Shown here piece by piece: positions 1 through 64,000 of a DNA stretch of 64,000 nt (the stretch's first letter is position 1; each line of letters opens with the position of its first letter). Under the pieces are notes generated by a model. The model saw only the letters and a list, made by a program, of their open reading frames with translations. It was not told the origin of the DNA and made no database searches. The translations under genes and the position numbers were made by a program. The stretch is from Phycisphaerae bacterium (GTDB lineage: Bacteria; Planctomycetota; Phycisphaerae; UBA1845; Fen-1342), in contig JAGNKU010000004.1 of NCBI GenBank assembly GCA_017999985.1, positions 186,001 to 250,000 of the forward strand. Direction: 5' to 3'.

Positions 1-264
1 CAGGTGCGGCTGATCGGCACGGCCGACCATAAGACGGCGGTGCTGTCGTTCGTCATCGAGGGCGTGCATCCCCATGATGCGGGGACGATCCTCGACCAGG
101 TGGGTGTCGCGCTCCGCACCGGGCACCACTGTGCCCAGCCGGTCATGGCACATTTCGGCGTGCCGGCGACGTGCCGCGCGTCGCTGGCGCTCTACAACAC
201 GCGCGCGGACATTGATGCGCTGGTCGCCGGCGTGCGGCACGTGTGCGAGGTGTTCAAAGCATGA
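1..264 (+). CDS. sufS: Cysteine desulfurase SufS, C-terminal end (partial)
   Basis: This is the last 87 or so residues of a PLP-dependent cysteine desulfurase; the gene starts left of the window. SufS removes sulfur from cysteine and holds it as a persulfide for Fe-S cluster assembly in the cytoplasm. The segment RTGHHCAQPVM carries the loop cysteine that accepts the persulfide, in the short-loop arrangement of SufS (group II) enzymes. The stop codon overlaps the start of sufU in an ATGA, so the two are probably translationally coupled. That SufU follows directly suggests the SufS/SufU pairing known from Gram-positive bacteria. The PLP lysine lies outside the window and cannot be checked. Confidence 0.93.
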   Translation, partial: QVRLIGTADHKTAVLSFVIEGVHPHDAGTILDQVGVALRTGHHCAQPVMAHFGVPATCRASLALYNTRADIDALVAGVRHVCEVFKA

Positions 265-713
265 CCGAGCTGTCGGACCTCTACCAGGAGATGATCCTCG
301 ACCACTATCGGCGACCCCGGAACCACCACGCGCTCGCGGGCGCGGACCACATGGCCGAGGGGCACAATCCGCTGTGCGGCGATCACGTTACGATCTTCCT
401 GAAGCTCAGGGACAACATCGTCGAAGAGGTCACGTTCGAGGGCGGCGGCTGCGCGATTTCCACGGCGTCGGCGTCGCTCATGACGGAAATGCTCAAGGGG
501 AAAACGCTGGAGGCGGCGAAGGCGCTGTTCACGCGTTTTCACCAGTTGGTGACCGGCGAGGTGCGCGAAGCGACGGACGCAGCCGGCCTTGGTAAGCTCG
601 AAGTGTTCTCCGGCCTGTGCCAGTATCCGGCCCGCGTGAAGTGCGCGACGCTGGCCTGGCACACGTTTGCGGCCGCGCTGGAGAACGCGGGCGGCGTGGT
701 ATCCACCGAATGA
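261..713 (+). CDS. sufU: SufU-type Fe-S assembly sulfurtransferase
   Basis: A 150-residue SufU, the zinc protein that takes the persulfide from SufS and passes it to the SufBCD scaffold. The zinc ligands of the family are visible: C39 and D41 in NPLCGDHV, C64 in GGGCAIS, and C128 in RVKCATL. Their spacing is close to that of Bacillus SufU, and the length is typical. The ATG at 261 was chosen because it overlaps the sufS stop and opens directly into TELSDLYQE, the usual family N-terminus; the upstream GTG at 243 would add unrelated residues. An IscU-type scaffold is the alternative, but the neighbours and the Asp ligand favour SufU. Confidence 0.93.
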   Translation: MTELSDLYQEMILDHYRRPRNHHALAGADHMAEGHNPLCGDHVTIFLKLRDNIVEEVTFEGGGCAISTASASLMTEMLKGKTLEAAKALFTRFHQLVTGEVREATDAAGLGKLEVFSGLCQYPARVKCATLAWHTFAAALENAGGVVSTE

Positions 714-723
714 GGACGAGCGC

Positions 724-1116
724 ATGAGCGCAGCAGAACCAGCGGAACTGCACCGGCAGGTGGTCGCCACGCTGCGCACCCTGCATGACCCCGAGCTGCC
801 GGTGAACATCTACGACCTGGGGCTCATCTACCAGCTCGATGTGTCGCCCGCTGGCGCCGTGGCCGTGCGTATGACGCTGACGACGCCGGCGTGCCCGGTA
901 GCGCGCGTGCTACCCGGGCAGGTGGAGACGAAGTTGAAGGCGCTACCGGGCGTCACCGATGTCAAGGTCGAGTTGGTGTGGGATCCGCCGTGGTCGCGCG
1001 AGCGCCTGTCGCCGGAGGCGCGTCTGCAGCTCGGGCTGGATGACCCGGGGCGGCACCGCCGGCGGTTCGTTTCCGGTGCTTCTTTGTTGCGGCGTAAAGA
1101 CGGCGCGGGAGATTGA
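724..1116 (+). CDS. sufT: SufT-like DUF59/MIP18-family Fe-S assembly protein
   Basis: A 130-residue protein of the DUF59 (MIP18) family. The domain covers roughly residues 8-90 and shows DPELPVNIYDLGLIY followed by a TTPACPVA segment whose cysteine is conserved in the family. Members called SufT help mature Fe-S proteins. Its place 10 bases after sufU in the same direction fits that role. The start is the ATG at 724, preceded by a GAGGACGAG purine run; longer forms would run into sufU. After the domain there is a tail of about 35 residues with little recognisable sequence. The specific step it performs cannot be read from sequence. Confidence 0.82.
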   Translation: MSAAEPAELHRQVVATLRTLHDPELPVNIYDLGLIYQLDVSPAGAVAVRMTLTTPACPVARVLPGQVETKLKALPGVTDVKVELVWDPPWSRERLSPEARLQLGLDDPGRHRRRFVSGASLLRRKDGAGD

Positions 1117-1120
1117 TGGC

Positions 1121-1432
1121 ATGCCCGAGTATCTCACGGTCGCGCGGGCCAAGGACGTTCCACCCGGCAAGGCCCTGACAGTCGATGTCGAGGGCCTGCG
1201 GATCGCGGTCTTCAACATCAACGGCACGTACTACGCGATTGCCGACACCTGTCCGCATGCAGGCGCATCGCTCGCGGAAGGTGACGTGGACGGCTGCACG
1301 GTGGAATGCCCGCTGCACAGCGCGCGGTTTGACCTGGAGAGCGGCGCCGTGCTCAGTCCGCCGGCCGAGCGGAACGTGGCTGCGTACCAGGTGCGCGTGG
1401 CGGGGGATGAGCTGCAGATTCAGGTTGGTTGA
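1121..1432 (+). CDS. Rieske-type [2Fe-2S] ferredoxin
   Basis: A 103-residue soluble Rieske protein of the non-haem-oxygenase/NirD ferredoxin type. The cluster ligands are present as CPHAG (about residues 44-48) and CPLHSARF (about 62-69), giving the Cys-x-His ... Cys-x2-His pattern. There is no signal peptide or membrane anchor, so it should act in the cytoplasm as an electron carrier. It begins 4 bases after the sufT stop and closes the suf group; Rieske ferredoxins are often found at the end of suf operons. The redox partner is unknown. The ATG at 1121 gives the family's usual length. Confidence 0.9.
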   Translation: MPEYLTVARAKDVPPGKALTVDVEGLRIAVFNINGTYYAIADTCPHAGASLAEGDVDGCTVECPLHSARFDLESGAVLSPPAERNVAAYQVRVAGDELQIQVG

Positions 1433-1447
1433 CGTGCCGCGATCTGC

Positions 1448-2119
1448 TCAGGTTTCAAGCAGGCCGAAGATGCGCTGTGCCCACGCGGGGGTCTGCTCCG
1501 CCGCGGCGCGCAGATGCCGCCGGCGCGTGAAGTAGTAGACGGACATGCCGCCCTGGACGGCAATGCTCAGCGTCATCACCAGGCCATAGAACGCATACGT
1601 GACGGTCGGAGCCCAGCGCTCGATCTCCCGCTCGACGTCCGCCTGCAGCTCGGGCAGTTGTGCGAGCTGGGTCTGCACGTCGCTGGACTTCCATTGCGCG
1701 CTAAGCTCCGTCTTGGAGAACGTGAGCATCTGCACGCTGCAATACCCGACGATCAGCAGCAGGAAGGCGAGCTGGTTGCAGCCGAGGAAGCGCGCGGCCG
1801 AGAGGTCCGCGCGGCGCATGCGGCGCGCGCCCATGTATTCGAGCACGCCGAGTATGCCGATCCCCGTGACCACGCCCGCACCGAGCCAGCTTGGATACAG
1901 CACGACCAGGGGCACGCTGGCTGCGGCGATCACCAGCATGCTCATCGCCGAGCCGCGCGCCGTCCGCGCTGCCCGCTGCACCGGTCGTCGCGCCGCCACC
2001 GCCGCGCGCAGCGCGTGAAAGTGCGCTTCGCTGAGCGGCGAGACCGGCTCGGCCGGCGTCAATGGCCGGGCGGTTGGCGCGACGCGCCCGACAGGTACAC
2101 CACGCGGCGGCGGATTCAT
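1448..2119 (-). CDS. Multi-pass membrane protein of unknown function
   Basis: A 223-residue protein that I do not recognise. After a proline/arginine-rich N-terminal stretch of about 60 residues there are probably four membrane segments: two near residues 62-100 (AMSMLVIAAASVPLVVLYP and the following glycine-rich segment), one near 115-135 (LAFLLLIVGYCSVQML), and one near 180-200 (VTYAFYGLVMTLSIAV). A charged loop of about 35 residues lies between the third and fourth segments. The start at 2119 avoids overlap with the aminotransferase upstream, 34 bases away; both run on the minus strand. Hydrophobicity is the only functional clue. Confidence 0.72.
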   Translation of the reverse strand: MNPPPRGVPVGRVAPTARPLTPAEPVSPLSEAHFHALRAAVAARRPVQRAARTARGSAMSMLVIAAASVPLVVLYPSWLGAGVVTGIGILGVLEYMGARRMRRADLSAARFLGCNQLAFLLLIVGYCSVQMLTFSKTELSAQWKSSDVQTQLAQLPELQADVEREIERWAPTVTYAFYGLVMTLSIAVQGGMSVYYFTRRRHLRAAAEQTPAWAQRIFGLLET

Positions 2120-2153
2120 AGTGCTCCAATCCGCTGGGCAGCAGCGCCCAGTC

Positions 2154-3533
2154 CTACGTGCTGGCGACCTCCGCCAGGCACGCGCCCAGACAATCCACCA
2201 GGAAATCCACGTCCGCCTTGGTGACGCACATCGGCGGCGCCAGGCGGATTGTATTCCAATAGCAGCCGGACTTCGCAACCAGCAGGCCGCGCTGCCGGGC
2301 CAGCTCGACCACGCGCTTCGTCTCCGCCGTCGCGGGCTCACGCGTTTGCCGATCCTTGACCAGCTCGACCGCCAGCAGCAACCCCAGGCCGCGGACCTCG
2401 CCGATCAGGGCGTGCCGCTCCTGCAGGGCGAGCAACTCGTTCTTGAAGTATGCACCCACGTCGCGGGCCCGATCCTGAATGCGCTCTTCGTCGATCACCT
2501 CCAGCGTCGCCAGGCCGCTCGTCACCGAGATCGGATTGCCGCCGAACGTGTTGAAGTGCAGCTTCTGCTTCATGCTGGCGGCGATTTCCGGGCGCGTCGT
2601 GACGGCGGAGAGCGGGGCGCCGTTGCCGATGCCCTTCGCCATCGTGACCATGTCCGGCACAACACCGAAGTTCTCGAAGCCCCAGAAGTGCGCGCCCGTG
2701 CGGCCCCAGCCGGCCTGGACCTCGTCCGCGATGCAGATGCCGCCGTGTCGCCGGACGATGTCGTAGGCGATCTGGAAATACTCCGGCGGCGGCACGATGA
2801 CGCCGCCAACACCCTGGATCGGCTCGGCGATGAAGCACGCCACCTTGCCGGCGGTCTCATAGCGAATCACGTCCTCGATGGCCCGGGCACATTTCACGTT
2901 GCAGGCCGGATAGCTCTGCCCGTACGGGCAGCGGTAGCAGTAGCCCGGCTCGCAGTATTTCACGTTCAGGCCGGCGTCGGCGGGGTATTTCCAGTCGCTG
3001 ATGGCGGTCAGGCGCATCGTCGCGCAGGTCCCGCCGTGATAGCCGTTTCGCAGGCAGAGGATTTCATCGTGCTGCGTGAACAGGCGGGCCATGAGGATGG
3101 CGTACTCGTTGGCCTCGCTGCCGGAGTTGCCGAAGTAGGTCTGGGTGAGGCCGGAGCCGGGGGGCATGTGGCGGGCCAGCTCGCGGGCGTAAAGCGCGAT
3201 CGTCGGGTGCAGGTAGATCGTCGTTGTGTGCACGAGCCGGCCGACCTGTTCGCGCACGCGGGCGGTGACTTTCGGGTGGCAGTGCCCCACGGAGATGCTG
3301 ACGATCCCGCCGGCGGCGTCGAGGTATTGCCGGCCCTGCTCGTCCCACACGTATTGCATGTGCCCTTCGACGATGCACAGCGGCTCGTCGTAGTACAGCA
3401 CCAGGCCGGGGTTCAGGTATTCGCGGCGCAGCGCGAGGATTTCCTCGCGCGTGGGGCCACTGTAGGGCATGGGCCGCTGCGGGCTTTCCGGCAGGGGCAC
3501 GGGCGTAGCACCCGGTCGCTCGACAAACGACAT
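2154..3533 (-). CDS. Class III aminotransferase, alanine-glyoxylate aminotransferase 2-like
   Basis: A 459-residue fold-type I, class III PLP aminotransferase. Best match by eye is the AGXT2 group: YLDAAGGIVSISVGHCHPKV near the N-terminus, FGNSGSEANEYAI for the phosphate site, IADEVQAGWGRTG with the PLP-binding aspartate, and MAKGIGNGAPL with the Schiff-base lysine. Substrates in this group include omega-amino acids and alanine/glyoxylate, so the exact reaction is open. A cysteine-rich insert of about 25 residues (CEPGYCYRCP ... ACNVKCA) lies around residues 195-220 and could bind a metal or simply be structural. The start at 3533 has a GGAG-type ribosome site just upstream. Confidence 0.9.
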   Translation of the reverse strand: MSFVERPGATPVPLPESPQRPMPYSGPTREEILALRREYLNPGLVLYYDEPLCIVEGHMQYVWDEQGRQYLDAAGGIVSISVGHCHPKVTARVREQVGRLVHTTTIYLHPTIALYARELARHMPPGSGLTQTYFGNSGSEANEYAILMARLFTQHDEILCLRNGYHGGTCATMRLTAISDWKYPADAGLNVKYCEPGYCYRCPYGQSYPACNVKCARAIEDVIRYETAGKVACFIAEPIQGVGGVIVPPPEYFQIAYDIVRRHGGICIADEVQAGWGRTGAHFWGFENFGVVPDMVTMAKGIGNGAPLSAVTTRPEIAASMKQKLHFNTFGGNPISVTSGLATLEVIDEERIQDRARDVGAYFKNELLALQERHALIGEVRGLGLLLAVELVKDRQTREPATAETKRVVELARQRGLLVAKSGCYWNTIRLAPPMCVTKADVDFLVDCLGACLAEVAST

Positions 3534-3684
3534 CGGCTCTCCTCCAGATCGGGCAGCCTGTGCATCCTGGGCCGCCGCATGGCGTACATACTAAGGCCTG
3601 CGGGCCGGCGTTGCTCGCGCTGCGCCCGCGGCGTAGAGTGCCGGGGGCGGGCTGGCTTGGCCGGCCGGATGGAAAGGAACCGCG

Positions 3685-4188
3685 ATGCGGGCGGACGTGA
3701 TGGGAAACGACGGGTGGCGGCCGACCACGCTGGATCCGGAGCGGCAACGCCGCCGGTGCGTGCTGACGGGGGTTGGCCTGCTGGCGCTCGGCGGCGCGCT
3801 GGTGCTGCTCGGTGGCTGCGCCGCCCATCCGAAGGGGCCGCACGGTCCAGCGTGCTCACTTATCGAGGACGCGTCGCACATCATCGAGTATCCCAGCCAG
3901 CGGCACAGGATTCTGAAGCGCGTCGCGGACATGCCGGAGTTGACGACGCACGAGCAGATCTATCTCGTCAACGCGGCCTTCGCGGTCGGCTACAGCTCGG
4001 ACAAGGCCGAGACGTTGACCCGGCTGATCAAGAACCCGTGCTGCACGGAGGAGACCCGGCAGCACATCCGCAAGATGCTGAAGCTCTCCCGGATGAAGGG
4101 TCGCGACCAGCGCCGGGTGGTCGAGGCGCTGGACAATTTCCCCGAGCCGGGCGAGTCCAAACGCGCCAAGCCCGAGCGGGCACCGTAG
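3685..4188 (+). CDS. Putative lipoprotein or membrane-anchored protein, unknown function
   Basis: A 167-residue protein with a positively charged N-terminus (ERQRRR), one hydrophobic segment around residues 27-43 and the sequence LLGGCAAH, which reads as a lipobox with the cysteine near residue 45. The rest is hydrophilic and probably helical, with a basic, proline-containing tail. I do not recognise a family. If processed as a lipoprotein the mature part of about 120 residues would sit outside the inner membrane. An ATG at 3700 is an alternative start and would leave a more usual signal length. It is divergent from the aminotransferase to its left. Confidence 0.62.
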   Translation: MRADVMGNDGWRPTTLDPERQRRRCVLTGVGLLALGGALVLLGGCAAHPKGPHGPACSLIEDASHIIEYPSQRHRILKRVADMPELTTHEQIYLVNAAFAVGYSSDKAETLTRLIKNPCCTEETRQHIRKMLKLSRMKGRDQRRVVEALDNFPEPGESKRAKPERAP

Positions 4189-4615
4189 AGTGGCGCCTCA
4201 GAGCCAATCCCACACAGGTGGTACAGGCCAATGTATGGCATAGGCCAACGGATGGTATGGGCATCTTGCCCGTTCCTCCGACGGGCGGGACGCCCGTACC
4301 ACCCACGCGGCCGAGCTGGAGCTTCGACATCCCGTTGGATTCCAGCCCCTTGCGGACCCTGGTCCGGTCGTCTCATATAAACGCCCGCGGACCGTGCGCG
4401 GGACGCGCCCGGCGGGCTTGGCGCCCGCCAGCGCAGGAGAATCCGCCCGAGCCGACTATACTCCCTCGTATGTTTGCGTCCGATCCGCCGGCGGCGGCGA
4501 AAAAACTCCCCGGCCGAAATCAACCGCCTGCCCATTTGCGCCGTAAGCATGACATGGGGCTGTAGCGCCCGGACGGAATCCGAAAGAAGCACCTTGGCCG
4601 ATAAGTAAGCAGAAC
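4189..4615. other. Long intergenic region with one strong inverted repeat
   Basis: About 430 bases without a supported gene. It contains the inverted repeat listed at 4254-4300 and, after it, GC-rich sequence with no clear coding signal. The last 50 bases before the PHP gene are less GC-rich and may hold its promoter, but I see no convincing -35/-10 pair. Confidence 0.6.
4254..4300. repeat. Palindromic hairpin element (planctomycete-type intergenic repeat)
   Basis: Two 20-base arms (4254-4273 and 4281-4300) are inverted copies around a 7-base loop. As RNA they pair at 19 of 20 positions, counting three G-U wobbles; all four differences between the arms are transitions. Read on the minus strand the element would spell TGVPPVGGTGKMPIP, a phrase I recall from many spurious small predicted proteins in planctomycete genomes, which suggests a dispersed repeat family. 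No second copy was seen in this window. Confidence 0.6.
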
Positions 4616-5407
4616 ATGAAACAGACCAAGACTGTCATCCACGTACATACGAACTACTCCTTCGACTCCAACACCTCGCCCGAGGACCTCATCGCGACGG
4701 CCCGCGCGGCCGGCGTCGGCTGCGTCGCGGTCACCGATCACGACGAGATCGCCGGGGCCGTGGCGGCCCGCGCGCTGGGCGGCGGCGTCCGCATCATCGT
4801 GGGCGAGGAAATCACCACCACCGAGGGCCACGTGATCGGCCTCTTTCTCGACGAGCGCATCCCGCCGGGATTGACGCCCGAGGAAACCGCGCAACGCATC
4901 CGCGCGCAGGGCGGGCTCGTGCTGGCGGCACACCCCTTCGCGACGCTTTGTCAACACAGCCTGAACCACGCCGCCATGGACCGCCTGCTGCCCTGGCTGG
5001 ATGCCGTCGAGGTGTGCAACGCGCAAAACCTGCTCTGGTGGGAGAGCGGCTGGGCCCGGCGGTACGCGGCCAAGCACGGGTTGACGCCGTTCGTCGGTGA
5101 CGACGCCCACATTCGCGGGCACCTGGCGGCGTGCCACCAGCTCATGCCGGCGTTCGACGGGCCGGCAGATTTCCTGAGCGCGCTGCGGCAGGCGGAACTG
5201 CACACGGGCTGGTTTGCGCCGGATTACTACCTGGCGATGGGCCTGCAACACACCTGGATCAACCTGCTCGGCATGTCGCTGGCTGGGTTTGGCGTAAACG
5301 CTCCCGGCGGCCAAGCGGCACGCGCTGACGAGCAGCCCACAACCAAGCCGGCCTTTGCGCTGGCAACCGGCTCGGAATCCACGCCCGGCGGCGAAAAGCG
5401 TGCCTGA
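4616..5407 (+). CDS. PHP-domain phosphoesterase
   Basis: A 263-residue protein of the PHP (polymerase and histidinol phosphatase) superfamily of metal-dependent phosphoesterases. Metal-binding motifs appear in order: HVHTNYS (about residues 9-15), TDHDE (about 41-45), GEEI (about 62-65), AHPF (about 103-106) and GDDAH (about 161-165). The domain ends near residue 190. A hydrophobic stretch follows, then a low-complexity tail rich in Gly, Pro, Ala and Thr. The substrate is unknown. It is distantly related to the PHP protein in the hydrogenase island at 51 kb. The start is the ATG 49 bases after the end of the GC-rich intergenic sequence. Confidence 0.82.
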
Positions 5408-5535
5408 CGCCTGCTTGTCGCGCGCCGCATAGGTTTGTACTTTTACGCGGTCTGAATCCGGACTTCGGGTCGGTCCAGGAACACGGTCGCCACTCCGATC
5501 CGAATCCGGCGTTCACCAACCCGAGGACAGCAGCC

Positions 5536-7668
5536 ATGCGAGAGAACCGGGGACTGCCACCGGCATCGGAGACATTTGGTTCGTTGACCTTCGCCGGCGA
5601 GGTGATGCGCAAGCACCTGCCGGAAGACGTGTACCGCAATCTGCGCCTCACGATGGAGCGCGGCCTGCCGCTCGATCCGGCGATCGCGAATGCGGTCGCG
5701 GCGGCGATGCAGAAATGGGCGCTGGAGCACGGCGCGACGCACTACACGCACTGGTTCCAACCGCTGACCGGCTCGACCGCGGAGAAGCACGACGCGTTCT
5801 TGAGCCCGAACGGCATGGGCAGCGCGATCGAGCGTTTCTCGGGCGATCAGCTCACGCAGGGTGAGCCGGACGCCAGTTCATTCCCGTCGGGTGGCATCCG
5901 CGAGACGTTTGAAGCCCGCGGCTACACCGCGTGGGACCCGACGAGCCCGGCGTTCATCTTCAAGACGGGCGACTCGCCGACACTGTGCATTCCGACGGCG
6001 TTCGTGGCGTGGACGGGCGAGGCGCTGGACAAGAAGACGCCGCTGCTGCGGTCGATCCAGGCCGTCAGCGAACAGGCGCTGCGGATCCTGCGTATCTTCG
6101 GCACCGATGCCGGGGTCTCGCAGGTCATCACGACCATCGGTTGCGAGCAGGAATATTTCCTGGTGGACCGCTCGTTCTACGAGCGGCGCGAGGACCTGCG
6201 GCTGTGCGGGCGGACGCTCATCGGAGCGCCCGCCGCGAAGGGCCACCAGCTCGACGATCACTATTTCGGTGCGATCCCCGAACGCGTGATGGCCTTCATG
6301 AACGAGGTCGAGCGCCGGCTGTACGAGCTGGGCGTGCCGGTGAAGACGCGCCATAACGAGGTTGCGCCGAACCAGTACGAGTTTGCGCCGGTGTTCGAGA
6401 ACGCCAACGTCGCCGGCGATCACCAGATGCTGACCATGCAGATGCTGCGGACGGTGGCCGAGCGGCACGGGTTCGTCTGCCTGCTGCACGAGAAGCCCTT
6501 CGCCGGCGTCAACGGCTCGGGCAAGCACAACAACTGGTCGCTGGCGACCGACACGGGCGTGAATCTGCTCGACCCGCACGACGAGACGCACACGAACATG
6601 CAGTTCCTGGTGTTCCTGACGGCGGTGATCCGGGCCGTCGATCTGCACGCCGACCTGCTGCGGGCCTCGATTGCCAGCGCGGCGAACGACCACCGGCTAG
6701 GCGCCAATGAGGCGCCGCCAGCGATCATCTCGATCTACCTCGGCGACATGTTGAGCGACATCCTGGACCAGCTCGAGCGCGGGGAGACGCGCGGCACGAA
6801 GAAGGGCGGCCGGCTGAACCTTGGCGCCCGCACGCTGCCGCAGATTCCGCGGCACAGCGGCGACCGCAACCGCACCAGCCCGTTCGCGTTCACCGGCAAC
6901 AAGTTCGAGTTCCGCGCGGTCGGGTCCGGGGCGGCGATCGCCTGGCCCAACACGGTGCTCAACACGATCGTGGCCGAGTCGCTCGATTTCATGGCCACCG
7001 ACCTTGAGAAGCGCATCGGCCGCAACCGCAGCGCTGCGAAGCTGGAGTCTGCGGTCAAGACGCTGCTTAAGGACGTCGTGAAGAAACACCGCCGCATCGT
7101 GTTTGACGGCGACAACTACAGCGCCGAGTGGCATCGCGAGGCGGCGCGGCGCGGCCTGCCGAACCTGCCCACCACGCCCGATGCCTTCCCGGCGCTCGCC
7201 ACGCGCAAGGCCCAGACGCTGTTCTCTCGCTACGGCGTACTCAGCAAGCGTGAGCTGCAGGCGCGCGTGGACGTGAACTTCGAGAAGTACAACCGCGTCG
7301 TCGGAATCGAGGCCCGCACGCTTGTATCCATGCTGAAGCGCGAGGTGCTGCCGGCCGCGCTGCGTTTCCAGGGTGAGCTCGGCCAGGCAGCGTCCGCCAC
7401 CGCCGCGGCGGGCGTGGCGTGCTCGGACACCAAGGCGCAGCTCAAGGCCGTTGTCGACCTCGTCGCCCAGTTGCGCGCAGCCATCGCGGCCGTCGAGAAG
7501 GCGGAAACCCAGAACTTCGAGTCCAGTGAGAAACACGCCCGGCATATTCGCGACAAGCTGCTGCCCGCGATGGTCGAGGCCCGGCGCGTGTCCGATACGC
7601 TGGAGGAACTCATCCCCGACGACGTATGGCCGCTGCCACGCTACGCGGAAATGCTGTTCGTCAGGTAA
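5536..7668 (+). CDS. glnN: Glutamine synthetase type III
   Basis: A 710-residue GSIII enzyme, the long dodecameric class that makes glutamine from glutamate, ammonia and ATP; about 700-730 residues is normal for it. The N-terminal [11 protein letters not shown] and [15 protein letters not shown] are signatures of this class. Catalytic and binding regions follow: [12 protein letters not shown]-like [42 protein letters not shown] and [18 protein letters not shown]. The C-terminal third is helical. The gene stands alone with 128 bases before and about 320 after it. No regulatory partner such as glnB is adjacent. Confidence 0.96.
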
Positions 7669-7989
7669 AACGCCTGCCGGTAAGCAAGGTGGGCCGCGTA
7701 CACTGCCCCCGGGCGGCAATCTGGTACGGCGGTGTGCGCGTCATGAATTCGCACTCTAAGCATCGGACAAGCGATATTCGGCTCGCGATCTCGCGCGATG
7801 CTGCCCGGGGCACTCGGCGCAATCCAAGTCGCAACTCTTTCAATCGCAAAGCGAAACATATCGTCTGGGCACCCAGCGCGTTCGAGGAGATTTCGGTTGA
7901 CCCAGGTAACGGGGGGCGCTAGAATAATGATAGATGCTTTGGCCACGAAGCATTTGACACCCCCTCATCCATCCGAAGGAGGTGCCGTG
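7669..7989. other. Intergenic region upstream of the radical SAM gene
   Basis: About 320 bases with no convincing gene. The second half is less GC-rich than its surroundings and contains a good promoter (7897-7925) and a strong ribosome binding site (AAGGAGGT, 7976-7983). I found no clear terminator for glnN. Confidence 0.55.
7897..7925 (+). promoter_or_regulatory. Sigma-70-type promoter for the radical SAM aminomutase gene
   Basis: TTGACC at 7897-7902 and TAGAAT at 7920-7925 are separated by 17 bases, each one base away from consensus. Transcription would begin near 7932, leaving a leader of about 58 bases that carries AAGGAGGT six bases before the ATG at 7990. Confidence 0.5.
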
Positions 7990-9180
7990 ATGGCCGATCT
8001 GACACTGCCGCAAGCCACGTCTGCGGCCAAGACTCCACGGGGCGTGAAGTACATCCGCTCGCTCGACCACGTGCCCAACATACTGCCCGCGGAGCGCGCC
8101 AAGTTGCGCCAAGTGGCCGAACGCTACGCTTTCCGGGCCAACGACTATTACCTCCGCCTGATCGACTGGGACGACCCCGCCGACCCCATCCGACAGCTCA
8201 TCATTCCGCGGAGCGAGGAACTCGACGACTGGGGCAAGCTTGACGCCAGCAACGAGGCCGCGGTGACCGTTTCGCGCGGCGTGCAACACAAGTACCCACA
8301 CACGGTCCTGCTGTTGTGCAACGAGGTCTGCGGCGCGTATTGCCGCTACTGCTTCCGCAAGCGCCTGTTTATGGACGGGAACGCGGAGACGACCAACGAC
8401 GTCTCGGCGGGGATTCGCTATGTCGCCGAGCATCCGGAAGTCACGAACGTGCTACTCACCGGCGGCGACCCGCTGCTGATGAGCACGCGCCGCCTCCGCG
8501 AGATCATCACGGCCCTGCGGGCGATCCCCCACCTGCGCATTATCCGCATCGGGTCGAAGATGCCGGCGTTCGATCCGTGGCGACTGCTGCGCGACCCCGA
8601 CCTGCAGGACTTGCTGCGCACGCACTCCACGCCCCAGAGGCGCATCTACCTCATGGCCCACTTTGACCATCCCCGCGAGCTCACGGACGCGGCGGTTGAC
8701 GGCTTGGACTGCTTTATCCGCTGCGGCGTGATTTGCGTGAACCAATGCCCGCTGATCAAGGGCATCAACGACGACCCGATCGTGCTGTCCAACCTGTTTC
8801 GCAAGCTCTCCTGGGTGGGCTGCCCCCCCTACTACCTGTTCCAGGGCCGGCCGACCGCGGGCAACGCGCCGTACGAAGTGCCGATCGTCCGGGGCTGGCA
8901 CATCTTCCGGGAGGCCCTGCGCCACGGTTCCGGGCTCGCCCGCCGGGCGCGCTACGTGATGTCGCACGAAAGCGGAAAGATCGAAATCCTGGCGGTGGAT
9001 GAACGATACGTTTACCTGCGGTATCATCGGGCGAAGGACGCCGCCAACCGCGGTCAGTTCATGATCTACCAGCGCAACGACCAGGCGTACTGGTTTGATC
9101 AACTGGAGCCGGCTGCCGGCACGGATGCGCCGCGCGTTCCGGCCGAAGTGCTGGGCGCGGTGTGGGACGGGCCGGAGTAG
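7990..9180 (+). CDS. KamA-family radical SAM protein (lysine 2,3-aminomutase-like)
   Basis: A 396-residue radical SAM enzyme of the lysine 2,3-aminomutase family. The [4Fe-4S]/SAM motif is CGAYCRYC (about residues 119-126). VLLTGGDPLL follows as the GGE-like SAM-binding segment, and SKMPAFDPWR lies in the barrel. Family members use SAM plus PLP to move the amino group of lysine or related residues, or to modify elongation factor P. The length is between EpmB and classical KamA, and no epmA or efp is adjacent, so the substrate is unassigned. The start was fixed by AAGGAGGT six bases upstream of 7990. The last 60 residues form an extra domain. Confidence 0.85.
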   Translation: MADLTLPQATSAAKTPRGVKYIRSLDHVPNILPAERAKLRQVAERYAFRANDYYLRLIDWDDPADPIRQLIIPRSEELDDWGKLDASNEAAVTVSRGVQHKYPHTVLLLCNEVCGAYCRYCFRKRLFMDGNAETTNDVSAGIRYVAEHPEVTNVLLTGGDPLLMSTRRLREIITALRAIPHLRIIRIGSKMPAFDPWRLLRDPDLQDLLRTHSTPQRRIYLMAHFDHPRELTDAAVDGLDCFIRCGVICVNQCPLIKGINDDPIVLSNLFRKLSWVGCPPYYLFQGRPTAGNAPYEVPIVRGWHIFREALRHGSGLARRARYVMSHESGKIEILAVDERYVYLRYHRAKDAANRGQFMIYQRNDQAYWFDQLEPAAGTDAPRVPAEVLGAVWDGPE

Positions 9181-9219
9181 GCGGTAGCGCACGGTGCGTC
9201 GCCGCCAGTCACGTGGCGC

Positions 9220-9672
9220 ATGTTCGCGATCCGACACATCCTGCTGCCCACGGATTTCTCGCCACTGGCGCGGCGCGCGGCAACCGTGGCGCGCGTCCTG
9301 GCAGAGACCCACCAGGCGACGCTGCACGTGGTGCACGTGCTGGAACCGGCGGCGCGCGAGCCCGTGCTCGTCCCGGAAGGCGGGGTGGTCTTGCCCCAGG
9401 AGAACCCCAGCGAGACCGCGCAACCGGCGTTGGAGACGTTCGTGCGCGAGGGCCTCGCGGACCTGCGCACGCCCCTGGTCGCCAAGCTGCTGCTGGGCGC
9501 CGCGGACCTGGAGATCACGCGCTACGCCGGCGAGATTCCGGTGGACCTGATCGTCATCGGCACGCACGGGCGTGGTATCATGCGGCGCATTCTGCTCGGA
9601 TCCATCAGCAAGAATGTCCTCGAGCACGCGACGTGCCCGGTGCTGATGGTCCCGCCGGCGGCGGAGACGTAA
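9220..9672 (+). CDS. Universal stress protein (UspA family)
   Basis: A 150-residue single-domain UspA protein. It opens with IRHILLPTDFSPLA and ends with GTHGRGIMRRILLGSISK, which contains the Gly-x2-Gly-x9-Gly-Ser pattern of ATP-binding members, followed by CPVLMVPP. Such proteins bind ATP and are induced under starvation or redox stress. It begins 39 bases after the radical SAM gene and 57 bases before an aminotransferase, all on the plus strand, so the three may share a transcript. Its partner or target cannot be read from sequence. Confidence 0.9.
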   Translation: MFAIRHILLPTDFSPLARRAATVARVLAETHQATLHVVHVLEPAAREPVLVPEGGVVLPQENPSETAQPALETFVREGLADLRTPLVAKLLLGAADLEITRYAGEIPVDLIVIGTHGRGIMRRILLGSISKNVLEHATCPVLMVPPAAET

Positions 9673-9729
9673 GCCCGGCGGCCCCGGGCGAGGTCCACCC
9701 TTGCGCGGGAAACGGCTAGGCGCGGCGGC

Positions 9730-11028
9730 ATGAACACCACGAAACACGTCAGTCTCAATCTCAATGTACGCGGTCTGGGCCTGTCGGCGACGCTGGCCAT
9801 CCAGGCCAAGTGCCGTGAACTCCGGCGCGCGAATCGACGCATTTACGATTTCGGGCTGGGCCAGTCACCCTTCCCGGTGCCCCAGCCGGTGGTGGAGGCG
9901 CTGCGGCTGGCGGCGCCGCAAAAGGACTACCTGCCAGTGCGCGGACTGCCGGCCCTGCGCGAAGCGGTGGCCGAATTCCACCGGCGGAAGGACCAGTTGG
10001 ACACACACCCCGACCGCGTCCTGGTCGGTCCCGGCTCGAAGGAGCTGATGTTCCTCGTGCAACTGGTCTACTATGGTGAAATCCTGCTGACGCCGCCATG
10101 CTGGGTCACGTACTGGCCGCAGGCGCGCATCCTGGGGCGGCGCATCAGCCGGATCCACACGAGCTTCGAAGCCGGCTGGAAGATCAGCGCCGAGCAGTTG
10201 CTCCGTTCGCTCGAGCTGATCCACGACGATCGCCGCCCGCGGCTGCTGGTGCTGAACTACCCGAGCAATCCGACGGGCGGCACCTACACGGCCGATGAGC
10301 TGCGGGAGCTTGCCGAGATCGCGCGGCGCTTCGAGCTGATCGTGCTCTCGGACGAGATTTACGGGCAACTGCACTTCAGCGGCGAGCACGTGTCGATCGC
10401 ACGCTTCTACCCGGAGGGCACGATCGTCAGCTCGGGGCTCTCGAAGTGGTGCGGGGCCGGCGGCTGGCGGCTGGGGACGTTCACGTTTCCCGCGGAGCTC
10501 GACTGGCTGGCCGACGCGATGGCGAGCGTCGCGAGCGAGACGTACACGTCCGTGTGTGCTCCCGTGCAGTTCGCCGCGGTGGAAGCGTTTCGCGGCGGGA
10601 CCGAGATCGAGCGCTACCTGTTCCACGCGCGGCGCATTCTGGCGGCACTGGGGATGCGCTGCGCGGCCACGCTGACCGCCGCCGGCCTGCGCGTCCACCC
10701 GCCGGCGGGTGCGTTTTACCTGTTTCCGGATTTCAGCCCGCTGGCGGAGAGGCTGGCCGCGCGCGGCGTAACCGACGGCAAGACCCTCTGCGATCGTCTG
10801 CTGGACGAGGCCGGGGTCGCGGCCCTGCCGGGCGTCGCTTTCGGCCGGTCACGCGGCGAGTTGACCGCCCGCCTGGCCTACGTCGATTTTGATGGGGCCG
10901 CAGCGCTGGCGCTGGCCGAGGGGTATCCGCCGGACCAACCGCTGCCCGAAAGCCTTATTCAGCAAGTGGGCGAGAACGTGCTGGCGGGGGTGGAGTGTCT
11001 GGCCGCGTGGGTCGGGCAGGCGCGCTGA
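9730..11028 (+). CDS. Class I/II pyridoxal-phosphate aminotransferase
   Basis: A 432-residue fold-type I aminotransferase. Visible are YLPVRGLPALREAVA near the N-terminus, VLNYPSNPTGGTY with the PLP/substrate-binding Asn, LSDEIYGQL with the PLP-binding Asp-x-x-Tyr, and SSGLSKWCGAGGWRLG with the Schiff-base lysine and a phosphate-binding arginine. This is the aspartate/aromatic aminotransferase (subgroup I) pattern. The substrate is not determinable; a Cys-Gly in place of the usual Ala or Met after the lysine is slightly unusual. It is convergent with the Rrf2 gene, only 12 bases away. Confidence 0.9.
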   Translation: MNTTKHVSLNLNVRGLGLSATLAIQAKCRELRRANRRIYDFGLGQSPFPVPQPVVEALRLAAPQKDYLPVRGLPALREAVAEFHRRKDQLDTHPDRVLVGPGSKELMFLVQLVYYGEILLTPPCWVTYWPQARILGRRISRIHTSFEAGWKISAEQLLRSLELIHDDRRPRLLVLNYPSNPTGGTYTADELRELAEIARRFELIVLSDEIYGQLHFSGEHVSIARFYPEGTIVSSGLSKWCGAGGWRLGTFTFPAELDWLADAMASVASETYTSVCAPVQFAAVEAFRGGTEIERYLFHARRILAALGMRCAATLTAAGLRVHPPAGAFYLFPDFSPLAERLAARGVTDGKTLCDRLLDEAGVAALPGVAFGRSRGELTARLAYVDFDGAAALALAEGYPPDQPLPESLIQQVGENVLAGVECLAAWVGQAR

Positions 11029-11040
11029 CGACCGGTGCGG

Positions 11041-11448
11041 TCAACCCTGGTGATTGGTGCAGTTGGCGATCACGGTGCCGGCGAGGCGGGACTTGGCGTA
11101 TTCGGCGACTTCCTGGCAAGTCTGCTCCAGACGGGCACGGGCCGTTTCCTTGCTCGCGGCGACGTTGCGCAACAGCAGGTCGCCGTTGATCGGCCCTTCG
11201 ATCGCCTCGACGATCTCGAGCAGTGAGATCTCCTGGGGCGGCTTGCGGAGCACAAAACCGCCGGCCGGCCCGCGTTCGCTGCTGAGAATCTGCGCCCGCA
11301 CGAGCTGCTGCAGAATCTTCAGCAGGTGTCCCGGCGGGATCCCGCACGCCTCGGCGATATCCCGCCCCTGAATGGGCGCCCCCGTGGCGTTCTCCGCCAA
11401 GTGCGTGGTAGCAAACACCGCGTAAGCTGCTGCCCGGCCAAGTCGCAT
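11041..11448 (-). CDS. Rrf2-family transcriptional regulator
   Basis: A 135-residue Rrf2 protein. The winged helix-turn-helix is in the first 80 residues: YAVFATTHLAEN, then ISEACG-like IAEACGIPPGHLLKILQQL, then the wing GPAGGFVLRKPP. Members such as IscR, NsrR and RsrR sense Fe-S status, NO or redox through three closely spaced cysteines. Here only single cysteines occur, near residues 35, 110 and 131, without that triad, so cluster binding in the IscR manner is doubtful. It lies about 9.6 kb from the suf genes, so a link to them is not shown. Confidence 0.87.
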   Translation of the reverse strand: MRLGRAAAYAVFATTHLAENATGAPIQGRDIAEACGIPPGHLLKILQQLVRAQILSSERGPAGGFVLRKPPQEISLLEIVEAIEGPINGDLLLRNVAASKETARARLEQTCQEVAEYAKSRLAGTVIANCTNHQG

Positions 11449-11853
11449 AGTTCACCTCGTCGGCGCACCCGGAACCAATCGGGACCGGGACTCTCGGGCT
11501 CGCGAAACGCGGGAGCCGGCCGGCTGCCTGTCCGAGCCATGCTCACCCACCTCCCGAGCGCGCCCGGCCCGTGCGCGTCATTGAGCCGCACCAGGCCGGG
11601 CGCCATCTGACCATGAAGGACGCCGCCGGCCCAGTCGGGGGCGTGAGCGTCCGTGAACGGGGCGAGGCCCGAATTCCTCTGACTCCAACTGGAAGTATAG
11701 CGCCCGGAACTTCTTCGGCCAGTTTTCGCGCCGCAGCCCTGGCGGGGACGCCTCGGGCCCCGCGGCGGACACCGCAGCGGGCACGCATGCGAATGGAGCG
11801 GGTGGCGACCGCGACCTGAGACCAGCGTGCCGACCCCATCGCCGGGCGCGGGC
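11449..11853. other. Intergenic region, no gene recognised
   Basis: About 400 bases between the Rrf2 start and the end of the GH4 gene, both on the minus strand. It should include the Rrf2 promoter, but no clear promoter elements stand out. Frames here look like random high-GC sequence. Confidence 0.5.
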
Positions 11854-13161
11854 TCAGTGCAGTTCGGGAATAAAGGCGCGCTCCGCTGTAAGCAGCTCCT
11901 CGGCCATCCGCTGGATCTCGGCCGGCGCGCAGACCGCCGCGGTAAGCGGGTCGAGCAGCAACGCGTGAATCGCCGCTGCCTTGCTGCCCTCGACGACCGC
12001 GGTCGCCGCGAGATCAAACATCGCCATGTTCGCCCGGCAGAGGGCGGCCAGTTGTGGTGGCAGCGGACCGAAGCGCGTCGGGTGGATTCCGGTACGATCG
12101 ACGACGCAGGCAACCTCGACGCAGCCGTCCGCGGGCAGATTCGCGATGAGGCCGCGGTTCAGGACGTTCCCGTGGATGACGAACGGCACGTGCGTCTCGC
12201 GCGCGGCGATGATGTACGACGCGTACTCCAGGCTGCGCTCGGTCTTCAGTTCCTCCTCGCCGGCGAGGAGCCGCTGCCGGGCGGCATCGCACTCCTGCCG
12301 CCAGCGGGGCCAGTTGTCGGCGTAGAAGCTCTCCTGCCCCAGATAGCCCGACCGGCAGTACTGGCCGATGAGGTCGCGCCGCTTGCGATAGTACGGCACG
12401 TACTCGGAGAAGTGGCCGCTGGACTCGGTGACGAACGCGCCGAAGTGCAGCATCGTGTCAAATCGCACCGGGTCGCGCTCCCAGAGCTGTGGATCATCCT
12501 GCACGCGGCGGCACAGCGCCGGATAGAGGTCCACGCCGCGATGCCGCAGTGTCGTGAACCACGACATGTGGTTGATCCCACCGCACGCCCATTCCAACTC
12601 GTCGTACGGGACCTGCACATAGTCAGCGAGCTGCCGGCTGCTGCCCTGCACTGAGTGACACAGCCCGACCACGCGCTGCGCGGAGGCCCGCGCCGCAACC
12701 AGACACATGATGCTCATCGGGTTCGTGTAGTTGAGCACCCACGCGGTGGGGCAGAGTTCGCTGCAATCACGCAGCACGTTCAGCCAGACCGGCCCGGTCC
12801 GCAGCGCCTTCATCAATCCCCCGGGGCCGATCGTGTCGCCGATGCACTGCGACACGCCGTACTTCAGCGGGATGTCGTTGTCCCAGCGCACCGTCTCGAC
12901 GCCGGACACCTCGATGCAGTTGATCACGTAGTCCGCGCCGCCCAAGGCGCTGCGGCGGTCGGTCGTGGCGGAGACGTGCCAGCGCCCGCCGCCGACGCGC
13001 TCCGCGATGCGCTGCACGAGCCGGAAGGCCGGGTCCAGCCGGGCGGCGTCGATATCGACCAGCCGGAACTCACCGCCGTCGATCCCGGGCGCGAGCATGA
13101 CATCGGTGCATAACGGGCGGGTGAACCCGCTGCCGGCCCCCAGGAAACAGATGTTCGGCAT
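11854..13161 (-). CDS. Glycoside hydrolase family 4 (alpha-galactosidase/galacturonidase-like)
   Basis: A 435-residue GH4 enzyme, a family that cleaves glycosidic bonds through an NAD+-dependent oxidation with a divalent metal. The N-terminal nucleotide loop is LGAGSGFTRP. NYTNPMSIMC, VGLCHSVQG (the metal-ligand cysteine with its neighbouring histidine) and GGINHMSW match the MelA-type branch rather than the 6-phospho-glucosidases. The ATG at 13161 was preferred over a GTG at 13176 because GGAG sits eight bases upstream of it. No sugar transporter is adjacent, so the true substrate is unknown. The cytoplasmic location fits the lack of a signal peptide. Confidence 0.9.
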   Translation of the reverse strand: MPNICFLGAGSGFTRPLCTDVMLAPGIDGGEFRLVDIDAARLDPAFRLVQRIAERVGGGRWHVSATTDRRSALGGADYVINCIEVSGVETVRWDNDIPLKYGVSQCIGDTIGPGGLMKALRTGPVWLNVLRDCSELCPTAWVLNYTNPMSIMCLVAARASAQRVVGLCHSVQGSSRQLADYVQVPYDELEWACGGINHMSWFTTLRHRGVDLYPALCRRVQDDPQLWERDPVRFDTMLHFGAFVTESSGHFSEYVPYYRKRRDLIGQYCRSGYLGQESFYADNWPRWRQECDAARQRLLAGEEELKTERSLEYASYIIAARETHVPFVIHGNVLNRGLIANLPADGCVEVACVVDRTGIHPTRFGPLPPQLAALCRANMAMFDLAATAVVEGSKAAAIHALLLDPLTAAVCAPAEIQRMAEELLTAERAFIPELH

Positions 13162-13285
13162 GCTTTGCTCCAGCACAGCTTGAACGCAGGTAGCAGTCTA
13201 CGGCACTCGTCCCAGTGAAGCGAGCTGGGGCCGCGAGCGCCATTTCCGAGGCGCTTCGGCCGACCGCGGCGGTACAATTCGCGGC

Positions 13286-13819
13286 ATGGCGGGTGACGAG
13301 TCTGCGCACGCCCCGAGGGTGGCCTGCGATGCCATGTGCGGCGGGCTGGCGCGCTGGCTGCGCGTACTCGGCGTCGACAGCAGCTACACGCCGGGGATCG
13401 ATGACGGCGACCTCGTCGCCCACGCCCTGGCCGAGCACCGCATCGTGCTGTCCTCCGACGGGAAGCTCTTTGAGCGGCGGGTGTTTGCGACCGGCGCGCT
13501 GCGCGGGGTTCGCCTGCCGGTCGGGCTCAAGCTGCTCGACCAGGTGCGGTTTGTCGTCCGTGAGTTGCAGATCCAGCCTGAATTCCCCCGCTGCACGCTG
13601 TGCAATGGCGAGCTGGACGCCATCGGTCGAGAGGAGGTGGCGGACGTCGTCCCGGCCCGGAGCCTGATCTGGACAACGGAGTTCTACCGCTGCCGCGCCT
13701 GCCGACACGTGTTCTGGGAAGGCACGCATTGGCGCCGCATCCGGGCCGTGCGGGACCGGATCGCTGGCGACGGAAGGAGCTTGACGTCCGAGGCCGCCTC
13801 CAGCGACAATAGCCTATAG
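13286..13819 (+). CDS. Mut7-C RNase-domain protein with zinc ribbon
   Basis: A 177-residue protein of the Mut7-C family, a PIN-like putative RNase domain joined to a C4 zinc ribbon. The N-terminus shows CDAMCGGLARWLRVLG and then LSSDGKLFERR, where acidic residues of a PIN-like active site would lie. The zinc ribbon is formed by CTLC (about residues 102-105) and CRAC (about 134-137). These proteins are thought to act on RNA, from their relation to the exonuclease Mut-7; the bacterial role is not established. It is followed 21 bases later by a DNA methyltransferase in the same direction. Confidence 0.84.
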   Translation: MAGDESAHAPRVACDAMCGGLARWLRVLGVDSSYTPGIDDGDLVAHALAEHRIVLSSDGKLFERRVFATGALRGVRLPVGLKLLDQVRFVVRELQIQPEFPRCTLCNGELDAIGREEVADVVPARSLIWTTEFYRCRACRHVFWEGTHWRRIRAVRDRIAGDGRSLTSEAASSDNSL

Positions 13820-13840
13820 CACAACAGGAAGGGTCTATGT

Positions 13841-14938
13841 ATGAATCTGGATACCATATATTGTGGTGACTCAATCAAGCTGCTCAACGGTTGGCCGGAG
13901 GGCAGCGTGGATCTCGTCTTCGCCGACCCGCCGTTCAACATTGGCTACGTTTACGACAATTACACGGACGACATGCCCAACGCGGAGTACGTGGAGTGGT
14001 CGCGGCAGTGGATGGCGGCGTGCCAGCGCATTCTGAAGGCAGACGGATCGGTTTATATTGCGATCGGCGACGACTTCGCGGCCGAGATTCGTGTGCTGGG
14101 CCGGCAACTCGGGCTGCACCTGCGCAACTGGATCATCTGGCACTACACGTTCGGCCAGAATGCCCGGACGAAGTTCAGCCGGGCGCACACACACATCTTC
14201 TACTTCACGAAGGACGCCAAGCAGTTCACGTTTAACGACCGTCTGCTGCGCTTCCCCAGCGCCCGGCACACGGAGTACCAGGATTTGCGGGCCGATCCGC
14301 TAGGTCGGCTGCCCGACGATGTCTGGGACGAGTTCCCGCGCGTCTGCGGCACGTTCAAGGAACGCGCCGGGTTCCACGGCTGCCAGATGCCCGAGGCCCT
14401 GCTCATGCGGATCGTGATGGCCAGCAGCCGGCCCGGCGAGATCGTCCTCGACCCCTTCAACGGTAGCGGCACGACCGCCGCGGCCGCGAAACGCCTGGGC
14501 CGGCGGTACGTCGGCATCGACCTCTCGCCCGAGTATGTGAAGCATTCGCAGGCGCGACTGGCCGCCGTGATTGACGAGAGCGTCGCGCGGCCGCACGACG
14601 GGCAGTGGCCGCCGCTGCATACCGAGTTCCTGCTCCAGCTTTACCGCGAGACCAAAGTCAGCCTGGCCAACCTGCTGCCCAACGAGGTGGCCCTGCGCGT
14701 GATCGCCGCCGGCTTGAGCGAGCGCGCGGGCGTGCAGTACGCGGTCGCGGATGTGCGGGCGGAGTTCGAGCGGCTGGCCGGTACAAAGGTCATGCCCAAG
14801 CTGCCGAACGACACCCCATTCGTGGCCCGCAACCACGTGACCACGGAGGGGAAGCGCTACGACCGCAAGATCGGCCGCGTCCGGAACCGCCGGAAGTCTA
14901 CAAGAACCGACAACGGTCAATTCCTGCTGGCGATGTAG
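13841..14938 (+). CDS. DNA (adenine-N6 or cytosine-N4) methyltransferase, orphan
   Basis: A 365-residue SAM-dependent DNA methyltransferase. The catalytic motif [11 protein letters not shown] is at about residues 28-36, and the SAM-binding motif [13 protein letters not shown] at about 205-217. Motif IV before motif I defines the beta group of amino-methyltransferases. The methylase domain ends near residue 245. About 110 further residues, including a basic end ([13 protein letters not shown]), are not part of the core. No restriction endonuclease or specificity gene is adjacent, so it looks like a solitary methylase. The DPPF form is found in both N6-adenine and N4-cytosine enzymes; the target sequence is unknown. 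Confidence 0.88.
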
Positions 14939-14987
14939 CGTTGGCGGCCTCCAGCCGGAATAATGGTGCGCCAACGGAGGTCGGCTC

Positions 14988-16124
14988 ATGGCAGACTACG
15001 ACGACTATGATGCGAACGGCTTGAACGGGGGCCGGTTGGCGGCGGCGGCGATGGCCGTCGGCGGCGGCCTGTGCGCCGTCATCACGACGCTCTGGTCGCT
15101 GGCGCGCTTCTGGGAACTGAGCCGCCAGGCACAACCGCTCCCCGCGCTGTCCGAGTTCCTGGGCACGGCGGCCCTGTTGCTGGTGGGTTGGGCGCTGGGG
15201 CTGCTCTTGTGGGGCGGCGCCGAGTTGCTCCGGCGGCTGGAGGCGCTCCGCGAGGCGTTGCGCACGACAACCCGCGGCAGCGCGAATGCGGGCCTCGCGG
15301 ACAGTCTGCTGCGGGGCCGGGCGGCCGACGCGCACAGCGAGCAGCAGGCCCACATGCTCGAGGAGCTTGTGCACCTGACGCGCGAGCTGCGCGACATCGA
15401 GCTGCTGAGCGAGTCCGAGCGCGCCGCGCGCCTGGCGCATGAGTCCGCGGAGCTCGTCCGGCAACTGGAACACGACGTGCCCGTGCTGCTGCGCGAGCAC
15501 AATCTCCACGAGGCGCAGCAGCGCCTGCAACGTGCTCGCCGCCGTTTCCCGTCGCTGCCCAACTGGGACGCGCTGGAGAAGCAGATCGAGCAGGCGCGGG
15601 CCAAGTTCGAATCGCACGACCTCAACGTGGCGACGCGCGAGGTCGAGGACCTGGCGGCGCTGGGGGCCTGGGACCGCGCCGTCGAAATCGTCCGCACGTT
15701 GCGCCAGCGACACCCCACGTCGGAAAAGGTGGCCGAATTGACGAAACGCATCGCCATCGCCCGCGACAAGGCCACCGCGGAGGAGCGGGCCCGCCTCATG
15801 TCGCAGGCCCAGGCCGCGAGCAGCCGCCGCGACTGGTCGGAGGCGCTGCGCCTGGTGGAGGCGCTGCTGGCGCGGTTCCCCGGCTCGGCCGAAGCGCAGG
15901 AACTCCGCACCCAGCTCCCGACGCTGAAAACCAACGCCGAGATTCAGAAGCGGCAGGAGATGGAGAACGCGATTCGCGACCTGGTGCGGCAACAGCACTT
16001 CACCGAGGCCCTGCGGATCGCCCACGAGCTGGTGAACAGCTATCCGGACTCGCCGCAGGCCCACGCCTTGCGTGAACAAATTCCCCGCCTGGAGCAACGC
16101 GCTGCCGAACTTGCGCGCCCATAG
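14988..16124 (+). CDS. Membrane-anchored coiled-coil/TPR-like protein
   Basis: A 378-residue protein that starts with two hydrophobic segments (about residues 17-38 and 58-77), followed by a long acidic/basic helical region. The second half contains helix pairs of about 34 residues, such as ALGAWDRAVEIVRTLRQRHP and RRDWSEALRLVEALLARFP, which resemble tetratricopeptide repeats and suggest protein-protein contacts on the cytoplasmic side. No enzymatic motif is visible. The ATG at 14988 is preceded by GGAGGTCGG-like sequence. It is followed 41 bases later by the MBOAT gene in the same direction, so a joint role at the membrane is possible but unproven. Confidence 0.75.
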   Translation: MADYDDYDANGLNGGRLAAAAMAVGGGLCAVITTLWSLARFWELSRQAQPLPALSEFLGTAALLLVGWALGLLLWGGAELLRRLEALREALRTTTRGSANAGLADSLLRGRAADAHSEQQAHMLEELVHLTRELRDIELLSESERAARLAHESAELVRQLEHDVPVLLREHNLHEAQQRLQRARRRFPSLPNWDALEKQIEQARAKFESHDLNVATREVEDLAALGAWDRAVEIVRTLRQRHPTSEKVAELTKRIAIARDKATAEERARLMSQAQAASSRRDWSEALRLVEALLARFPGSAEAQELRTQLPTLKTNAEIQKRQEMENAIRDLVRQQHFTEALRIAHELVNSYPDSPQAHALREQIPRLEQRAAELARP

Positions 16125-16165
16125 CGCCCGCGCCGCGCGGCCGCTAGCACGTGTTGGTATCGCGG

Positions 16166-17659
16166 ATGACGATGGCCGTACTCGCCAGCCTGGCCGACAT
16201 ACTCCGGTCGTGCGGCCAATACCTGGCCGAGCCCGTTCTGCGCACCCCCTGGACGGACTGGCGCGGCTTCTGGCTTGAGAAAATCCTCGACGACCGCTTC
16301 GTCGTGGTTTACTTCCTGCCGCTCGTGCCGCTGCTCCTGCTGCTGCCCCGGCAGCGCCTGCGGCTCGGCATCGTTCTGACCGGACTGGTCTTCGCGGTCT
16401 ATCTCTTTGGCGCGCTGTACGCCGCCCTGTGGCTGCTGACCTGCATCGCGTTCTACTGGCTCGCCGAGCGTTTCGCGATTGAGTGCCGGCGTACGGACGT
16501 GCTGCCGATCGGCCCGCCGCTGGCCGCCATCACGATCGTGGGCGGCTGGTACATCGTGACGATGGTCCTGCACAAGCTCAGCCTGCCGACACCGCTGAAC
16601 GACTGGCTGTTCGCGCACGCCCGGTGGATCTTCCCGCTAGGGACGCGCGGACTGCCGTGGGAGCCGTTCCTGCTGCGCCTGCACGAATCCACCGCCAGCG
16701 GCCAGCCGGCCCAGCTCGTGTACGCCATGTTCTGGAACGCCCACAACATCGGGACGGCGTATCTCGCGGCGCGCCTGCTGCACTATTTCTCCGACCTCAG
16801 GCACGAGCGCATCCCCGCGGCGCGGCGGACACTGCTCAACTTCCTGGCGTACGTCTGCTACGCGCCGACGTGGATCCAGGGGCCGATCGAGCGCTATGGC
16901 GTGTTCCAGGATGAGCTCGACACCTGTCATGCCCGCCGCACGTGGCGCAACGTCCCCCCCGCCCTGACCCGCATCGGCTGGGGCGTGCTCAAGAGCCTGA
17001 TTGTCACCTGGTATTTCCACCCGCTGTTCTGGCACGTGTATGGCCTGGGCCACGTCAACACGTACTACCAGCATCCGGAGCAGATCGCGAGTTTCGCGCT
17101 CCTGTACTTTGGCGTGTTCCTGCAGATCTTCGGGCTGTATCTCGAGTTCAGCGGGTACTGCGACGTTTCCGCCGGCGTGGCCCGCCTGCTCGGCTATCGC
17201 CAGATCGAGAACTTCAACTGGCCCTGGTTCGCGACCAGCATGCGCGACTTCTGGCGGCGCTGGCACATCAGCCTGTCCGCGCTGCTGCGCGACTACCTCT
17301 ACATCCCGTTCGGCGGCAATCGCCGGCACACTACGCTGAACCTGTGCCTGACCTTCTTCATCATCGGGCTGTGGCACAAGCTGGTGCCGCAGGTCGGGAT
17401 CTGGGGGATTGTGATGGGACTGATGGTCGCGGCCAGTCAGCACTGGGCACGCTGGACGAAGCGGCTCGAAGCGGAGCCCGCGCGACCGCTGGCGCGCCTC
17501 CGGCGCGGCTGGCTGAAGCTCCAGCCGCTGCCGTGGTTGACCGACTGGCTGATTACGCAGCACCTGTTCGTGTTTTCGCTGCTGATCTTCTTCGGCGGCG
17601 CGGGGGCCCTCAACGTCGTGCGCGAGATCTTGCGGCGCGTCTGGCAGTGGCTGGTGTAA
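16166..17659 (+). CDS. MBOAT-family membrane O-acyltransferase
   Basis: A polytopic membrane protein of about 497 residues, in the MBOAT family (AlgI/DltB type), which transfers acyl groups onto polysaccharides or lipids across the membrane. The conserved core is SMRDFWRRWHISLSALLRDY with the first invariant histidine, IPFGGNRR, and then IIGLWHK with the second histidine. About ten hydrophobic segments are spread over the length. The acylated polymer is unknown and no alginate or teichoic acid genes are nearby. The start is uncertain: GTG 16151, ATG 16166 and ATG 16172 are all in frame and none has a strong ribosome site. Confidence 0.87.
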   Translation: MTMAVLASLADILRSCGQYLAEPVLRTPWTDWRGFWLEKILDDRFVVVYFLPLVPLLLLLPRQRLRLGIVLTGLVFAVYLFGALYAALWLLTCIAFYWLAERFAIECRRTDVLPIGPPLAAITIVGGWYIVTMVLHKLSLPTPLNDWLFAHARWIFPLGTRGLPWEPFLLRLHESTASGQPAQLVYAMFWNAHNIGTAYLAARLLHYFSDLRHERIPAARRTLLNFLAYVCYAPTWIQGPIERYGVFQDELDTCHARRTWRNVPPALTRIGWGVLKSLIVTWYFHPLFWHVYGLGHVNTYYQHPEQIASFALLYFGVFLQIFGLYLEFSGYCDVSAGVARLLGYRQIENFNWPWFATSMRDFWRRWHISLSALLRDYLYIPFGGNRRHTTLNLCLTFFIIGLWHKLVPQVGIWGIVMGLMVAASQHWARWTKRLEAEPARPLARLRRGWLKLQPLPWLTDWLITQHLFVFSLLIFFGGAGALNVVREILRRVWQWLV

Positions 17660-17696
17660 GCCGGCCGCGCGACGTGCGAGCCGCGCGGGCGCGGGC

Positions 17697-20195
17697 TCAA
17701 TCCTGCGACGTCAGCAGGTTGACGAACGGGTTGATGTCGCCGAAGTCCGCGAAGCCGTTGCCGTCGATGTCGCCGTTGAGCGGTGGACAGCCGGGGAAGC
17801 TGGTCTGCCACAGTTCCGGATAGGTCAGGCGCAACACGAACGGGTTGATGTCGCCGAAGTTCACGACGCCGTCACAATTGAGATCGCCCGGCAACAGCGG
17901 GGACAGGTCCACGGTGTACAGCCCGCGCCCGTGCGTGGCGGCCAGCAGCTTTGTGGAGTTGTGCATGAACAGCAGTTCGTCCACGCTGACGTTGGCCGGC
18001 CCGCGGTTGGTCGTGGACCAGCTCAGGCCGCCGTCCACGCTCTCGAAGATGCCCACCTCCGTGCCGACGTACAGCCAGTCGGACCGGTCAGGGTGGCGCG
18101 CGACACCGCGAATCGGGGCCGCCGGCAAGCCGGTCGCGCCCGTGCCGGTGACATCGTACCAGTTCGCGCCGCCGTCCAGCGTCTGCCAGAGGTTGTTCTC
18201 CGCGAAGCCGCCCAGCGCCACGTAGACCACCTGCACGTTGTCCGGATCAACCAGGATCCGCGTGATATAGCGGTCGGGCAGCGGGTTCGCGCCGGTGTTG
18301 TTGTCCACCGCGACCCAGCTCGGGCTCGCGTTCGTGCCGTTGGTCGTCCGGTGCAGTTCGCCGTTGTTCTGCCCGACCCAGATGATGTCGGAATTGCCCG
18401 GCGCTACCGCGATCGCGCTGATCCGGTCGGAACCCGGGGCGCGGATCGCCTGCCACGTGGGACTGATCGCCTTGACGTTCTCGGAGCGCCACAGGCTGGC
18501 GCCGCCCGCGAGCATGCGCTTCGAGTTGTTGGGGTCGAGAATGAACGGGGCGATGAAGTTCGCATTCGTGCCGGCATCGGCGATGCCGTTGTAGATGTAG
18601 TTGGCGCTGGCGCCGCCGTTCGTGGAGCGATGAATCTGCAGCGTGATGTACTCGCCATAGCAGTAATTCGGGGCCGTGGGATCGATGGCGCAGAAGCCGC
18701 CATCGCCACCGAAGGCGAGATTGGCCTGGCTATTGGCAGCGCTCAGGCAGAGCGTGCCGTTGTCCTGCGTGCCGCCGTACAGCCGGCCGGTGGGGCCGTC
18801 GCCGGCGGCGCCGTAGAACTGCGTGGTGGCGTAGGTCTGGTCGCGCTTCATCCAGCCGCTGCCGGTCGAAGCGGTGTAGATGTTGTCGGTCCGCCAGACG
18901 CCACCGTCGGTCCCGACGTATAAGCGCCGATTGGTGACGCCGTCGAAGCCGGCCTCGCAGGTGAACGTGTGAATATCCACGTGCGGCTGGACGGTCATGA
19001 TGTAACCGTCGCTGATCTGCGTAAGGGTCGTGCCGCCGTTCACGCTCTTGAGGATGTTGTACCCGCCGGTGACGAGAAACTCGGGGTTCGTGGGATCGAC
19101 CCACAGCGGGTTGGCATACCAGCTCACGCCGGACGTGCCGCTGGTCGTGCGCCGCGTGTACGAGTGGCCACCATCGGTGGAGCGGTAGATGACGCCGCCG
19201 TCGATCGCAACCGAGGCGTAGACGATGGCCGGATTGCTCGGGGCGTACGCGAGTTCGATGCGCGCCCCGAAGCCTGGCACGTTGCTCAGCCCGCTCGCGA
19301 CGGTCCAGTTCGCACCGCCGTTGGTGCTGTACAGCGCGGCGTGGAACCAGTCGCTCGTGTTCCAGTCATAGTCGATGATCTGGGCGACAGCCTTGTTGCC
19401 GTTCGTGGGGTCAAAGGCCACATAGAACGAGCCCTGGGCCCACTTGGGGTTCGTCCAGCTCGCCCCGCCGTTCGTGCTGCGCTGAATCCCGCCGTAGCGC
19501 TTGGCTGCCAGGATCAGGTTGCTGTTGGTCGGGCTGACGGCGATGCGGCAGACGTTGTCCCAGCCGGCGGTGGACGGGAGCAGCGTCCATGAGTCGCCGT
19601 TGTCGGTGGACTTGTAGATGCCCGTGCCGCCGATCGCATCGGCGTTGAAGAAGCCTTCGCCGGTGCCGGCGTAGAGCACGTGCGGGTTGGATGGATCGCG
19701 GGTCAGGCAGCAGATGGCGAGATTGGGCAAGGCGTCGTCGACCGGGGCCCACGTCGCGCCGGCGTCGAGGCTGAGCCAGATACCCCCGCTGACGGCACCG
19801 GCGAGAATACGATTCGGGTCGGCCGGATCCACGAGGATGGCGCGGGTGCGGCCGCCGACGTTATCGGGTCCATGCGCGGTCCAATGGGCCGCATCGAGCA
19901 GGCCGGCCCGCGCGCTGGCGCGCTCGGTCCAGTAAGCGAGATTGGCGTCGCGTTGCGCCCGGGCGCGCAGCAGAGCGTCCGGGGCCACCTGGCCGTGTTC
20001 GTCCAGCCAGCTCAAGCGACGCCAGCGCATCGCCTCGTCCGGGTTCGTGGCGCGCGCGAGCTTGATGTAGGCGCTTGGCGCACGCCTGTCGGAATCGTCT
20101 GATCGCGATGCCGCTCGGGTACCGTTTCGGCACGGGCAGCGGCTGGAGCAACCCGCCAAGACAACACAAACCAGTAAACCGACGGCAACGCGCAT
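17697..20195 (-). CDS. Secreted Asp-box (BNR) beta-propeller protein with dockerin-like tail
   Basis: An 832-residue exported protein. The N-terminus has a hydrophobic core and a lipobox-like VVLAGCSS, so it may be a lipoprotein. The body carries repeated Asp-box motifs (SLDAGATW, STDNGDSW, STNGGASW, STNGGANW, TLDGGANW, SVDGGLSW), the mark of sialidase/sortilin-like beta propellers, but sialidase catalytic residues cannot be identified. The end holds two calcium-loop repeats, GDLNCDGVVNFGDINPF and GDIDGNGFADFGDINPF, a dockerin-like planctomycete tail. The ATG at 20195 follows AAGAGGTG. Probably an extracellular binding or scaffold protein; it is convergent with the MBOAT gene. Confidence 0.86.
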   Translation of the reverse strand: MRVAVGLLVCVVLAGCSSRCPCRNGTRAASRSDDSDRRAPSAYIKLARATNPDEAMRWRRLSWLDEHGQVAPDALLRARAQRDANLAYWTERASARAGLLDAAHWTAHGPDNVGGRTRAILVDPADPNRILAGAVSGGIWLSLDAGATWAPVDDALPNLAICCLTRDPSNPHVLYAGTGEGFFNADAIGGTGIYKSTDNGDSWTLLPSTAGWDNVCRIAVSPTNSNLILAAKRYGGIQRSTNGGASWTNPKWAQGSFYVAFDPTNGNKAVAQIIDYDWNTSDWFHAALYSTNGGANWTVASGLSNVPGFGARIELAYAPSNPAIVYASVAIDGGVIYRSTDGGHSYTRRTTSGTSGVSWYANPLWVDPTNPEFLVTGGYNILKSVNGGTTLTQISDGYIMTVQPHVDIHTFTCEAGFDGVTNRRLYVGTDGGVWRTDNIYTASTGSGWMKRDQTYATTQFYGAAGDGPTGRLYGGTQDNGTLCLSAANSQANLAFGGDGGFCAIDPTAPNYCYGEYITLQIHRSTNGGASANYIYNGIADAGTNANFIAPFILDPNNSKRMLAGGASLWRSENVKAISPTWQAIRAPGSDRISAIAVAPGNSDIIWVGQNNGELHRTTNGTNASPSWVAVDNNTGANPLPDRYITRILVDPDNVQVVYVALGGFAENNLWQTLDGGANWYDVTGTGATGLPAAPIRGVARHPDRSDWLYVGTEVGIFESVDGGLSWSTTNRGPANVSVDELLFMHNSTKLLAATHGRGLYTVDLSPLLPGDLNCDGVVNFGDINPFVLRLTYPELWQTSFPGCPPLNGDIDGNGFADFGDINPFVNLLTSQD

Positions 20196-20377
20196 GCCGA
20201 GCACCTCTTTCGTCACAGGGCGCAACCCTGGCCGGTCTGCAAACCGGTCGTGCCCCGCCCGTGTATCTGTACTGTATCTATCGGTCGTTCCGCGGCCAAG
20301 CGCCGTTTGGAGCCGGCGCGACCCCATCCGGACGGCGCGCCGCGTCTATTTGCATGTTTTTGCCGGCGAGCAGCCCG

Positions 20378-20383
20378 TATAAT
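20378..20383 (+). promoter_or_regulatory. Perfect -10 element before the sigma factor gene
   Basis: TATAAT lies only nine bases before the ATG at 20393. The -35 region at 17-base spacing (TGTTTT) is weak. If this -10 is used, transcription starts at or within a few bases of the start codon, giving a leaderless or nearly leaderless mRNA. There is no ribosome binding site between them. Confidence 0.45.
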
Positions 20384-20392
20384 GAAACCAGC

Positions 20393-21046
20393 ATGATGGG
20401 GATCGTTGACGTTCCTGACACCGAAGTCGCGGCGGCGGCGGCGGGCGCTAAAGACGCGCGCACACGCGTCCTCGGACTCCTTGCGCCGCGTGTGCGGCTG
20501 ATGGTGCTTGCGCGTCTGAACCCCACGATCCTGCAGGGCGCGGCGGTCGACGACGTCGCGGAGGATGTGTTGCTCGCGGTGCTGGCCGGCTTGCCGCGCC
20601 TGGAGGTGCGGACACTGGCGGGCCTGCGCGCGTTTGTCTCGGGAGTCGTGACGCGCAAGGTGGCGGATTTCATTCGCGGCCGCGGAAACGGCCACCGGCC
20701 CGAGCGCAAAGTGCGCTCGCTCGATTCGACCATCGCCGACTTGTCGCACGCGGGCCCGGTGTGGGAGTTCCTCTCGGCCTCGGGCGCCTCGCCGCACAGC
20801 GCGGTCGACCAGGCGGAACGCATCGCACGGCTGATGTCCGAACTCGCCCGGCTCAAGGACTCGTACCGCCAGGTGATCACCCTGGCATTCTTCGACCAGT
20901 TGCCACTGAGTGAGATCGCGGAACAGATGGGATTGTCGCGGCCCGCCGCGTCCATGCTGTTAATCCGGGCCGTGCAGGCCCTGCGACAACAAGTGGCCGA
21001 TCTGAACACGTCCGGCAACCACAATGGCAACCAGCGCGCCGACTGA
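20393..21046 (+). CDS. ECF-type RNA polymerase sigma factor
   Basis: A 217-residue sigma-70-family factor. Region 2 covers about residues 30-105 (VEDVLLAVL-like AEDVLLAVLAGLP, then a basic stretch RGRGNGHRPERK). Region 4 is near the C-terminus: YRQVITLAFFDQLPLSEIAEQMGLSRPAASMLL, an intact helix-turn-helix. No anti-sigma factor is adjacent; instead the end overlaps a Ser/Thr kinase by 23 bases, a pairing common in planctomycetes where the kinase may be the sensor. Two adjacent ATGs (20393, 20396) are possible starts; sequence upstream in this frame reads as promoter, not protein. Confidence 0.85.
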   Translation: MMGIVDVPDTEVAAAAAGAKDARTRVLGLLAPRVRLMVLARLNPTILQGAAVDDVAEDVLLAVLAGLPRLEVRTLAGLRAFVSGVVTRKVADFIRGRGNGHRPERKVRSLDSTIADLSHAGPVWEFLSASGASPHSAVDQAERIARLMSELARLKDSYRQVITLAFFDQLPLSEIAEQMGLSRPAASMLLIRAVQALRQQVADLNTSGNHNGNQRAD

Positions 21047-23435
21047 ACACGACGGGGATCCGGCGCTGCCGGATCGCCTCGACGCGGCGCTGGCCGACTT
21101 CTGGCGCGGCGATGCGGCAGCGCTCGAGGGTCTGGTCGCGGGCGCGCCAGGCTCCGGCCCGCCTGTGGAAGCGCTGTTTGGCGATTTGCACGCGGCGCCC
21201 CGGGTGCCGGTGGTCGGCCTGAGCGATCCCTCGCAGGTCAGCGGCTACCGCATCGTGCGCGAACTGGGCCGCGGCGGCATGGGTGTCGTGTACGAGGCGG
21301 AGCAGGAGCATCCGCGCCGCCGGGTGGCACTCAAAGTCCTCGGCGGCCTCGTCCCCGACACACGACACGTCCGGCTGTTCCAGCGCGAGATTCACACGCT
21401 TGCGCGGCTGGCGCACCCGGCGCTGGTGACCGTGTACGAGGCCGGGCAGACCGGCGACGGCCGGCCGTTCTTCACGATGGAGCTGGTGCAGGGCGTGCCG
21501 CTGGACGTGTACGCGCGCGAGCACGAGCTAACCGTGGGGGCGCGGCTGGAGCTGTTTGCGCAGATCTGCGCGGCGGTGGTCCATGCGCACGCCCACGGGG
21601 TCATTCATCGGGACCTCAAGCCCGCCAACATCCTGATCGACCCGGAGGGCCGGCCGCGCATTCTCGACTTCGGACTGGCGCGCGTCACCGACATGGATGT
21701 CACGGTGAGCATCGCGGCCACGGACTCCGGCCAGATTGCCGGCACCCTGGCCTACATGAGCCCGGAGCAGGCCCGCGGGCAGCCGGGGGACATCGACGAG
21801 CGCAGCGACGTGTACGCGCTGGGCGTCATTCTATACCAGTTGCTCACCGGGCAACTGCCCTACGAACTCCGTCAGGTTCTGCCGCACGAACGGCTGCGCA
21901 TCATCTGCGAGGAGCCACCCCAGCGGCCCAGCGTCGTGCTGCGCGCGCTGCGCGGCGACCTCGAGACGATCGTGCTCAAAGCCCTGGAAAAGGACCCGGC
22001 GCACCGCTACGCAACGGCCGCGGAACTGGGGGCCGACATCCGCCGTTACCAGGCGGGCGAGCCGATCCAGGCTCGGCCGACGAGCGGCCTGTACGTGCTG
22101 CGTATGCGCCTGCTGCGGAATCGGCGTACGCTGACCATCGCGGCCGTTGTGGCGCTGCTGGCCCTGGGCGGCTGGGGGGTCGCTCAGGGTTGGCAGACCC
22201 ACCAGGAGCACCTGCAACGTGCGCGGGAACTGGTGGCGGGCCGCAAGGCGCTGTTATCCCTGCAATCCCGACTGGAAAGCGGTGTGTTGGCGGACGCGCT
22301 CGGCCAGGCCGAGCTTGTACCGGGCATGTACCCGGAGTTGCCGGAGGCATGCCTGGTGCGGGCGCTGGCGCATTTCCGCCGGCCCGCCGGCGAGTCACGC
22401 CATAACGCCATCAGCACGCTGGAGGTGGCGCTCCGCGGCAACGCGCAGCGTTGGGAGTGTGCTGCCCTGCTCTCGGAGCTGTACCGGCAGGGCGGCAACG
22501 TGGAGCGCGCCAACGATCTGGCTGCGCAGGTGAAGTCCGCGGCGCCGGACACGGCCGAGGGCTGGTACCTGCGCTCGCTGGCGACGCTGGACGTCCGGTG
22601 GGCGCAGCAGTGCGCCGCGTTGGCCGTGCAGCGCGATCCAACGTACGTGCCGGCCTGGATGCGGCACACGCATCTCTGCGTGACCGCGCAGGACTGGACC
22701 GGCGCCCTGGCCGGCGCCGAAACGCTGATGCGCCTCGATGCCGCCGACTACCGGTGGGCCACGCTCCGTGGTGACCTGCTGGCGCGCACTGGGGCGCTGT
22801 CGGCGGCAATCGCCCAGTATTCGCAGCTCATCACGGTGGATGGGCACGAATACAACGCCTACCTGCAGCGCGCGATGGCATATCGCCTGCTCGGTGACTT
22901 GGACCGCGCCATCGCGGACTACACCACCTGCCTCAAGTTCCCGGTGGCCCCGGCAACCACGGTCTGGCCCCGCTTTCATCGCGCGACGGTGCTCTGGATG
23001 ACCGGCCAGCGGGACGCCGCCCTGGAAGACTATGCCTGGATGCGCGCCCGCCTCGGGCGCGCCTTCTACGGCGATGCTCGGTCATACCTGATCCTGCGGG
23101 AACTCGGCCGCGACGACGACGCGGACACCGTGGTATGCCACGCGCTCGGCAGCGTCGCGGATGATCCGTGGCTCCTCAAGGTCCTGGAGTGTCTGCTGGC
23201 GCGCGCGCCGGAGGACCTGTTGGCCGCGGCCGTGCAAATGCCCAGCCCCACGCACGAGTGTGAGGCGGGTTATTACGCGGGCGAGCTGTACCGGCTGGCC
23301 GGCGACGCAGTTGCCGCGCGCCCGTGCTTCGAGCGTGCCGTGCGGACGGGCCTGGCCTTCGCGCACGACATTCCGCTGGTGCCGATGAACGAGTACGACC
23401 TGGCCGTGTGGCGCTTGGGGCAGTTGTCGCCGTGA
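21024..23435 (+). CDS. Membrane Ser/Thr protein kinase with TPR C-terminus
   Basis: An 803-residue Hanks-type kinase. The kinase domain is about residues 74-340, with GRGGMGVVYEA (glycine loop), VALKV (lysine), HRDLKPANI (catalytic loop), DFGLA (metal) and GTLAYMSPEQARG (activation segment end). A single membrane helix follows at about 370-392 (TIAAVVALLALGGWGVA). The remaining 400 residues are helical repeats that look like TPRs and would lie outside the cytoplasm. The gene overlaps the sigma factor by 23 bases, so the pair is likely co-translated and the kinase may control that factor in response to an external signal. Confidence 0.92.
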   Translation: MATSAPTEHDGDPALPDRLDAALADFWRGDAAALEGLVAGAPGSGPPVEALFGDLHAAPRVPVVGLSDPSQVSGYRIVRELGRGGMGVVYEAEQEHPRRRVALKVLGGLVPDTRHVRLFQREIHTLARLAHPALVTVYEAGQTGDGRPFFTMELVQGVPLDVYAREHELTVGARLELFAQICAAVVHAHAHGVIHRDLKPANILIDPEGRPRILDFGLARVTDMDVTVSIAATDSGQIAGTLAYMSPEQARGQPGDIDERSDVYALGVILYQLLTGQLPYELRQVLPHERLRIICEEPPQRPSVVLRALRGDLETIVLKALEKDPAHRYATAAELGADIRRYQAGEPIQARPTSGLYVLRMRLLRNRRTLTIAAVVALLALGGWGVAQGWQTHQEHLQRARELVAGRKALLSLQSRLESGVLADALGQAELVPGMYPELPEACLVRALAHFRRPAGESRHNAISTLEVALRGNAQRWECAALLSELYRQGGNVERANDLAAQVKSAAPDTAEGWYLRSLATLDVRWAQQCAALAVQRDPTYVPAWMRHTHLCVTAQDWTGALAGAETLMRLDAADYRWATLRGDLLARTGALSAAIAQYSQLITVDGHEYNAYLQRAMAYRLLGDLDRAIADYTTCLKFPVAPATTVWPRFHRATVLWMTGQRDAALEDYAWMRARLGRAFYGDARSYLILRELGRDDDADTVVCHALGSVADDPWLLKVLECLLARAPEDLLAAAVQMPSPTHECEAGYYAGELYRLAGDAVAARPCFERAVRTGLAFAHDIPLVPMNEYDLAVWRLGQLSP

Positions 23436-23453
23436 CCTGACGACGCTTCCCGC

Positions 23454-25409
23454 CTACCAGGGCTGGTGCGACGTTTCCACGTGACACGTCGGGAGGCTGG
23501 TGAGGAACCGACGCCCGTACGGCTTGCGCACGATGCGCGGATCGAGGATCACCACGATGCCGCGGTCGCTCTTGCTGCGAATGAGCCGACCGAAGCCCTG
23601 GCGGAACTTCAGCACCGCCTCCGGCAACTGGAAATCGTTGAACGGATTGCCGCCGCGCTGGCGAATCAGGTCGATCCGCGCCTCGACGGTCGGCCGGTCG
23701 GGGACGGCGAACGGCAGCTTCACGATGGTGACGTTGGACAGCGCCTCGCCGACCACATCGACGCCCTGCCAGAAGCTGTCGGTGCCGAAGATCACGGCGC
23801 GCGGCGTGACGCGAAACTTCTCCAGCATCTTCGAGCGGGGCAGCGACTCGCCCTGCAGGAGCAGCGTGTAGCCCTCGACGGCCAGCTCGTCGCGCACCAG
23901 CCGCGCCAGGTCGTTCAGCATCTTGTAGCTGGTGAACAGGACGAACGCCCGGCCCTCCGTCTGCCGCAGATAGTGAATCGCGGCCCGCGCCGCGGCCGCG
24001 ACGAATTCATCACCGGCGCTTGGGTCCGGCAGGCCCGCCTCGATGTGGATGGTCACCTGGCGCTCAAAGTCGAACGGCGAACCGAGCCGCAGCGTGTCCG
24101 CCTCCGCAACGCCCAGGCGGCCCAGGAGATAGCTGAAGCCGTCATCATCCGCCGTCGCCAGCGTGGCGCTGGTCAGGATCGTGCTGGCGATGCGGCTGAA
24201 CAGCAGCTCGTGCAGGATGGGGGCGACATCGAGCGGGGCAGCGCACAACGCGACCCGTGCGCCGCGACCAACCTCCGTGTCGATCCAGTACACATGCTCG
24301 TCATAGGCGCGCGCCAGCAGTCCGTCGACGCCGGCGGCCAGCTCGGCGGCCCGGTCGAGATAGCCACCGAGTTCGTAGCGGTCTTCCTCGCGCGGCAGCT
24401 CTTTCTTCAGCACTTCCAGCGCCGTCACCATGCTGCCGAGCGCCGGCGTCAACACGTTGTCCACGGTGGGCGCGGTTACCAGCCGCCCGTTCGAGCGTCC
24501 ACGCGTCCGTTGCCAGTCGAGCAGTTCGTTGAAGAACTGCGTCGTCGCCGATTGCGCGGCGATGACCTTCTGCCGGTGCTCATCCGTGCCCACGGCGGCG
24601 AGATAGCCCTTGCCCGTGCGCTCATTGAAAAGGCCCGACAGGATGTGTTGCACCTGTCCATGGGCAACACGCACGCCGAAGTGATCGCTGGCCACGCCCT
24701 CCAGCGTGTGTGCCTCGTCGATGATCGCCAGGTCGTAGTCGGGCAGGACGCTCGCGCCCGCGCGGCGCAGCAGCAGATCGCTGACCAGTAGCGCGTGGTT
24801 CACGATCAGCAGGTCGGCGGACGCGGCGCGCCGGCGGGCGCGCTGGTAGAAGCAGTCGGTGTACGTCGGGCAGCGCCGGCCGAGGCAGTTGTTGTGCTCG
24901 CTGCGGACCTTCTCCCAGACCTCAAACGGCGGCGCCTCGGGCAGATCGCCGAGCGAGCCGTCCTCCGTCTCATACGCCCAGTCTTCGATGGCGTGCAGCG
25001 CGCGGCGCAGGTACATGTTCTCGAACAGCGCCTTCTGCCGCGTGCTGGCCCCTTTCAAGCGGCGCAGGCTCAGGTAGTTGTTGCGGCCCTTGACCAGCTC
25101 GGCCTTGAACGACAGGCCCAGGGCCGCCTGGAGGAATGGCACGTCCTTCTGGATCAGTTGTTCCTGGAGCGCGATCGTGTGTGTGCTGACGATGACGCGG
25201 CGTTTGTTCCTAACAATTTGCTCGATCGCGGGCAGCAGGTACGCGAAGGTCTTGCCGACGCCGGTGCCGGCTTCGACCGCCAGGTGCCGCGGACCCGCGA
25301 ACGCAGCCGCGACCGCGGCGGCCATCTCGGACTGCTGCGGGCGGGCCTCGAAGCCCGGGAGATGTTGCGCCACGCGGCCGTCCGGGGCGAGCCATTCCGC
25401 GACCAGCAC
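23454..25409 (-). CDS. DinG/YoaA-family DNA helicase (XPD-like)
   Basis: A 651-residue superfamily 2 helicase. Walker A is EAGTGVGKT, the Walker B box is IDEAH, and motif VI appears as FRQGFGRLIRSKSDRG. The Fe-S domain shows NNCLGRRCPTYTDCF with three cysteines. The position of the usual first cluster cysteine, in the KGRxNYLC context, reads KGRNNYLSL here, so one ligand seems replaced by serine and the cluster may be absent or altered. DinG enzymes unwind 5'-to-3' and resolve R-loops and repair intermediates. The GTG at 25409 was chosen because TAGGAGG lies seven bases upstream; it starts 11 bases after the preceding gene. Confidence 0.88.
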   Translation of the reverse strand: MLVAEWLAPDGRVAQHLPGFEARPQQSEMAAAVAAAFAGPRHLAVEAGTGVGKTFAYLLPAIEQIVRNKRRVIVSTHTIALQEQLIQKDVPFLQAALGLSFKAELVKGRNNYLSLRRLKGASTRQKALFENMYLRRALHAIEDWAYETEDGSLGDLPEAPPFEVWEKVRSEHNNCLGRRCPTYTDCFYQRARRRAASADLLIVNHALLVSDLLLRRAGASVLPDYDLAIIDEAHTLEGVASDHFGVRVAHGQVQHILSGLFNERTGKGYLAAVGTDEHRQKVIAAQSATTQFFNELLDWQRTRGRSNGRLVTAPTVDNVLTPALGSMVTALEVLKKELPREEDRYELGGYLDRAAELAAGVDGLLARAYDEHVYWIDTEVGRGARVALCAAPLDVAPILHELLFSRIASTILTSATLATADDDGFSYLLGRLGVAEADTLRLGSPFDFERQVTIHIEAGLPDPSAGDEFVAAAARAAIHYLRQTEGRAFVLFTSYKMLNDLARLVRDELAVEGYTLLLQGESLPRSKMLEKFRVTPRAVIFGTDSFWQGVDVVGEALSNVTIVKLPFAVPDRPTVEARIDLIRQRGGNPFNDFQLPEAVLKFRQGFGRLIRSKSDRGIVVILDPRIVRKPYGRRFLTSLPTCHVETSHQPW

Positions 25410-25419
25410 GCCCTGCCTC

Positions 25420-26019
25420 CTACCCGCCGCCGAGCGCTTCGACGAAGTCCCACGTGAAGATCGCGGTGTAGCTGAGGGCCACGAGGATGACGATCGTGCC
25501 AAACGCGACCACGAAGGTCTGGCCGCTGATCCACCCGCCGCGCATGGTCGCCAAGATGTGCGGCCGCGCCAGCACCAGCATGCTGATGATCATCGCGCCG
25601 GAGGTCAGCGGCACGGAGATCGAGTGCAGGTAGCTGTAGATCCACGTGCCGCGGCCCACTTCGCGCTCGCGCCCGTCGAGCGAACGGATGAAATGCCCGC
25701 GCACGAAGTACGCCGGCGTACGCGTGCCGTCCTCGGCCTCGATCCACGTGCGATATCCGTTGTGCGCATCGCCGCCGAGCGCGTGATAGCTCAGCGTGTA
25801 TACCAGGAAGTTCAGCAGCCCCAGCACGATCACGCCGATGCAGATCTGGTTGCGCCGCCGACGTGGCAGGCGGTCCACCGGGCAGAGCGGCGCCGGCTCG
25901 GCCTCGCACACCACGTCCAGTGAGGCCAGCAGCACGTCGTCGGCCGGCGATTCCGGCGCAGGATCAGCGGGCGGCAACGGGGGCAATGCGTCCCTCCATG
26001 GGCGACGACGCCGTGGCAT
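25420..26019 (-). CDS. Membrane protein of unknown function downstream of thiG
   Basis: A 199-residue protein with a proline- and arginine-rich N-terminus and three hydrophobic segments: about residues 58-78 ([19 protein letters not shown]), 132-152 ([18 protein letters not shown]) and 168-188 ([20 protein letters not shown]). I do not recognise it. The start codon lies inside the end of thiG, a 56-base overlap; there is no better internal ATG before the first membrane segment, so a shorter start at a rare codon is possible. It is followed by the helicase after 10 bases. Confidence 0.65.
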
Positions 26020-26803
26020 AGAGCTTGCGCGGGATGCGCCCGGCGCGGAACGCCAGGTAGCCAGCCTCGACCGCGTGGCGCATGGCGTGCGCCATCGCGA
26101 CCGGGTCGCGCGCCCCGGCGATACCCGTGTTCAGCAGGACGCCGTCGGCGCCGAGCTCCATCGCGATCGTGACGTCGGACGCCGTCCCGACGCCCGCGTC
26201 GACGATCACCGGGTAGTCCGGGTCATTGCCTTTGAGCTGTTCCAGGATGATGCGGATGTTGTTGGGGTTCAGGACACCCTGGCCGCTGCCGATCGGCGAA
26301 CCGAGCGGCATAACACTGGCGCAGCCGGCCGCCTTCAGCCGCTGGCAGAGGATCGGGTCGTCGTTGGCGTAGGCCAGGACGATGAAGTCCTCCTTCAGCA
26401 GCGTCTCGGCGGCGCGCAGGGTTTCCATCGGGTCCGGTAGCAGCGTCTGCTTGTCACCGAGGACTTCGAGCTTCACCCAGCGGGCGCCGGGATTCTTCAG
26501 CCCTTCGAGCAGCTCGCGCCCCAGGCGCGCCGCGCGAATCGCATCGTCGGCGCTGAAGCAGCCGGCCGTGTTTGGCAAGATCGTGTAGCGCTGCAGGTCC
26601 AAGAAGTCGAGCAGGCTGCGGCCCTGTTTGTCGTAGAGCCGCTCGCGGCGAACGGCAACGGTGACGACCTCGCACCCGGAGGCGTCCAGCGCCGCGCGCA
26701 TCAGCTCGTAATCCGGCGCGCCGTCGCGCAAGTATTTGCCCGTCCCCACGAACAGCCGGGCGCGAATGTTGAAGTCCGCGATCTTCAGCGGGGGCATCTC
26801 CAT
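25964..26803 (-). CDS. thiG: Thiazole synthase ThiG
   Basis: A 279-residue TIM-barrel enzyme that forms the thiazole phosphate of thiamine from deoxyxylulose phosphate, dehydroglycine or iminoacetate, and ThiS thiocarboxylate. Family signatures are [47 protein letters not shown] and [10 protein letters not shown]; the lysine in KLEV is the Schiff-base residue. The start overlaps the thiS stop by one base, so expression is coupled. Length is slightly over the usual 255-265 because of the C-terminal tail. thiH/thiO, needed to supply the imine, is not in the window. Confidence 0.96.
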
Positions 26804-27003
26804 CAGCCACCTCCAACCAGCGTGACGATCTCCACGCGATCCCCTTCACGCAGGGCCGTCTCGCGATACGTCGCCCGCCGGACCAGCCGCTCGTTGACCT
26901 CGACGGCGACGCGTTCCGGCGTAAGGTCGAATTGCGCAACGAGATCAGCGACGCTGGCCCCGTCGGGCATTTCGCGGGATTCACCGTTCACAGTCACCTG
27001 CAT
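26803..27003 (-). CDS. thiS: Sulfur carrier protein ThiS
   Basis: A 66-residue ubiquitin-like sulfur carrier. It starts with [18 protein letters not shown] and ends in VTLVGGG, so the terminal Gly-Gly that becomes the thiocarboxylate is present, with one additional glycine before it. It passes sulfur to ThiG, whose start overlaps its stop. The position directly downstream of the sulfate transporter genes is interesting because both pathways consume sulfur, but the 78-base gap may separate the units. Confidence 0.93.
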
Positions 27004-27023
27004 CTCGCGTGCTCCGCCCGCAG

Positions 27024-27029
27024 ATTATA
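27024..27029 (-). promoter_or_regulatory. Possible -10 element of thiSG
   Basis: A TATAAT on the minus strand, about 20 bases before the thiS start, stands out in GC-rich sequence. The -35 at 17-base spacing (TTTCGC) is weak. I looked for a TPP riboswitch in the 78-base gap and did not find its conserved core; the gap is also too short. Confidence 0.3.
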
Positions 27030-27081
27030 GCGGCACCAGCGGACGCGCGAAACGCGCACCGTAACCCCCGAGGAAGTGCAG

Positions 27082-28149
<1,068 letters not shown>

Positions 28150-28156
28150 GCTGCGC

Positions 28157-29089
28157 TCACTCGTCGGCCACGGTCGCGGGGGCGGTCACCACCACGGCCT
28201 CCGGCTCCGATTCGTCATTGCCCGTGTCCGTAGATCGCCGCCGCGTCTGCCACTCGACCAGGGTCTTGGCTCCCAGGGTGACCAGGGCGAGCAGCGTCAG
28301 TAGCGATGCGACGGCGAACGCGCCGACGAAATTGTATTCGTTGTAGAGAATTTCGACGTGCAGTGTCATCGTGTTCGTGAGGCCGCGGATGTGGCCGGAC
28401 ACGACCGACACCGCGCCGAACTCGCCCATGGCGCGGGCGTTGCACAGGATCACGCCGTACAGCACGCCCCACTTGATGTTGGGCAGCGTGACGCGGAAGA
28501 AGGTCTGCCAGCCATGCGCGCCCAGCACCACCGCGGCCTCCTCCTCTTCTGTCCCCTGGGCCTGCATGAGCGGGATTAGCTCGCGGGCCACCAGCGGGCA
28601 CGTCACGAACAGCGTCGCCAGCACAATCCCGGGCACCGCGAAGATGATCTTGATGTCATGCGCGTCCAGCCACGGCCCCAGCCAGCCGCGCAGCCCGAAC
28701 AGCAGCACGTAGATCAAACCGGAAATCACCGGCGAGACCGCAAACGGCAGATCGATCAGCGTAATGAGCACGCTCTTGCCGCGAAACTCGAACTTCGCGA
28801 TTGCCCACGCCGCGGCGATGCCAAAGACGAGGTTCAGCGGCACGACAATCGCCGCCGTGAGCAGCGTCAGGCGAATCGCGGCCTGCGCATCCGGGTCGCG
28901 GAATGACGCCAGGTACGCCGATACGCCGCGCTCAAACGCCTGGGCGAACACGGCCGCCAGTGGCAGAAATAGAAACAGTCCGAGGAACGCCAGGGCAAAC
29001 CCGATCAGCAACCAGCGCACGACCCACGGCTCCGCAGTCGCCCGCGGGACCTGGTGTGCCACCGGGATGTGAATACTGGCCGTCGCCAT
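28157..29089 (-). CDS. cysW: Sulfate ABC transporter permease CysW
   Basis: A permease of about 310 residues with six predicted membrane helices and the EAA loop [18 protein letters not shown]...LPNIKWG that docks to CysA. The start is uncertain: the ATG at 29089 lies only about one base after a GAGGAG, while a TTG at 29098 would overlap the cysT stop by four bases. Either way it is coupled to cysT. The C-terminus has a hydrophilic acidic tail. It works with CysT as the membrane pore for sulfate or thiosulfate. Confidence 0.92.
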
Positions 29090-29094
29090 GCTCC

Positions 29095-29943
29095 TCAATC
29101 GCCGTGGACCGGCCGCAGCCGGCTCGCCCAGCGCTGCAGCAGGTTGATCAGCAGCAGCAGCGCAAATGACGCAACCAGCATCACGACCGCCAGGGCCGTC
29201 GCGCCGGCGTAGTCAAATTGCTCCAGCTTGATGACAATCAGCAGGGGCGTGATTTCTGTCTTCATGGGCATGTTGCCCGCGATGAACACGACCGACCCGA
29301 ACTCGCCCAGCGCCCGCGCGAACGCGAGCGCGAACCCGGTTGCCAGCGCCGGCCAGAGTTCCGGGAGAATGACGCGTGTCACGGTCTGCCAGCGCCGCGC
29401 CCCCAGGCTGGCCGCGGCCTCCTCGATCTCCGCGTCCAAGTCCTCCAGCACCGGCTGCACCGTTCGCACGACGAACGGCAGGCCGATGAAGGTCAGGGCC
29501 ACGATGACCCCGAGCGGCGTGAACGCCACCTTGATGCTGGCTGGCTCCAGGAGGCGGCCAATCCAGCCGTTCGTGGCGTAGATGCTGGTGAGCGCGATGC
29601 CGGCCACCGCGGTCGGCAGCGCGAACGGCAGGTCGACCATCGCGTCGATCAGCTTGCGGAGCGGAAAGCGATAGCGCACCAGCACCCAGGCCACGATCGA
29701 GCCGAACACTGCGTTGATGAGTGCGCCAACGAATGACGCCCCGAACGTCAGCTTGTATGAGGCCAGTACACGCGGCGCGGTGACCGCGCTCCAGAAATCG
29801 CCCCAGCTCATCCCCGTCGTCTTCAGCACCAGCGCGCCGAGCGGGATCAGCACGATCAGGCAGAAATAGGTGAGCGTGAACCCCATCGCCAGCCCGAACC
29901 CGGGCAGGATGCGGCGTGTGCGGCTCTGCGCGGCGCCCGACAT
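29095..29943 (-). CDS. cysT: Sulfate ABC transporter permease CysT (CysU)
   Basis: A 282-residue permease, partner of CysW. It has six hydrophobic segments and a cytoplasmic coupling loop, [20 protein letters not shown]. The N-terminal [19 protein letters not shown] is typical of CysT/CysU. It begins 20 bases downstream of the binding-protein gene and ends overlapping or abutting cysW, so all three are one transcription unit with sbp first. Confidence 0.94.
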
Positions 29944-29963
29944 GCGATGCTCACTTCAGAGGA

Positions 29964-30983
29964 CTAGCCCGGCTGATAGATCTTGTCGAACGTGCCGCCG
30001 TCAGCGAAATGCTCTTTCTGAGCCTTCTCCCAGCCGCCGAACTCCTCGTCGATCGTGAACAGCTTCACCTGCGGGAAGCGGTCGCGGTACTTCTCGGCGA
30101 CCTCCTTGAGCCGCGGGCGATAGTAGTGCTTCGCAGCGATCTCCTGGCCCTCCGGCGTGTACAGGTACTCCAGGTAGGCCGTCGCCACCGCGCGTGTGCC
30201 ATGCTTGTCCACGTACTTGTCCACGACGGCAACGCTCGGCTCCGCCAGGATGCTGAGCGAGGGCACGACGATCTCCACCTTGTCCTTGCCCAGCTCGTTC
30301 AGCGCCAGCAGCGCCTCGTTCTCCCACGCCAGCAGCACGTCGCCGATCTCACGCTGCACGAACGTCGTGGTCGCGCCGCGCGCCCCGGAATCCAGCACCG
30401 GCACGTTCTTGTAGAGCTGCATGATGAACTCGCGCGCTTTCTGGTCGTTGCCGTCCTGCTGATGCCGCGCAAACGCCCAGGCCGCCAGGTAATTCCAACG
30501 CGCCACGCCGGAGGTTTTCGGATTGGGTGTGATTACGCTGACGCCGGGCTTGATCAGGTCATCCCAGTCCTTGATGCCCTTGGGATTGCCCTTGCGGACG
30601 AGGAAGAGGATGGTGGAGGTATACGGGGCGCTGTTGTCCGGTAGCTGCTTCTGCCAGTCTTTCGGCAACAGCTTCCCATGCTGGGCGATGGCATCCACAT
30701 CGTAAGCGAGGGCCAGCGTGACGACGTCGGCTTCCAGCCCGTCAATCACCGCGCGGGCCTGCTTGCCCGAGCCGCCGTGCGACTGGCGCACCGTCACCGT
30801 GCCGCCGTGCTTGTCCTTCCAGTATTTCGCGAACGCGGCGTTGAATTCCTGGTACAGCTCCCGCGTCGGGTCGTACGACACGTTCAGCAGCGTGACGTCC
30901 TGCGCCGGCTGCGCCGACGCGGCGGTCGGCCACGACGCACCCGTCGCCATCACGAGAACCACAGGTACGATCAATGTCTTCAT
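29964..30983 (-). CDS. sbp: Periplasmic sulfate-binding protein
   Basis: A 339-residue exported solute-binding protein. The ATG at 30983 gives a good signal peptide ([17 protein letters not shown], cleavage near AASA) and follows an AAGAAGGG ribosome site; a TTG six bases upstream is less likely. Sbp/CysP signatures are [33 protein letters not shown] and the C-terminal [19 protein letters not shown]. It delivers sulfate to CysTW-CysA. It follows a small ribbon-helix-helix gene by 76 bases on the same strand. Confidence 0.94.
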
Positions 30984-31059
30984 CTGCAAGCCCTTCTTCA
31001 GAAGTCGATTCAGAACCTGCGGGCAGCGCGGGCGTCCGGGCCCCGCGCAGCCGTGGCGA

Positions 31060-31299
31060 CTACTCGATGTACCCGAGCGCCCGCAGTCGCCGCCGCACGG
31101 CGTCGATTTCGTTCTCGGTCAGCCCCGGCGGCTTGCGGTCTAGTTTTCCGCCGGCGGCGACGTCGCGCAGCACGTATGTGGCGAACTCGGTTACACTTCT
31201 AAACCCAGTGTTCTTAATGAGTTCCGATAACTTATCGTACAACTCCCCGGGAATCTTGAGCGTGACCATCCGGTGTTTGCCGCCACCCTCGCCGGCCAT
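31060..31299 (-). CDS. Ribbon-helix-helix (CopG/MetJ-fold) DNA-binding regulator
   Basis: A 79-residue protein with [18 protein letters not shown], a beta-strand then helix typical of ribbon-helix-helix dimers, followed by [15 protein letters not shown] as the second helix. The C-terminal part is basic and helical. The ATG at 31299 has a TTGAGGAT ribosome site nine bases upstream; a longer form starting at 31368 would translate through a promoter/operator palindrome and is unlikely. It is the first gene before the sulfate transporter operon, so it may repress its own gene and the transporter, perhaps in response to a sulfur signal. No ligand domain is visible. No toxin gene is adjacent, which argues against an antitoxin. 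Confidence 0.8.
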
Positions 31300-31346
31300 A
31301 CGCGCATCCTCAATCGGCTGTCCAGAAACCCATGACGCTTCATTAA

Positions 31347-31375
31347 GAGTGTACTTACACTCCATCAAGAGTCAA
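31347..31375 (-). promoter_or_regulatory. Promoter overlapped by a perfect palindrome (probable operator) for the RHH-sulfate operon
   Basis: On the minus strand TTGACT (31370-31375) and TACACT (31348-31353) are separated by 16 bases. The -10 lies within the perfect inverted repeat GAGTGTA-AG-TACACTC (31347-31362). A repressor bound there would block transcription. It sits about 50 bases upstream of the ribbon-helix-helix gene, making autoregulation likely by inference. Confidence 0.55.
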
Positions 31376-31434
31376 GACAGATTGCACCAAGTCGCGGCTT
31401 ATTCTTCCGCGACCGGGAGCGATTGCGGACCCTG

Positions 31435-32019
31435 TCAGTGATTGTGCAGCAGCGACAGGACCTCGCCCCGGGTCGCCTGATTGGTGTGCATGATGCCCCG
31501 CAGCGCGGACGTGACCATGACGCTGCCCGGCTTCTTCACGCCGCGACAGGTCATGCACGTGTGGACGGCCTCCAGGACGACCGCGCAGCCCTTCACATTC
31601 AGGCGCTGGGCGAGCACGTCGGCGATTTGCGAAGTCAGCCGCTCCTGCACCTGGGGGCGGTGGGCGAAAACGTCTACAAGCCGCGCCAGCTTCGAAAGTC
31701 CCAGCACCTTGCCGCCGGGGATGTAGGCGACGTGCGCCCGGCCCTCGAACGGCATCAAGTGATGCTCGCAGGTGCTGTTAAACGGGATGTCCCGCAGCAC
31801 CACCATCTCGTGGTGGTCCTCGTCGAACATCGCCTGCAGATGCACGTCGGGCTCCTGGTGCAGTCCGGCGAACAGCTCCGTGTACATCCGCGCCACGCGC
31901 TCGGGCGTCTTGCGCAGTCCCTCGCGGTCGGGGTCTTCCCCGATGGCCAGGAGGATTTCGCGCACCGCGCGTTCGATGCGGGCCGTGTCGATCGGCGAAT
32001 CGGTCTTGGCTGGTTTCAT
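31435..32019 (-). CDS. folE: GTP cyclohydrolase I
   Basis: A 194-residue FolE, which converts GTP to dihydroneopterin triphosphate at the start of folate (or pterin/queuosine) synthesis. The zinc site is intact: C84 and H87 in [11 protein letters not shown]155 in [11 protein letters not shown]. Other signatures are [33 protein letters not shown] and the C-terminal [14 protein letters not shown]. The ATG at 32019 gives the normal length. It is divergent from a glycosyltransferase with 143 bases between; no other folate genes are near. Confidence 0.96.
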
Positions 32020-32162
32020 GGCACTTTCCGCGATTGTAGGTCGCAGCTTGATCGTCGTCGAGCCCGCGACCGGGGGGGCCCCGCGCGGAATAACACGACG
32101 TCGCGCCCGAATACCCTCGGGAACGCGGTGCCACTGAACTGCACCGCGCCGGGAGTGCAGCC

Positions 32163-33326
32163 ATGCGGATCGCGTACGGCGTGTTCGGATACGGGCGCGG
32201 GCATGCGACGCGCGCGGCGGCCGTTCTGCCACACTTGATGCGGCGGCATGAAATTCGCCTCTTCGCCGGCGGGGACGCGTACGAGCAGTTGTCGCCGGGC
32301 TACCGCGTCGAGCGCATTCCGACGCTCAGCTACGCGTACGACGGAGACGGAAAAGTCTCGTCATGGCTCACCGGGCAGCGCAACGCGTGGTCCGTATCCG
32401 ACCTGCTGCTGGGCGGCCCGCAATTCCGTGCCGTGCGTGACGCGGTCGCCGATTTCGATCCGGACGTGATCATCTCCGACGCCGAGCCGTGGCTGCACCG
32501 CGTGGCGCGGCACCTGGGCGTGCCGCGCATCGGCTTCGATCACTACGGCGTGCTGGTCTACTGCCGGCCGCCGATCGCGCTGGCGGATCGCCTGCGCAGT
32601 CGCCGCGACGTACTGACGTACCGGTTCCTGATGGGCCGGCCCGAGCGGATCATTGTGTCGAGCTTCTATGATGCGCCGCCGCGCTGGCCGTCGGTGCGCG
32701 TGATCGGCCCGCTCTTGCGGCCCGAGGTTCTGCGGGCGAATGCGACCCGCGGCAAACACCTGCTCGTGTACTTCAACAAGGGACAACACCAACTCACGCC
32801 GCATATCGAGCGTGCCCTGCGCGAAGCGGGCTGCCCGGCGATCATCTATGGCACGCCGCAGCGGGGCCGTGACGGCAATCTGGACTTTCGTCCGCCGAGC
32901 AACGTGCCGTTCGTGGAGGATCTGGCGCGCTGCCGGGCGGTGATCAGCACGGCGGGCAATCAACTCGTCGGCGAGGCGCTGCACCTGGGCAAGCCCTTGC
33001 TGGTAATGCCGGAGCACTCGGTCGAGCAGCGCCTGAACGCGGCGGAGGTCGAGCGGCTGGGGATCGGGCGGCAAGTCGCGCAGGCAGAATTCAACGCGGA
33101 CGTGCTGCGGAGCTTCCTGGCCGCTGAAGCGACGTATGGCGCGCGAATCCGGCGGACAGCGCGGGACGGTTGCCAGGAAGCAGTGGCGGCCATTGAGCAG
33201 TGCGTCCGCGAGTTGGCAGGCACATGCACTCAACCTCGGCGTGTGGACTCCTATTCCCGGCACGAAGCGCTGATCAGCTCGTCGAGCGCGCCACGTCGGG
33301 TGCCGGCGGCCGGGCCGCGCTCGTAA
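32163..33326 (+). CDS. MurG/UGT-like (GT-B fold) glycosyltransferase
   Basis: A 387-residue protein of the GT-B fold. The N-terminus [20 protein letters not shown] has the glycine-rich loop and histidine of MurG-like glycosyltransferases. The C-terminal domain contains [38 protein letters not shown] split around the nucleotide-sugar binding site, with the conserved acid/Gln-like tail [12 protein letters not shown]. Donor and acceptor sugars are unknown. No signal peptide; it may be peripheral to the membrane. The last 40 residues are low in complexity. The ATG at 32163 lies right after the CAGCC stretch with no strong ribosome site. Confidence 0.83.
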
Positions 33327-33426
33327 CCGTGCCCGGTGTGAACCCGGCGCGCGGCACGAAGTCTACTGCGTGATCTTCCGCTGCTTGTCGCGAATCTGAC
33401 TGACGGGGTAGTTCACGACCCATCCT

Positions 33427-33459
33427 GGCGATGTCGCTTGCGGCCCGGGGGACATCGCC
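33427..33459 (+). other. Hairpin in the leader of the dockerin-tailed secreted protein
   Basis: GGCGATGTC (33427-33435) and GACATCGCC (33451-33459) form a perfect 9-base-pair stem around a 15-base loop, 32 bases before the ATG at 33492. There is no T-run after it, so it is either a leader structure or a weak terminator of the glycosyltransferase gene. Confidence 0.35.
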
Positions 33460-33491
33460 TGCCAGAGCGCGGGCCGCCAGAGGAACGCGCC

Positions 33492-35726
33492 ATGCGAGCC
33501 ACCCTCATCACCTGCGCCACGGTCTGCATCAGCCTGTCACTCGGGCAGGCGGGCACTGCCCGGGCTGCAGCCATTTACTACATGCCCGCCACGGGCGGGA
33601 ACTGGAGTGTCGCGGTCAACTGGAACCTGAATCGCTGCCCACAGCCGGGCGATCTCGTGTGCATTGAAGCGGGCAGTAACGACCACAAGTCGGTCACCTA
33701 CGACTGGACCGGCGCAACCAGCCTGCTGAAGCTGACCGTGGACGGCAACGCGAGCGGCACCTATGCCACCGTGTTGCAGTTTGACCACACCCTGATCACC
33801 GAGGAGTTGTGGCTGGGCTGGAATGGCCCCGGCTGGTACTGGATGGAGGGCCCAGCGTTTCTCCAAGTCAACGGCAACATGTACGTTGGGGCTTACGATC
33901 CCGGCACGGGGCACTTCAACCTGGATGTGGACGGCGCGGGCAGCGGGCTGTATGTCGGCGGACACTGCGCCCTGGGCTACTATGGCGCCGGGGTATTCGA
34001 TCACCTCAACGGCACCGTGGAGATGGATCAGCTCGGGGTCGGCGAGATGGCCCCGGGCACCTACTGGCTGCGCGCGGGCAGCGGCGCGCCCAACACCCTG
34101 CTCCTGCATGGCCACCTGCTGGTTGGCCACGCGGACGAGGGACTGTTCGAGCAGACCGGCGGCACCGCGACCGTCGAATCCGGCGTGCTGCTGGGCACGA
34201 ACACGCCCGCCACCGGCACGTATCTGATGAAGGGTGGCACGCTCAACGCCGGGTTTATCTTGATTGGGCTCAATGGCAACGGCTACTTCACGCAGACCGG
34301 CGGGACGGTCACCGCGACGAATGGCCTCCATGTCGGTAGCGAAGGCACGCACACGGATTACGCCACGTACAAGGTGAATTCCACCGACAATCCGGCCACG
34401 GTCAACGTCGGGGGGGACCTGTTCGTCGGTCCACTGTCGTTGGCCAAGTACGAGCAGACGGGGGCGACGGTCCACGTCGCCGGCAATCTGGAGATCTGGG
34501 ACGGCGCTGACGACCCGTACGACTACAGCTACGTGTACCTGGGCACGAGCGCCGGCCTGCTGGACGTCGAGGGCAGCGTCACCAACCACACAGGCTACTA
34601 CGACCAGGATGGCGGCGTGATGACCACGGGCAGTTTCACGAACGACTCGCCAATCGGCGTGAACCTCGACAACAACGCGGACTTCCGCGCGACGGTCTTG
34701 AATCACACACAGGGCACGTTGTGGATGTGGCGCAATGCCACCGTGCGCGGAGAGCTGTTCATGCCGCCCAACACGTACACCATGTGCAACTTCACCAACA
34801 ACGCCACGTTCCAGATGGGCAGTGCCACTTTCGACGGCGGGACCTTCGTTGGCCATCTGACCAACAACGGGACGTTCACGTACAACCAGGGCGACTTCAG
34901 CAGCAGTACGCTCACGAATTACGGTACGTTCAACAACAACGCCGCCTTCGCCTGCAACCGCCTTGTCAACCATGACTGCATTACGGTCACAAGTGCGCAG
35001 CCCATCACGGCCAGCGGCAACGGCTATGCGAGCGCGTTCGAGAACCACGGCGAGCTCGTTCTGCAAGGCGGCGGCCAGGTTTACCTGGGAGCCGGCAAGC
35101 CGCTGGTGAACAATGGCTGCATCTTCGGCGGCGGCACCGTCGCGCAGAACACGTCCGTCAATGGCAACCTGATCAACAACAACTACCTGTGTTGCACGCC
35201 GACCGACGCGCGGGGCATGCTGCGGGTCGCGGGTGACTTCACGGCCAATGGCGACGCCGAGCTGCGCATCTGCGTCGGCGGCGTGCACTGGGTCACCGAT
35301 TACGATCAGTTGCGCGTGACCGGGACGGCCCACCTGGGCGGCGAGCTGGACGTGCGGCTCGTCAATGGCTTCGTCCCCGCCGTGGGCCACAACTTCTCGG
35401 TCGTGACGCACGCCGGCTACACTGGGGTGTTCGATACGGTCAATCTGCCGACGCTGCCGGCGGGGCGCTACTGGTGGCTGCACTACCTGCCCACTAGCGT
35501 GAGGCTCGAAGTCACGGATGTGCCCCACATCACCGGCGACGTCAACTGCGACGGGCAAGTCGGCTTCGGCGACATCAACCCCTTCGTGCTGTACTTGTCC
35601 AACAATACCGCCTGGCAGGCTGCGTATCCGGATTGCCCGGCGGAAAACGGCGATATCAACGGGGATGGCGTGTATCCGTCGTTCCTGGACATCAATCCGT
35701 TTGTGCAGTTGCTGTCCTGGGATTAG
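33492..35726 (+). CDS. Large secreted autotransporter-like repeat protein with dockerin-like tail
   Basis: A 744-residue exported protein. The signal peptide runs to about residue 27 (ITCATVCISLSLGQAGTARA). The body is rich in Gly, Asn and Thr and built of short repeats such as LFEQTGGTATVESGVLLG and YFTQTGGTVTATNGLHVG, which fold as a parallel beta solenoid like autotransporter passengers. The end has two calcium-loop repeats, GDVNCDGQVGFGDINPF and GDINGDGVYPSFLDINPF, nearly the same tail as the propeller protein at 17.7 kb. No catalytic motif is seen. The start follows AGAGGAAC. Likely cell-surface or matrix located. Confidence 0.86.
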   Translation: MRATLITCATVCISLSLGQAGTARAAAIYYMPATGGNWSVAVNWNLNRCPQPGDLVCIEAGSNDHKSVTYDWTGATSLLKLTVDGNASGTYATVLQFDHTLITEELWLGWNGPGWYWMEGPAFLQVNGNMYVGAYDPGTGHFNLDVDGAGSGLYVGGHCALGYYGAGVFDHLNGTVEMDQLGVGEMAPGTYWLRAGSGAPNTLLLHGHLLVGHADEGLFEQTGGTATVESGVLLGTNTPATGTYLMKGGTLNAGFILIGLNGNGYFTQTGGTVTATNGLHVGSEGTHTDYATYKVNSTDNPATVNVGGDLFVGPLSLAKYEQTGATVHVAGNLEIWDGADDPYDYSYVYLGTSAGLLDVEGSVTNHTGYYDQDGGVMTTGSFTNDSPIGVNLDNNADFRATVLNHTQGTLWMWRNATVRGELFMPPNTYTMCNFTNNATFQMGSATFDGGTFVGHLTNNGTFTYNQGDFSSSTLTNYGTFNNNAAFACNRLVNHDCITVTSAQPITASGNGYASAFENHGELVLQGGGQVYLGAGKPLVNNGCIFGGGTVAQNTSVNGNLINNNYLCCTPTDARGMLRVAGDFTANGDAELRICVGGVHWVTDYDQLRVTGTAHLGGELDVRLVNGFVPAVGHNFSVVTHAGYTGVFDTVNLPTLPAGRYWWLHYLPTSVRLEVTDVPHITGDVNCDGQVGFGDINPFVLYLSNNTAWQAAYPDCPAENGDINGDGVYPSFLDINPFVQLLSWD

Positions 35727-35761
35727 CCGGGGACGGTGGCACAACTGGGGAGCGCAGGTGG

Positions 35762-35792
35762 CCTGCGTGCGGGAGAGGTTCCCGCACTCAGG
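35762..35792. terminator. Probable bidirectional terminator hairpin between convergent genes
   Basis: GTGCGGGA (35767-35774) pairs with TCCCGCAC (35780-35787) around a 5-base loop; four more pairs (CCTG/CAGG) extend the stem after one mismatch. It lies between the plus-strand dockerin protein and the minus-strand hibernation factor gene. There is no long T-run, so termination is inferred from position and stem strength. Confidence 0.5.
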
Positions 35793-35809
35793 TCACGCTT
35801 TGTAGCGGG

Positions 35810-36133
35810 TCAGCCGGCGCCGACCCCTCGTTTCACCCGGCCGATTTTGCGGCTGAGTGTGGCCTTCAGGCGATCCAGCGCCACGGCCAGCGACGCCTCG
35901 ATCTCAGGTCCCAATTCGTCGATGGTCAACGTGGCACCGTGACGCAGGTGCACGTCGATACGGCAGCGCTTGTCGATGGAGTGCTTCTCGGGTCCGGTAA
36001 CGTCCTCCAGCAGCACCAGCACGTCCTGAACGCGCTCGGCAAAGCGGCTCAGCGTGGCGGTCACGCGCGCGGCGGCGTGGTCGCGCAACTCGGCCGTGTC
36101 GTGAACCCCTCTGGTGGTGACTCTGAGATCCAT
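35810..36133 (-). CDS. Ribosome hibernation/HPF-RaiA family factor (short form)
   Basis: A 107-residue protein of the HPF/RaiA (sigma-54 modulation) family: DLRVTTRGVHDTAELRDHAA at the N-terminus, VLVLLEDV, RCRIDVHLRHGATLTI in the middle and SLAVALDRLKATLSRKIGR at the end. Such proteins bind the small ribosomal subunit and silence ribosomes in slow growth. It lacks the C-terminal dimerisation domain of the long form. The ATG at 36133 follows AGGAGGATC, a strong ribosome site. It stands alone upstream of asnS on the same strand. Confidence 0.88.
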   Translation of the reverse strand: MDLRVTTRGVHDTAELRDHAAARVTATLSRFAERVQDVLVLLEDVTGPEKHSIDKRCRIDVHLRHGATLTIDELGPEIEASLAVALDRLKATLSRKIGRVKRGVGAG

Positions 36134-36297
36134 CTGATCCTCCTTGGGGATGGCGCGGGTAAGCCGGTCCGGCCAAACGGCAAGCGGTTCCGGCAGCGCG
36201 CGGTGCATCTCTCCACCCACTTATACGTTCTGGGAGGATGCAGGTTCACGATTGTGCCGGCTTGTCGGACGACAAGCCGAAGCCAAGAGCGGCGAAC

Positions 36298-37797
<1,500 letters not shown>

Positions 37798-37806
<9 letters not shown>

Positions 37807-38745
37807 GACACCGCTTCCTTTCCGCAGGACCGCAAACGGGGCGTTAGTTTACGGTCCGCTGCCGGGCGCGTAAAACGCGGCGCGGGGGTCGCGCTGGCGG
37901 CCTGCGCCGCACTGCTCGTGGTCGGTTGCGCCCAGCCGGGGTCGCCGTCCGTGCGGGTCGCGCTCGCGGGCGCCCAGATCCCGGTCGAGCTGGTGGAATC
38001 GTGGCTGCACGAGTCGCGCGCGACGGTGTTCAGCACGAGCCAGGTCGCGCCGGTCTACATGTCGCAGCACGGGTTCGAGAACCTGGCGCACGGCGAATGC
38101 GACCTCGCCTGTACGGATCGGCTGATTACCCCGCGCGAACTGGAGCAGTTCGGCGACCAGCGCATCTCCGGCCGGCGGGTGGCGTTCTACGGCTACGCCC
38201 TTTACGTGAACCCGAGCAACCCGCTCGATGCGATCTTCTCGCGGCATGTGCGCCTGGTCTTTCAGCGGCGAATCACGGACTGGTCCTCGCTGGCCGGCGA
38301 AGAAATCCCCCACCTGCAGGGGCCCATCAATCTCTATGGCCCGGCGAAGAGCACGCGCGCGGGGATGGTCTTGGGCCCGATCGCGAACATCTGGTTCGCC
38401 GACGCGACCTGGCAGGTGCTGGATTCCGACGCCGCGATCGTGGCCAAAGTCGCCGCGGATCCGCTGGGGTTGGGGTTCGCGATGATCGGCTATGAAGACG
38501 GCGTGCGCTACCTGGGGCTGCGCATGGAGCGCAACGCCACGCCGGCGTTTCCGTCCCTGGAGGAGATCGAGTCGGAACGCTACGGACTGGCGAAGCTGAT
38601 CTACGTGTACTACGTCGACCCGCCCAGCCCGGCGGTGCAGGCGGTCCTCAACTTTCTCGCGAGCGCCGCGGGCCGGGAGGCGATCGAGGGCACCGATCTG
38701 TGGGCCGTACCGCCGGAGCGGGCCACGCTGCCCCCCACGCCATGA
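37798..38745 (+). CDS. PstS-like periplasmic-binding lipoprotein
   Basis: A protein of about 315 residues, of the phosphate/molybdate-like periplasmic-binding family (PstS-type, PBP-like). A basic N-terminus and the lipobox LLVVGCAQ (cysteine near residue 44) predict a lipoprotein. Typical PstS-like pieces are the GxxxxVELVESWL start, FENLAHGECDLACTDRLI, and YALYVNPSNPLDAIF followed by FQRRITDWSSL. The GTG at 37798 is a guess; the only other choice is an ATG at 37768. Both overlap the divergent asnS start. The stop overlaps the enolase-superfamily gene by four bases. No Pst permease is in sight, so the ligand is unknown. Confidence 0.8.
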
Positions 38746-39941
38746 ACGCACCGCTGCACGTCCGCCAGCTCCGCATTCACCGCCTGGCCATTCCCATGCG
38801 CGTGCGCTTTGAGCACGCCGCCGCCACCCGCGCCGTCGCCGATCCGCTCATTGTCGAGCTCGATGCCGGGGCGCCCTACGCGCAGTACGTCGGTTACGGC
38901 GAGACACTGGCTCGCGCGTATGTCACGGGCGAAACACCGGATTCGGTGGTTGAGGACATCGCGAACCTGTACGCGCCGCGGCTGGCGAACTTCCGCCCGG
39001 CGTCGTTTGTCGAGGCGCTCGAGTTCATCGAGGCCTTGCCGCTGCAGGTCAGCGGACGGGTCATCACGGCCGCCCGGACGGCCGTGGAGTTGGCCCTGCT
39101 GGACCTGACGTGCCGGGTGTTTCGGCGACAGCCCGCCGACGTCGCCGGCTGGATGGGATTGCCGGGGTTCGGCCCGCCGGGCTGCCGCGCCACCGCGCGC
39201 TACTCGGGCGTGGTCGTGGGGCGCAGCGAACGGCGGCTCAAGGGCCTGCTGTGGCTGCAGTACCTGTACGGCCTGCGCGATTTCAAGCTCAAGGTGGCGG
39301 TGCCGGATTGGGAGCAGCACCTGGGCTGGGCAGCCGCGGTATTGGCGCGGCCCATCGCGCAACAGCGCGCCACGCTGCGCGTGGACGCCAACGCCGGCTG
39401 GACGCTGCACGAAGCCCACGACGCGGTCGCGGCCCTGGAGCGTCACGGCGTGTGTGCACTCGAGCAGCCGCTCTCGGACGCCGATGACGCCGACCTGCCG
39501 TATCTCGCCGAGCAGACGCGCTGCGACCTGGTCGCCGACGAATCGCTGCTGACCATCGAGGATGCGCAGCGCCTCATCGCCGGCGGCGGCGTACGCGTAC
39601 TGAACGTCCGCATCGCCAAGAACGGTGGTCTGCTGCCGGCCCTGCGCATCGCGCGTCTGGCCCTGGCCGGCGGGCTGGATGTGCAACTGGGGTGCCTGGT
39701 GGGCGAGACGAGTATTCTCAGCGCGGCGGGGCTCGCGTTCCTGGACGCCTGCCCGCGGGTGCGCTTTGTCGAGGGGGCGTTCGGCACGCTCTTGCTGCGG
39801 AGTGATGTGACGCGCCGCCCGATCCGGTTCGGCTACGGCGGGCGCGTCGCACGTCGGAAGGCAGGTGGCCTGGGGGTCGTCGTTGAGCCGGAGGCTCTGG
39901 CACGACTGTCGGCGGCCACTCCGCGGGCCATCCCACTGTGA
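38742..39941 (+). CDS. Enolase-superfamily enzyme (muconate cycloisomerase/dipeptide epimerase-like)
   Basis: A 399-residue enolase-superfamily member. The metal-binding acids appear in DANAGW, EQPL and ADES, with the general bases in FKLKV (Lys-x-Lys) and in RIAKNGG. All key residues are therefore present. The pattern fits the muconate lactonising subgroup, which includes dipeptide epimerases and o-succinylbenzoate synthase. No murein peptide recycling gene is next to it, and the coupling (ATGA) to a PstS-like lipoprotein does not settle the substrate. The ATG at 38742 was chosen because it overlaps the preceding stop. Confidence 0.85.
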   Translation: MNAPLHVRQLRIHRLAIPMRVRFEHAAATRAVADPLIVELDAGAPYAQYVGYGETLARAYVTGETPDSVVEDIANLYAPRLANFRPASFVEALEFIEALPLQVSGRVITAARTAVELALLDLTCRVFRRQPADVAGWMGLPGFGPPGCRATARYSGVVVGRSERRLKGLLWLQYLYGLRDFKLKVAVPDWEQHLGWAAAVLARPIAQQRATLRVDANAGWTLHEAHDAVAALERHGVCALEQPLSDADDADLPYLAEQTRCDLVADESLLTIEDAQRLIAGGGVRVLNVRIAKNGGLLPALRIARLALAGGLDVQLGCLVGETSILSAAGLAFLDACPRVRFVEGAFGTLLLRSDVTRRPIRFGYGGRVARRKAGGLGVVVEPEALARLSAATPRAIPL

Positions 39942-39957
39942 CGCGGCGCGCGGCGGC

Positions 39958-40758
39958 TCAGGATCGCGCGTGACCGGCGCCGTTCGGCGAGCGGATCGGC
40001 GCCAGCGTGAACTCGGCCCGGCAGCCGGGGTGCGTACAGCGCACCGAGAGCGTGGGGACCGCGGCGAACTCACCGGGCTCGGTGTTCAGCATCGCCAGCA
40101 GGGTGGGCAACAGGGCATGGGCGGCGTGGATGCATAAACCAGCCGGTAGCGTGTGGCCGACGGTGAATGCGGTCTCGTCGAGTCCCCCGGCTGGACACAT
40201 GTCCGCCTGAGGGGGCCGCGTGACGCTGACGCGCACGGCGTGGCGCGCCGCCGCCGCGGAACCCGGCTCGACAGCGGGTACGGGCGGGTTCGGTGCAAGG
40301 GCCGGCGTGTCCGCGCTGGCCGGCGCGGACTGCCCGTTCACGTCAAACACCAGCACGTCGCGCCGCCGGTCCATGGCGAGGTTCGCCAGCTCGTCCGCCC
40401 GCTGGTTCTGCTCGCGGCGGACGTGGCGGATGGACCAGCGGTTGATTTTCAGGAGCAGCATCTGGACCTGGCGATGCAGCGGGGCGAGTTTCGCGCTCTT
40501 CACCTGGTAGTCGCCGGTGATCTGCCGCACGAGCAGCTCGCTGTCGGAGTGGATCATCAGGGGCTGGGGCGCGGCCCGGCCGGCGCGCTCCAGCGCCCGG
40601 ATGAGCGCGTGATATTCGGCGGCGTTGTTGGTCTGGCGGCCGAGAAAGAACCCGGCCTCGTACACGAGCTGGCCGGCGTCGTCCTGGATGACGACGCCCG
40701 CGCCGGCGGGGCCGGGATTGCCGCGCGACCCGCCGTCGACGTGAATGACCAGGCCCAC
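39958..40758 (-). CDS. RNase HI-like protein with C-terminal extension
   Basis: A protein of about 266 residues. The N-terminal RNase HI domain covers about residues 1-140 with the four acidic residues: IHVDGGSRGNPG, NNAAEYHAL, IHSDSELL and RREQNQRADELANLA. RNase H removes RNA from RNA-DNA hybrids. The next 125 residues are Pro/Ala-rich and end with VRCTHPGCRAEFTL, a Cys-x4-Cys that may be half of a zinc site. The GTG at 40758 has GGGGAG upstream and begins 14 bases after the zinc-ribbon gene. Confidence 0.85.
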   Translation of the reverse strand: MGLVIHVDGGSRGNPGPAGAGVVIQDDAGQLVYEAGFFLGRQTNNAAEYHALIRALERAGRAAPQPLMIHSDSELLVRQITGDYQVKSAKLAPLHRQVQMLLLKINRWSIRHVRREQNQRADELANLAMDRRRDVLVFDVNGQSAPASADTPALAPNPPVPAVEPGSAAAARHAVRVSVTRPPQADMCPAGGLDETAFTVGHTLPAGLCIHAAHALLPTLLAMLNTEPGEFAAVPTLSVRCTHPGCRAEFTLAPIRSPNGAGHARS

Positions 40759-40772
40759 GCGCTGCTCCCCGG

Positions 40773-41504
40773 TCAGGTTTCCCTGGCGATATGCAGGATG
40801 CGCCCGCAGTTGTCGCAGGTAATCACATCGTCGCGCGACTGCAGCGCATTGGCCCGTTCGGCGGCGAGGGACATGTTGCAGCCCTCGCACAGGAACTCCT
40901 GCCGTCGCGGATGGACCTGGATGACGCGCGCCATGACCTCGCCTTCGTAGCGCTCGGAGATGCGGTTGAACAGCTCCAGCGTCTTCTGATCCAGGCGCTC
41001 CCCGGCGGCATCGCGCCGCCGTTCGAGCTCCGCGAGCCGCTCGGCAAACGAGCCCTGGGCCTGGGCCAGTTGGGCTTCGAGCGTCTGCAGTCGCCGAACC
41101 TCCTGCTGCACGGCCTCTTCGCGCTCGGCGAGGGCCTGCTTGCGGGCCTCGACGGCGGCCATCAGCTCGTAGGCGCGGCTTTCGAGGCGGGTGACGTCGG
41201 CTTTTTCGTTGTTGAGCTGCGACAGGACGGCCGCGTACTCCTTGTTGGTCTTGACGGTATTGAGGTTCTCCCGCAGCTTGCTGACGTGGGCGTTGCGGGA
41301 CTTCAGGTCCACGTCGACCTCATCCATCTGGACCTGGGTACGCTTCAATTCCTCGCGTTCGGCGGCCAGTGCGTCCTCCGCGGCGCGGAGCTTGGCCGCC
41401 TGTCGCTTGACACCCCGCTCCTTGGCCGCCAACTGGCGGCGGATATCCACAACTTGCAGCTCGACGTCCTGAAGTGCCAGCAAGGATTCGAGCACGGCTC
41501 CCAT
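40773..41504 (-). CDS. Coiled-coil zinc-ribbon protein (DUF164/CdsZ-like)
   Basis: A 243-residue protein: a long coiled coil from about residue 5 to 175 rich in Glu, Arg and Ala, and a C-terminal C4 zinc ribbon with CEGC (about 206-209) and CDNC (about 231-234). Proteins of this family (DUF164, C4-type zinc ribbon) are widespread; a tethering or RNA-related role has been suggested for relatives. It precedes the RNase HI gene by 14 bases on the same strand, a frequent pairing that hints at a role in RNA or replication-associated metabolism. Confidence 0.87.
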   Translation of the reverse strand: MGAVLESLLALQDVELQVVDIRRQLAAKERGVKRQAAKLRAAEDALAAEREELKRTQVQMDEVDVDLKSRNAHVSKLRENLNTVKTNKEYAAVLSQLNNEKADVTRLESRAYELMAAVEARKQALAEREEAVQQEVRRLQTLEAQLAQAQGSFAERLAELERRRDAAGERLDQKTLELFNRISERYEGEVMARVIQVHPRRQEFLCEGCNMSLAAERANALQSRDDVITCDNCGRILHIARET

Positions 41505-41684
41505 TCACACTCTCCGCTGAGAGTCCTGCACCACTCAGATGTCAGAAGCCGCGTATTATCGTCGATGTCCCGCGCCGGGGCAAGTGCCGCCAAGTGCCCC
41601 GCCCCGGCGGATTTTATGACGGCCGCCGCTACAATTCCGGGTCTCGGAAGGCGGATTTCGCGGATCCGGCAGAAGGAGCCCCCT

Positions 41685-43034
41685 ATGCGTACCTGCGCTC
41701 GGCTTGGTTTGGGCAGCCTGGTATTGGTCCTGTTTGCGACGGTGGCCGTCGCCGACGATTCGCCACGGGACCGGCGCCGCACACCCATCGTCGATGTTAT
41801 CGAACGGTGCCGTGACTCCGTCGTGAACATCAGTACGACGCGTCTCGTCCGCATGCGTTCCCTGGCGTTCGGTTCGCCGCTGGACGAGATCTTCGATTTC
41901 GGCGGGCCACGCGAGCGCAACCGCCGCGTGCAAAGCGTCGGGTCCGGCGCGGTCGTCCACGAGAGCGGCTACATCGTGACCAATGCGCACGTGGTCTCGC
42001 AGGCCTCGGACGTGCAGGTGACATTTGCCGACAAGAGTACGCTGCCCGCGGAAGTCGTGGCCGTCGACCCGGAGCACGACTTGGCGGTGCTGAAGGTCAC
42101 GCCGGCGCAGCCCCTGCACGCCCAGCCGCTGGGCCGCAGCGACGACATCATGATCGGCGAAACCGTGATCGCGATCGGCAATCCGCTCGGGCTCCAGCAC
42201 ACCGTCACGACCGGCATCATCAGCGCCCTCGATCGCGATCTGCAGTTCAGCAACGACGTGGTGTACCGCGGCCTGATCCAGACCGACGCCCCGATCAACC
42301 CGGGCAATTCGGGCGGCCCGCTGATTAACCTGAACGGCGAGCTGATCGGCATCAACAGCGCGATCCGCGGCGATGCGCAGAGCATCGGCTTCGCGATTCC
42401 CGTCGATCGGCTGTGGGAACTGCTGCCGGCGCTGCTCGACGTGGAGCGGCGCGAGCGCGTCCGCTTTGGCCTGAGCGTCAGCGGCACGGACGCCAAGGTC
42501 GTGAGTGTAAAGCCGGACTCCCCCGCCGCCGCGGCCGGTCTGCGCCCGAACGATCGCATCCTGCGGTTCAACGGCGAGGCGCTGCGCACCGGGATCGATT
42601 ACTACGTGCACTTGCTCGGGCAGGCGCCGGACAGCCAGGTGCGCCTGGCCGTGCAGCGCGGCCCCGAGACATTGGAAGTGACGGTGCCGCTGCAGTCGAT
42701 TCCGCTGCCGGACGGGAAGGCGCTGGTCCAGAAACTGCTCGGCATCGAACTGATGGAGGTGCCGGAGGAGCTGCGGCGCAAGTACGAGTTGCCGGACTAC
42801 GCCGGACTGATGGTGGAGCAGGTCGAACGAACGGGGCCAGCGGACCGCGCGCGGATGCGGCCAACGGATTTGATTCTCCGCCTGGATCGCACGCCGGTGA
42901 GCACGTTGAAAGACGTCGGGCTGGCACTCGAGCAGGTTCGTCCCGGCGACCGCGTGCTGGTCGAGGGCCTGCGGCTCGACGCGGATCCGCCGTTTTTGTG
43001 GAGTGTCACGCTCCAGGCGCGCACCGCACGCTGA
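41685..43034 (+). CDS. Secreted HtrA/Deg-family serine protease with two PDZ domains
   Basis: A 449-residue exported trypsin-like protease. The signal peptide ends near residue 23 (VLFATVAVADD). The catalytic triad is visible as TNAHVV (His), PEHDLAVL (Asp) and NPGNSGGP (Ser). Two PDZ-like domains follow: about residues 265-335 (SVKPDSPAAAAGLRPNDRIL) and 365-440 (MVEQVERTGPADRARMRPTD). HtrA proteases degrade misfolded envelope proteins. The start at 41685 follows AGAAGGAG. It is divergent from the zinc-ribbon gene and convergent with the response regulator gene. Confidence 0.92.
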   Translation: MRTCARLGLGSLVLVLFATVAVADDSPRDRRRTPIVDVIERCRDSVVNISTTRLVRMRSLAFGSPLDEIFDFGGPRERNRRVQSVGSGAVVHESGYIVTNAHVVSQASDVQVTFADKSTLPAEVVAVDPEHDLAVLKVTPAQPLHAQPLGRSDDIMIGETVIAIGNPLGLQHTVTTGIISALDRDLQFSNDVVYRGLIQTDAPINPGNSGGPLINLNGELIGINSAIRGDAQSIGFAIPVDRLWELLPALLDVERRERVRFGLSVSGTDAKVVSVKPDSPAAAAGLRPNDRILRFNGEALRTGIDYYVHLLGQAPDSQVRLAVQRGPETLEVTVPLQSIPLPDGKALVQKLLGIELMEVPEELRRKYELPDYAGLMVEQVERTGPADRARMRPTDLILRLDRTPVSTLKDVGLALEQVRPGDRVLVEGLRLDADPPFLWSVTLQARTAR

Positions 43035-43058
43035 CGCCCGGACACACACCGGTCGCGC

Positions 43059-43463
43059 TCAGCGGCGTGCGAGCAGCTCAGCGACTTTTTCGAGCAGCTT
43101 CTTCGGCGGGATCGGCTTGTCGAAGTACGCGTCCACGCACATCGCCGCCAGGTCCTCCGGCGTGCGCGGCCGGAAATCGAGGCCGACCTGGCTGGTCACC
43201 GCCGTGGCGATGATGATGGGGATGTCGGCGAAGCGCGGATCGCCCTTGATCTGCTTGGAAAGGGAGAAGCCCGAGTCAAGGTTGCTCATCATCAGGTCCG
43301 TGATGATCAGGCTGGGCTTCTCGTTGGCGAGACGTTGCCACGCGGCCTGCGGGTCGGCACAGCACGCCACGCGATAGCCGTTCGGCTCGAGAATCTGCCG
43401 GTTGATCTCGAGGAAGTCAGAGTCATCGTCGACGAGCAGAATCAGGGGGGCCGCATCCGCCAT
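43059..43463 (-). CDS. Single-domain response regulator (receiver only)
   Basis: A 134-residue CheY-like receiver. LLVDDDSDFLEIN holds the acidic pocket, IITDLMMSNLDSGFSL the phosphoacceptor aspartate, ATAVTS the conserved Thr/Ser, and YFDKPIP the lysine. No output domain is attached, so it must act by protein contacts or in a relay. It closely resembles the lone receiver at 60.8 kb in the hydrogenase island, sharing DLMM, DxGFSL and the TAV...GLxF region. No kinase is adjacent. Confidence 0.88.
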   Translation of the reverse strand: MADAAPLILLVDDDSDFLEINRQILEPNGYRVACCADPQAAWQRLANEKPSLIITDLMMSNLDSGFSLSKQIKGDPRFADIPIIIATAVTSQVGLDFRPRTPEDLAAMCVDAYFDKPIPPKKLLEKVAELLARR

Positions 43464-43565
43464 ACGCTCATTGTCCGCGCCCGGGCGATGGCTGCAACTG
43501 GGCCGCGGGTTTGGCGGCGGTCCGCAGAAATGCACACGCCGGGAGCGGTTACAGAAAGAAAGTCC

Positions 43566-43594
43566 TTGAACGCGGCGCGCCGGCGCACTAGCTT
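43566..43594 (+). promoter_or_regulatory. Possible sigma-70-type promoter for the PEP-CTERM protein
   Basis: TTGAAC (43566-43571) and TAGCTT (43589-43594) are separated by 17 bases. A strong ribosome site, GAGGAGG, lies before the ATG at 43671. The -10 is weak. Confidence 0.35.
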
Positions 43595-43670
43595 GGTTGT
43601 GTTCTGGTCGCATACACACCGCGCGGTGCGACAGGGCTGACGCACCGGCACAGGCAGAGGAGGATGGAAC

Positions 43671-44588
43671 ATGTATTTGAGGTGGTTCACTGTGGTTGTG
43701 CTGTTGACTGCGGCGGGGGTGGCGCAGGCGGAGTTGCTGATCGCGGACAGCGGCGGCGATCGCATCATGCTGTTTGACGATCAGACCGGCGCCGTGATCG
43801 ACGCGAACTGGCTCACGGACATCGGGGCCGTCGGCTGGTTCTTCACGACGCCGAAGGAAGCGATGCTGGTCGGCAGTGAGATCTGGGTGTCGGACCAGGT
43901 CGCCGACGCGATCCATCGTTTCGATCTGGACCGCAATTTCCTCGGCAGCGTCACGGCGCATCCCTTGGGTGGCGTGCTCGACAACCTGCGCGGTCTGGGC
44001 TTCGACGGCACGACCGTGTACCAGACCGTCTGGCCGAGCACGACCACGCGGCGCGGCGTCGCACGCTACGACACGGCGGGGACGCCCCTCGGGTTCCACG
44101 CACTCAACGCCAGCCTGTTTGATGTCACGCCGTTCCAGGGCGACCTGCTCATCTCCAACGAGACGACGGATGACATCGAGCGCTGGACGACCACCGGCAC
44201 GTTCGTCGGGGTGTTCCGGGACAACGTGGTCTACCCGCAGCAGATCGCGGTACTGGCCGATGGCAGCGTGCTGACGGTGAGCTCGATTGCAGCTTCAGGC
44301 ATCGAAGGCGTTTACCACCTGAACGATGACGGGAGCTTGCGGGCGTTCATCGACACGGAGCCGATCGAGGAAATGGTGCCGCGTTCGGCGTACCTGCTGG
44401 GCAATGGCGCGTACCTGATCGGGACGAGCCAGGGCGTCTACCGGGCGCAGTTCAACGGCGTGGGATACGACTTCACGCTCATGCTCGGCGGCGTGGACGC
44501 GCAATACATCAACTACATACCGGAGCCGTCAACGGCGTTGCTGCTGGCGCTGGCGGGCCTGGCCGCGCTGCGGCGCAACCGCGCGTAG
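43671..44588 (+). CDS. Secreted PEP-CTERM-type protein
   Basis: A 305-residue exported protein. The signal peptide is WFTVVVLLTAAGVAQA at the N-terminus. The body has repeated beta-strand-rich segments such as GDLLISNETTDDIERWTTTG that suggest a beta propeller of NHL or SMP-30-like type. The C-terminus is IPEPSTALLLALAGLAAL followed by basic residues, a PEP-CTERM sorting signal for an exosortase. No exosortase is in the window. The function is unknown; a surface or matrix role is inferred from the tag. Confidence 0.84.
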   Translation: MYLRWFTVVVLLTAAGVAQAELLIADSGGDRIMLFDDQTGAVIDANWLTDIGAVGWFFTTPKEAMLVGSEIWVSDQVADAIHRFDLDRNFLGSVTAHPLGGVLDNLRGLGFDGTTVYQTVWPSTTTRRGVARYDTAGTPLGFHALNASLFDVTPFQGDLLISNETTDDIERWTTTGTFVGVFRDNVVYPQQIAVLADGSVLTVSSIAASGIEGVYHLNDDGSLRAFIDTEPIEEMVPRSAYLLGNGAYLIGTSQGVYRAQFNGVGYDFTLMLGGVDAQYINYIPEPSTALLLALAGLAALRRNRA

Positions 44589-44603
44589 CGGCCGCCCATG
44601 AAT

Positions 44604-44653
44604 CGCCCCACCCCGACCGTGCGTCGCCGCGCGGTCGGGATGGGGCGTTTGTT
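44604..44653. terminator. Strong bidirectional terminator hairpin
   Basis: Arms 44604-44619 and 44632-44647 pair over 16 positions with one mismatch, with a 12-base loop and TTTGTT after it on the plus strand. It separates the plus-strand PEP-CTERM gene from the end of the minus-strand hydrogenase operon. Confidence 0.75.
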
Positions 44654-44672
44654 ATCGTGCGGTCACGCAGTA

Positions 44673-46466
44673 CTACACGCGCTGCCGTGATTCGTATTTC
44701 GTGTGCAGCAGGTGGTGCGACTTCTCGCCCAGCGGCTGGCCCAGGAACTCCTTGTAGAGCTGCTGGACCGCCGGGTTCTCGTGCGACTTGCGCAGCTCGC
44801 GGTGCTCGTCCTCGTCATAGATGGCTGCGATGCGCGCCTTGCGCACGTCATCGTCGGTCAGCCGCGGCTGGCCGCCGCCGCCGATGCACCCGCCGGGGCA
44901 GGTCATCACTTCGATGAAGTGATACTGCGCTTCACCTTTGCGGACGCGCTCGATCACCTTGCGGGCGTTGCCTAGGCCGTGGGCCACGGCGACCTTCAGC
45001 TCGGCGCCTTCCAGGAACTTCCACTCAGGCTGGGCGCCCGTGATCTTGGCCGACGCCTCCTTCACGCCGTCGAGGCCCTCGATCGGCTTGACGTGCAGGT
45101 TCTCGAAGGGCAGCGGCCGGCCGGTGACGATCTCCCAGGCCGTCCGCAACGCCGCCTCCATCACACCGCCGGTGTTGGCGAAGATGTCCGCCGCGCCGGT
45201 CGAGATGCCGAGCGGGGCGTCCTGCTTCTCATCGGGCAGCTTCGTGAAGTCAATGCCGGCCTGCTTGATCATGCGGGCCAGTTCGCGGGTGGTGAGCACC
45301 GCGTCGACGTCTTGAACGCCACTGTCGGTCATTTCCGGCCGCTGGCACTCGAACTTCTTCGCCGTGCACGGCATGACCGACACGACGAAGATATCCTCGG
45401 GCTTCTTGCCGATCTTGTCGGCGTAGTATGTCTTCGCGATCGCCCCGAACATCTGCTGCGGCGACTTGCAGGTGGACAGGTTCGCCGTCATGTCCGGGTA
45501 GTAGTGCTCCATGAACTTGATCCACCCGGGCGAGCAGCTCGTGAACATCGGCAGCGGACCGTACTCGTGACCGTGCCCGTTGCCCTTCTTACCGACCAGC
45601 GCCTGCTTGAGCCGCATGAGCAGCTCGGAGCCCTCCTCCATGATCGTCAGGTCCGCCGCGAAGTTCGTGTCGAACACGCCGTCGAAGCCGAGGCGACGCA
45701 GCGCCGCGGTCATCTTGCCCGTGACGCGTGTGCCCGGCGGATAGCCGAAGCACTCGCCCAGGGCGGCGCGGATAGCCGGGGCCGTCTGCACCACCACGTG
45801 CTTCTTCGGATCGTCCAGGGCGTCCCAGACGGCGGCGATGTGGTCCTGCTCCGTGATCGCACCGACGGGGCACACAGCAGCGCACTGTCCGCACTGCACG
45901 CAGACGACCTCGTCGAGGTTCTGGCAGAACGCGGGGCCGATGACGGTCTTGAACCCGCGGTTTTGGGCCCAGATGGCGGCCACGCCCTGTGTCTGGTTGC
46001 ACACGGTCACGCACCGCCGGCATAGAATGCACTTCGCGGTGTCACGCGTCAGAGCCGGCGTGGTGCTGTCGCGATACCGCTTGGCCTTGTCGCCGCTGTA
46101 GCGGACCTCGCGGACGCCCAGCTCGCGGGCGACGGCCTGCAGCTCGCAATCGTCGTTGCGGGCGCAGACCTGGCAGTCGCCGTCGTGCTCGGAAAGCAGC
46201 AGCTCGACGACGGTGCGGCGGGCCTCGCGCACGCGGCGGCTGTTGGTCTTCACCTTCATACCTTCCGCGACCGGGGCGGCACAGGAAGCGACGAGGTTGC
46301 GGGCGCCTTCGACTTCCACCGTGCACACGCGGCAGGCGCCGATCGCCTGCACGTTCTTCATGTAGCACAGCGTCGGGATATGGACGCCGGCCTGCTTGGC
46401 GGCATCCAAGATGGTCGTCCCAGCCGGGACTTCCACGCTGATGTTGTCAATCGTCAGTTTCGGCAT
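44673..46466 (-). CDS. hydA: [FeFe]-hydrogenase catalytic subunit HydA (multimeric type)
   Basis: A 597-residue [FeFe]-hydrogenase, catalysing reversible H2 formation. N-terminal [2Fe-2S] plant-ferredoxin domain (about residues 1-80, CYMKN...ACRVC), a His-type or Cys cluster region with CQVCARNDDC, a pair of [4Fe-4S] clusters (CILCRRCVTVC and CVQCGQCAAVCP), then the H-cluster domain. Motifs L1 FTSCSPGWI, L2 MPCTAKKFE and L3 MTCPGGCIGGGGQP are all intact, so this is a real catalyst. With hydB and hydC upstream it matches the NAD(P)-linked, often electron-bifurcating trimeric or tetrameric group (A3). It is the last gene of the operon. Confidence 0.97.
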   Translation of the reverse strand: MPKLTIDNISVEVPAGTTILDAAKQAGVHIPTLCYMKNVQAIGACRVCTVEVEGARNLVASCAAPVAEGMKVKTNSRRVREARRTVVELLLSEHDGDCQVCARNDDCELQAVARELGVREVRYSGDKAKRYRDSTTPALTRDTAKCILCRRCVTVCNQTQGVAAIWAQNRGFKTVIGPAFCQNLDEVVCVQCGQCAAVCPVGAITEQDHIAAVWDALDDPKKHVVVQTAPAIRAALGECFGYPPGTRVTGKMTAALRRLGFDGVFDTNFAADLTIMEEGSELLMRLKQALVGKKGNGHGHEYGPLPMFTSCSPGWIKFMEHYYPDMTANLSTCKSPQQMFGAIAKTYYADKIGKKPEDIFVVSVMPCTAKKFECQRPEMTDSGVQDVDAVLTTRELARMIKQAGIDFTKLPDEKQDAPLGISTGAADIFANTGGVMEAALRTAWEIVTGRPLPFENLHVKPIEGLDGVKEASAKITGAQPEWKFLEGAELKVAVAHGLGNARKVIERVRKGEAQYHFIEVMTCPGGCIGGGGQPRLTDDDVRKARIAAIYDEDEHRELRKSHENPAVQQLYKEFLGQPLGEKSHHLLHTKYESRQRV

Positions 46467-46488
46467 GGTGTCCTATCTCCTTTCCAGG

Positions 46489-49400
46489 CTAGTCCTGTTC
46501 GCAGGTTTGCCGGAAATCGCACCGCAGGCAGCGCCTGGCTTCGCGCCGCGCGACGGCCTCCGACCACGGCAACTCGACTTCCTGGAAATTGTTCTTGCGC
46601 TTGTTCACCGGGATCAGTTGCATCTTGGCCCGCGTGTACTGCACCGGGTCCGCGTCCGGATCGAACTCCACGTCCGGTTGCTTGTCGGCCCGCCAGAACG
46701 CGTCGCACTGGCCGTTGAAGAACTTGTCGATCCCCACGGCGGCCTTCTCGCCGGCGCCAATCGCCGCCACGACCGACCACGGTCCCATGACGGCGTCGCC
46801 GCCCGCGAAGAGCCACTCCACCGAGGTCTGGCCGCTGACCGGGTCGGCCTGGATGAAGCCGGCGCGACTGAGCTTGACCTTCTGACCATCCAGCAACTGC
46901 CCGCTGTCGAGCGTCTGACCGATCGCCGCGATGACCTGGTCCGCCGCCACGACGAAATCCTCGTCGGAGCGATCCACCGGCCGGCGCCGACCGCTGCGGT
47001 CGAACTCACCCAGCACCATGTGCCGGCACTTGACGCCGTTCACGCGGCCGTCCCGGCGGACGATCTCGATCGGCGCGACCAGCACCGCGATCCGCACGCC
47101 CTCGTGCTCGGCCTCGTCCACCTCTTCGGCGTAGGCCGGCATCTCGACGCGCGTTCGGCGGTAGAGGATGGTGACCGTCTCGGCGCCGAGCCGCATGGCC
47201 GTGCGGGCCGCATCGATAGCCGCGTTGCCGCCGCCGATGACCACGACGTGCTTGCCGACGGGGACGGACCCGCGGATGTTGTACTCGCGCAGGAAGCGGA
47301 GGGCATCGACGACACCCTCGGCCTCCTCGCCCGGGATACCGAGCTTGGTGCCGAGCGGCGCGCCGACGCCGAGGAACACCGCCTCGTAGCCGTCGTTGCG
47401 CAGGCTCTTCAGCGTGAAGTCCTTGCCGAGCCGCATGTTGGTCTCGATGTCCACGCCGAGCCGCTCGATCATACGGATCTCGCGGGCCAGCTCTTCACGC
47501 GGCAGGCGGTAGGCCGGGATGGCCTGCACGAGCATGCCGCCCGGACGGGCTTCGGCCTCGAAGACCTTCGGCTGGTAGCCGAGTCGCGCCAGGAAGTACG
47601 CACACGACAGGCCGGCCGGGCCGGCGCCGACGATCGCGACCTTGCGTTTGGCGTTGGCCTCGTTCTCGCGGATCTCCGGCAACTGGACCGTGACTTCCTG
47701 CTCGGCCATGAAGCGCTTCAACCCGCGGATCGCCACGGCGTCGTCGAGCGTCGCCCGTCGGCACTTGTCCTCGCAGGTGTGGAAGCACACGCGGGCACAC
47801 ACCGACGCGAACGGGTTGCGCTCGCGGTGCAGGGCAAGGGCCTCGGCGTAGCGCTTCTCGGCGATGAGCGCGACGAAGCCCGGCACGTCGACGTTGGCCG
47901 GGCAGGCGCTCTGGCAGGGCGCCCGCACGAGGGCGGGGCACACGCCGGCCGGGCAGTGCCGGTCGCGGATGTGGGCCTCGTACTCGTCGCGGAAGTAGCG
48001 GATCGTGGACAACACCGGGTTGGGGGCGGTCTGACCGAGGCCGCACAGGGACGCGTCCTTGATCACGTTGCCGATTTCGATCAGCTTCTCGATGTCGCCC
48101 TCTTCACCGTGGCCCTCGCAGATGCGGGTGACGATTTCGAGCATGCGCTTGGTACCGACGCGACAGGGCGGGCACTTGCCGCACGATTCATCCTGGACGA
48201 AGTCGAGGAAGAAGCGGGCCACATCGACCATGCACGTGTCTTCGTCCATGACGATCAGGCCGCCCGAGCCCATGATGGCGCCGAGCTCGTTCAGCGACTC
48301 GTAATCGACCGGGACGTTCAGGTGCTCCTTCGGAATGCAGCCGCCGGACGGGCCGCCCATCTGGGCCGCCTTGAACTTCTTGCCGCCAGGGATGCCGCCG
48401 CCGATGTCGTAGATGATCTCGCCCAGCGGCATGCCGATCGGGACCTCGACCAAGCCGGTGTTGTTCACGGCGCCGGCCAGGGCGAAGACCTTCGTGCCGC
48501 GGCTCTTCTCGGTGCCGAACGACGCGAACCAGTCGGCGCCCTTGACGATGATCGGGGCGATGTTCGCGAAGGTTTCGACGTTGTTCAGGCAGCTCGGCTT
48601 GCCCCACAGGCCCTGCTGGGCCGGGAAGGGCGGGCGTGGCCGCGGCTCGCCGCGGTTGCCTTCGATGGACGTCATCAGCGCGGTCTCTTCGCCGCAGACG
48701 AACGCGCCGGAGCCCATGCGAACCTCGATGTCAAAGTCGAAGCCGCGTTCCATGATGTTCTTGCCCAGCAGGCCGTACTCGCGGGCATGCTCGAGGGCCT
48801 TGCTGAAGCGCTCGACGGCCAGCGGGTACTCGGCGCGAATATAGGCGTAGCCCTGCTTGGCGCCGATCGCGTAGGCCGCGATGGCCATGCCCTCGATGAC
48901 GCTGTGCGGGTCGCCTTCGAGCACGCTGCGGTCCATGAACGCACCGGGGTCGCCCTCGTCGCCGTTGCAGAGGATGTACTTCACGTCGCCGGCGGACTTG
49001 CGGGTGAACTCCCACTTCAGGCCGGTGAGGAAGCCGGCGCCGCCGCGGCCGCGCAGGCCGGACTTCTTGACCTCGGCGATGACCTGTTCGGGGGTCATCT
49101 CGGTCAGGGCCTTGCCCAGGGCCTGGTAGCCGTCGCGGGCGATGTATTCCTCGATCTTGAGCGGGTCGATCACGCCGCAGTTGCGCAGCACGATCTTGAC
49201 CTGCTTCTGAAAGAAGCCGATCTCGTGCAGGCCGGGGACGGTTTCGCCGGCGGGCGACTTGTGGACCAGGCGCTCGACGACGCGGCCCTTGAGCAGGTGC
49301 TCTTCGACGATGTCGGCCGCGTCGTCCGGGCGGATGCCCTGGTAGAAGACGCCGTCGGGATAGACGGCCGCGACCGGTCCGACCGCACAGGGGCCGAGGC

Positions 49401-49542
49401 AGCCGGATTCGATGACCTTGATTTCGCCGCTGAGGCCGTGGCGTTCGATCTGCTCGCGCAGCGCGGCGCCCACCTCGAGCGCGCCGGACGCGATGCACCC
49501 CCCGCCGGTGCACAGCAGCACATGGGTTCGTACGGTACTCAT
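46489..49542 (-). CDS. hydB: HydB (NuoF-like) subunit fused to a GltD/SfrB-like NAD(P) flavoprotein
   Basis: A 1017-residue fusion. The front is HydB: a thioredoxin-like [2Fe-2S] domain (LLCTGGGCIASG, GCLGPC), the FMN/NADH domain (GRGGAGFLTGL and ALMTSIEGNRGEPRPRP) and the NuoF [4Fe-4S] site ESCGKCPPCR near residue 460. Then, where usual HydB has two ferredoxin-type clusters, comes CPAGVCPALVRAPCQSACPA and a GltD/NfnL-like domain with FAD loop VGAGPAGLSCAYFLARLGY, and NAD(P) loop VIGGGNAAIDAARTAMRLGA. This suggests a second pyridine-nucleotide site, perhaps NADPH, in the bifurcating complex. The start at 49542 follows GGGAGA; earlier residues in this frame overlap other genes and are not coding. 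Confidence 0.95.
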   Translation of the reverse strand: MSTVRTHVLLCTGGGCIASGALEVGAALREQIERHGLSGEIKVIESGCLGPCAVGPVAAVYPDGVFYQGIRPDDAADIVEEHLLKGRVVERLVHKSPAGETVPGLHEIGFFQKQVKIVLRNCGVIDPLKIEEYIARDGYQALGKALTEMTPEQVIAEVKKSGLRGRGGAGFLTGLKWEFTRKSAGDVKYILCNGDEGDPGAFMDRSVLEGDPHSVIEGMAIAAYAIGAKQGYAYIRAEYPLAVERFSKALEHAREYGLLGKNIMERGFDFDIEVRMGSGAFVCGEETALMTSIEGNRGEPRPRPPFPAQQGLWGKPSCLNNVETFANIAPIIVKGADWFASFGTEKSRGTKVFALAGAVNNTGLVEVPIGMPLGEIIYDIGGGIPGGKKFKAAQMGGPSGGCIPKEHLNVPVDYESLNELGAIMGSGGLIVMDEDTCMVDVARFFLDFVQDESCGKCPPCRVGTKRMLEIVTRICEGHGEEGDIEKLIEIGNVIKDASLCGLGQTAPNPVLSTIRYFRDEYEAHIRDRHCPAGVCPALVRAPCQSACPANVDVPGFVALIAEKRYAEALALHRERNPFASVCARVCFHTCEDKCRRATLDDAVAIRGLKRFMAEQEVTVQLPEIRENEANAKRKVAIVGAGPAGLSCAYFLARLGYQPKVFEAEARPGGMLVQAIPAYRLPREELAREIRMIERLGVDIETNMRLGKDFTLKSLRNDGYEAVFLGVGAPLGTKLGIPGEEAEGVVDALRFLREYNIRGSVPVGKHVVVIGGGNAAIDAARTAMRLGAETVTILYRRTRVEMPAYAEEVDEAEHEGVRIAVLVAPIEIVRRDGRVNGVKCRHMVLGEFDRSGRRRPVDRSDEDFVVAADQVIAAIGQTLDSGQLLDGQKVKLSRAGFIQADPVSGQTSVEWLFAGGDAVMGPWSVVAAIGAGEKAAVGIDKFFNGQCDAFWRADKQPDVEFDPDADPVQYTRAKMQLIPVNKRKNNFQEVELPWSEAVARREARRCLRCDFRQTCEQD

Positions 49543-49565
49543 AGAGGCTGATTCTCCCTTCTGGG

Positions 49566-49937
49566 TCAGACCTTGATCAGGTATTCGACCACCGGCTGTC
49601 CGCGCAGGACGTGCTCCCGCACGATCTCGCCGATCTTGTGCTTGTCCAGCTTGCCGTAGCGGAACGAGCCGCCGGCCTTGTCTGCCAGGGTCAGCATCGG
49701 CTCCTGGTCGCACAGGCCCGCGCAGCCGGTCTGGGTGATCGTGACGTTGTCGGCCGCAGCGGCGCCGAGGGCGTTCATCAGCGCGGTGAGCACATCGCGG
49801 GCGCCGGCGGCGATGCCGCACGTGCCCATGTGCACGGTGATGCGGATGTCCTTCGGGCCGGTGCGTAGATTGATGTCGCTCCTGGCCTTTTCCTGCAAGG
49901 CCTTCAAGTCCTGCGGACTCGTGATGCGTTTTGCCAT
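49566..49937 (-). CDS. Thioredoxin-like [2Fe-2S] ferredoxin of the hydrogenase operon
   Basis: A 123-residue (2Fe-2S) ferredoxin-domain protein of the NuoE/HydB N-terminal type. The cluster region is MGTCGIAAGARDVL and GCAGLCDQEP. Only three cysteines are seen in the usual positions, so the cluster may have another ligand or be absent. Relatives are common between hydC and hydB in anaerobes. It probably passes electrons or supports complex assembly. It starts three bases after hydC ends and lies 23 bases before hydB. Confidence 0.88.
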   Translation of the reverse strand: MAKRITSPQDLKALQEKARSDINLRTGPKDIRITVHMGTCGIAAGARDVLTALMNALGAAAADNVTITQTGCAGLCDQEPMLTLADKAGGSFRYGKLDKHKIGEIVREHVLRGQPVVEYLIKV

Positions 49938-49940
49938 GGT

Positions 49941-50483
49941 CTAGGCTCTCCTCTTCTTCGCAACCGGCACGTCCCCGTTGCGGTACTTGCTCAGCACGGT
50001 TTCCAGCTTGTTGGCCTTCACGCGGTGGTGGACGTCCTCGTCGATCATGACCGCCGGCGCCAGGCCGCAGGCGCCGAAACAGCGGGCCACCTCGAGCGTG
50101 AACTGGCGGTCCGGCGTGGTGTCGCCCACATCGATCTTGAGCTTCTGCTTCAAGGTGTCGAGCACGCGCTTGCCGCCACGGACGTAGCAGGCCGTGCCCA
50201 GGCACACGCGAATGAGGTGCTTGCCGCGCGGCTTGGTGGAAAAGAACGAATAGAAGCTGACCACGCCCGCCACCTCGCTGTAGGACTTGTTCAGCCCCAG
50301 GGCGATCTTCTTCAAGGCCACCTCGGGCAGATAGCCGAAGATGCCCTGCGCGATCTGCAGCACCGGGATCAGGGCCCCGGGCTTGTCGCGGTAGTCCTTC
50401 AGGACGGTGTCGAGCCGGGCGAGCAGCTCCTCCTCCGAGACTTCCTCGCCGCAAGCACATTTCACCTTGACGTCTTCACTCAT
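49941..50483 (-). CDS. hydC: HydC (NuoE-like [2Fe-2S]) subunit
   Basis: A 180-residue NuoE-family subunit of the multimeric [FeFe]-hydrogenase. The [2Fe-2S] ligands are in CLGTACYVRGG and CFGACGLAP, and the fold is marked by LIPVLQIAQGIFGYLP and SYSEVAGVVSFYSFF. A CACG near residue 10-13 is a short N-terminal addition. It bridges HydB and HydA. The ATG at 50483 follows AGGGAGA. It is 33 bases downstream of the GHKL ATPase gene and in the same operon. Confidence 0.96.
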   Translation of the reverse strand: MSEDVKVKCACGEEVSEEELLARLDTVLKDYRDKPGALIPVLQIAQGIFGYLPEVALKKIALGLNKSYSEVAGVVSFYSFFSTKPRGKHLIRVCLGTACYVRGGKRVLDTLKQKLKIDVGDTTPDRQFTLEVARCFGACGLAPAVMIDEDVHHRVKANKLETVLSKYRNGDVPVAKKRRA

Positions 50484-50516
50484 TCTTATCTCCCTGTGCG
50501 ATGCGAAAAACACCGA

Positions 50517-51068
50517 TCATGTCAGTATGGCCGCAGATTGCAGTTCCGCCTGGACGCGGGCGCGCACCACGCGGGCCAGTGCCAGGCCGTCACACCGGTC
50601 CACGCCGGCCTCGGTCGCGAGGTCCCAGACGCGCAGCTCGCAGGTCCGGGCGCCGACCCCGAGCCGGATCCGAAAGTCGATCGCAGGGTTCGTGCACACC
50701 GCCGCCGCGAGCGTGCCGGCGAGGTCGCCGAGGGGGTTGCGGTCGATGTGCGTCAGCCCCAGTTCCACGGTGACGCGGACGCCGACGTCGCCCAGCGCCG
50801 ACTTGTCGATCATCAGCCGGCCGCCCGTGCTCTCCGCTGCCGCCCGGAAGAGACTCAGGCCCAGGCCGGTGCGCTTACCGCGCTTGGTGGTGTAGAACGG
50901 ATCCAGCACGGACTCGACAGGGACCCTGAGGCCCGTGCCGTTGTCCTCCACAACGATCCGCAACAGGTCCTGATCCGGCAGCGCCTCGACGCTGACCAGG
51001 ATGATGGTCGCCTGCGCGCGGAGCGAGTTCTCGATCAGGTCCATGATGTGCAGCGACAGTTCACGCAC
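50517..51068 (-). CDS. GHKL-type ATPase (histidine-kinase-like) in the hydrogenase operon
   Basis: A protein of about 183 residues with a HATPase_c domain and no phosphoacceptor histidine domain. The N box is IMDLIENSLRA, the G1 box VEDNGTGL, and the G2 region FYTTKRGKRTGLGLSLF. The last 60 residues are extra. It resembles sensor-kinase ATPases or anti-sigma factors rather than a complete kinase. Both possible GTG starts (51068, 51086) are non-ATG; 51068 was chosen because of the GGGGGG before it and its tight overlap with the PHP gene. Its function in hydrogenase operons is not known to me. Confidence 0.82.
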   Translation of the reverse strand: MRELSLHIMDLIENSLRAQATIILVSVEALPDQDLLRIVVEDNGTGLRVPVESVLDPFYTTKRGKRTGLGLSLFRAAAESTGGRLMIDKSALGDVGVRVTVELGLTHIDRNPLGDLAGTLAAAVCTNPAIDFRIRLGVGARTCELRVWDLATEAGVDRCDGLALARVVRARVQAELQSAAILT

Positions 51069-51798
51069 AGCGCACCCCCCGGCCACCCGTGCCGCGCAGC
51101 GCCAGCACCAGCTCCTCGAACGAGGGGCGCCGCAACGTGAACGTCGAACGCGCGCTGCCGATGTCGCCCAGGAAGTGGCTGTCCGAAGACGTGAGCACCG
51201 GCAATCCCAGCGGCGCGAACTCCGCCACCCGCGACGGGAACCCCGGCGCGGAGAACACCTCGAGCGCGTCGAAACCCGCGTCGCGCGGGAACATGCCCAG
51301 TTGGCTGATCACGCTGAACGAGGGCCGGTTCACATGCGCCGCGATCGCCACGCCGCGGTGCCGGTGAATCAGCGCCACCGCGTCCGACAGCTCCAGCGTC
51401 GAAGCCAGCGCCAGCATCCGGCTTTCCTGCGCCACGACGCGCCCCGTCGCGTCCATCCGATACTGCGGACCGAAACGCTCGTAATAAGCGGCGTCCGCCG
51501 GCGGCAACGTCGCACGCACCTCGGCCCCGGCGGCCTCGGCGGCGTCCGCGTCCGGAAAGAGCCCGAGCACGTGGACCTCTTCCGCGGTCGTGACCTCCAT
51601 CCCCGCCAGGACGGCCACGCGCCGGCCCGCCGCGGCCTGCGTCGCCGCCGCGTTGCCCGCCGTGTTGTGGTCACAGATCGCGATCATCGCCAATTCACGC
51701 TCCAGCGCCGCTTGCACAATCGCGGGCGGCGTCATCTCGTCCGCCGCGCAGGGCGACAGGCCCGTGTGAATGTGCAGGTCCGCGGCGAACGCTTTCAC
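51061..51798 (-). CDS. PHP-domain phosphoesterase of the hydrogenase operon
   Basis: A 245-residue PHP-superfamily protein. Metal-binding motifs are HIHTGLSPCAADEM (about residues 8-21), CDHNTAGN (about 40-47), GMEVTTAEEVHVLGLF (about 68-83), AAHVNRP (about 150-156) and SSDSHFLGD (about 204-212). Metal-dependent phosphoesterase activity is expected; the substrate is unknown. Its GTG start overlaps the DRTGG gene upstream by four bases, and its end overlaps the ATPase gene by eight, so it is made together with them. The location suggests hydrolysis of a nucleotide or phosphoprotein linked to hydrogenase control. Confidence 0.85.
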   Translation of the reverse strand: MKAFAADLHIHTGLSPCAADEMTPPAIVQAALERELAMIAICDHNTAGNAAATQAAAGRRVAVLAGMEVTTAEEVHVLGLFPDADAAEAAGAEVRATLPPADAAYYERFGPQYRMDATGRVVAQESRMLALASTLELSDAVALIHRHRGVAIAAHVNRPSFSVISQLGMFPRDAGFDALEVFSAPGFPSRVAEFAPLGLPVLTSSDSHFLGDIGSARSTFTLRRPSFEELVLALRGTGGRGVRCA

Positions 51799-52145
51799 GC
51801 ATGCGGCCCTCGCAGACCGAGCTCGTACAGGCGCCCGACCACGTCGAACGCGTTGGCGTCCGTCACGTACAGCGCGATGCCTTCCTCGACCGCCTTCGCA
51901 CACACCGCCTCGTCAGGCCGGCGGTCCAGCGCGAAAATCACGGCCGCCAGCTCCGCGTGCACCGCCACGGCGATCACGTTCAGGTGCACCTGCACCGTCA
52001 CCAGCACGCCCCCCTTCGGGCCGTTCGCCAGCACGTCGCTGAGCAGGTCGGACACGTAGCCGCCCGTGACTTTGACCGGGCGCGCGGCCAGATTCGGCGT
52101 CAGGTTCTCGAGTCCCAGCTTCGTCGCCAGCTCGCTCAGCATCAT
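51795..52145 (-). CDS. DRTGG-domain protein (second copy)
   Basis: A 116-residue protein resembling the DRTGG domain: VTGGYVSDLLSDVLANG, then VTVQVHLNVIAVAVHAELAAV and GIALYVTDANAFDV. DRTGG domains occur in phosphotransacetylases and CBS-type pyrophosphatases and may bind small effectors. It overlaps the upstream Fe-S/ATPase gene by four bases (ATGA) and the PHP gene downstream by four. A role as a small regulatory sensor is inferred from the setting only. Confidence 0.78.
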   Translation of the reverse strand: MMLSELATKLGLENLTPNLAARPVKVTGGYVSDLLSDVLANGPKGGVLVTVQVHLNVIAVAVHAELAAVIFALDRRPDEAVCAKAVEEGIALYVTDANAFDVVGRLYELGLRGPHA

Positions 52146-53719
52146 GGGGCGATCTCCTGGTTGGCTGCCGGTCCGGCCGGCGGGGCCTGCCGTACACAGG
52201 CGTCGGCGCTGGCTCGTCCGAGGACGATGTCTTCGGCCAGCGCGGCGCAGGTCGGGGCGCCGCACATGGCGCAGTCGCTGCCCGGCAGGCTCCGCTTCAG
52301 CTTGTCGATCTTCGCCAGCTTCTGGATGGCCTTGGCCATGTCCGTATCCAGGCGCAATCCCGGACGCGCCGCCAGTGGCCGCGCGCGCGGGATCGCACGG
52401 GCCGCCCCGTCCAGCCCCCGGGGCGCCGTCCAGCGGTGCCGGGAGAGAAACGCGTCTTCGCGCAGCAACGGCGAACCGAAGCAGCCGGCGTCGCACGCCC
52501 ACGGCTCGATCGCCTGCACATCCCCCGCCTGGCCGTTTTCCACGGCCTCCAGCACGTTCAGGACGTGTCGGATTCCGGTAACCCACAACAGGCCCGGCTC
52601 GCACGCGGCCGACGGCTGCGGAATCGGCAGCGGTGCGTCGCGGCCGGTCACGACGTGCGGCGCGACGGCGGCATGCAGGGCCGCCGGGAGAAGCACCTCC
52701 GGGGCGGGTTGCGTACCGGCGCTGAGCAGCGCGGTGCGCTGCGCCGGGCAGCTCGTGACGTAGAGCGCCCGCCGGCCGCCGATTTCGACCTGGAGGGCTT
52801 CCAGCGCCGAGCGGAACGGCGCCACGTGCGGGATCAAGGCCGGGAAACGCATCTCGATGAGGTTCACCACGGCCGGGCAGGCCGGCGCGATGGTGGGCGA
52901 CACGGGGGCCGTGGTGCGGGCATATTCCAGCATCGCGGCCCGCAGCGCGCTCTCCCAGGCGCTGGACACGCGCACGTCGTGGAAGCCGAGTTTTGCCAGC
53001 ACTGCCAGCACGCGATCCGGGCCGACGCCGGCGCCGAACTGCGCCAGACTCTCGGCGGTCACGACCAGGACACCGTCACCCACTGGGGCAAGCGTGCCGG
53101 CCGCACCCGCGACTTGCAGCGCCCCGCTCGGGCAGGTGGTGATGCACGCACCGCAGTCGATGCACAGGTAGTCGAGCACCTCCGGCTTGTTGCGTCGCAC
53201 ACGCATGGCGAGCGTCGGGCACGTGTGCAGGCAGCGTAGCGCTTGGCGGCAGCGGGCCGCATCGATGTGCAGCGAATGCTGGCCAGCGCCGTATAGGGCC
53301 TGCGGCCGGAGGTGAATGGTGAAGCTGACGCGCGTACCCCGGCCGACTTCCGACTCGATCGCGAAGCGGTCGCTGTTCTTCTTGATGTTGGGCAGGCCCA
53401 TGCCGGCGCCGAAGCCGTACTCACGGGCCCGGGCGGACGCGGTGGAGAAGCCGGCCTTCATCGCCTGCGCAATGTCCGGGATGCCCGGCCCCTCGTCGAT
53501 CACTTCGACCTCAAGTTGTCCGTTATCGAGCGACGCCCGCAGCTCGCCGCGGTGCGCGTGGATGACGACGTTCATCTCGGCTTCGTACGCGGCCACCATC
53601 GCGCGCCGCACGACCGCCGGATCGGCCCCCACCTTCTTGAGCTGCTCCTTGAGGGCCCGCGACGCAGCGCCGCCGTGCTCGTAATCGCCACCCTGGATGC
53701 TGTACGAGACGGCGCTCAT
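52142..53719 (-). CDS. RsbW-like ATPase fused to [4Fe-4S] and H-cluster-like hydrogenase domain
   Basis: A 525-residue protein with four parts. Residues 1-125 form a HATPase of the anti-sigma (RsbW) type: NVVIHAHRG N box, DEGPGI, and YGFGAGMGLPNIKK. Next come two [4Fe-4S] motifs, CLHTCP and CIDCGACITTCP. Then a [FeFe]-hydrogenase-like domain with changed motifs: APACPAVVNLIE, VTSCPAQRTA and WACDAGCFGS; the four H-cluster cysteines seem kept but the usual Lys/Gly around them are not. A last Fe-S motif, CAMCGAPTC with a later Cys, closes it. Probably a redox or H2 sensor, not a catalyst. The ATG at 53719 lies 11 bases after the first DRTGG gene. Confidence 0.85.
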   Translation of the reverse strand: MSAVSYSIQGGDYEHGGAASRALKEQLKKVGADPAVVRRAMVAAYEAEMNVVIHAHRGELRASLDNGQLEVEVIDEGPGIPDIAQAMKAGFSTASARAREYGFGAGMGLPNIKKNSDRFAIESEVGRGTRVSFTIHLRPQALYGAGQHSLHIDAARCRQALRCLHTCPTLAMRVRRNKPEVLDYLCIDCGACITTCPSGALQVAGAAGTLAPVGDGVLVVTAESLAQFGAGVGPDRVLAVLAKLGFHDVRVSSAWESALRAAMLEYARTTAPVSPTIAPACPAVVNLIEMRFPALIPHVAPFRSALEALQVEIGGRRALYVTSCPAQRTALLSAGTQPAPEVLLPAALHAAVAPHVVTGRDAPLPIPQPSAACEPGLLWVTGIRHVLNVLEAVENGQAGDVQAIEPWACDAGCFGSPLLREDAFLSRHRWTAPRGLDGAARAIPRARPLAARPGLRLDTDMAKAIQKLAKIDKLKRSLPGSDCAMCGAPTCAALAEDIVLGRASADACVRQAPPAGPAANQEIAP

Positions 53720-53730
53720 GCGAAGAACCG

Positions 53731-54069
53731 TTAGTCCTTTGCCAAACACGCGTGAATGCGGCCGCACGTGTTGAACAGCCCCACCGGCGAGACCATCAGC
53801 AGCGTACCGTGAGCTCGGGCGGTTGCCACCATCGCGGGGTCGGGTTCCTGGCCCTGCACCAGGCAGATCCCGGGAATGTCCATCAGCTCCGCGACGCGGG
53901 TCAAATGTCCGCTGGCGAGGTTGGTGACGAGCAGCGTGTGATCGTTGGCCGCGTTCAGCAGGTCGCTGATGCGGTCCCCGGCATAAACCTGTTCCAGGTC
54001 GACACTTGCGCCGCTTCCGGGCGCGTAGACCCTGGCCCCAATCCTGCCGGCGAGATCATCGAGCCTCAT
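53731..54069 (-). CDS. DRTGG-domain protein (first copy)
   Basis: A 112-residue DRTGG-like protein: VYAGDRISDLLNAANDHTLLV with the GDR signature, then SGHLTRVAELMDIPGICLVQG and AHGTLLMVSPVGLFNTCGRI. It is the first gene after hydF on the minus strand and opens a tightly packed group that runs into hydC. It is divergent in sequence from the second DRTGG copy at 51.8 kb. Role inferred as a ligand-binding regulatory subunit; not known. Confidence 0.78.
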   Translation of the reverse strand: MRLDDLAGRIGARVYAPGSGASVDLEQVYAGDRISDLLNAANDHTLLVTNLASGHLTRVAELMDIPGICLVQGQEPDPAMVATARAHGTLLMVSPVGLFNTCGRIHACLAKD

Positions 54070-54326
54070 CGTGGCACCTGTCCAGCTCGCATAGTGCGGA
54101 ACAACGCGCGACGCTCCCTGATGCGTGCAGGCTACCGGTGGGTCACCCGTTGGGAGCATCAAACAATACAGGATGGCAAACTGCGGACCAGTTCGCCCGC
54201 AGCGTGACTTCGGTTTAGAGCGTGCCAAACCGCGCGCAGGTAGCGGCGGCTGCGTCGGGTTGCGGAATATCGCGCAAGAACACGCGAACCTCCGCGCCGG
54301 GCTGAGAAGCAAATGAACTAATACGT

Positions 54327-54346
54327 ATGATTGATAATTAAATCAT
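54327..54346. promoter_or_regulatory. AT-rich inverted repeat after hydF (possible CRP/FNR-like site)
   Basis: ATGATT (54327-54332) and AATCAT (54341-54346) flank GATAATTA in an AT-rich island within GC-rich DNA, overlapping the hydF stop. The half sites resemble the TTGAT/ATCAA of FNR boxes but with one extra spacer base. It lies about 260 bases before the first gene of the regulatory module, so a promoter region for that operon is plausible. Confidence 0.35.
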
Positions 54347-55602
54347 GCTGGCCGCCCACGCTCTACGGTGCCGGCCGCGCGATGTCTCCGGTACTCTTCC
54401 AGCAAGCCCGGGAACGGTGCCAGGGCGCGTTCAAAAATGCCCAGTGACGCCGCGATGGCCAAGCCGTAATTCGTGATCGGCACGCCCGCGGTCCGGCACC
54501 GCAGGATGCGCGACAGCATCTCGCGCCGGTTCTGCACGCACGCCCCGCAGTGGATGACCACGCGGTACGAGGCGAGGTCCGGCGGAAAGTCGTGCCCCTG
54601 CGCCGTCGTGAATTCGAGCTTGCCGCCGACGTACTGCGTCAGCCAGCGCGGGATCTTCACGCGGCCGATGTCCTCGCCGATCGGGTGGTGCGAGCACGCC
54701 TCCGCGATGAGCACGCGATCACCGGGCCGCAGATCGTCGATCGCCAGCGCCCCCTGCACGAGCGCGTGCAGGTCGCCTTTGAACCGCGCGAAGAGGATTG
54801 AGAACGACGTGAGCGGCACACTGCTCGGCGTGTCGGCGGCGACTTTCAGGAACGCTTGCGAATCGGTGACGACCAGCGCGGGCGGACGCTTCAGGCGTTC
54901 CAGCGCATCGCGCAGCTCGCGCTCCTTGACGACAAGGCAGTACGCGTCGCTGTCGAGCAGGTCGCGGATCGTCTGCACCTGCGGCAGGATCAGGCGTCCC
55001 TTCGGCGCCTCCTTGTCGATCGGCACCACCAGCACGACCAGCTCGCCGGGCGGCACGAGGTCGCCGACGATGCTCGGCGTGTTGATGAAGTCCTCCGGCG
55101 CGCTACGAATCAGCGCCTCGCGCAGGTCCGCGAGGCCGTCGCCCCGGCTGGCAGTAGTCTGCACGCAGGGCACTTTGGATTCTGCGAGCTTCGTCACCAC
55201 GTCGAGAGCTGGTGGCGCGAGATCGGCCTTGTTGAACACGGCGATGGCCGGCACCTGTCGCGCTGCAAACTCCGCGAGCAGCCCGTCCTCAAACGCGCTC
55301 CATTGCCCAGCCTCGGCGATGATCAGCGCGATGTCGGTGCGTTCAAATACGCGCCGCGTGCGTTCGACGCGCTGCGCCCCGAGCGCGCCGACGTCGTCGA
55401 TGCCGGCCGTGTCGATGAACAGCACCGGGCCGAGCGGCAGCAGCTCCATCGGCTTCTCGACCGGATCAGTCGTCGTGCCGGCGGTCTCCGAAACGATGGA
55501 GACCTCCTGCCGGGTCAGCGCGTTGAGCAGAGAGCTCTTGCCAACGTTGCGCCGGCCGAACAGGCCGATGTGCAGTCGCATGCCGCGTGGAGCACCGCTC
55601 AT
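54343..55602 (-). CDS. hydF: [FeFe]-hydrogenase maturation GTPase HydF
   Basis: A 419-residue maturase, the scaffold that carries the 2Fe precursor to HydA. The GTPase domain has GRRNVGKSS (G1), DTAGIDD (G3) and FNKADLA (G4). The C-terminal cluster domain shows ACSHHP and, about 45 residues later, HCGACVQNRR, the Cys-x-His ... His-Cys-x2-Cys type of HydF. Its start overlaps the aspA stop in an ATGA, so it is translated together with it. It precedes the regulatory module by about 270 bases. Confidence 0.96.
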   Translation of the reverse strand: MSGAPRGMRLHIGLFGRRNVGKSSLLNALTRQEVSIVSETAGTTTDPVEKPMELLPLGPVLFIDTAGIDDVGALGAQRVERTRRVFERTDIALIIAEAGQWSAFEDGLLAEFAARQVPAIAVFNKADLAPPALDVVTKLAESKVPCVQTTASRGDGLADLREALIRSAPEDFINTPSIVGDLVPPGELVVLVVPIDKEAPKGRLILPQVQTIRDLLDSDAYCLVVKERELRDALERLKRPPALVVTDSQAFLKVAADTPSSVPLTSFSILFARFKGDLHALVQGALAIDDLRPGDRVLIAEACSHHPIGEDIGRVKIPRWLTQYVGGKLEFTTAQGHDFPPDLASYRVVIHCGACVQNRREMLSRILRCRTAGVPITNYGLAIAASLGIFERALAPFPGLLEEYRRHRAAGTVERGRPA

Positions 55603-57089
55603 ACGTTCAGATCCTCTCCGCGTTGTCCACGATGGCCCAGTCGCGTGACCGCCTCGGGGGCTATGAGTGCATCGAATTCGTTCGCGCTCAGCAGGCCGCG
55701 CTCGACCACGATCTGGCGAATCGTCCGTCCCGTCGCGCGGGCGGCGACGCCGATCTCTTGGGCGGTGTGGTAACCGAGGGCTGGCACCAGCGCGGTGACC
55801 GTCGCCGTCGAGGTCTCGACATAGGCGCGGCAGCGGGCCTCGTCCGCTTCGAGACCCTCGACGCACAGCCGGCGCAGGATCGAGCATGCGTTCGTCAGCA
55901 GGTCGAGGCTGCCGAGCAGGCAATCCGCCACGAGCGGCAGAAACGCATTCAGCTCCAGGTTCCCCGCCGCACAGGCCTGCGCGATCGCCTGATCGTGTGC
56001 CATGACCAGCATGGCGGCCTGCGACGCGGCTTCGGGAATCACCGGGTTCACCTTGCCGGGCATGATCGACGAGCCGGCTTGGCGCGGCGGCAGGCGGATT
56101 TCGCCGAGGCCGCCGTCAGGGCCGGACGCGAGCCAGCGCAGATCGGTGCAGATTTTGAGCAGGTTAGCGGCGCAGGCTTTCAGGATGCCGCTGACCTCGA
56201 CGAACACGTCGGCGTTCTGCGTGGCGTCGACGAGGTTCTCAGCGCGCGCGAGGCCGAGGCCGGTGATCTCGCGCAGCTCATCGACGACGCGGAAGATGTA
56301 GTCGCGCGGCGCACCCAGGCCGGTGCCGATCGCCGTCCCGCCCAGGTTCACAACGCGCAGCCGCTCTTCGCACTTGTAGATGCGCCAGCGGTCGCGGCTG
56401 AGCGCCTCGGCGTACGCCGACATCTCGCGGCCGAGCGTGGTGAGCACGGCGTCCTGCAACTGCGTGCGGCCGACCTTCACGACGTGGGCGAACTGCTTTT
56501 CCTTCGCCTGAAACGCCTCCTGTAGCGCGACCACCTCGCGCTCCAGCGTGCGGAGCAGCGTAATCGCCGCGATGCGCAGCGCGGTGGGAAACGTGTCGTT
56601 GGTGGATTGGTGACGGTTGATGTCGTCGAGTGGGCTGATCGTCTGATACTCGCCGAGCGGGCGACCGAGGAGCTGCAGCGCGCGATTGGCGAGCACTTCG
56701 TTGACGTTCATGTTCAGCGAGGTGCCGGCGCCACCCTGCAGCGCATCGACGACGATGTGCTCATCGAGCAGCCCGTCGGCCAGCTCGCGGGCCGCGCGCT
56801 CCATCGCGTCCCATGATTGGCCAGAGAGCCGCGCAGGTGCGCGCGCGGCAGCGGTCGCTGGCCCTCGCTCCCTCGCTCCCTCGTTCCCTTGATCCCTGTC
56901 CGCAAGCGTTCGGTTGGTCCGCGCACACGCCAGCTTCACCGCGCCATACGCGTGAATCAGCCCGGTATGCACGGGCCGGCGGGCGAGTGGAAAATTCTCC
57001 AGCGCGCGGACCGTGTAGACGCCGTAGAGCGCACCGGCGGGTACCGTTTTTTCGCCCAGCAAGTCGGGTTCGGTACGGAAGTCGGTCAT
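55599..57089 (-). CDS. aspA: Aspartate ammonia-lyase within the hydrogenase maturation operon
   Basis: A 496-residue aspartase/fumarase-superfamily enzyme, forming fumarate and ammonia from aspartate. Signatures are RTQLQDAV, the flexible loop GSSIMPGKVNPVIPE with the catalytic serine, and the N-terminal LALE-like VYTVRALENFPLA. Aspartase rather than fumarase is inferred from QSTNDTFPTALRIAA and the genomic setting. It sits 22 bases after hydG and overlaps hydF by four bases. A charged, low-complexity insertion near residues 65-95, encoded by a short tandem repeat, is unusual. Ammonia supply for the H-cluster bridging amine is a possible role (inference). Confidence 0.9.
   Translation of the reverse strand: MTDFRTEPDLLGEKTVPAGALYGVYTVRALENFPLARRPVHTGLIHAYGAVKLACARTNRTLADRDQGNEGARERGPATAAARAPARLSGQSWDAMERAARELADGLLDEHIVVDALQGGAGTSLNMNVNEVLANRALQLLGRPLGEYQTISPLDDINRHQSTNDTFPTALRIAAITLLRTLEREVVALQEAFQAKEKQFAHVVKVGRTQLQDAVLTTLGREMSAYAEALSRDRWRIYKCEERLRVVNLGGTAIGTGLGAPRDYIFRVVDELREITGLGLARAENLVDATQNADVFVEVSGILKACAANLLKICTDLRWLASGPDGGLGEIRLPPRQAGSSIMPGKVNPVIPEAASQAAMLVMAHDQAIAQACAAGNLELNAFLPLVADCLLGSLDLLTNACSILRRLCVEGLEADEARCRAYVETSTATVTALVPALGYHTAQEIGVAARATGRTIRQIVVERGLLSANEFDALIAPEAVTRLGHRGQRGEDLNV
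56862..56890. repeat. Short 8-base tandem repeat within aspA
   Basis: CCCTCGCT occurs at 56862-56869 and 56870-56877, with a third copy CCCTCGTT at 56878-56885 and a partial fourth unit after it. The repeat lies in an in-frame insertion of about 30 residues that aspartases do not normally have between the N-terminal helix and the rest of domain 1. Confidence 0.7.
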
Positions 57090-57111
57090 GGGGCTCCCGC
57101 GGACGCGCACC

Positions 57112-58536
57112 CTAGAAGTACAGGTCCCGCTGCTCCGTCGTGCGAATCTTCTCCAACCGCGCGAGCAGCTCCTGCTTCAGCGCGCCGTCCTCGAGCTTCG
57201 CCACCTCGGCCGCGATGAGCTTCTCGCCAGCGGCGCGGGTCTCCGGCGTCGCGTAATCGACCAGGTACTCCAGCGCGGTCGTCAGCGCGTTGGGCGTGCA
57301 GAAGCGCTTGATGAAACCGGGGATGGCGAACTCCATGAAATGCTCGCCGGTGCGGCCGAGCCGATAGCACGCCGTGCAGAAGCTGGGGATGTAGCCGTCC
57401 GTGATCAACTCGCGCATGACTTCGTCGAGCGAGCGGATGTCGCCCAGCTCGAACTGTTCGCGCTGCAGGCACTGGGCGTCGCCGGCCTCCGTGTACCCGC
57501 CGAGCTCGATGCGCGTGCCGGCGTCGATCTGCGAGACGCCGAAAGCCATCAGCTCGCGGCGCAGGGCAGCGGGCTCGCGGGCGGTCAGGATCAGGCCGGT
57601 GTAAGGGACCGCGAGTCGCAGGATGGCCACGAGACGCTTGAAGTGCTCGTCGCTCACAAACCAGCGCTCGGGCAAATTGACCCCGGCCGCCGGCCGCACG
57701 CGCGGGAAGCTGATCGTGTGCGGGCCGACGCCGTAGCGCTGCTGCAGATACAACGCGTGCGACACCAGCCCCAGCACCTCGAAGCGCCAGTCATAGAGAC
57801 CGAACAGCGCGCCCACGCCGACGTCGTCGATGCCGGCCTCCTGCGCCCGTGAGAGCGCGTCCAGCCGGTACATGTAATGTCCCTTGCGCGTGTTCTGCGG
57901 GTGCATCGCCGCAAACGTGGCGTGATGATACGTCTCCTGGAAGACCTGGAACGTGCCGATGCGGGCTTCCTTGACCCGGCGGAAGCCCGCCACGTCGAAC
58001 GGGGCGGCGTTGATGTTCACCCGGCGAATCTCGCCATGGCCGACTTTCACGCTGTAGACGGTCTGCACACAATCGTGGATGAAGTTTGCGTCGTAGCGCG
58101 GGTGTTCGCCGAACACGAGAATCAGCCGTTTGTGGCCGCGGTTCTCGAGCGCGGTCACCTGTTGGCGGATCTCGTCCTGGCTCAGCGTGCGGCGGACTTC
58201 GTCACGGTTGGAATTCCGGAAGGCACAATAGAGGCAGTCATTGACGCAGGCGTTGCCGATGTACAACGGCGCGAACAGCACGATGCGGTTGCCGTACACG
58301 TCGCGCTTGAGCTGCCGGGCGGCCGCGAAGATTTCCTCGACCAGCTCGGGCTCATCCGCGTTGAGCAGCACCGCCGTCTCGGCCGTGGTCAGCGCGGTTT
58401 TGGCAAGGCTCTTGGCGATGACGTCGCGCACCTGGCTGCGCGTGGAGCGCGGCTGCGCGAGCAGGTCGCCGAGTGCGGCCTCGTCGATGAAATCCGTAGC
58501 CCCCTGGCTCAGGGTCAGTTCACACAAACTACTCAT
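57112..58536 (-). CDS. hydG: [FeFe]-hydrogenase maturase HydG
   Basis: A 474-residue radical SAM tyrosine lyase that releases CO and cyanide for the H-cluster. The SAM-cluster motif is CVNDCLYC (about residues 97-104), and the C-terminal auxiliary cluster motif CTACYRLGRTGEHFMEF with another cysteine about 22 residues on, typical of HydG and absent from ThiH. The start overlaps hydE by eight bases. Its end lies 22 bases before aspA. Confidence 0.96.
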   Translation of the reverse strand: MSSLCELTLSQGATDFIDEAALGDLLAQPRSTRSQVRDVIAKSLAKTALTTAETAVLLNADEPELVEEIFAAARQLKRDVYGNRIVLFAPLYIGNACVNDCLYCAFRNSNRDEVRRTLSQDEIRQQVTALENRGHKRLILVFGEHPRYDANFIHDCVQTVYSVKVGHGEIRRVNINAAPFDVAGFRRVKEARIGTFQVFQETYHHATFAAMHPQNTRKGHYMYRLDALSRAQEAGIDDVGVGALFGLYDWRFEVLGLVSHALYLQQRYGVGPHTISFPRVRPAAGVNLPERWFVSDEHFKRLVAILRLAVPYTGLILTAREPAALRRELMAFGVSQIDAGTRIELGGYTEAGDAQCLQREQFELGDIRSLDEVMRELITDGYIPSFCTACYRLGRTGEHFMEFAIPGFIKRFCTPNALTTALEYLVDYATPETRAAGEKLIAAEVAKLEDGALKQELLARLEKIRTTEQRDLYF

Positions 58537-59620
58537 GCGGGTTCCTTCCAGCCGCCGGGTCCGCGTGCAGCCGTCGCGCGCGATGACTCAGCGATTCGCC
58601 CGGGCCGACGCCGATCGTGCGGCCCAGATCGTGGATACGGCGTGTCAGATAGCCGTGGTACTGCTCGGCCGTCTCGTACAGACAAGCTTTGGCCGGGTAG
58701 ATTTCGTACAGGCAGCGATACTTCGGTGGAGTCACGTTCGGCATGATGACGTTCGCACCGCGTTGCAGGCCGAGCTCGCGACCATTCTCGCGATTGAGCG
58801 TCGCCAGGGCCGTCGTGCTGGGGATATTGGCCCGCGGGCAGAGCAGCCGCGTCAGGGCGACGACCTTGTAGGTCATCAATTCCGTGTTCGGCACCTGCTC
58901 GGCATCGTGGGCACCGTGGGCGGCCGCGCCGGTCTGGCCGAGCGGCGTATCCGGGTGCGGCAGGTACGGCCCGACCCCGATCATGTCCAGCTCGAGGTCA
59001 TGGAACAGCTCCAGGTCGTTGGCCAGGTCGTCATAGGTTTGCGACGGCAACCCGATCATCACCCCGCTGCCGACTTCGTAGCCCATCGTCCGCAGCGCGG
59101 CGAGCAGCGCGAGCCGGTCGGAGCAGCACCCGGGCCGCGGCGGGTGAATGCGCTCGAAGAGCGCCGCGTTCGAGGTCTCGAACCGCAGCAGGTAGCGGTC
59201 CGCGCCGGCCGCGCGCCACGCGGCGAACTCAGCCGGCTCCCGTTCCCCCAGGCTCAAGGTAACCGCCAGCGGCGTCTCGGCCTTGATCCGTCGGACCAGG
59301 TCGGCGACCCAGCGCGTGGTGAGCCGTGGATCTTCGCCGGACTGCAGGACGACCGTGCCGTAGCCGAACGTCGCGGCCTGGCGGGCGCAGGCCAGGATTT
59401 CGTCCGCCGTCATGCGGTAGCGGCCGATGTTCGTGTTCGGGCCGCGCAGGCCGCAGTAGGCGCACTTGCGCATGCAGTGGTTCGAGATCTCGACGAGCCC
59501 GCGCAGGTGCACCGCGTCGCCGACGTGTTCGCGGCGGACGGTGTCGGCGCGGGCCCAGAGGGCGCTGAGCTGCGGCTCGTCAGTCGCGCGCAGCCAATGG
59601 AGGATTTCGGGGCGTTCCAT
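58529..59620 (-). CDS. hydE: [FeFe]-hydrogenase maturase HydE
   Basis: A 363-residue radical SAM maturase. The cluster motif is CMRKCAYCGLRG (about residues 49-60), with GYGTVVLQSGED and RFETSNAALFERIHP further on, as in HydE. It acts early in building the 2Fe subcluster. The start at 59620 lies inside the end of the hybrid kinase gene, a 41-base overlap, and gives the full N-terminal helix that HydE proteins need. The HydG gene overlaps its end by eight bases. Confidence 0.95.
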   Translation of the reverse strand: MERPEILHWLRATDEPQLSALWARADTVRREHVGDAVHLRGLVEISNHCMRKCAYCGLRGPNTNIGRYRMTADEILACARQAATFGYGTVVLQSGEDPRLTTRWVADLVRRIKAETPLAVTLSLGEREPAEFAAWRAAGADRYLLRFETSNAALFERIHPPRPGCCSDRLALLAALRTMGYEVGSGVMIGLPSQTYDDLANDLELFHDLELDMIGVGPYLPHPDTPLGQTGAAAHGAHDAEQVPNTELMTYKVVALTRLLCPRANIPSTTALATLNRENGRELGLQRGANVIMPNVTPPKYRCLYEIYPAKACLYETAEQYHGYLTRRIHDLGRTIGVGPGESLSHRARRLHADPAAGRNPHE

Positions 59621-60761
59621 CGTCGGTCGGCGGCGGCTTGAAATCCCGTTGGAGCACGACGGTAAATGTGCTGCCCACGTCCGGCTGGCTGGTGACGGCC
59701 ACGTCGCCGCCATACATGAGCACCAGCTTCTTCACTAATGATAGTCCCAGGCCGCTGCCCAGGATGTCACGGGTCTTGTCGTTCTTGATGCGCACGAAGT
59801 CATTGAACAGCTTGGCGGCCTCGTCCGGCAACAGGCCAATGCCGGTATCGCTGACCGCCAGCGTCACGCGCTGGTCGTCGCAATGGAGCTTGACGTCCAC
59901 GCGGCCGCCGTCGCGGTTGTACTTCACCGCGTTGGACAGCAGGTTGTTGAAGATGATCTCGATCTCGCCGCGGTCCGCGGTCATCGGCACCGGTTCGCCG
60001 GGGTGCAACTCGAGGGTCACGTGGTGGTCGGCGGCGACCGGCCGAACGGTGTCGAGCGCCTGGCGGGCGATCTCGCGCACGTCGACGCGCGTGAGTTCGC
60101 GGCGCTTCTGTCCGGACTCGATCCGCGTCATGTCGAGCAAGTCGAGGATCAGCTTCCGCATGCCGTCGCTGCGCGTCAGGCAGCGCTGGATCGCTACGTC
60201 GTAGGCCGCGATGTCGCCGCCCAGCGCGCGGTCGCGCATGATGTTGAGGTAGCCCTCGATCGCGGCAAGCGGCGCCTTCAATTCGTGCCCGAGCACCGAG
60301 ATGAACTCGAACCGCACGCGGCGCTTCTCGGCCGCCAGCTTGCGCGCCTGCCGCTGCATCACCAGGTGCCCGGCCGCCTTGCGGATCGTCTCCTTCAGCT
60401 CGTCGGGCGTGAAGGGCTTGGCCAGGAAGTCGAAGGCCCCGGACTTGGTGGCCCGGATCGCCGTCTCCAGCGTGGCGAACGCGGTGATCATGATCGTGAG
60501 CACGTCGCGTTCCTGGCGCCGCAGGTGCTCAAGCACTTCGACGCCCGACATGCCGCCCATCTTGTGGTCGAGCAGCATGATGTCGGGGGAGCGCACGGTG
60601 AGCAGCGCCAGGGCTTCTTCGCCGCTGGAGGCCTGCTCGATGTCGAAGCACACCTCGCCCTCGACGTCCGGCAGGTGGACCTTGAACGGCCGCAGCGCGC
60701 GGGTGACCGCGTGCCGCATCCCGGCCTCGTCGTCGACCACCAGCACGCGCAGCGTGTCCAT
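59580..60761 (-). CDS. Receiver-histidine kinase hybrid
   Basis: A 393-residue protein with a receiver domain first and a kinase after it. The receiver (about residues 1-125) shows VVDDEAGMR, LLDHKMGG as the phosphoacceptor segment and LAKPFTPD with the lysine. The HisKA phosphoacceptor box is FISVLGHELKAPLAAIEGY (about 155-173). The ATPase follows with NNLLSNAVKYNRDGG, SDTGIGL and GSGLGLSLVKKL. No membrane segment or output domain is present. Its start overlaps the lone receiver gene by one base, so the signal may pass from the H-cluster kinase via that receiver. Confidence 0.9.
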   Translation of the reverse strand: MDTLRVLVVDDEAGMRHAVTRALRPFKVHLPDVEGEVCFDIEQASSGEEALALLTVRSPDIMLLDHKMGGMSGVEVLEHLRRQERDVLTIMITAFATLETAIRATKSGAFDFLAKPFTPDELKETIRKAAGHLVMQRQARKLAAEKRRVRFEFISVLGHELKAPLAAIEGYLNIMRDRALGGDIAAYDVAIQRCLTRSDGMRKLILDLLDMTRIESGQKRRELTRVDVREIARQALDTVRPVAADHHVTLELHPGEPVPMTADRGEIEIIFNNLLSNAVKYNRDGGRVDVKLHCDDQRVTLAVSDTGIGLLPDEAAKLFNDFVRIKNDKTRDILGSGLGLSLVKKLVLMYGGDVAVTSQPDVGSTFTVVLQRDFKPPPTDDGTPRNPPLAARD

Positions 60762-61153
60762 CAGTTGCGGTCCTTCAGCAGGCGTTGCATCTCACGCTGC
60801 AACTGCTCGAAACGCACGGGCTTGGCGAGCACGCTGTCCGCCTTGATCCAGGCCCGTTCCTCGTCCGTCTCCGCGTCGAAGCTCAGCCCCGTCGTGCCGC
60901 TCACGGCCGTCACCACGATCACCGGGATGGCCGGGTCCAGCCGCTTCACGTGATAGCACAGGCTGAAGCCGGCATCCGGATCTTCCATCATCAGATCGAC
61001 GAGCACCAAATCCGGCTTCCGCTGCGCCAGCACGTCCCGCGCCGCGCGGGCCGTCTCCACCGTCTCGACCGTGAAGTCGGCCGCCTCCAGCTGCAGCCGC
61101 ATCTGGGTCAGGAAATCCACGTCGTCGTCAACCACCAAGATTGTACTGGCCAT
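60761..61153 (-). CDS. Single-domain response regulator of the hydrogenase island
   Basis: A 130-residue receiver: ILVVDDDVDFLTQ, LVLVDLMMEDPDAGFSL with the acceptor aspartate, VTAVSG and LAKPVRF. No DNA-binding or enzymatic output. It lies between the sensory hydrogenase-kinase and the receiver-kinase hybrid (1-base overlap with the latter), the position expected for a phosphorelay intermediate. A similar receiver is at 43 kb. Confidence 0.9.
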   Translation of the reverse strand: MASTILVVDDDVDFLTQMRLQLEAADFTVETVETARAARDVLAQRKPDLVLVDLMMEDPDAGFSLCYHVKRLDPAIPVIVVTAVSGTTGLSFDAETDEERAWIKADSVLAKPVRFEQLQREMQRLLKDRN

Positions 61154-61200
61154 GTCGAACTCTCGTCCGCCGCTGCCGGCGTAAATCCCCTGCGCACACC

Positions 61201-63210
61201 TCACTGACCCTGCGCCGGACGTTGCCGTGGCAAGATCACCGTAAACGTCGTGCCCGTGGGGCCCACGGCCGGGTCGGCGTTGGACTCCACGCGAATATCG
61301 CCCTGGTGCATCTTCACGATGCCATACGTCACGGACAGGCCCAGCCCGGTGCCCTTGCCTGCCCCCTTGGTCGTGAAGAACGGCTCGAAGACCTTCTTGC
61401 GGTGCTCCGGCGGGATGCCGATCCCCGTGTCCGCCACCTGGATGCGCACCTCGCGCTCGTGCCCGCCCGTCCGCAGGGTCAGGCAGCCGCCGTCCGGCAT
61501 GGCGTCGATCGCGTTGTTGACCAGGTTGGTGAGCACCTGGGCGACCTGATCGCGGTCGATCTCGGCCCGCATATCCTCGTCCTCGTGCTCGAACTGCACC
61601 TTGACATTGGACGGCAGGCGCAGCATGCGCACTGTCTTCTCGACGAGGACCGGCACGTTGGTGGCCCGTGCCTCGACCTTGTTCTTGCGTGCGAACTGCA
61701 GCAGGCCCGACACGATCTTGCGGCAGCGCTCCGCCTCGGTGGCCATCAGCGCCAGGTCCTCGCGCTGCGGGCTGTCCGGGCCGAGCTCCTCCAGCAGTGT
61801 GTGCGAGAGCATCAGCACGGTGCCCAGCGGGTTGTTCACCTCGTGCGCGATCCCCGCCGCAAGCTGCCCCATGCTGGCGAGCTTCTCGGACTGCATGAGC
61901 GCTTCCTGGGTGCTGGCCAGCCGCTCGTTCGAGACCGCCAAGTCCTTGCAGGCGATCTTGAGCTGCTCGATCGTGTAGGGTAGGCACATTTCGTTTTCGG
62001 CCAGGCCCTTGTAGATCGCGACCGCGTGGGCGCGGCAGGTTTCATAGCCGCACGCCCCGCAGTTCAACTCGTCCTCGGGCTCGAGCTTGCCCATACGGGC
62101 CATGATCTCCGCCAGCTCGCCCTCGGACGGAATTGCGATCCGCTGATCGTGCGGCGTGAAGGTCCGGCGGAGGTTCAGGTCACTCAGAATCGACCAGTGC
62201 TCGTGCCAGCGCTCGCGGTCCACGTCCGCCATGCGCTGCTGCGCATAGCGCCCGACCTGCGATCGGCGGCTGAAGAGCGGGGCGGCGCTGCTGGTGCCCG
62301 GGCCCATGATGCACCCGTTGCAGCAGAGCACTTCCAGCAGCCGGGCTTCCAGGTCGCCCCCCTCAAATTCCTTAATCGCCTCGACGAACTCGCTGCGGCC
62401 GTCGGCCGCGACCACGTCGCCCGTCAGCAGGTCCTCCGGCAACTGCGCCGCCTGCAGGATCCCGCGGCTGATGGGAAACAGGACCCCCACGCCGGCATGG
62501 GGCGGGTTGAAATCGCTGGGCGTGACCGATTCGGGCTTGAGCGCGTGGTGGCGCAGCATCTCGCGCAGCTCGATGAACGTCAGCACCGCGTCCACTTCGC
62601 CGGCAATCGGCGCGCTGTGCGCCTCGCCCTTCTTGGCGATGCACGGGCCGATGAACACGATCCGCAGGTCGTCACCGTAGAGCCGCCGCAGGGCCCGCGC
62701 CGTCGCGACCATGGGCGAGACGATCGGCGCGAGCATGGGCACCAAGTCCGGGTGATAGCGCTCGACATAGCCGATGATGGCCGGGCAGGTCGTGGCGATG
62801 AAGCGCTTGCCCTTGGCCTCGCGCAACAGGCGCTGGTACTCGGCGGCCACCAGATCGGCCCCGAAGCCGACCTCGTTGACCAGCTCGAAGCCGAGCGCCC
62901 GCACCATCCCGACGAGAAACTCGTAGCCGATCTCGCTGAACTCCGCCGGGAAGCTCGGGGCGATGATCGCGGCCACCCGGGCGTCCGATTGCAGCAGCTT
63001 CTCGACGAGCTCGATCTCGTCCAGGACTTTCTTGGCCTGCTGGCTGCACACACGCACGCAGTTGCCACAGCCGATGCAGCGGTCGACCAGCACCTCGGCC
63101 TGGCCGTTGGCGATGCGGATCGCCTTCGCGGGACATTCGCGCACGCAGGTGTAGCAGAGCCGGCAGCGCTCCTTGATCGTCGTGACCAGCGGTGCACTCG
63201 GGGGATCCAT
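61201..63210 (-). CDS. Sensory [FeFe]-hydrogenase fused to histidine kinase (HydS-like)
   Basis: A 669-residue cytoplasmic sensor. First two [4Fe-4S] sites, CRLCYTCVRECP and CIGCGNCVRVC. Then an H-cluster domain with TTCPAIIGYVERYHP (L1-like), GPCIAKKGE (L2-like) and CCNGCIMGPG (L3-like), so all four cluster cysteines remain but residues of the proton path differ. Next a [4Fe-4S] domain (CGACGYETCRAH), a coiled coil, the HisKA box MGQLAAGIAHEVNNPLGT, and a HATPase (VNNAIDAMPDGG, DTGIGI, GTGLGLSV). This is the group C sensory hydrogenase design, thought to sense H2. The ATG at 63210 follows AAGGAG. The receiver genes come right after it. Confidence 0.94.
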   Translation of the reverse strand: MDPPSAPLVTTIKERCRLCYTCVRECPAKAIRIANGQAEVLVDRCIGCGNCVRVCSQQAKKVLDEIELVEKLLQSDARVAAIIAPSFPAEFSEIGYEFLVGMVRALGFELVNEVGFGADLVAAEYQRLLREAKGKRFIATTCPAIIGYVERYHPDLVPMLAPIVSPMVATARALRRLYGDDLRIVFIGPCIAKKGEAHSAPIAGEVDAVLTFIELREMLRHHALKPESVTPSDFNPPHAGVGVLFPISRGILQAAQLPEDLLTGDVVAADGRSEFVEAIKEFEGGDLEARLLEVLCCNGCIMGPGTSSAAPLFSRRSQVGRYAQQRMADVDRERWHEHWSILSDLNLRRTFTPHDQRIAIPSEGELAEIMARMGKLEPEDELNCGACGYETCRAHAVAIYKGLAENEMCLPYTIEQLKIACKDLAVSNERLASTQEALMQSEKLASMGQLAAGIAHEVNNPLGTVLMLSHTLLEELGPDSPQREDLALMATEAERCRKIVSGLLQFARKNKVEARATNVPVLVEKTVRMLRLPSNVKVQFEHEDEDMRAEIDRDQVAQVLTNLVNNAIDAMPDGGCLTLRTGGHEREVRIQVADTGIGIPPEHRKKVFEPFFTTKGAGKGTGLGLSVTYGIVKMHQGDIRVESNADPAVGPTGTTFTVILPRQRPAQGQ

Positions 63211-63299
63211 CGGACTCCTTCAGCGAGCCGGAAGACCGGCGGGCAGGCTGGCCGCAGCGCCGGGTGCGCGGCCCGGCGCCACCCTACATGCCAAACCCA

Positions 63300-64000
63300 T
63301 CATCGCACAACCTCGCGTACATGATAATGCGTGTGCAGCAATTCGTGGCTCTTTTCACCGAGCGGCGCGCCCAGGAATTCCTCGTACAGCCGCTGGACAG
63401 ACCGGTTGCCGTGGGCCGTCCGGACCGGCGCGTCCCGGTCGATCCTGTACAGCGCCTCCATGCGGGCCCGAACCTTGGCTGGGTTGGTCCCGATCGGTTG
63501 CCCGCCGCCCGCGATGCACCCGCCCGGGCAGGTCATCACTTCGACAAAATGCAGGTTGTGCCGGTCGGCGCGAATCTGGTCAAGCAGGCGGCCGGCGTTG
63601 GCCAGCCCGCTCACCACGGCGACATTCACGTCCAGGTCGCCGATGCGAACCGTCGCCTGTTTCACACCGTCCAGCCCGCGCACCGCCTTCAACTTCAGGT
63701 CCGGCAGTTCCGCGCCCGTCAGCATGAAGTGCGCCGTCCGGACCGCCGCCTCCATCACGCCGCCGGTCGCGCCGAACAGCTTGCCGGCCGAGCTGCGCTC
63801 GCCGAACGGCGTGTCGGCGGTCTCCGGGGCGAGTCGCTCGATGTCCAAGCTGCGCAGACGGATGATGCGGGCCAGCTCGCGCGTGGTGAGCACGGCGTCG
63901 ATGTCGGGCAGCCCGTCGCGGCCCAGCTCGACGCGCCCAGCCTCGAACTTCTTGGCCGTGCAGGGCATCACCGCCACGCTGAAGATCCTGGTCGGGTCGA
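63300..64000 (-). CDS. Second [FeFe]-hydrogenase catalytic subunit, C-terminal part (partial)
   Basis: The last 233 residues or so of an [FeFe]-hydrogenase; the front is beyond the right edge. L2 is AVMPCTAKKFE and L3 EVMTCPGGCIAGGGQP, both intact, so it should be a working catalyst. The tail (VQRLYEEFLGAPLGEKSHELLHTHYH in part) closely follows that of HydA at 44.7 kb, which makes it a paralogue. Whether it has the N-terminal clusters of HydA cannot be seen. It heads the visible part of the hydrogenase island, 89 bases before the sensory kinase gene. Confidence 0.93.
   Translation of the reverse strand, partial: DPTRIFSVAVMPCTAKKFEAGRVELGRDGLPDIDAVLTTRELARIIRLRSLDIERLAPETADTPFGERSSAGKLFGATGGVMEAAVRTAHFMLTGAELPDLKLKAVRGLDGVKQATVRIGDLDVNVAVVSGLANAGRLLDQIRADRHNLHFVEVMTCPGGCIAGGGQPIGTNPAKVRARMEALYRIDRDAPVRTAHGNRSVQRLYEEFLGAPLGEKSHELLHTHYHVREVVR

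Follow-up and report, generated by a model that had tools for sequence, protein, structure and literature searches.

A candidate ribbon-helix-helix regulator of sulfur acquisition, and its predicted operator, at the head of a planctomycete sulfate transporter operon

A small putative regulator gene ahead of the sulfate transporter

The window, by which we mean the whole stretch of 64,000 nucleotides that was analysed, comes from a Phycisphaerae bacterium and contains a run of genes in the order RHH-sbp-cysT-cysW-cysA-thiS-thiG, where RHH is a gene for a small protein of the predicted ribbon-helix-helix class (Table 1). The preliminary description had placed this gene at the head of sbp-cysT-cysW-cysA, and NCBIfam models confirm all four transporter genes. 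Upstream of the RHH gene on the same strand is folE, identified by Pfam, so that sbp and folE are its direct neighbours. The genes thiS and thiG lie 3' of cysA in two further loci as well (L035 and L036) and may be co-transcribed with cysA, which would put sulfur supply and thiazole synthesis on one transcript. Elsewhere in the window, at 33438-35726, there is a large secreted repeat protein, the end of which resembles a dockerin-type calcium repeat when its translation is read by eye.

Table 1. Genes, promoter elements and predicted operator sites at the locus (positions in the window)
Feature	Position	Strand	Evidence
79-residue RHH regulator gene, proposed autoregulated sulfur repressor	31060..31299	-	ORF list, Pfam, conservation among relatives
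-35 hexamer TTGACT	31370..31375	-	direct reading of sequence
-10 hexamer TACACT, overlapping left half-site of O2	31348..31353	-	direct reading of sequence
Predicted operator dyad O1, TGACTC-TTGATG-GAGTGT, 10/12 to ACACTC-N6-GAGTGT, from -35 into the -35/-10 spacer	31357..31374	-	
Predicted operator dyad O2, ACACTC-TTAATG-AAGCGT, 10/12, overlapping -10	31335..31352	-	
Palindrome GAGTGTA-AG-TACACTC, 16 bases, junction of O1 and O2	31347..31362	-	sequence reading
sbp, sulfate ABC transporter substrate-binding protein	29964..30989	-	NCBIfam TIGR00971, NF008022
cysT permease	29095..29943	-	NCBIfam TIGR02139
cysW permease	28157..29098	-	NCBIfam TIGR02140
cysA ATPase	27082..28149	-	TIGR00968 and CysA C-terminal domain
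thiS sulfur carrier	26803..27003	-	Pfam
thiG thiazole synthase, overlapping stop of thiS	25964..26803	-	Pfam

The RHH reading frame is uninterrupted 5' through the palindrome and would encode 102 amino acids if it started at the TTG at 31368. Conservation among RHH relatives begins near residue 10, and we therefore take the ATG at 31299 as the start. The promoter was read by eye from the sequence rather than by a promoter program; on the minus strand before the open reading frame it runs TTGACT-CTTGATGGAGTGTAAG-TACACT, with 16 nt between the hexamers.

We take the RHH fold as very likely for this protein. Its score against Pfam RHH_1 (PF01402) is 15.8 bits (E 0.013), below the gathering score of 20.5; among the 54 aligned members of the family, 19 match RHH_1 at E ≤ 0.01, the best of them at 1.3e-5. 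A profile search of the PDB put a NikR domain first, weakly (E 0.064), and found no sequence relative at a convincing E-value. AlphaFold2 with a larger alignment gave a monomer model with a pLDDT of 76.9 (the first, poorer model had 68.7), containing helices at residues 18-28, 36-48 and 62-75; the residues before 18 are extended, with no strand assigned. Foldseek returned nothing at E ≤ 0.001 with either model. The best VIA-align match, a weak one, was the NikR RHH domain 2bj3 (Z 4.2 over 45 residues, rmsd 2.5), and Arc (1baz) gave Z 3.5; the six highest rows, with Z no greater than 4.2, are all RHH proteins. Invariant positions in the alignment are P17, L20, G32, S35, R45, L72, L75, G76 and Y77. 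Neither Cys nor His occurs among its invariant or nearly invariant columns, which makes sensing through a conserved thiol or a metal improbable.

Gene neighbourhoods of the relatives

Relatives of the protein were collected in three scans. The first covered 61 genomes, namely the window's own genome, its family and its order; a strong RHH hit (E ≤ 8e-19) was found in 24 of them, and two more gave weak, distant hits only. A scan of named genomes gave 38 RHH loci, mostly from Planctomycetota and many repeating the 24 genomes; the others are labelled Armatimonadota or Ca. Hebobacteria, Thermoleophilia (one), Bacillota (one), one further bacterium and two archaea. The third was a phylum sample, in which 44 of 392 genomes had a hit at E ≤ 1e-10; 30 loci were fetched from these 44, including the window's own and one duplicate, and 28 of the 44 genomes entered the counts. 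The three scans together yielded 70 distinct loci. Outside the 70 is L178, which duplicates L086, and a weak hit at G041:C75:6380 was given no locus; six distant, AlkP-linked RHH loci (L026-L031) were kept out of the operator and neighbour counts. In these six (wide loci L055-L060), the distant RHH gene is flanked on one side by a type I phosphodiesterase gene and on the other by c5, a conserved gene of about 290 amino acids; one c5 protein was scanned and had no Pfam match at 1e-6.

In 63 of the 70 loci, the first gene recognised on the same strand within 1.5 kb belongs to sulfur acquisition or is associated with it. This count is a description and not an unbiased enrichment, because neighbours were recognised by tblastn against reference proteins that came from the same neighbourhoods. 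ATP sulfurylase is the commonest first neighbour (31 loci), followed by the sulfate-binding protein (15) and TauE/SafE (7). Rarer ones are a cysteine dioxygenase-like protein (3), APS kinase (2), SBP_bac_11 (2) and, once each, a phosphodiesterase, a Na:sulfate symporter and a phosphodiesterase-PAPS reductase fusion. The two SBP_bac_11 neighbours (the one in L052 also has a DsrE domain) and the one neighbour that is a phosphodiesterase only are weak evidence of a sulfur link. Representative neighbours were labelled by Pfam and NCBIfam, and all nine of the low-identity ATP sulfurylase matches that were checked are ATP-sulfurylase by Pfam. A sulfatase-family gene stands between the RHH gene and APS kinase in L191.

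No sulfur neighbour was recognised in seven loci. Three of these belong to genomes (G022, G008 and G055) that have an unlinked operator before a TauE or cysteine dioxygenase-like gene, described below; the remaining four (L045, L082, L088 and L180) have, as far as they were inspected, neither a sulfur neighbour nor an unlinked operator.

We note some further arrangements. The ATP sulfurylase/APS kinase operons of L087, L090, L091, L094, L095 and L097 include one or two type I phosphodiesterase genes, an arrangement that suggests a nucleotide phosphodiesterase role in sulfate activation. In L043 (G013) two tandem sbp genes precede cysT.

The predicted operator and its targets

The preliminary description reported a perfect palindrome over the -10 of the promoter, and this sequence is present and covers TACACT. 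It occurs once in the window's own 5.2 Mb genome (reversed control pattern, none). The proposal of a conserved operator is supported, but the 16-base palindrome is not the unit: it is formed by the right half of O1 and the left half of O2, the centres of which are exactly 22 bp apart. The conserved unit, which we take as the predicted operator, is ACACTC-N6-GAGTGT.

Dyads were sought within 230 bp upstream of RHH genes and scored out of 12 against this unit. The preliminary description had made its case depend on conservation of the site in relatives, and the best dyad scores at least 10/12 in 43 of the 70 loci, compared with one in 1585 windows drawn at random from these loci. It falls below 10/12 in the other 27 upstream regions; before the two archaeal RHH genes the best dyad scores 7/12, which is background. 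The distances between half-sites go in steps of 11 bp: 12, 23, 34 and 45 for inward-facing pairs (F-R), 10 and 21 for outward-facing pairs (R-F), 11 and 22 for F-F, and 11, 22 and 33 for R-R. Neither genomic nor shuffled controls gave this 11-bp series. A second dyad lies at exactly 22 bp in 20 of the 70 loci, the next commonest spacing in the range 14-33 bp being 33 bp, in four loci. Several loci from Armatimonadota and Hebobacteria have a single full dyad, for example L090 with TTTACACTCCTATAGGAGTGTAAA.

The dyads have a preferred place relative to the promoter. Of the 43 strong-dyad loci, 23 (including the window) show TTGAC 22-25 bp ahead of a dyad, 17 of them at exactly 23 bp, compared with 19 of 3500 random 10-mers, and in 21 of those 23 loci the -10 would be the TACACT or TATACT of the dyad itself. 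A dyad over the -10 is in the usual place for a repressor. This placement speaks against the alternative that the RHH protein is an activator, which would bind upstream of or within the promoter and recruit polymerase when sulfur is scarce. We consider activation unlikely; in its favour are the many Sat-type loci whose best-scoring dyad is as far as 100-220 bp from the gene that it precedes.

A search of the 61 whole genomes found 17 exact dyads, distributed over 14 genomes, and no match to the reversed control. Nine of the 17 precede the RHH gene and five precede unlinked genes; the last three comprise two that lie within genes, in G006 and G030, and a non-target site in G042. The compound operator, with up to one mismatch, was matched 12 times when the strands are counted separately, at 10 places spread over 10 of the 61 genomes (control, none); all ten genomes have the RHH gene, and nine of the ten places precede it. 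Looser patterns are less specific. The simple dyad with one mismatch gives 65 sites in the 24 RHH genomes and its control gives 32, so that about half of these sites are due to chance and each needs support from its context. Seven contigs with such sites were read besides those already known: the ones from G008 and G009 gave targets, while reading those from G028, G036, G041, G027 and G021 by eye revealed no sulfur target. With up to two mismatches, the window's own genome gave 44 sites versus 43 for the control, no enrichment, and these sites are uninterpretable beyond the exact site on contig C2 and the two dyads in the window; three other loose sites that were inspected (L115, L165 and L166) have no sulfur gene by eye.

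ATP sulfurylase was examined in the same way. It is present in 21 of the 24 RHH genomes, and its upstream regions there score 6-9/12, which is background. The absence of the operator before this gene in close relatives makes the regulon in the window's clade look narrow, confined to uptake and a few other loci. ATP sulfurylase is a predicted target only in loci where it comes after the RHH gene.

The operator precedes unlinked genes in seven genomes, including the window's own. In G022 and G008, where the RHH gene has no recognised sulfur gene within 1.5 kb, the unlinked gene is TauE/SafE. In G055, where the 1.5 kb after the RHH gene are likewise free of recognised sulfur genes, the operator lies before genes for a cysteine dioxygenase-like protein and an FAD-binding protein, adjoining a SulP permease. 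An operon of cysteine dioxygenase-like and FAD-NAD(P)-binding proteins is found under the operator or the RHH gene in L048, L053, L054 and L144, and in L048 it is followed by sbp-cysT-cysW. The expected substrate of a cysteine dioxygenase is cysteine, and such an enzyme would fit a starvation regulon only if it acted on other thiols. In L053 an 11/12 dyad (G036:C1:4152264-4152281) lies just past the RHH stop and ahead of the cysteine dioxygenase-like gene, which may have its own operator.

In four genomes (G000, which is the window's own, G009, G016 and G026) the operator precedes an operon encoding an ABC ATPase and a CobW/HypB-type GTPase. The operon in the window's own genome is at G000:C2:93360-96018 (L141:4361-7018; related loci L142, L143 and L159), with the exact dyad at C2:93360-93377, some 450 bp ahead of the ABC gene. 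Next after the GTPase comes an Fe-S domain protein in G000 and a class-V aminotransferase with the appearance of a cysteine desulfurase in G016; a similar cysteine desulfurase-like enzyme is read in G009. The loci with such an enzyme are L142 and L159. The ABC ATPase is present in seven of the 61 genomes, the window's own among them. In the four that have the RHH gene the operator scores 11-12/12, whereas in the three without an RHH hit the best score is 7-8/12, which is background. This comparison (4/4 versus 0/3) is a natural control, small but clean. The operon is uncharacterised and apparently sulfur-linked.

The distribution of TauE/SafE is complementary to that of the transporter. At E ≤ 1e-20, the 24 RHH genomes include 13 with the sulfate-binding protein and seven with TauE, and none with both; five of the seven TauE genes follow the RHH gene and two have an unlinked operator. 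Since these proteins never occur together with the sulfate-binding protein in the 24 close genomes, they may be importers and not exporters, and we infer that TauE replaces sbp-cysTWA as an importer of sulfate or sulfite. Loci with TauE/SafE linked to the RHH gene or the operator are L037, L038, L041, L044, L047, L086, L145, L158 and L179.

The genome counts also bear on the possibility that another, unlinked regulator binds the dyads and that the RHH gene is merely a passenger of the sulfur operon. The exact dyad is found in two genomes that have no strong RHH hit (G030, where it is inside a gene, and G042), and the dyad string alone is therefore no proof. However, exact dyads occur in 12 of the 24 genomes with a strong RHH hit versus 2 of the 37 others, the ABC-ATPase operon has its operator only where the RHH gene exists, and in G022, G008 and G055 unlinked sulfur genes carry the dyad even though the 1.5 kb that follow the RHH gene contain no recognised one. 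We regard a passenger gene as distinctly improbable.

We regard it as very improbable indeed that we are dealing with an antitoxin, or with a repressor of the plasmid type, placed beside sulfate genes by chance. The rows of the structure comparison do include RHH antitoxins, VapB, ParD and PrpA among them, but the operator recurs before unlinked sulfur genes, and the first recognised neighbour is a sulfur-acquisition or associated gene in 63 of 70 loci from several phyla; in the window the neighbours are sbp and folE. Riboswitches do occur near sulfur operons, and a perfect inverted repeat could be read as one, or as a terminator hairpin, but we give practically no weight to an RNA element here: an Rfam scan of 26000-32500 gave no match up to E 1, the two-base loop is sterically poor, and the repeat lies over the promoter and not behind it.

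Proposed mechanism and relation to known sulfur regulators

We consider it highly probable that this compact RHH protein is an autoregulated sulfur repressor, governing sulfur acquisition together with its own synthesis. The preliminary description had suggested a compact sulfur regulator of a different kind, and its proposal is supported by the gene linkage, the conserved operator and the operators before unlinked sulfur genes. From the fold family, the linkage, the operator with its phasing and its position over the promoter, and the unlinked sites, all of them read from sequence, we infer binding of the protein to the operator, repression, autoregulation, cooperativity and a sulfur-metabolite effector.

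In the proposed mechanism, RHH dimers would recognise the 6-bp half-sites ACACTC and GAGTGT, two dimers occupying the dyad ACACTC-N6-GAGTGT. At many loci further dimers would join cooperatively on half-sites 11 or 22 bp away, all facing the same side of the helix. The dyads of the window and of its transporter-linked relatives span the -35/-10 spacer and the -10, and we therefore propose that a bound repressor would keep RNA polymerase out. With sulfur in ample supply, a metabolite of assimilation would favour binding and the operon would be off; our working guess is that this metabolite acts as co-repressor, by analogy with SAM and MetJ. On starvation the repressor would leave and the sulfate importer would be made or, depending on the lineage, a TauE/SafE permease, ATP sulfurylase, a Na:sulfate symporter or a thiol dioxygenase in its place.

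More broadly, we think it somewhat likelier than its contrary that sulfur acquisition in Planctomycetota, Armatimonadota, Hebobacteria and some archaea is under the control of an undescribed RHH family that reads arrays of half-sites phased at 11 bp, and that its regulon exposes two sulfur systems so far unrecognised: a TauE/SafE importer that replaces the sulfate ABC transporter, and an operon of unknown chemistry, turned on for sulfur supply, for an ABC ATPase, a CobW-type GTPase and an Fe-S protein, to which some genomes add a cysteine desulfurase-like enzyme. A literature search, covering open-licence papers and with subscription journals mostly outside its scope, found no description of an RHH sulfur regulator. 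A protein of 70-80 residues with a readable operator would provide phyla that have little genetics with a regulator whose regulon can be predicted. The operator can also serve as a tag, marking TauE/SafE proteins as probable sulfate importers and the ABC-ATPase/GTPase/Fe-S operon as sulfur-linked.

Sulfate uptake and cysteine supply are controlled by CysB (LysR type), CymR (Rrf2 type) and McbR/CysR of Corynebacterium, which have other folds; no LysR, Rrf2 or similar family was found among the Pfam and NCBIfam matches of the RHH proteins. Beyond the CysB, CymR and McbR groups, to our knowledge, the regulation of sulfate uptake is still largely unexplored. CysZ of Corynebacterium glutamicum is a TauE-type protein for sulfate uptake, and bears on the TauE genes that would replace sbp-cysTWA in seven genomes, whose role we read from linkage and complementarity.

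The RHH domains of the Arc repressor and NikR belong to the same fold group as the window protein in the structure comparison. They have no sequence relationship to it beyond the weak NikR profile match, and their targets are different; the window protein is too short to contain a nickel domain of the NikR type.

The closest parallel in function is MetJ, the methionine repressor of Gammaproteobacteria. The met box is 8 bp long, and met boxes are arranged in tandem. MetJ is described as an RHH homodimer with SAM as co-repressor (PMC1282579), its operators as repeated short boxes, the metboxes, and its homologs as confined to five gammaproteobacterial orders (PMC3228920). Like MetJ, the window regulator is a small, sulfur-linked RHH protein associated with repeated short DNA boxes. 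Unlike the tandem 8-bp boxes of MetJ, its half-sites, ACACTC and GAGTGT, have an 11-bp phase; its family has sulfate uptake and activation as predicted targets, and occurs in other phyla. No MetJ family model from Pfam or NCBIfam is among the matches of the window protein or of the 54 members. Judged by sequence, the window regulator would therefore work like MetJ in outline and yet is not MetJ. It would be a second sulfur-linked RHH case, with other DNA and other targets, and as such material for the question of how this fold acquires metabolite control.
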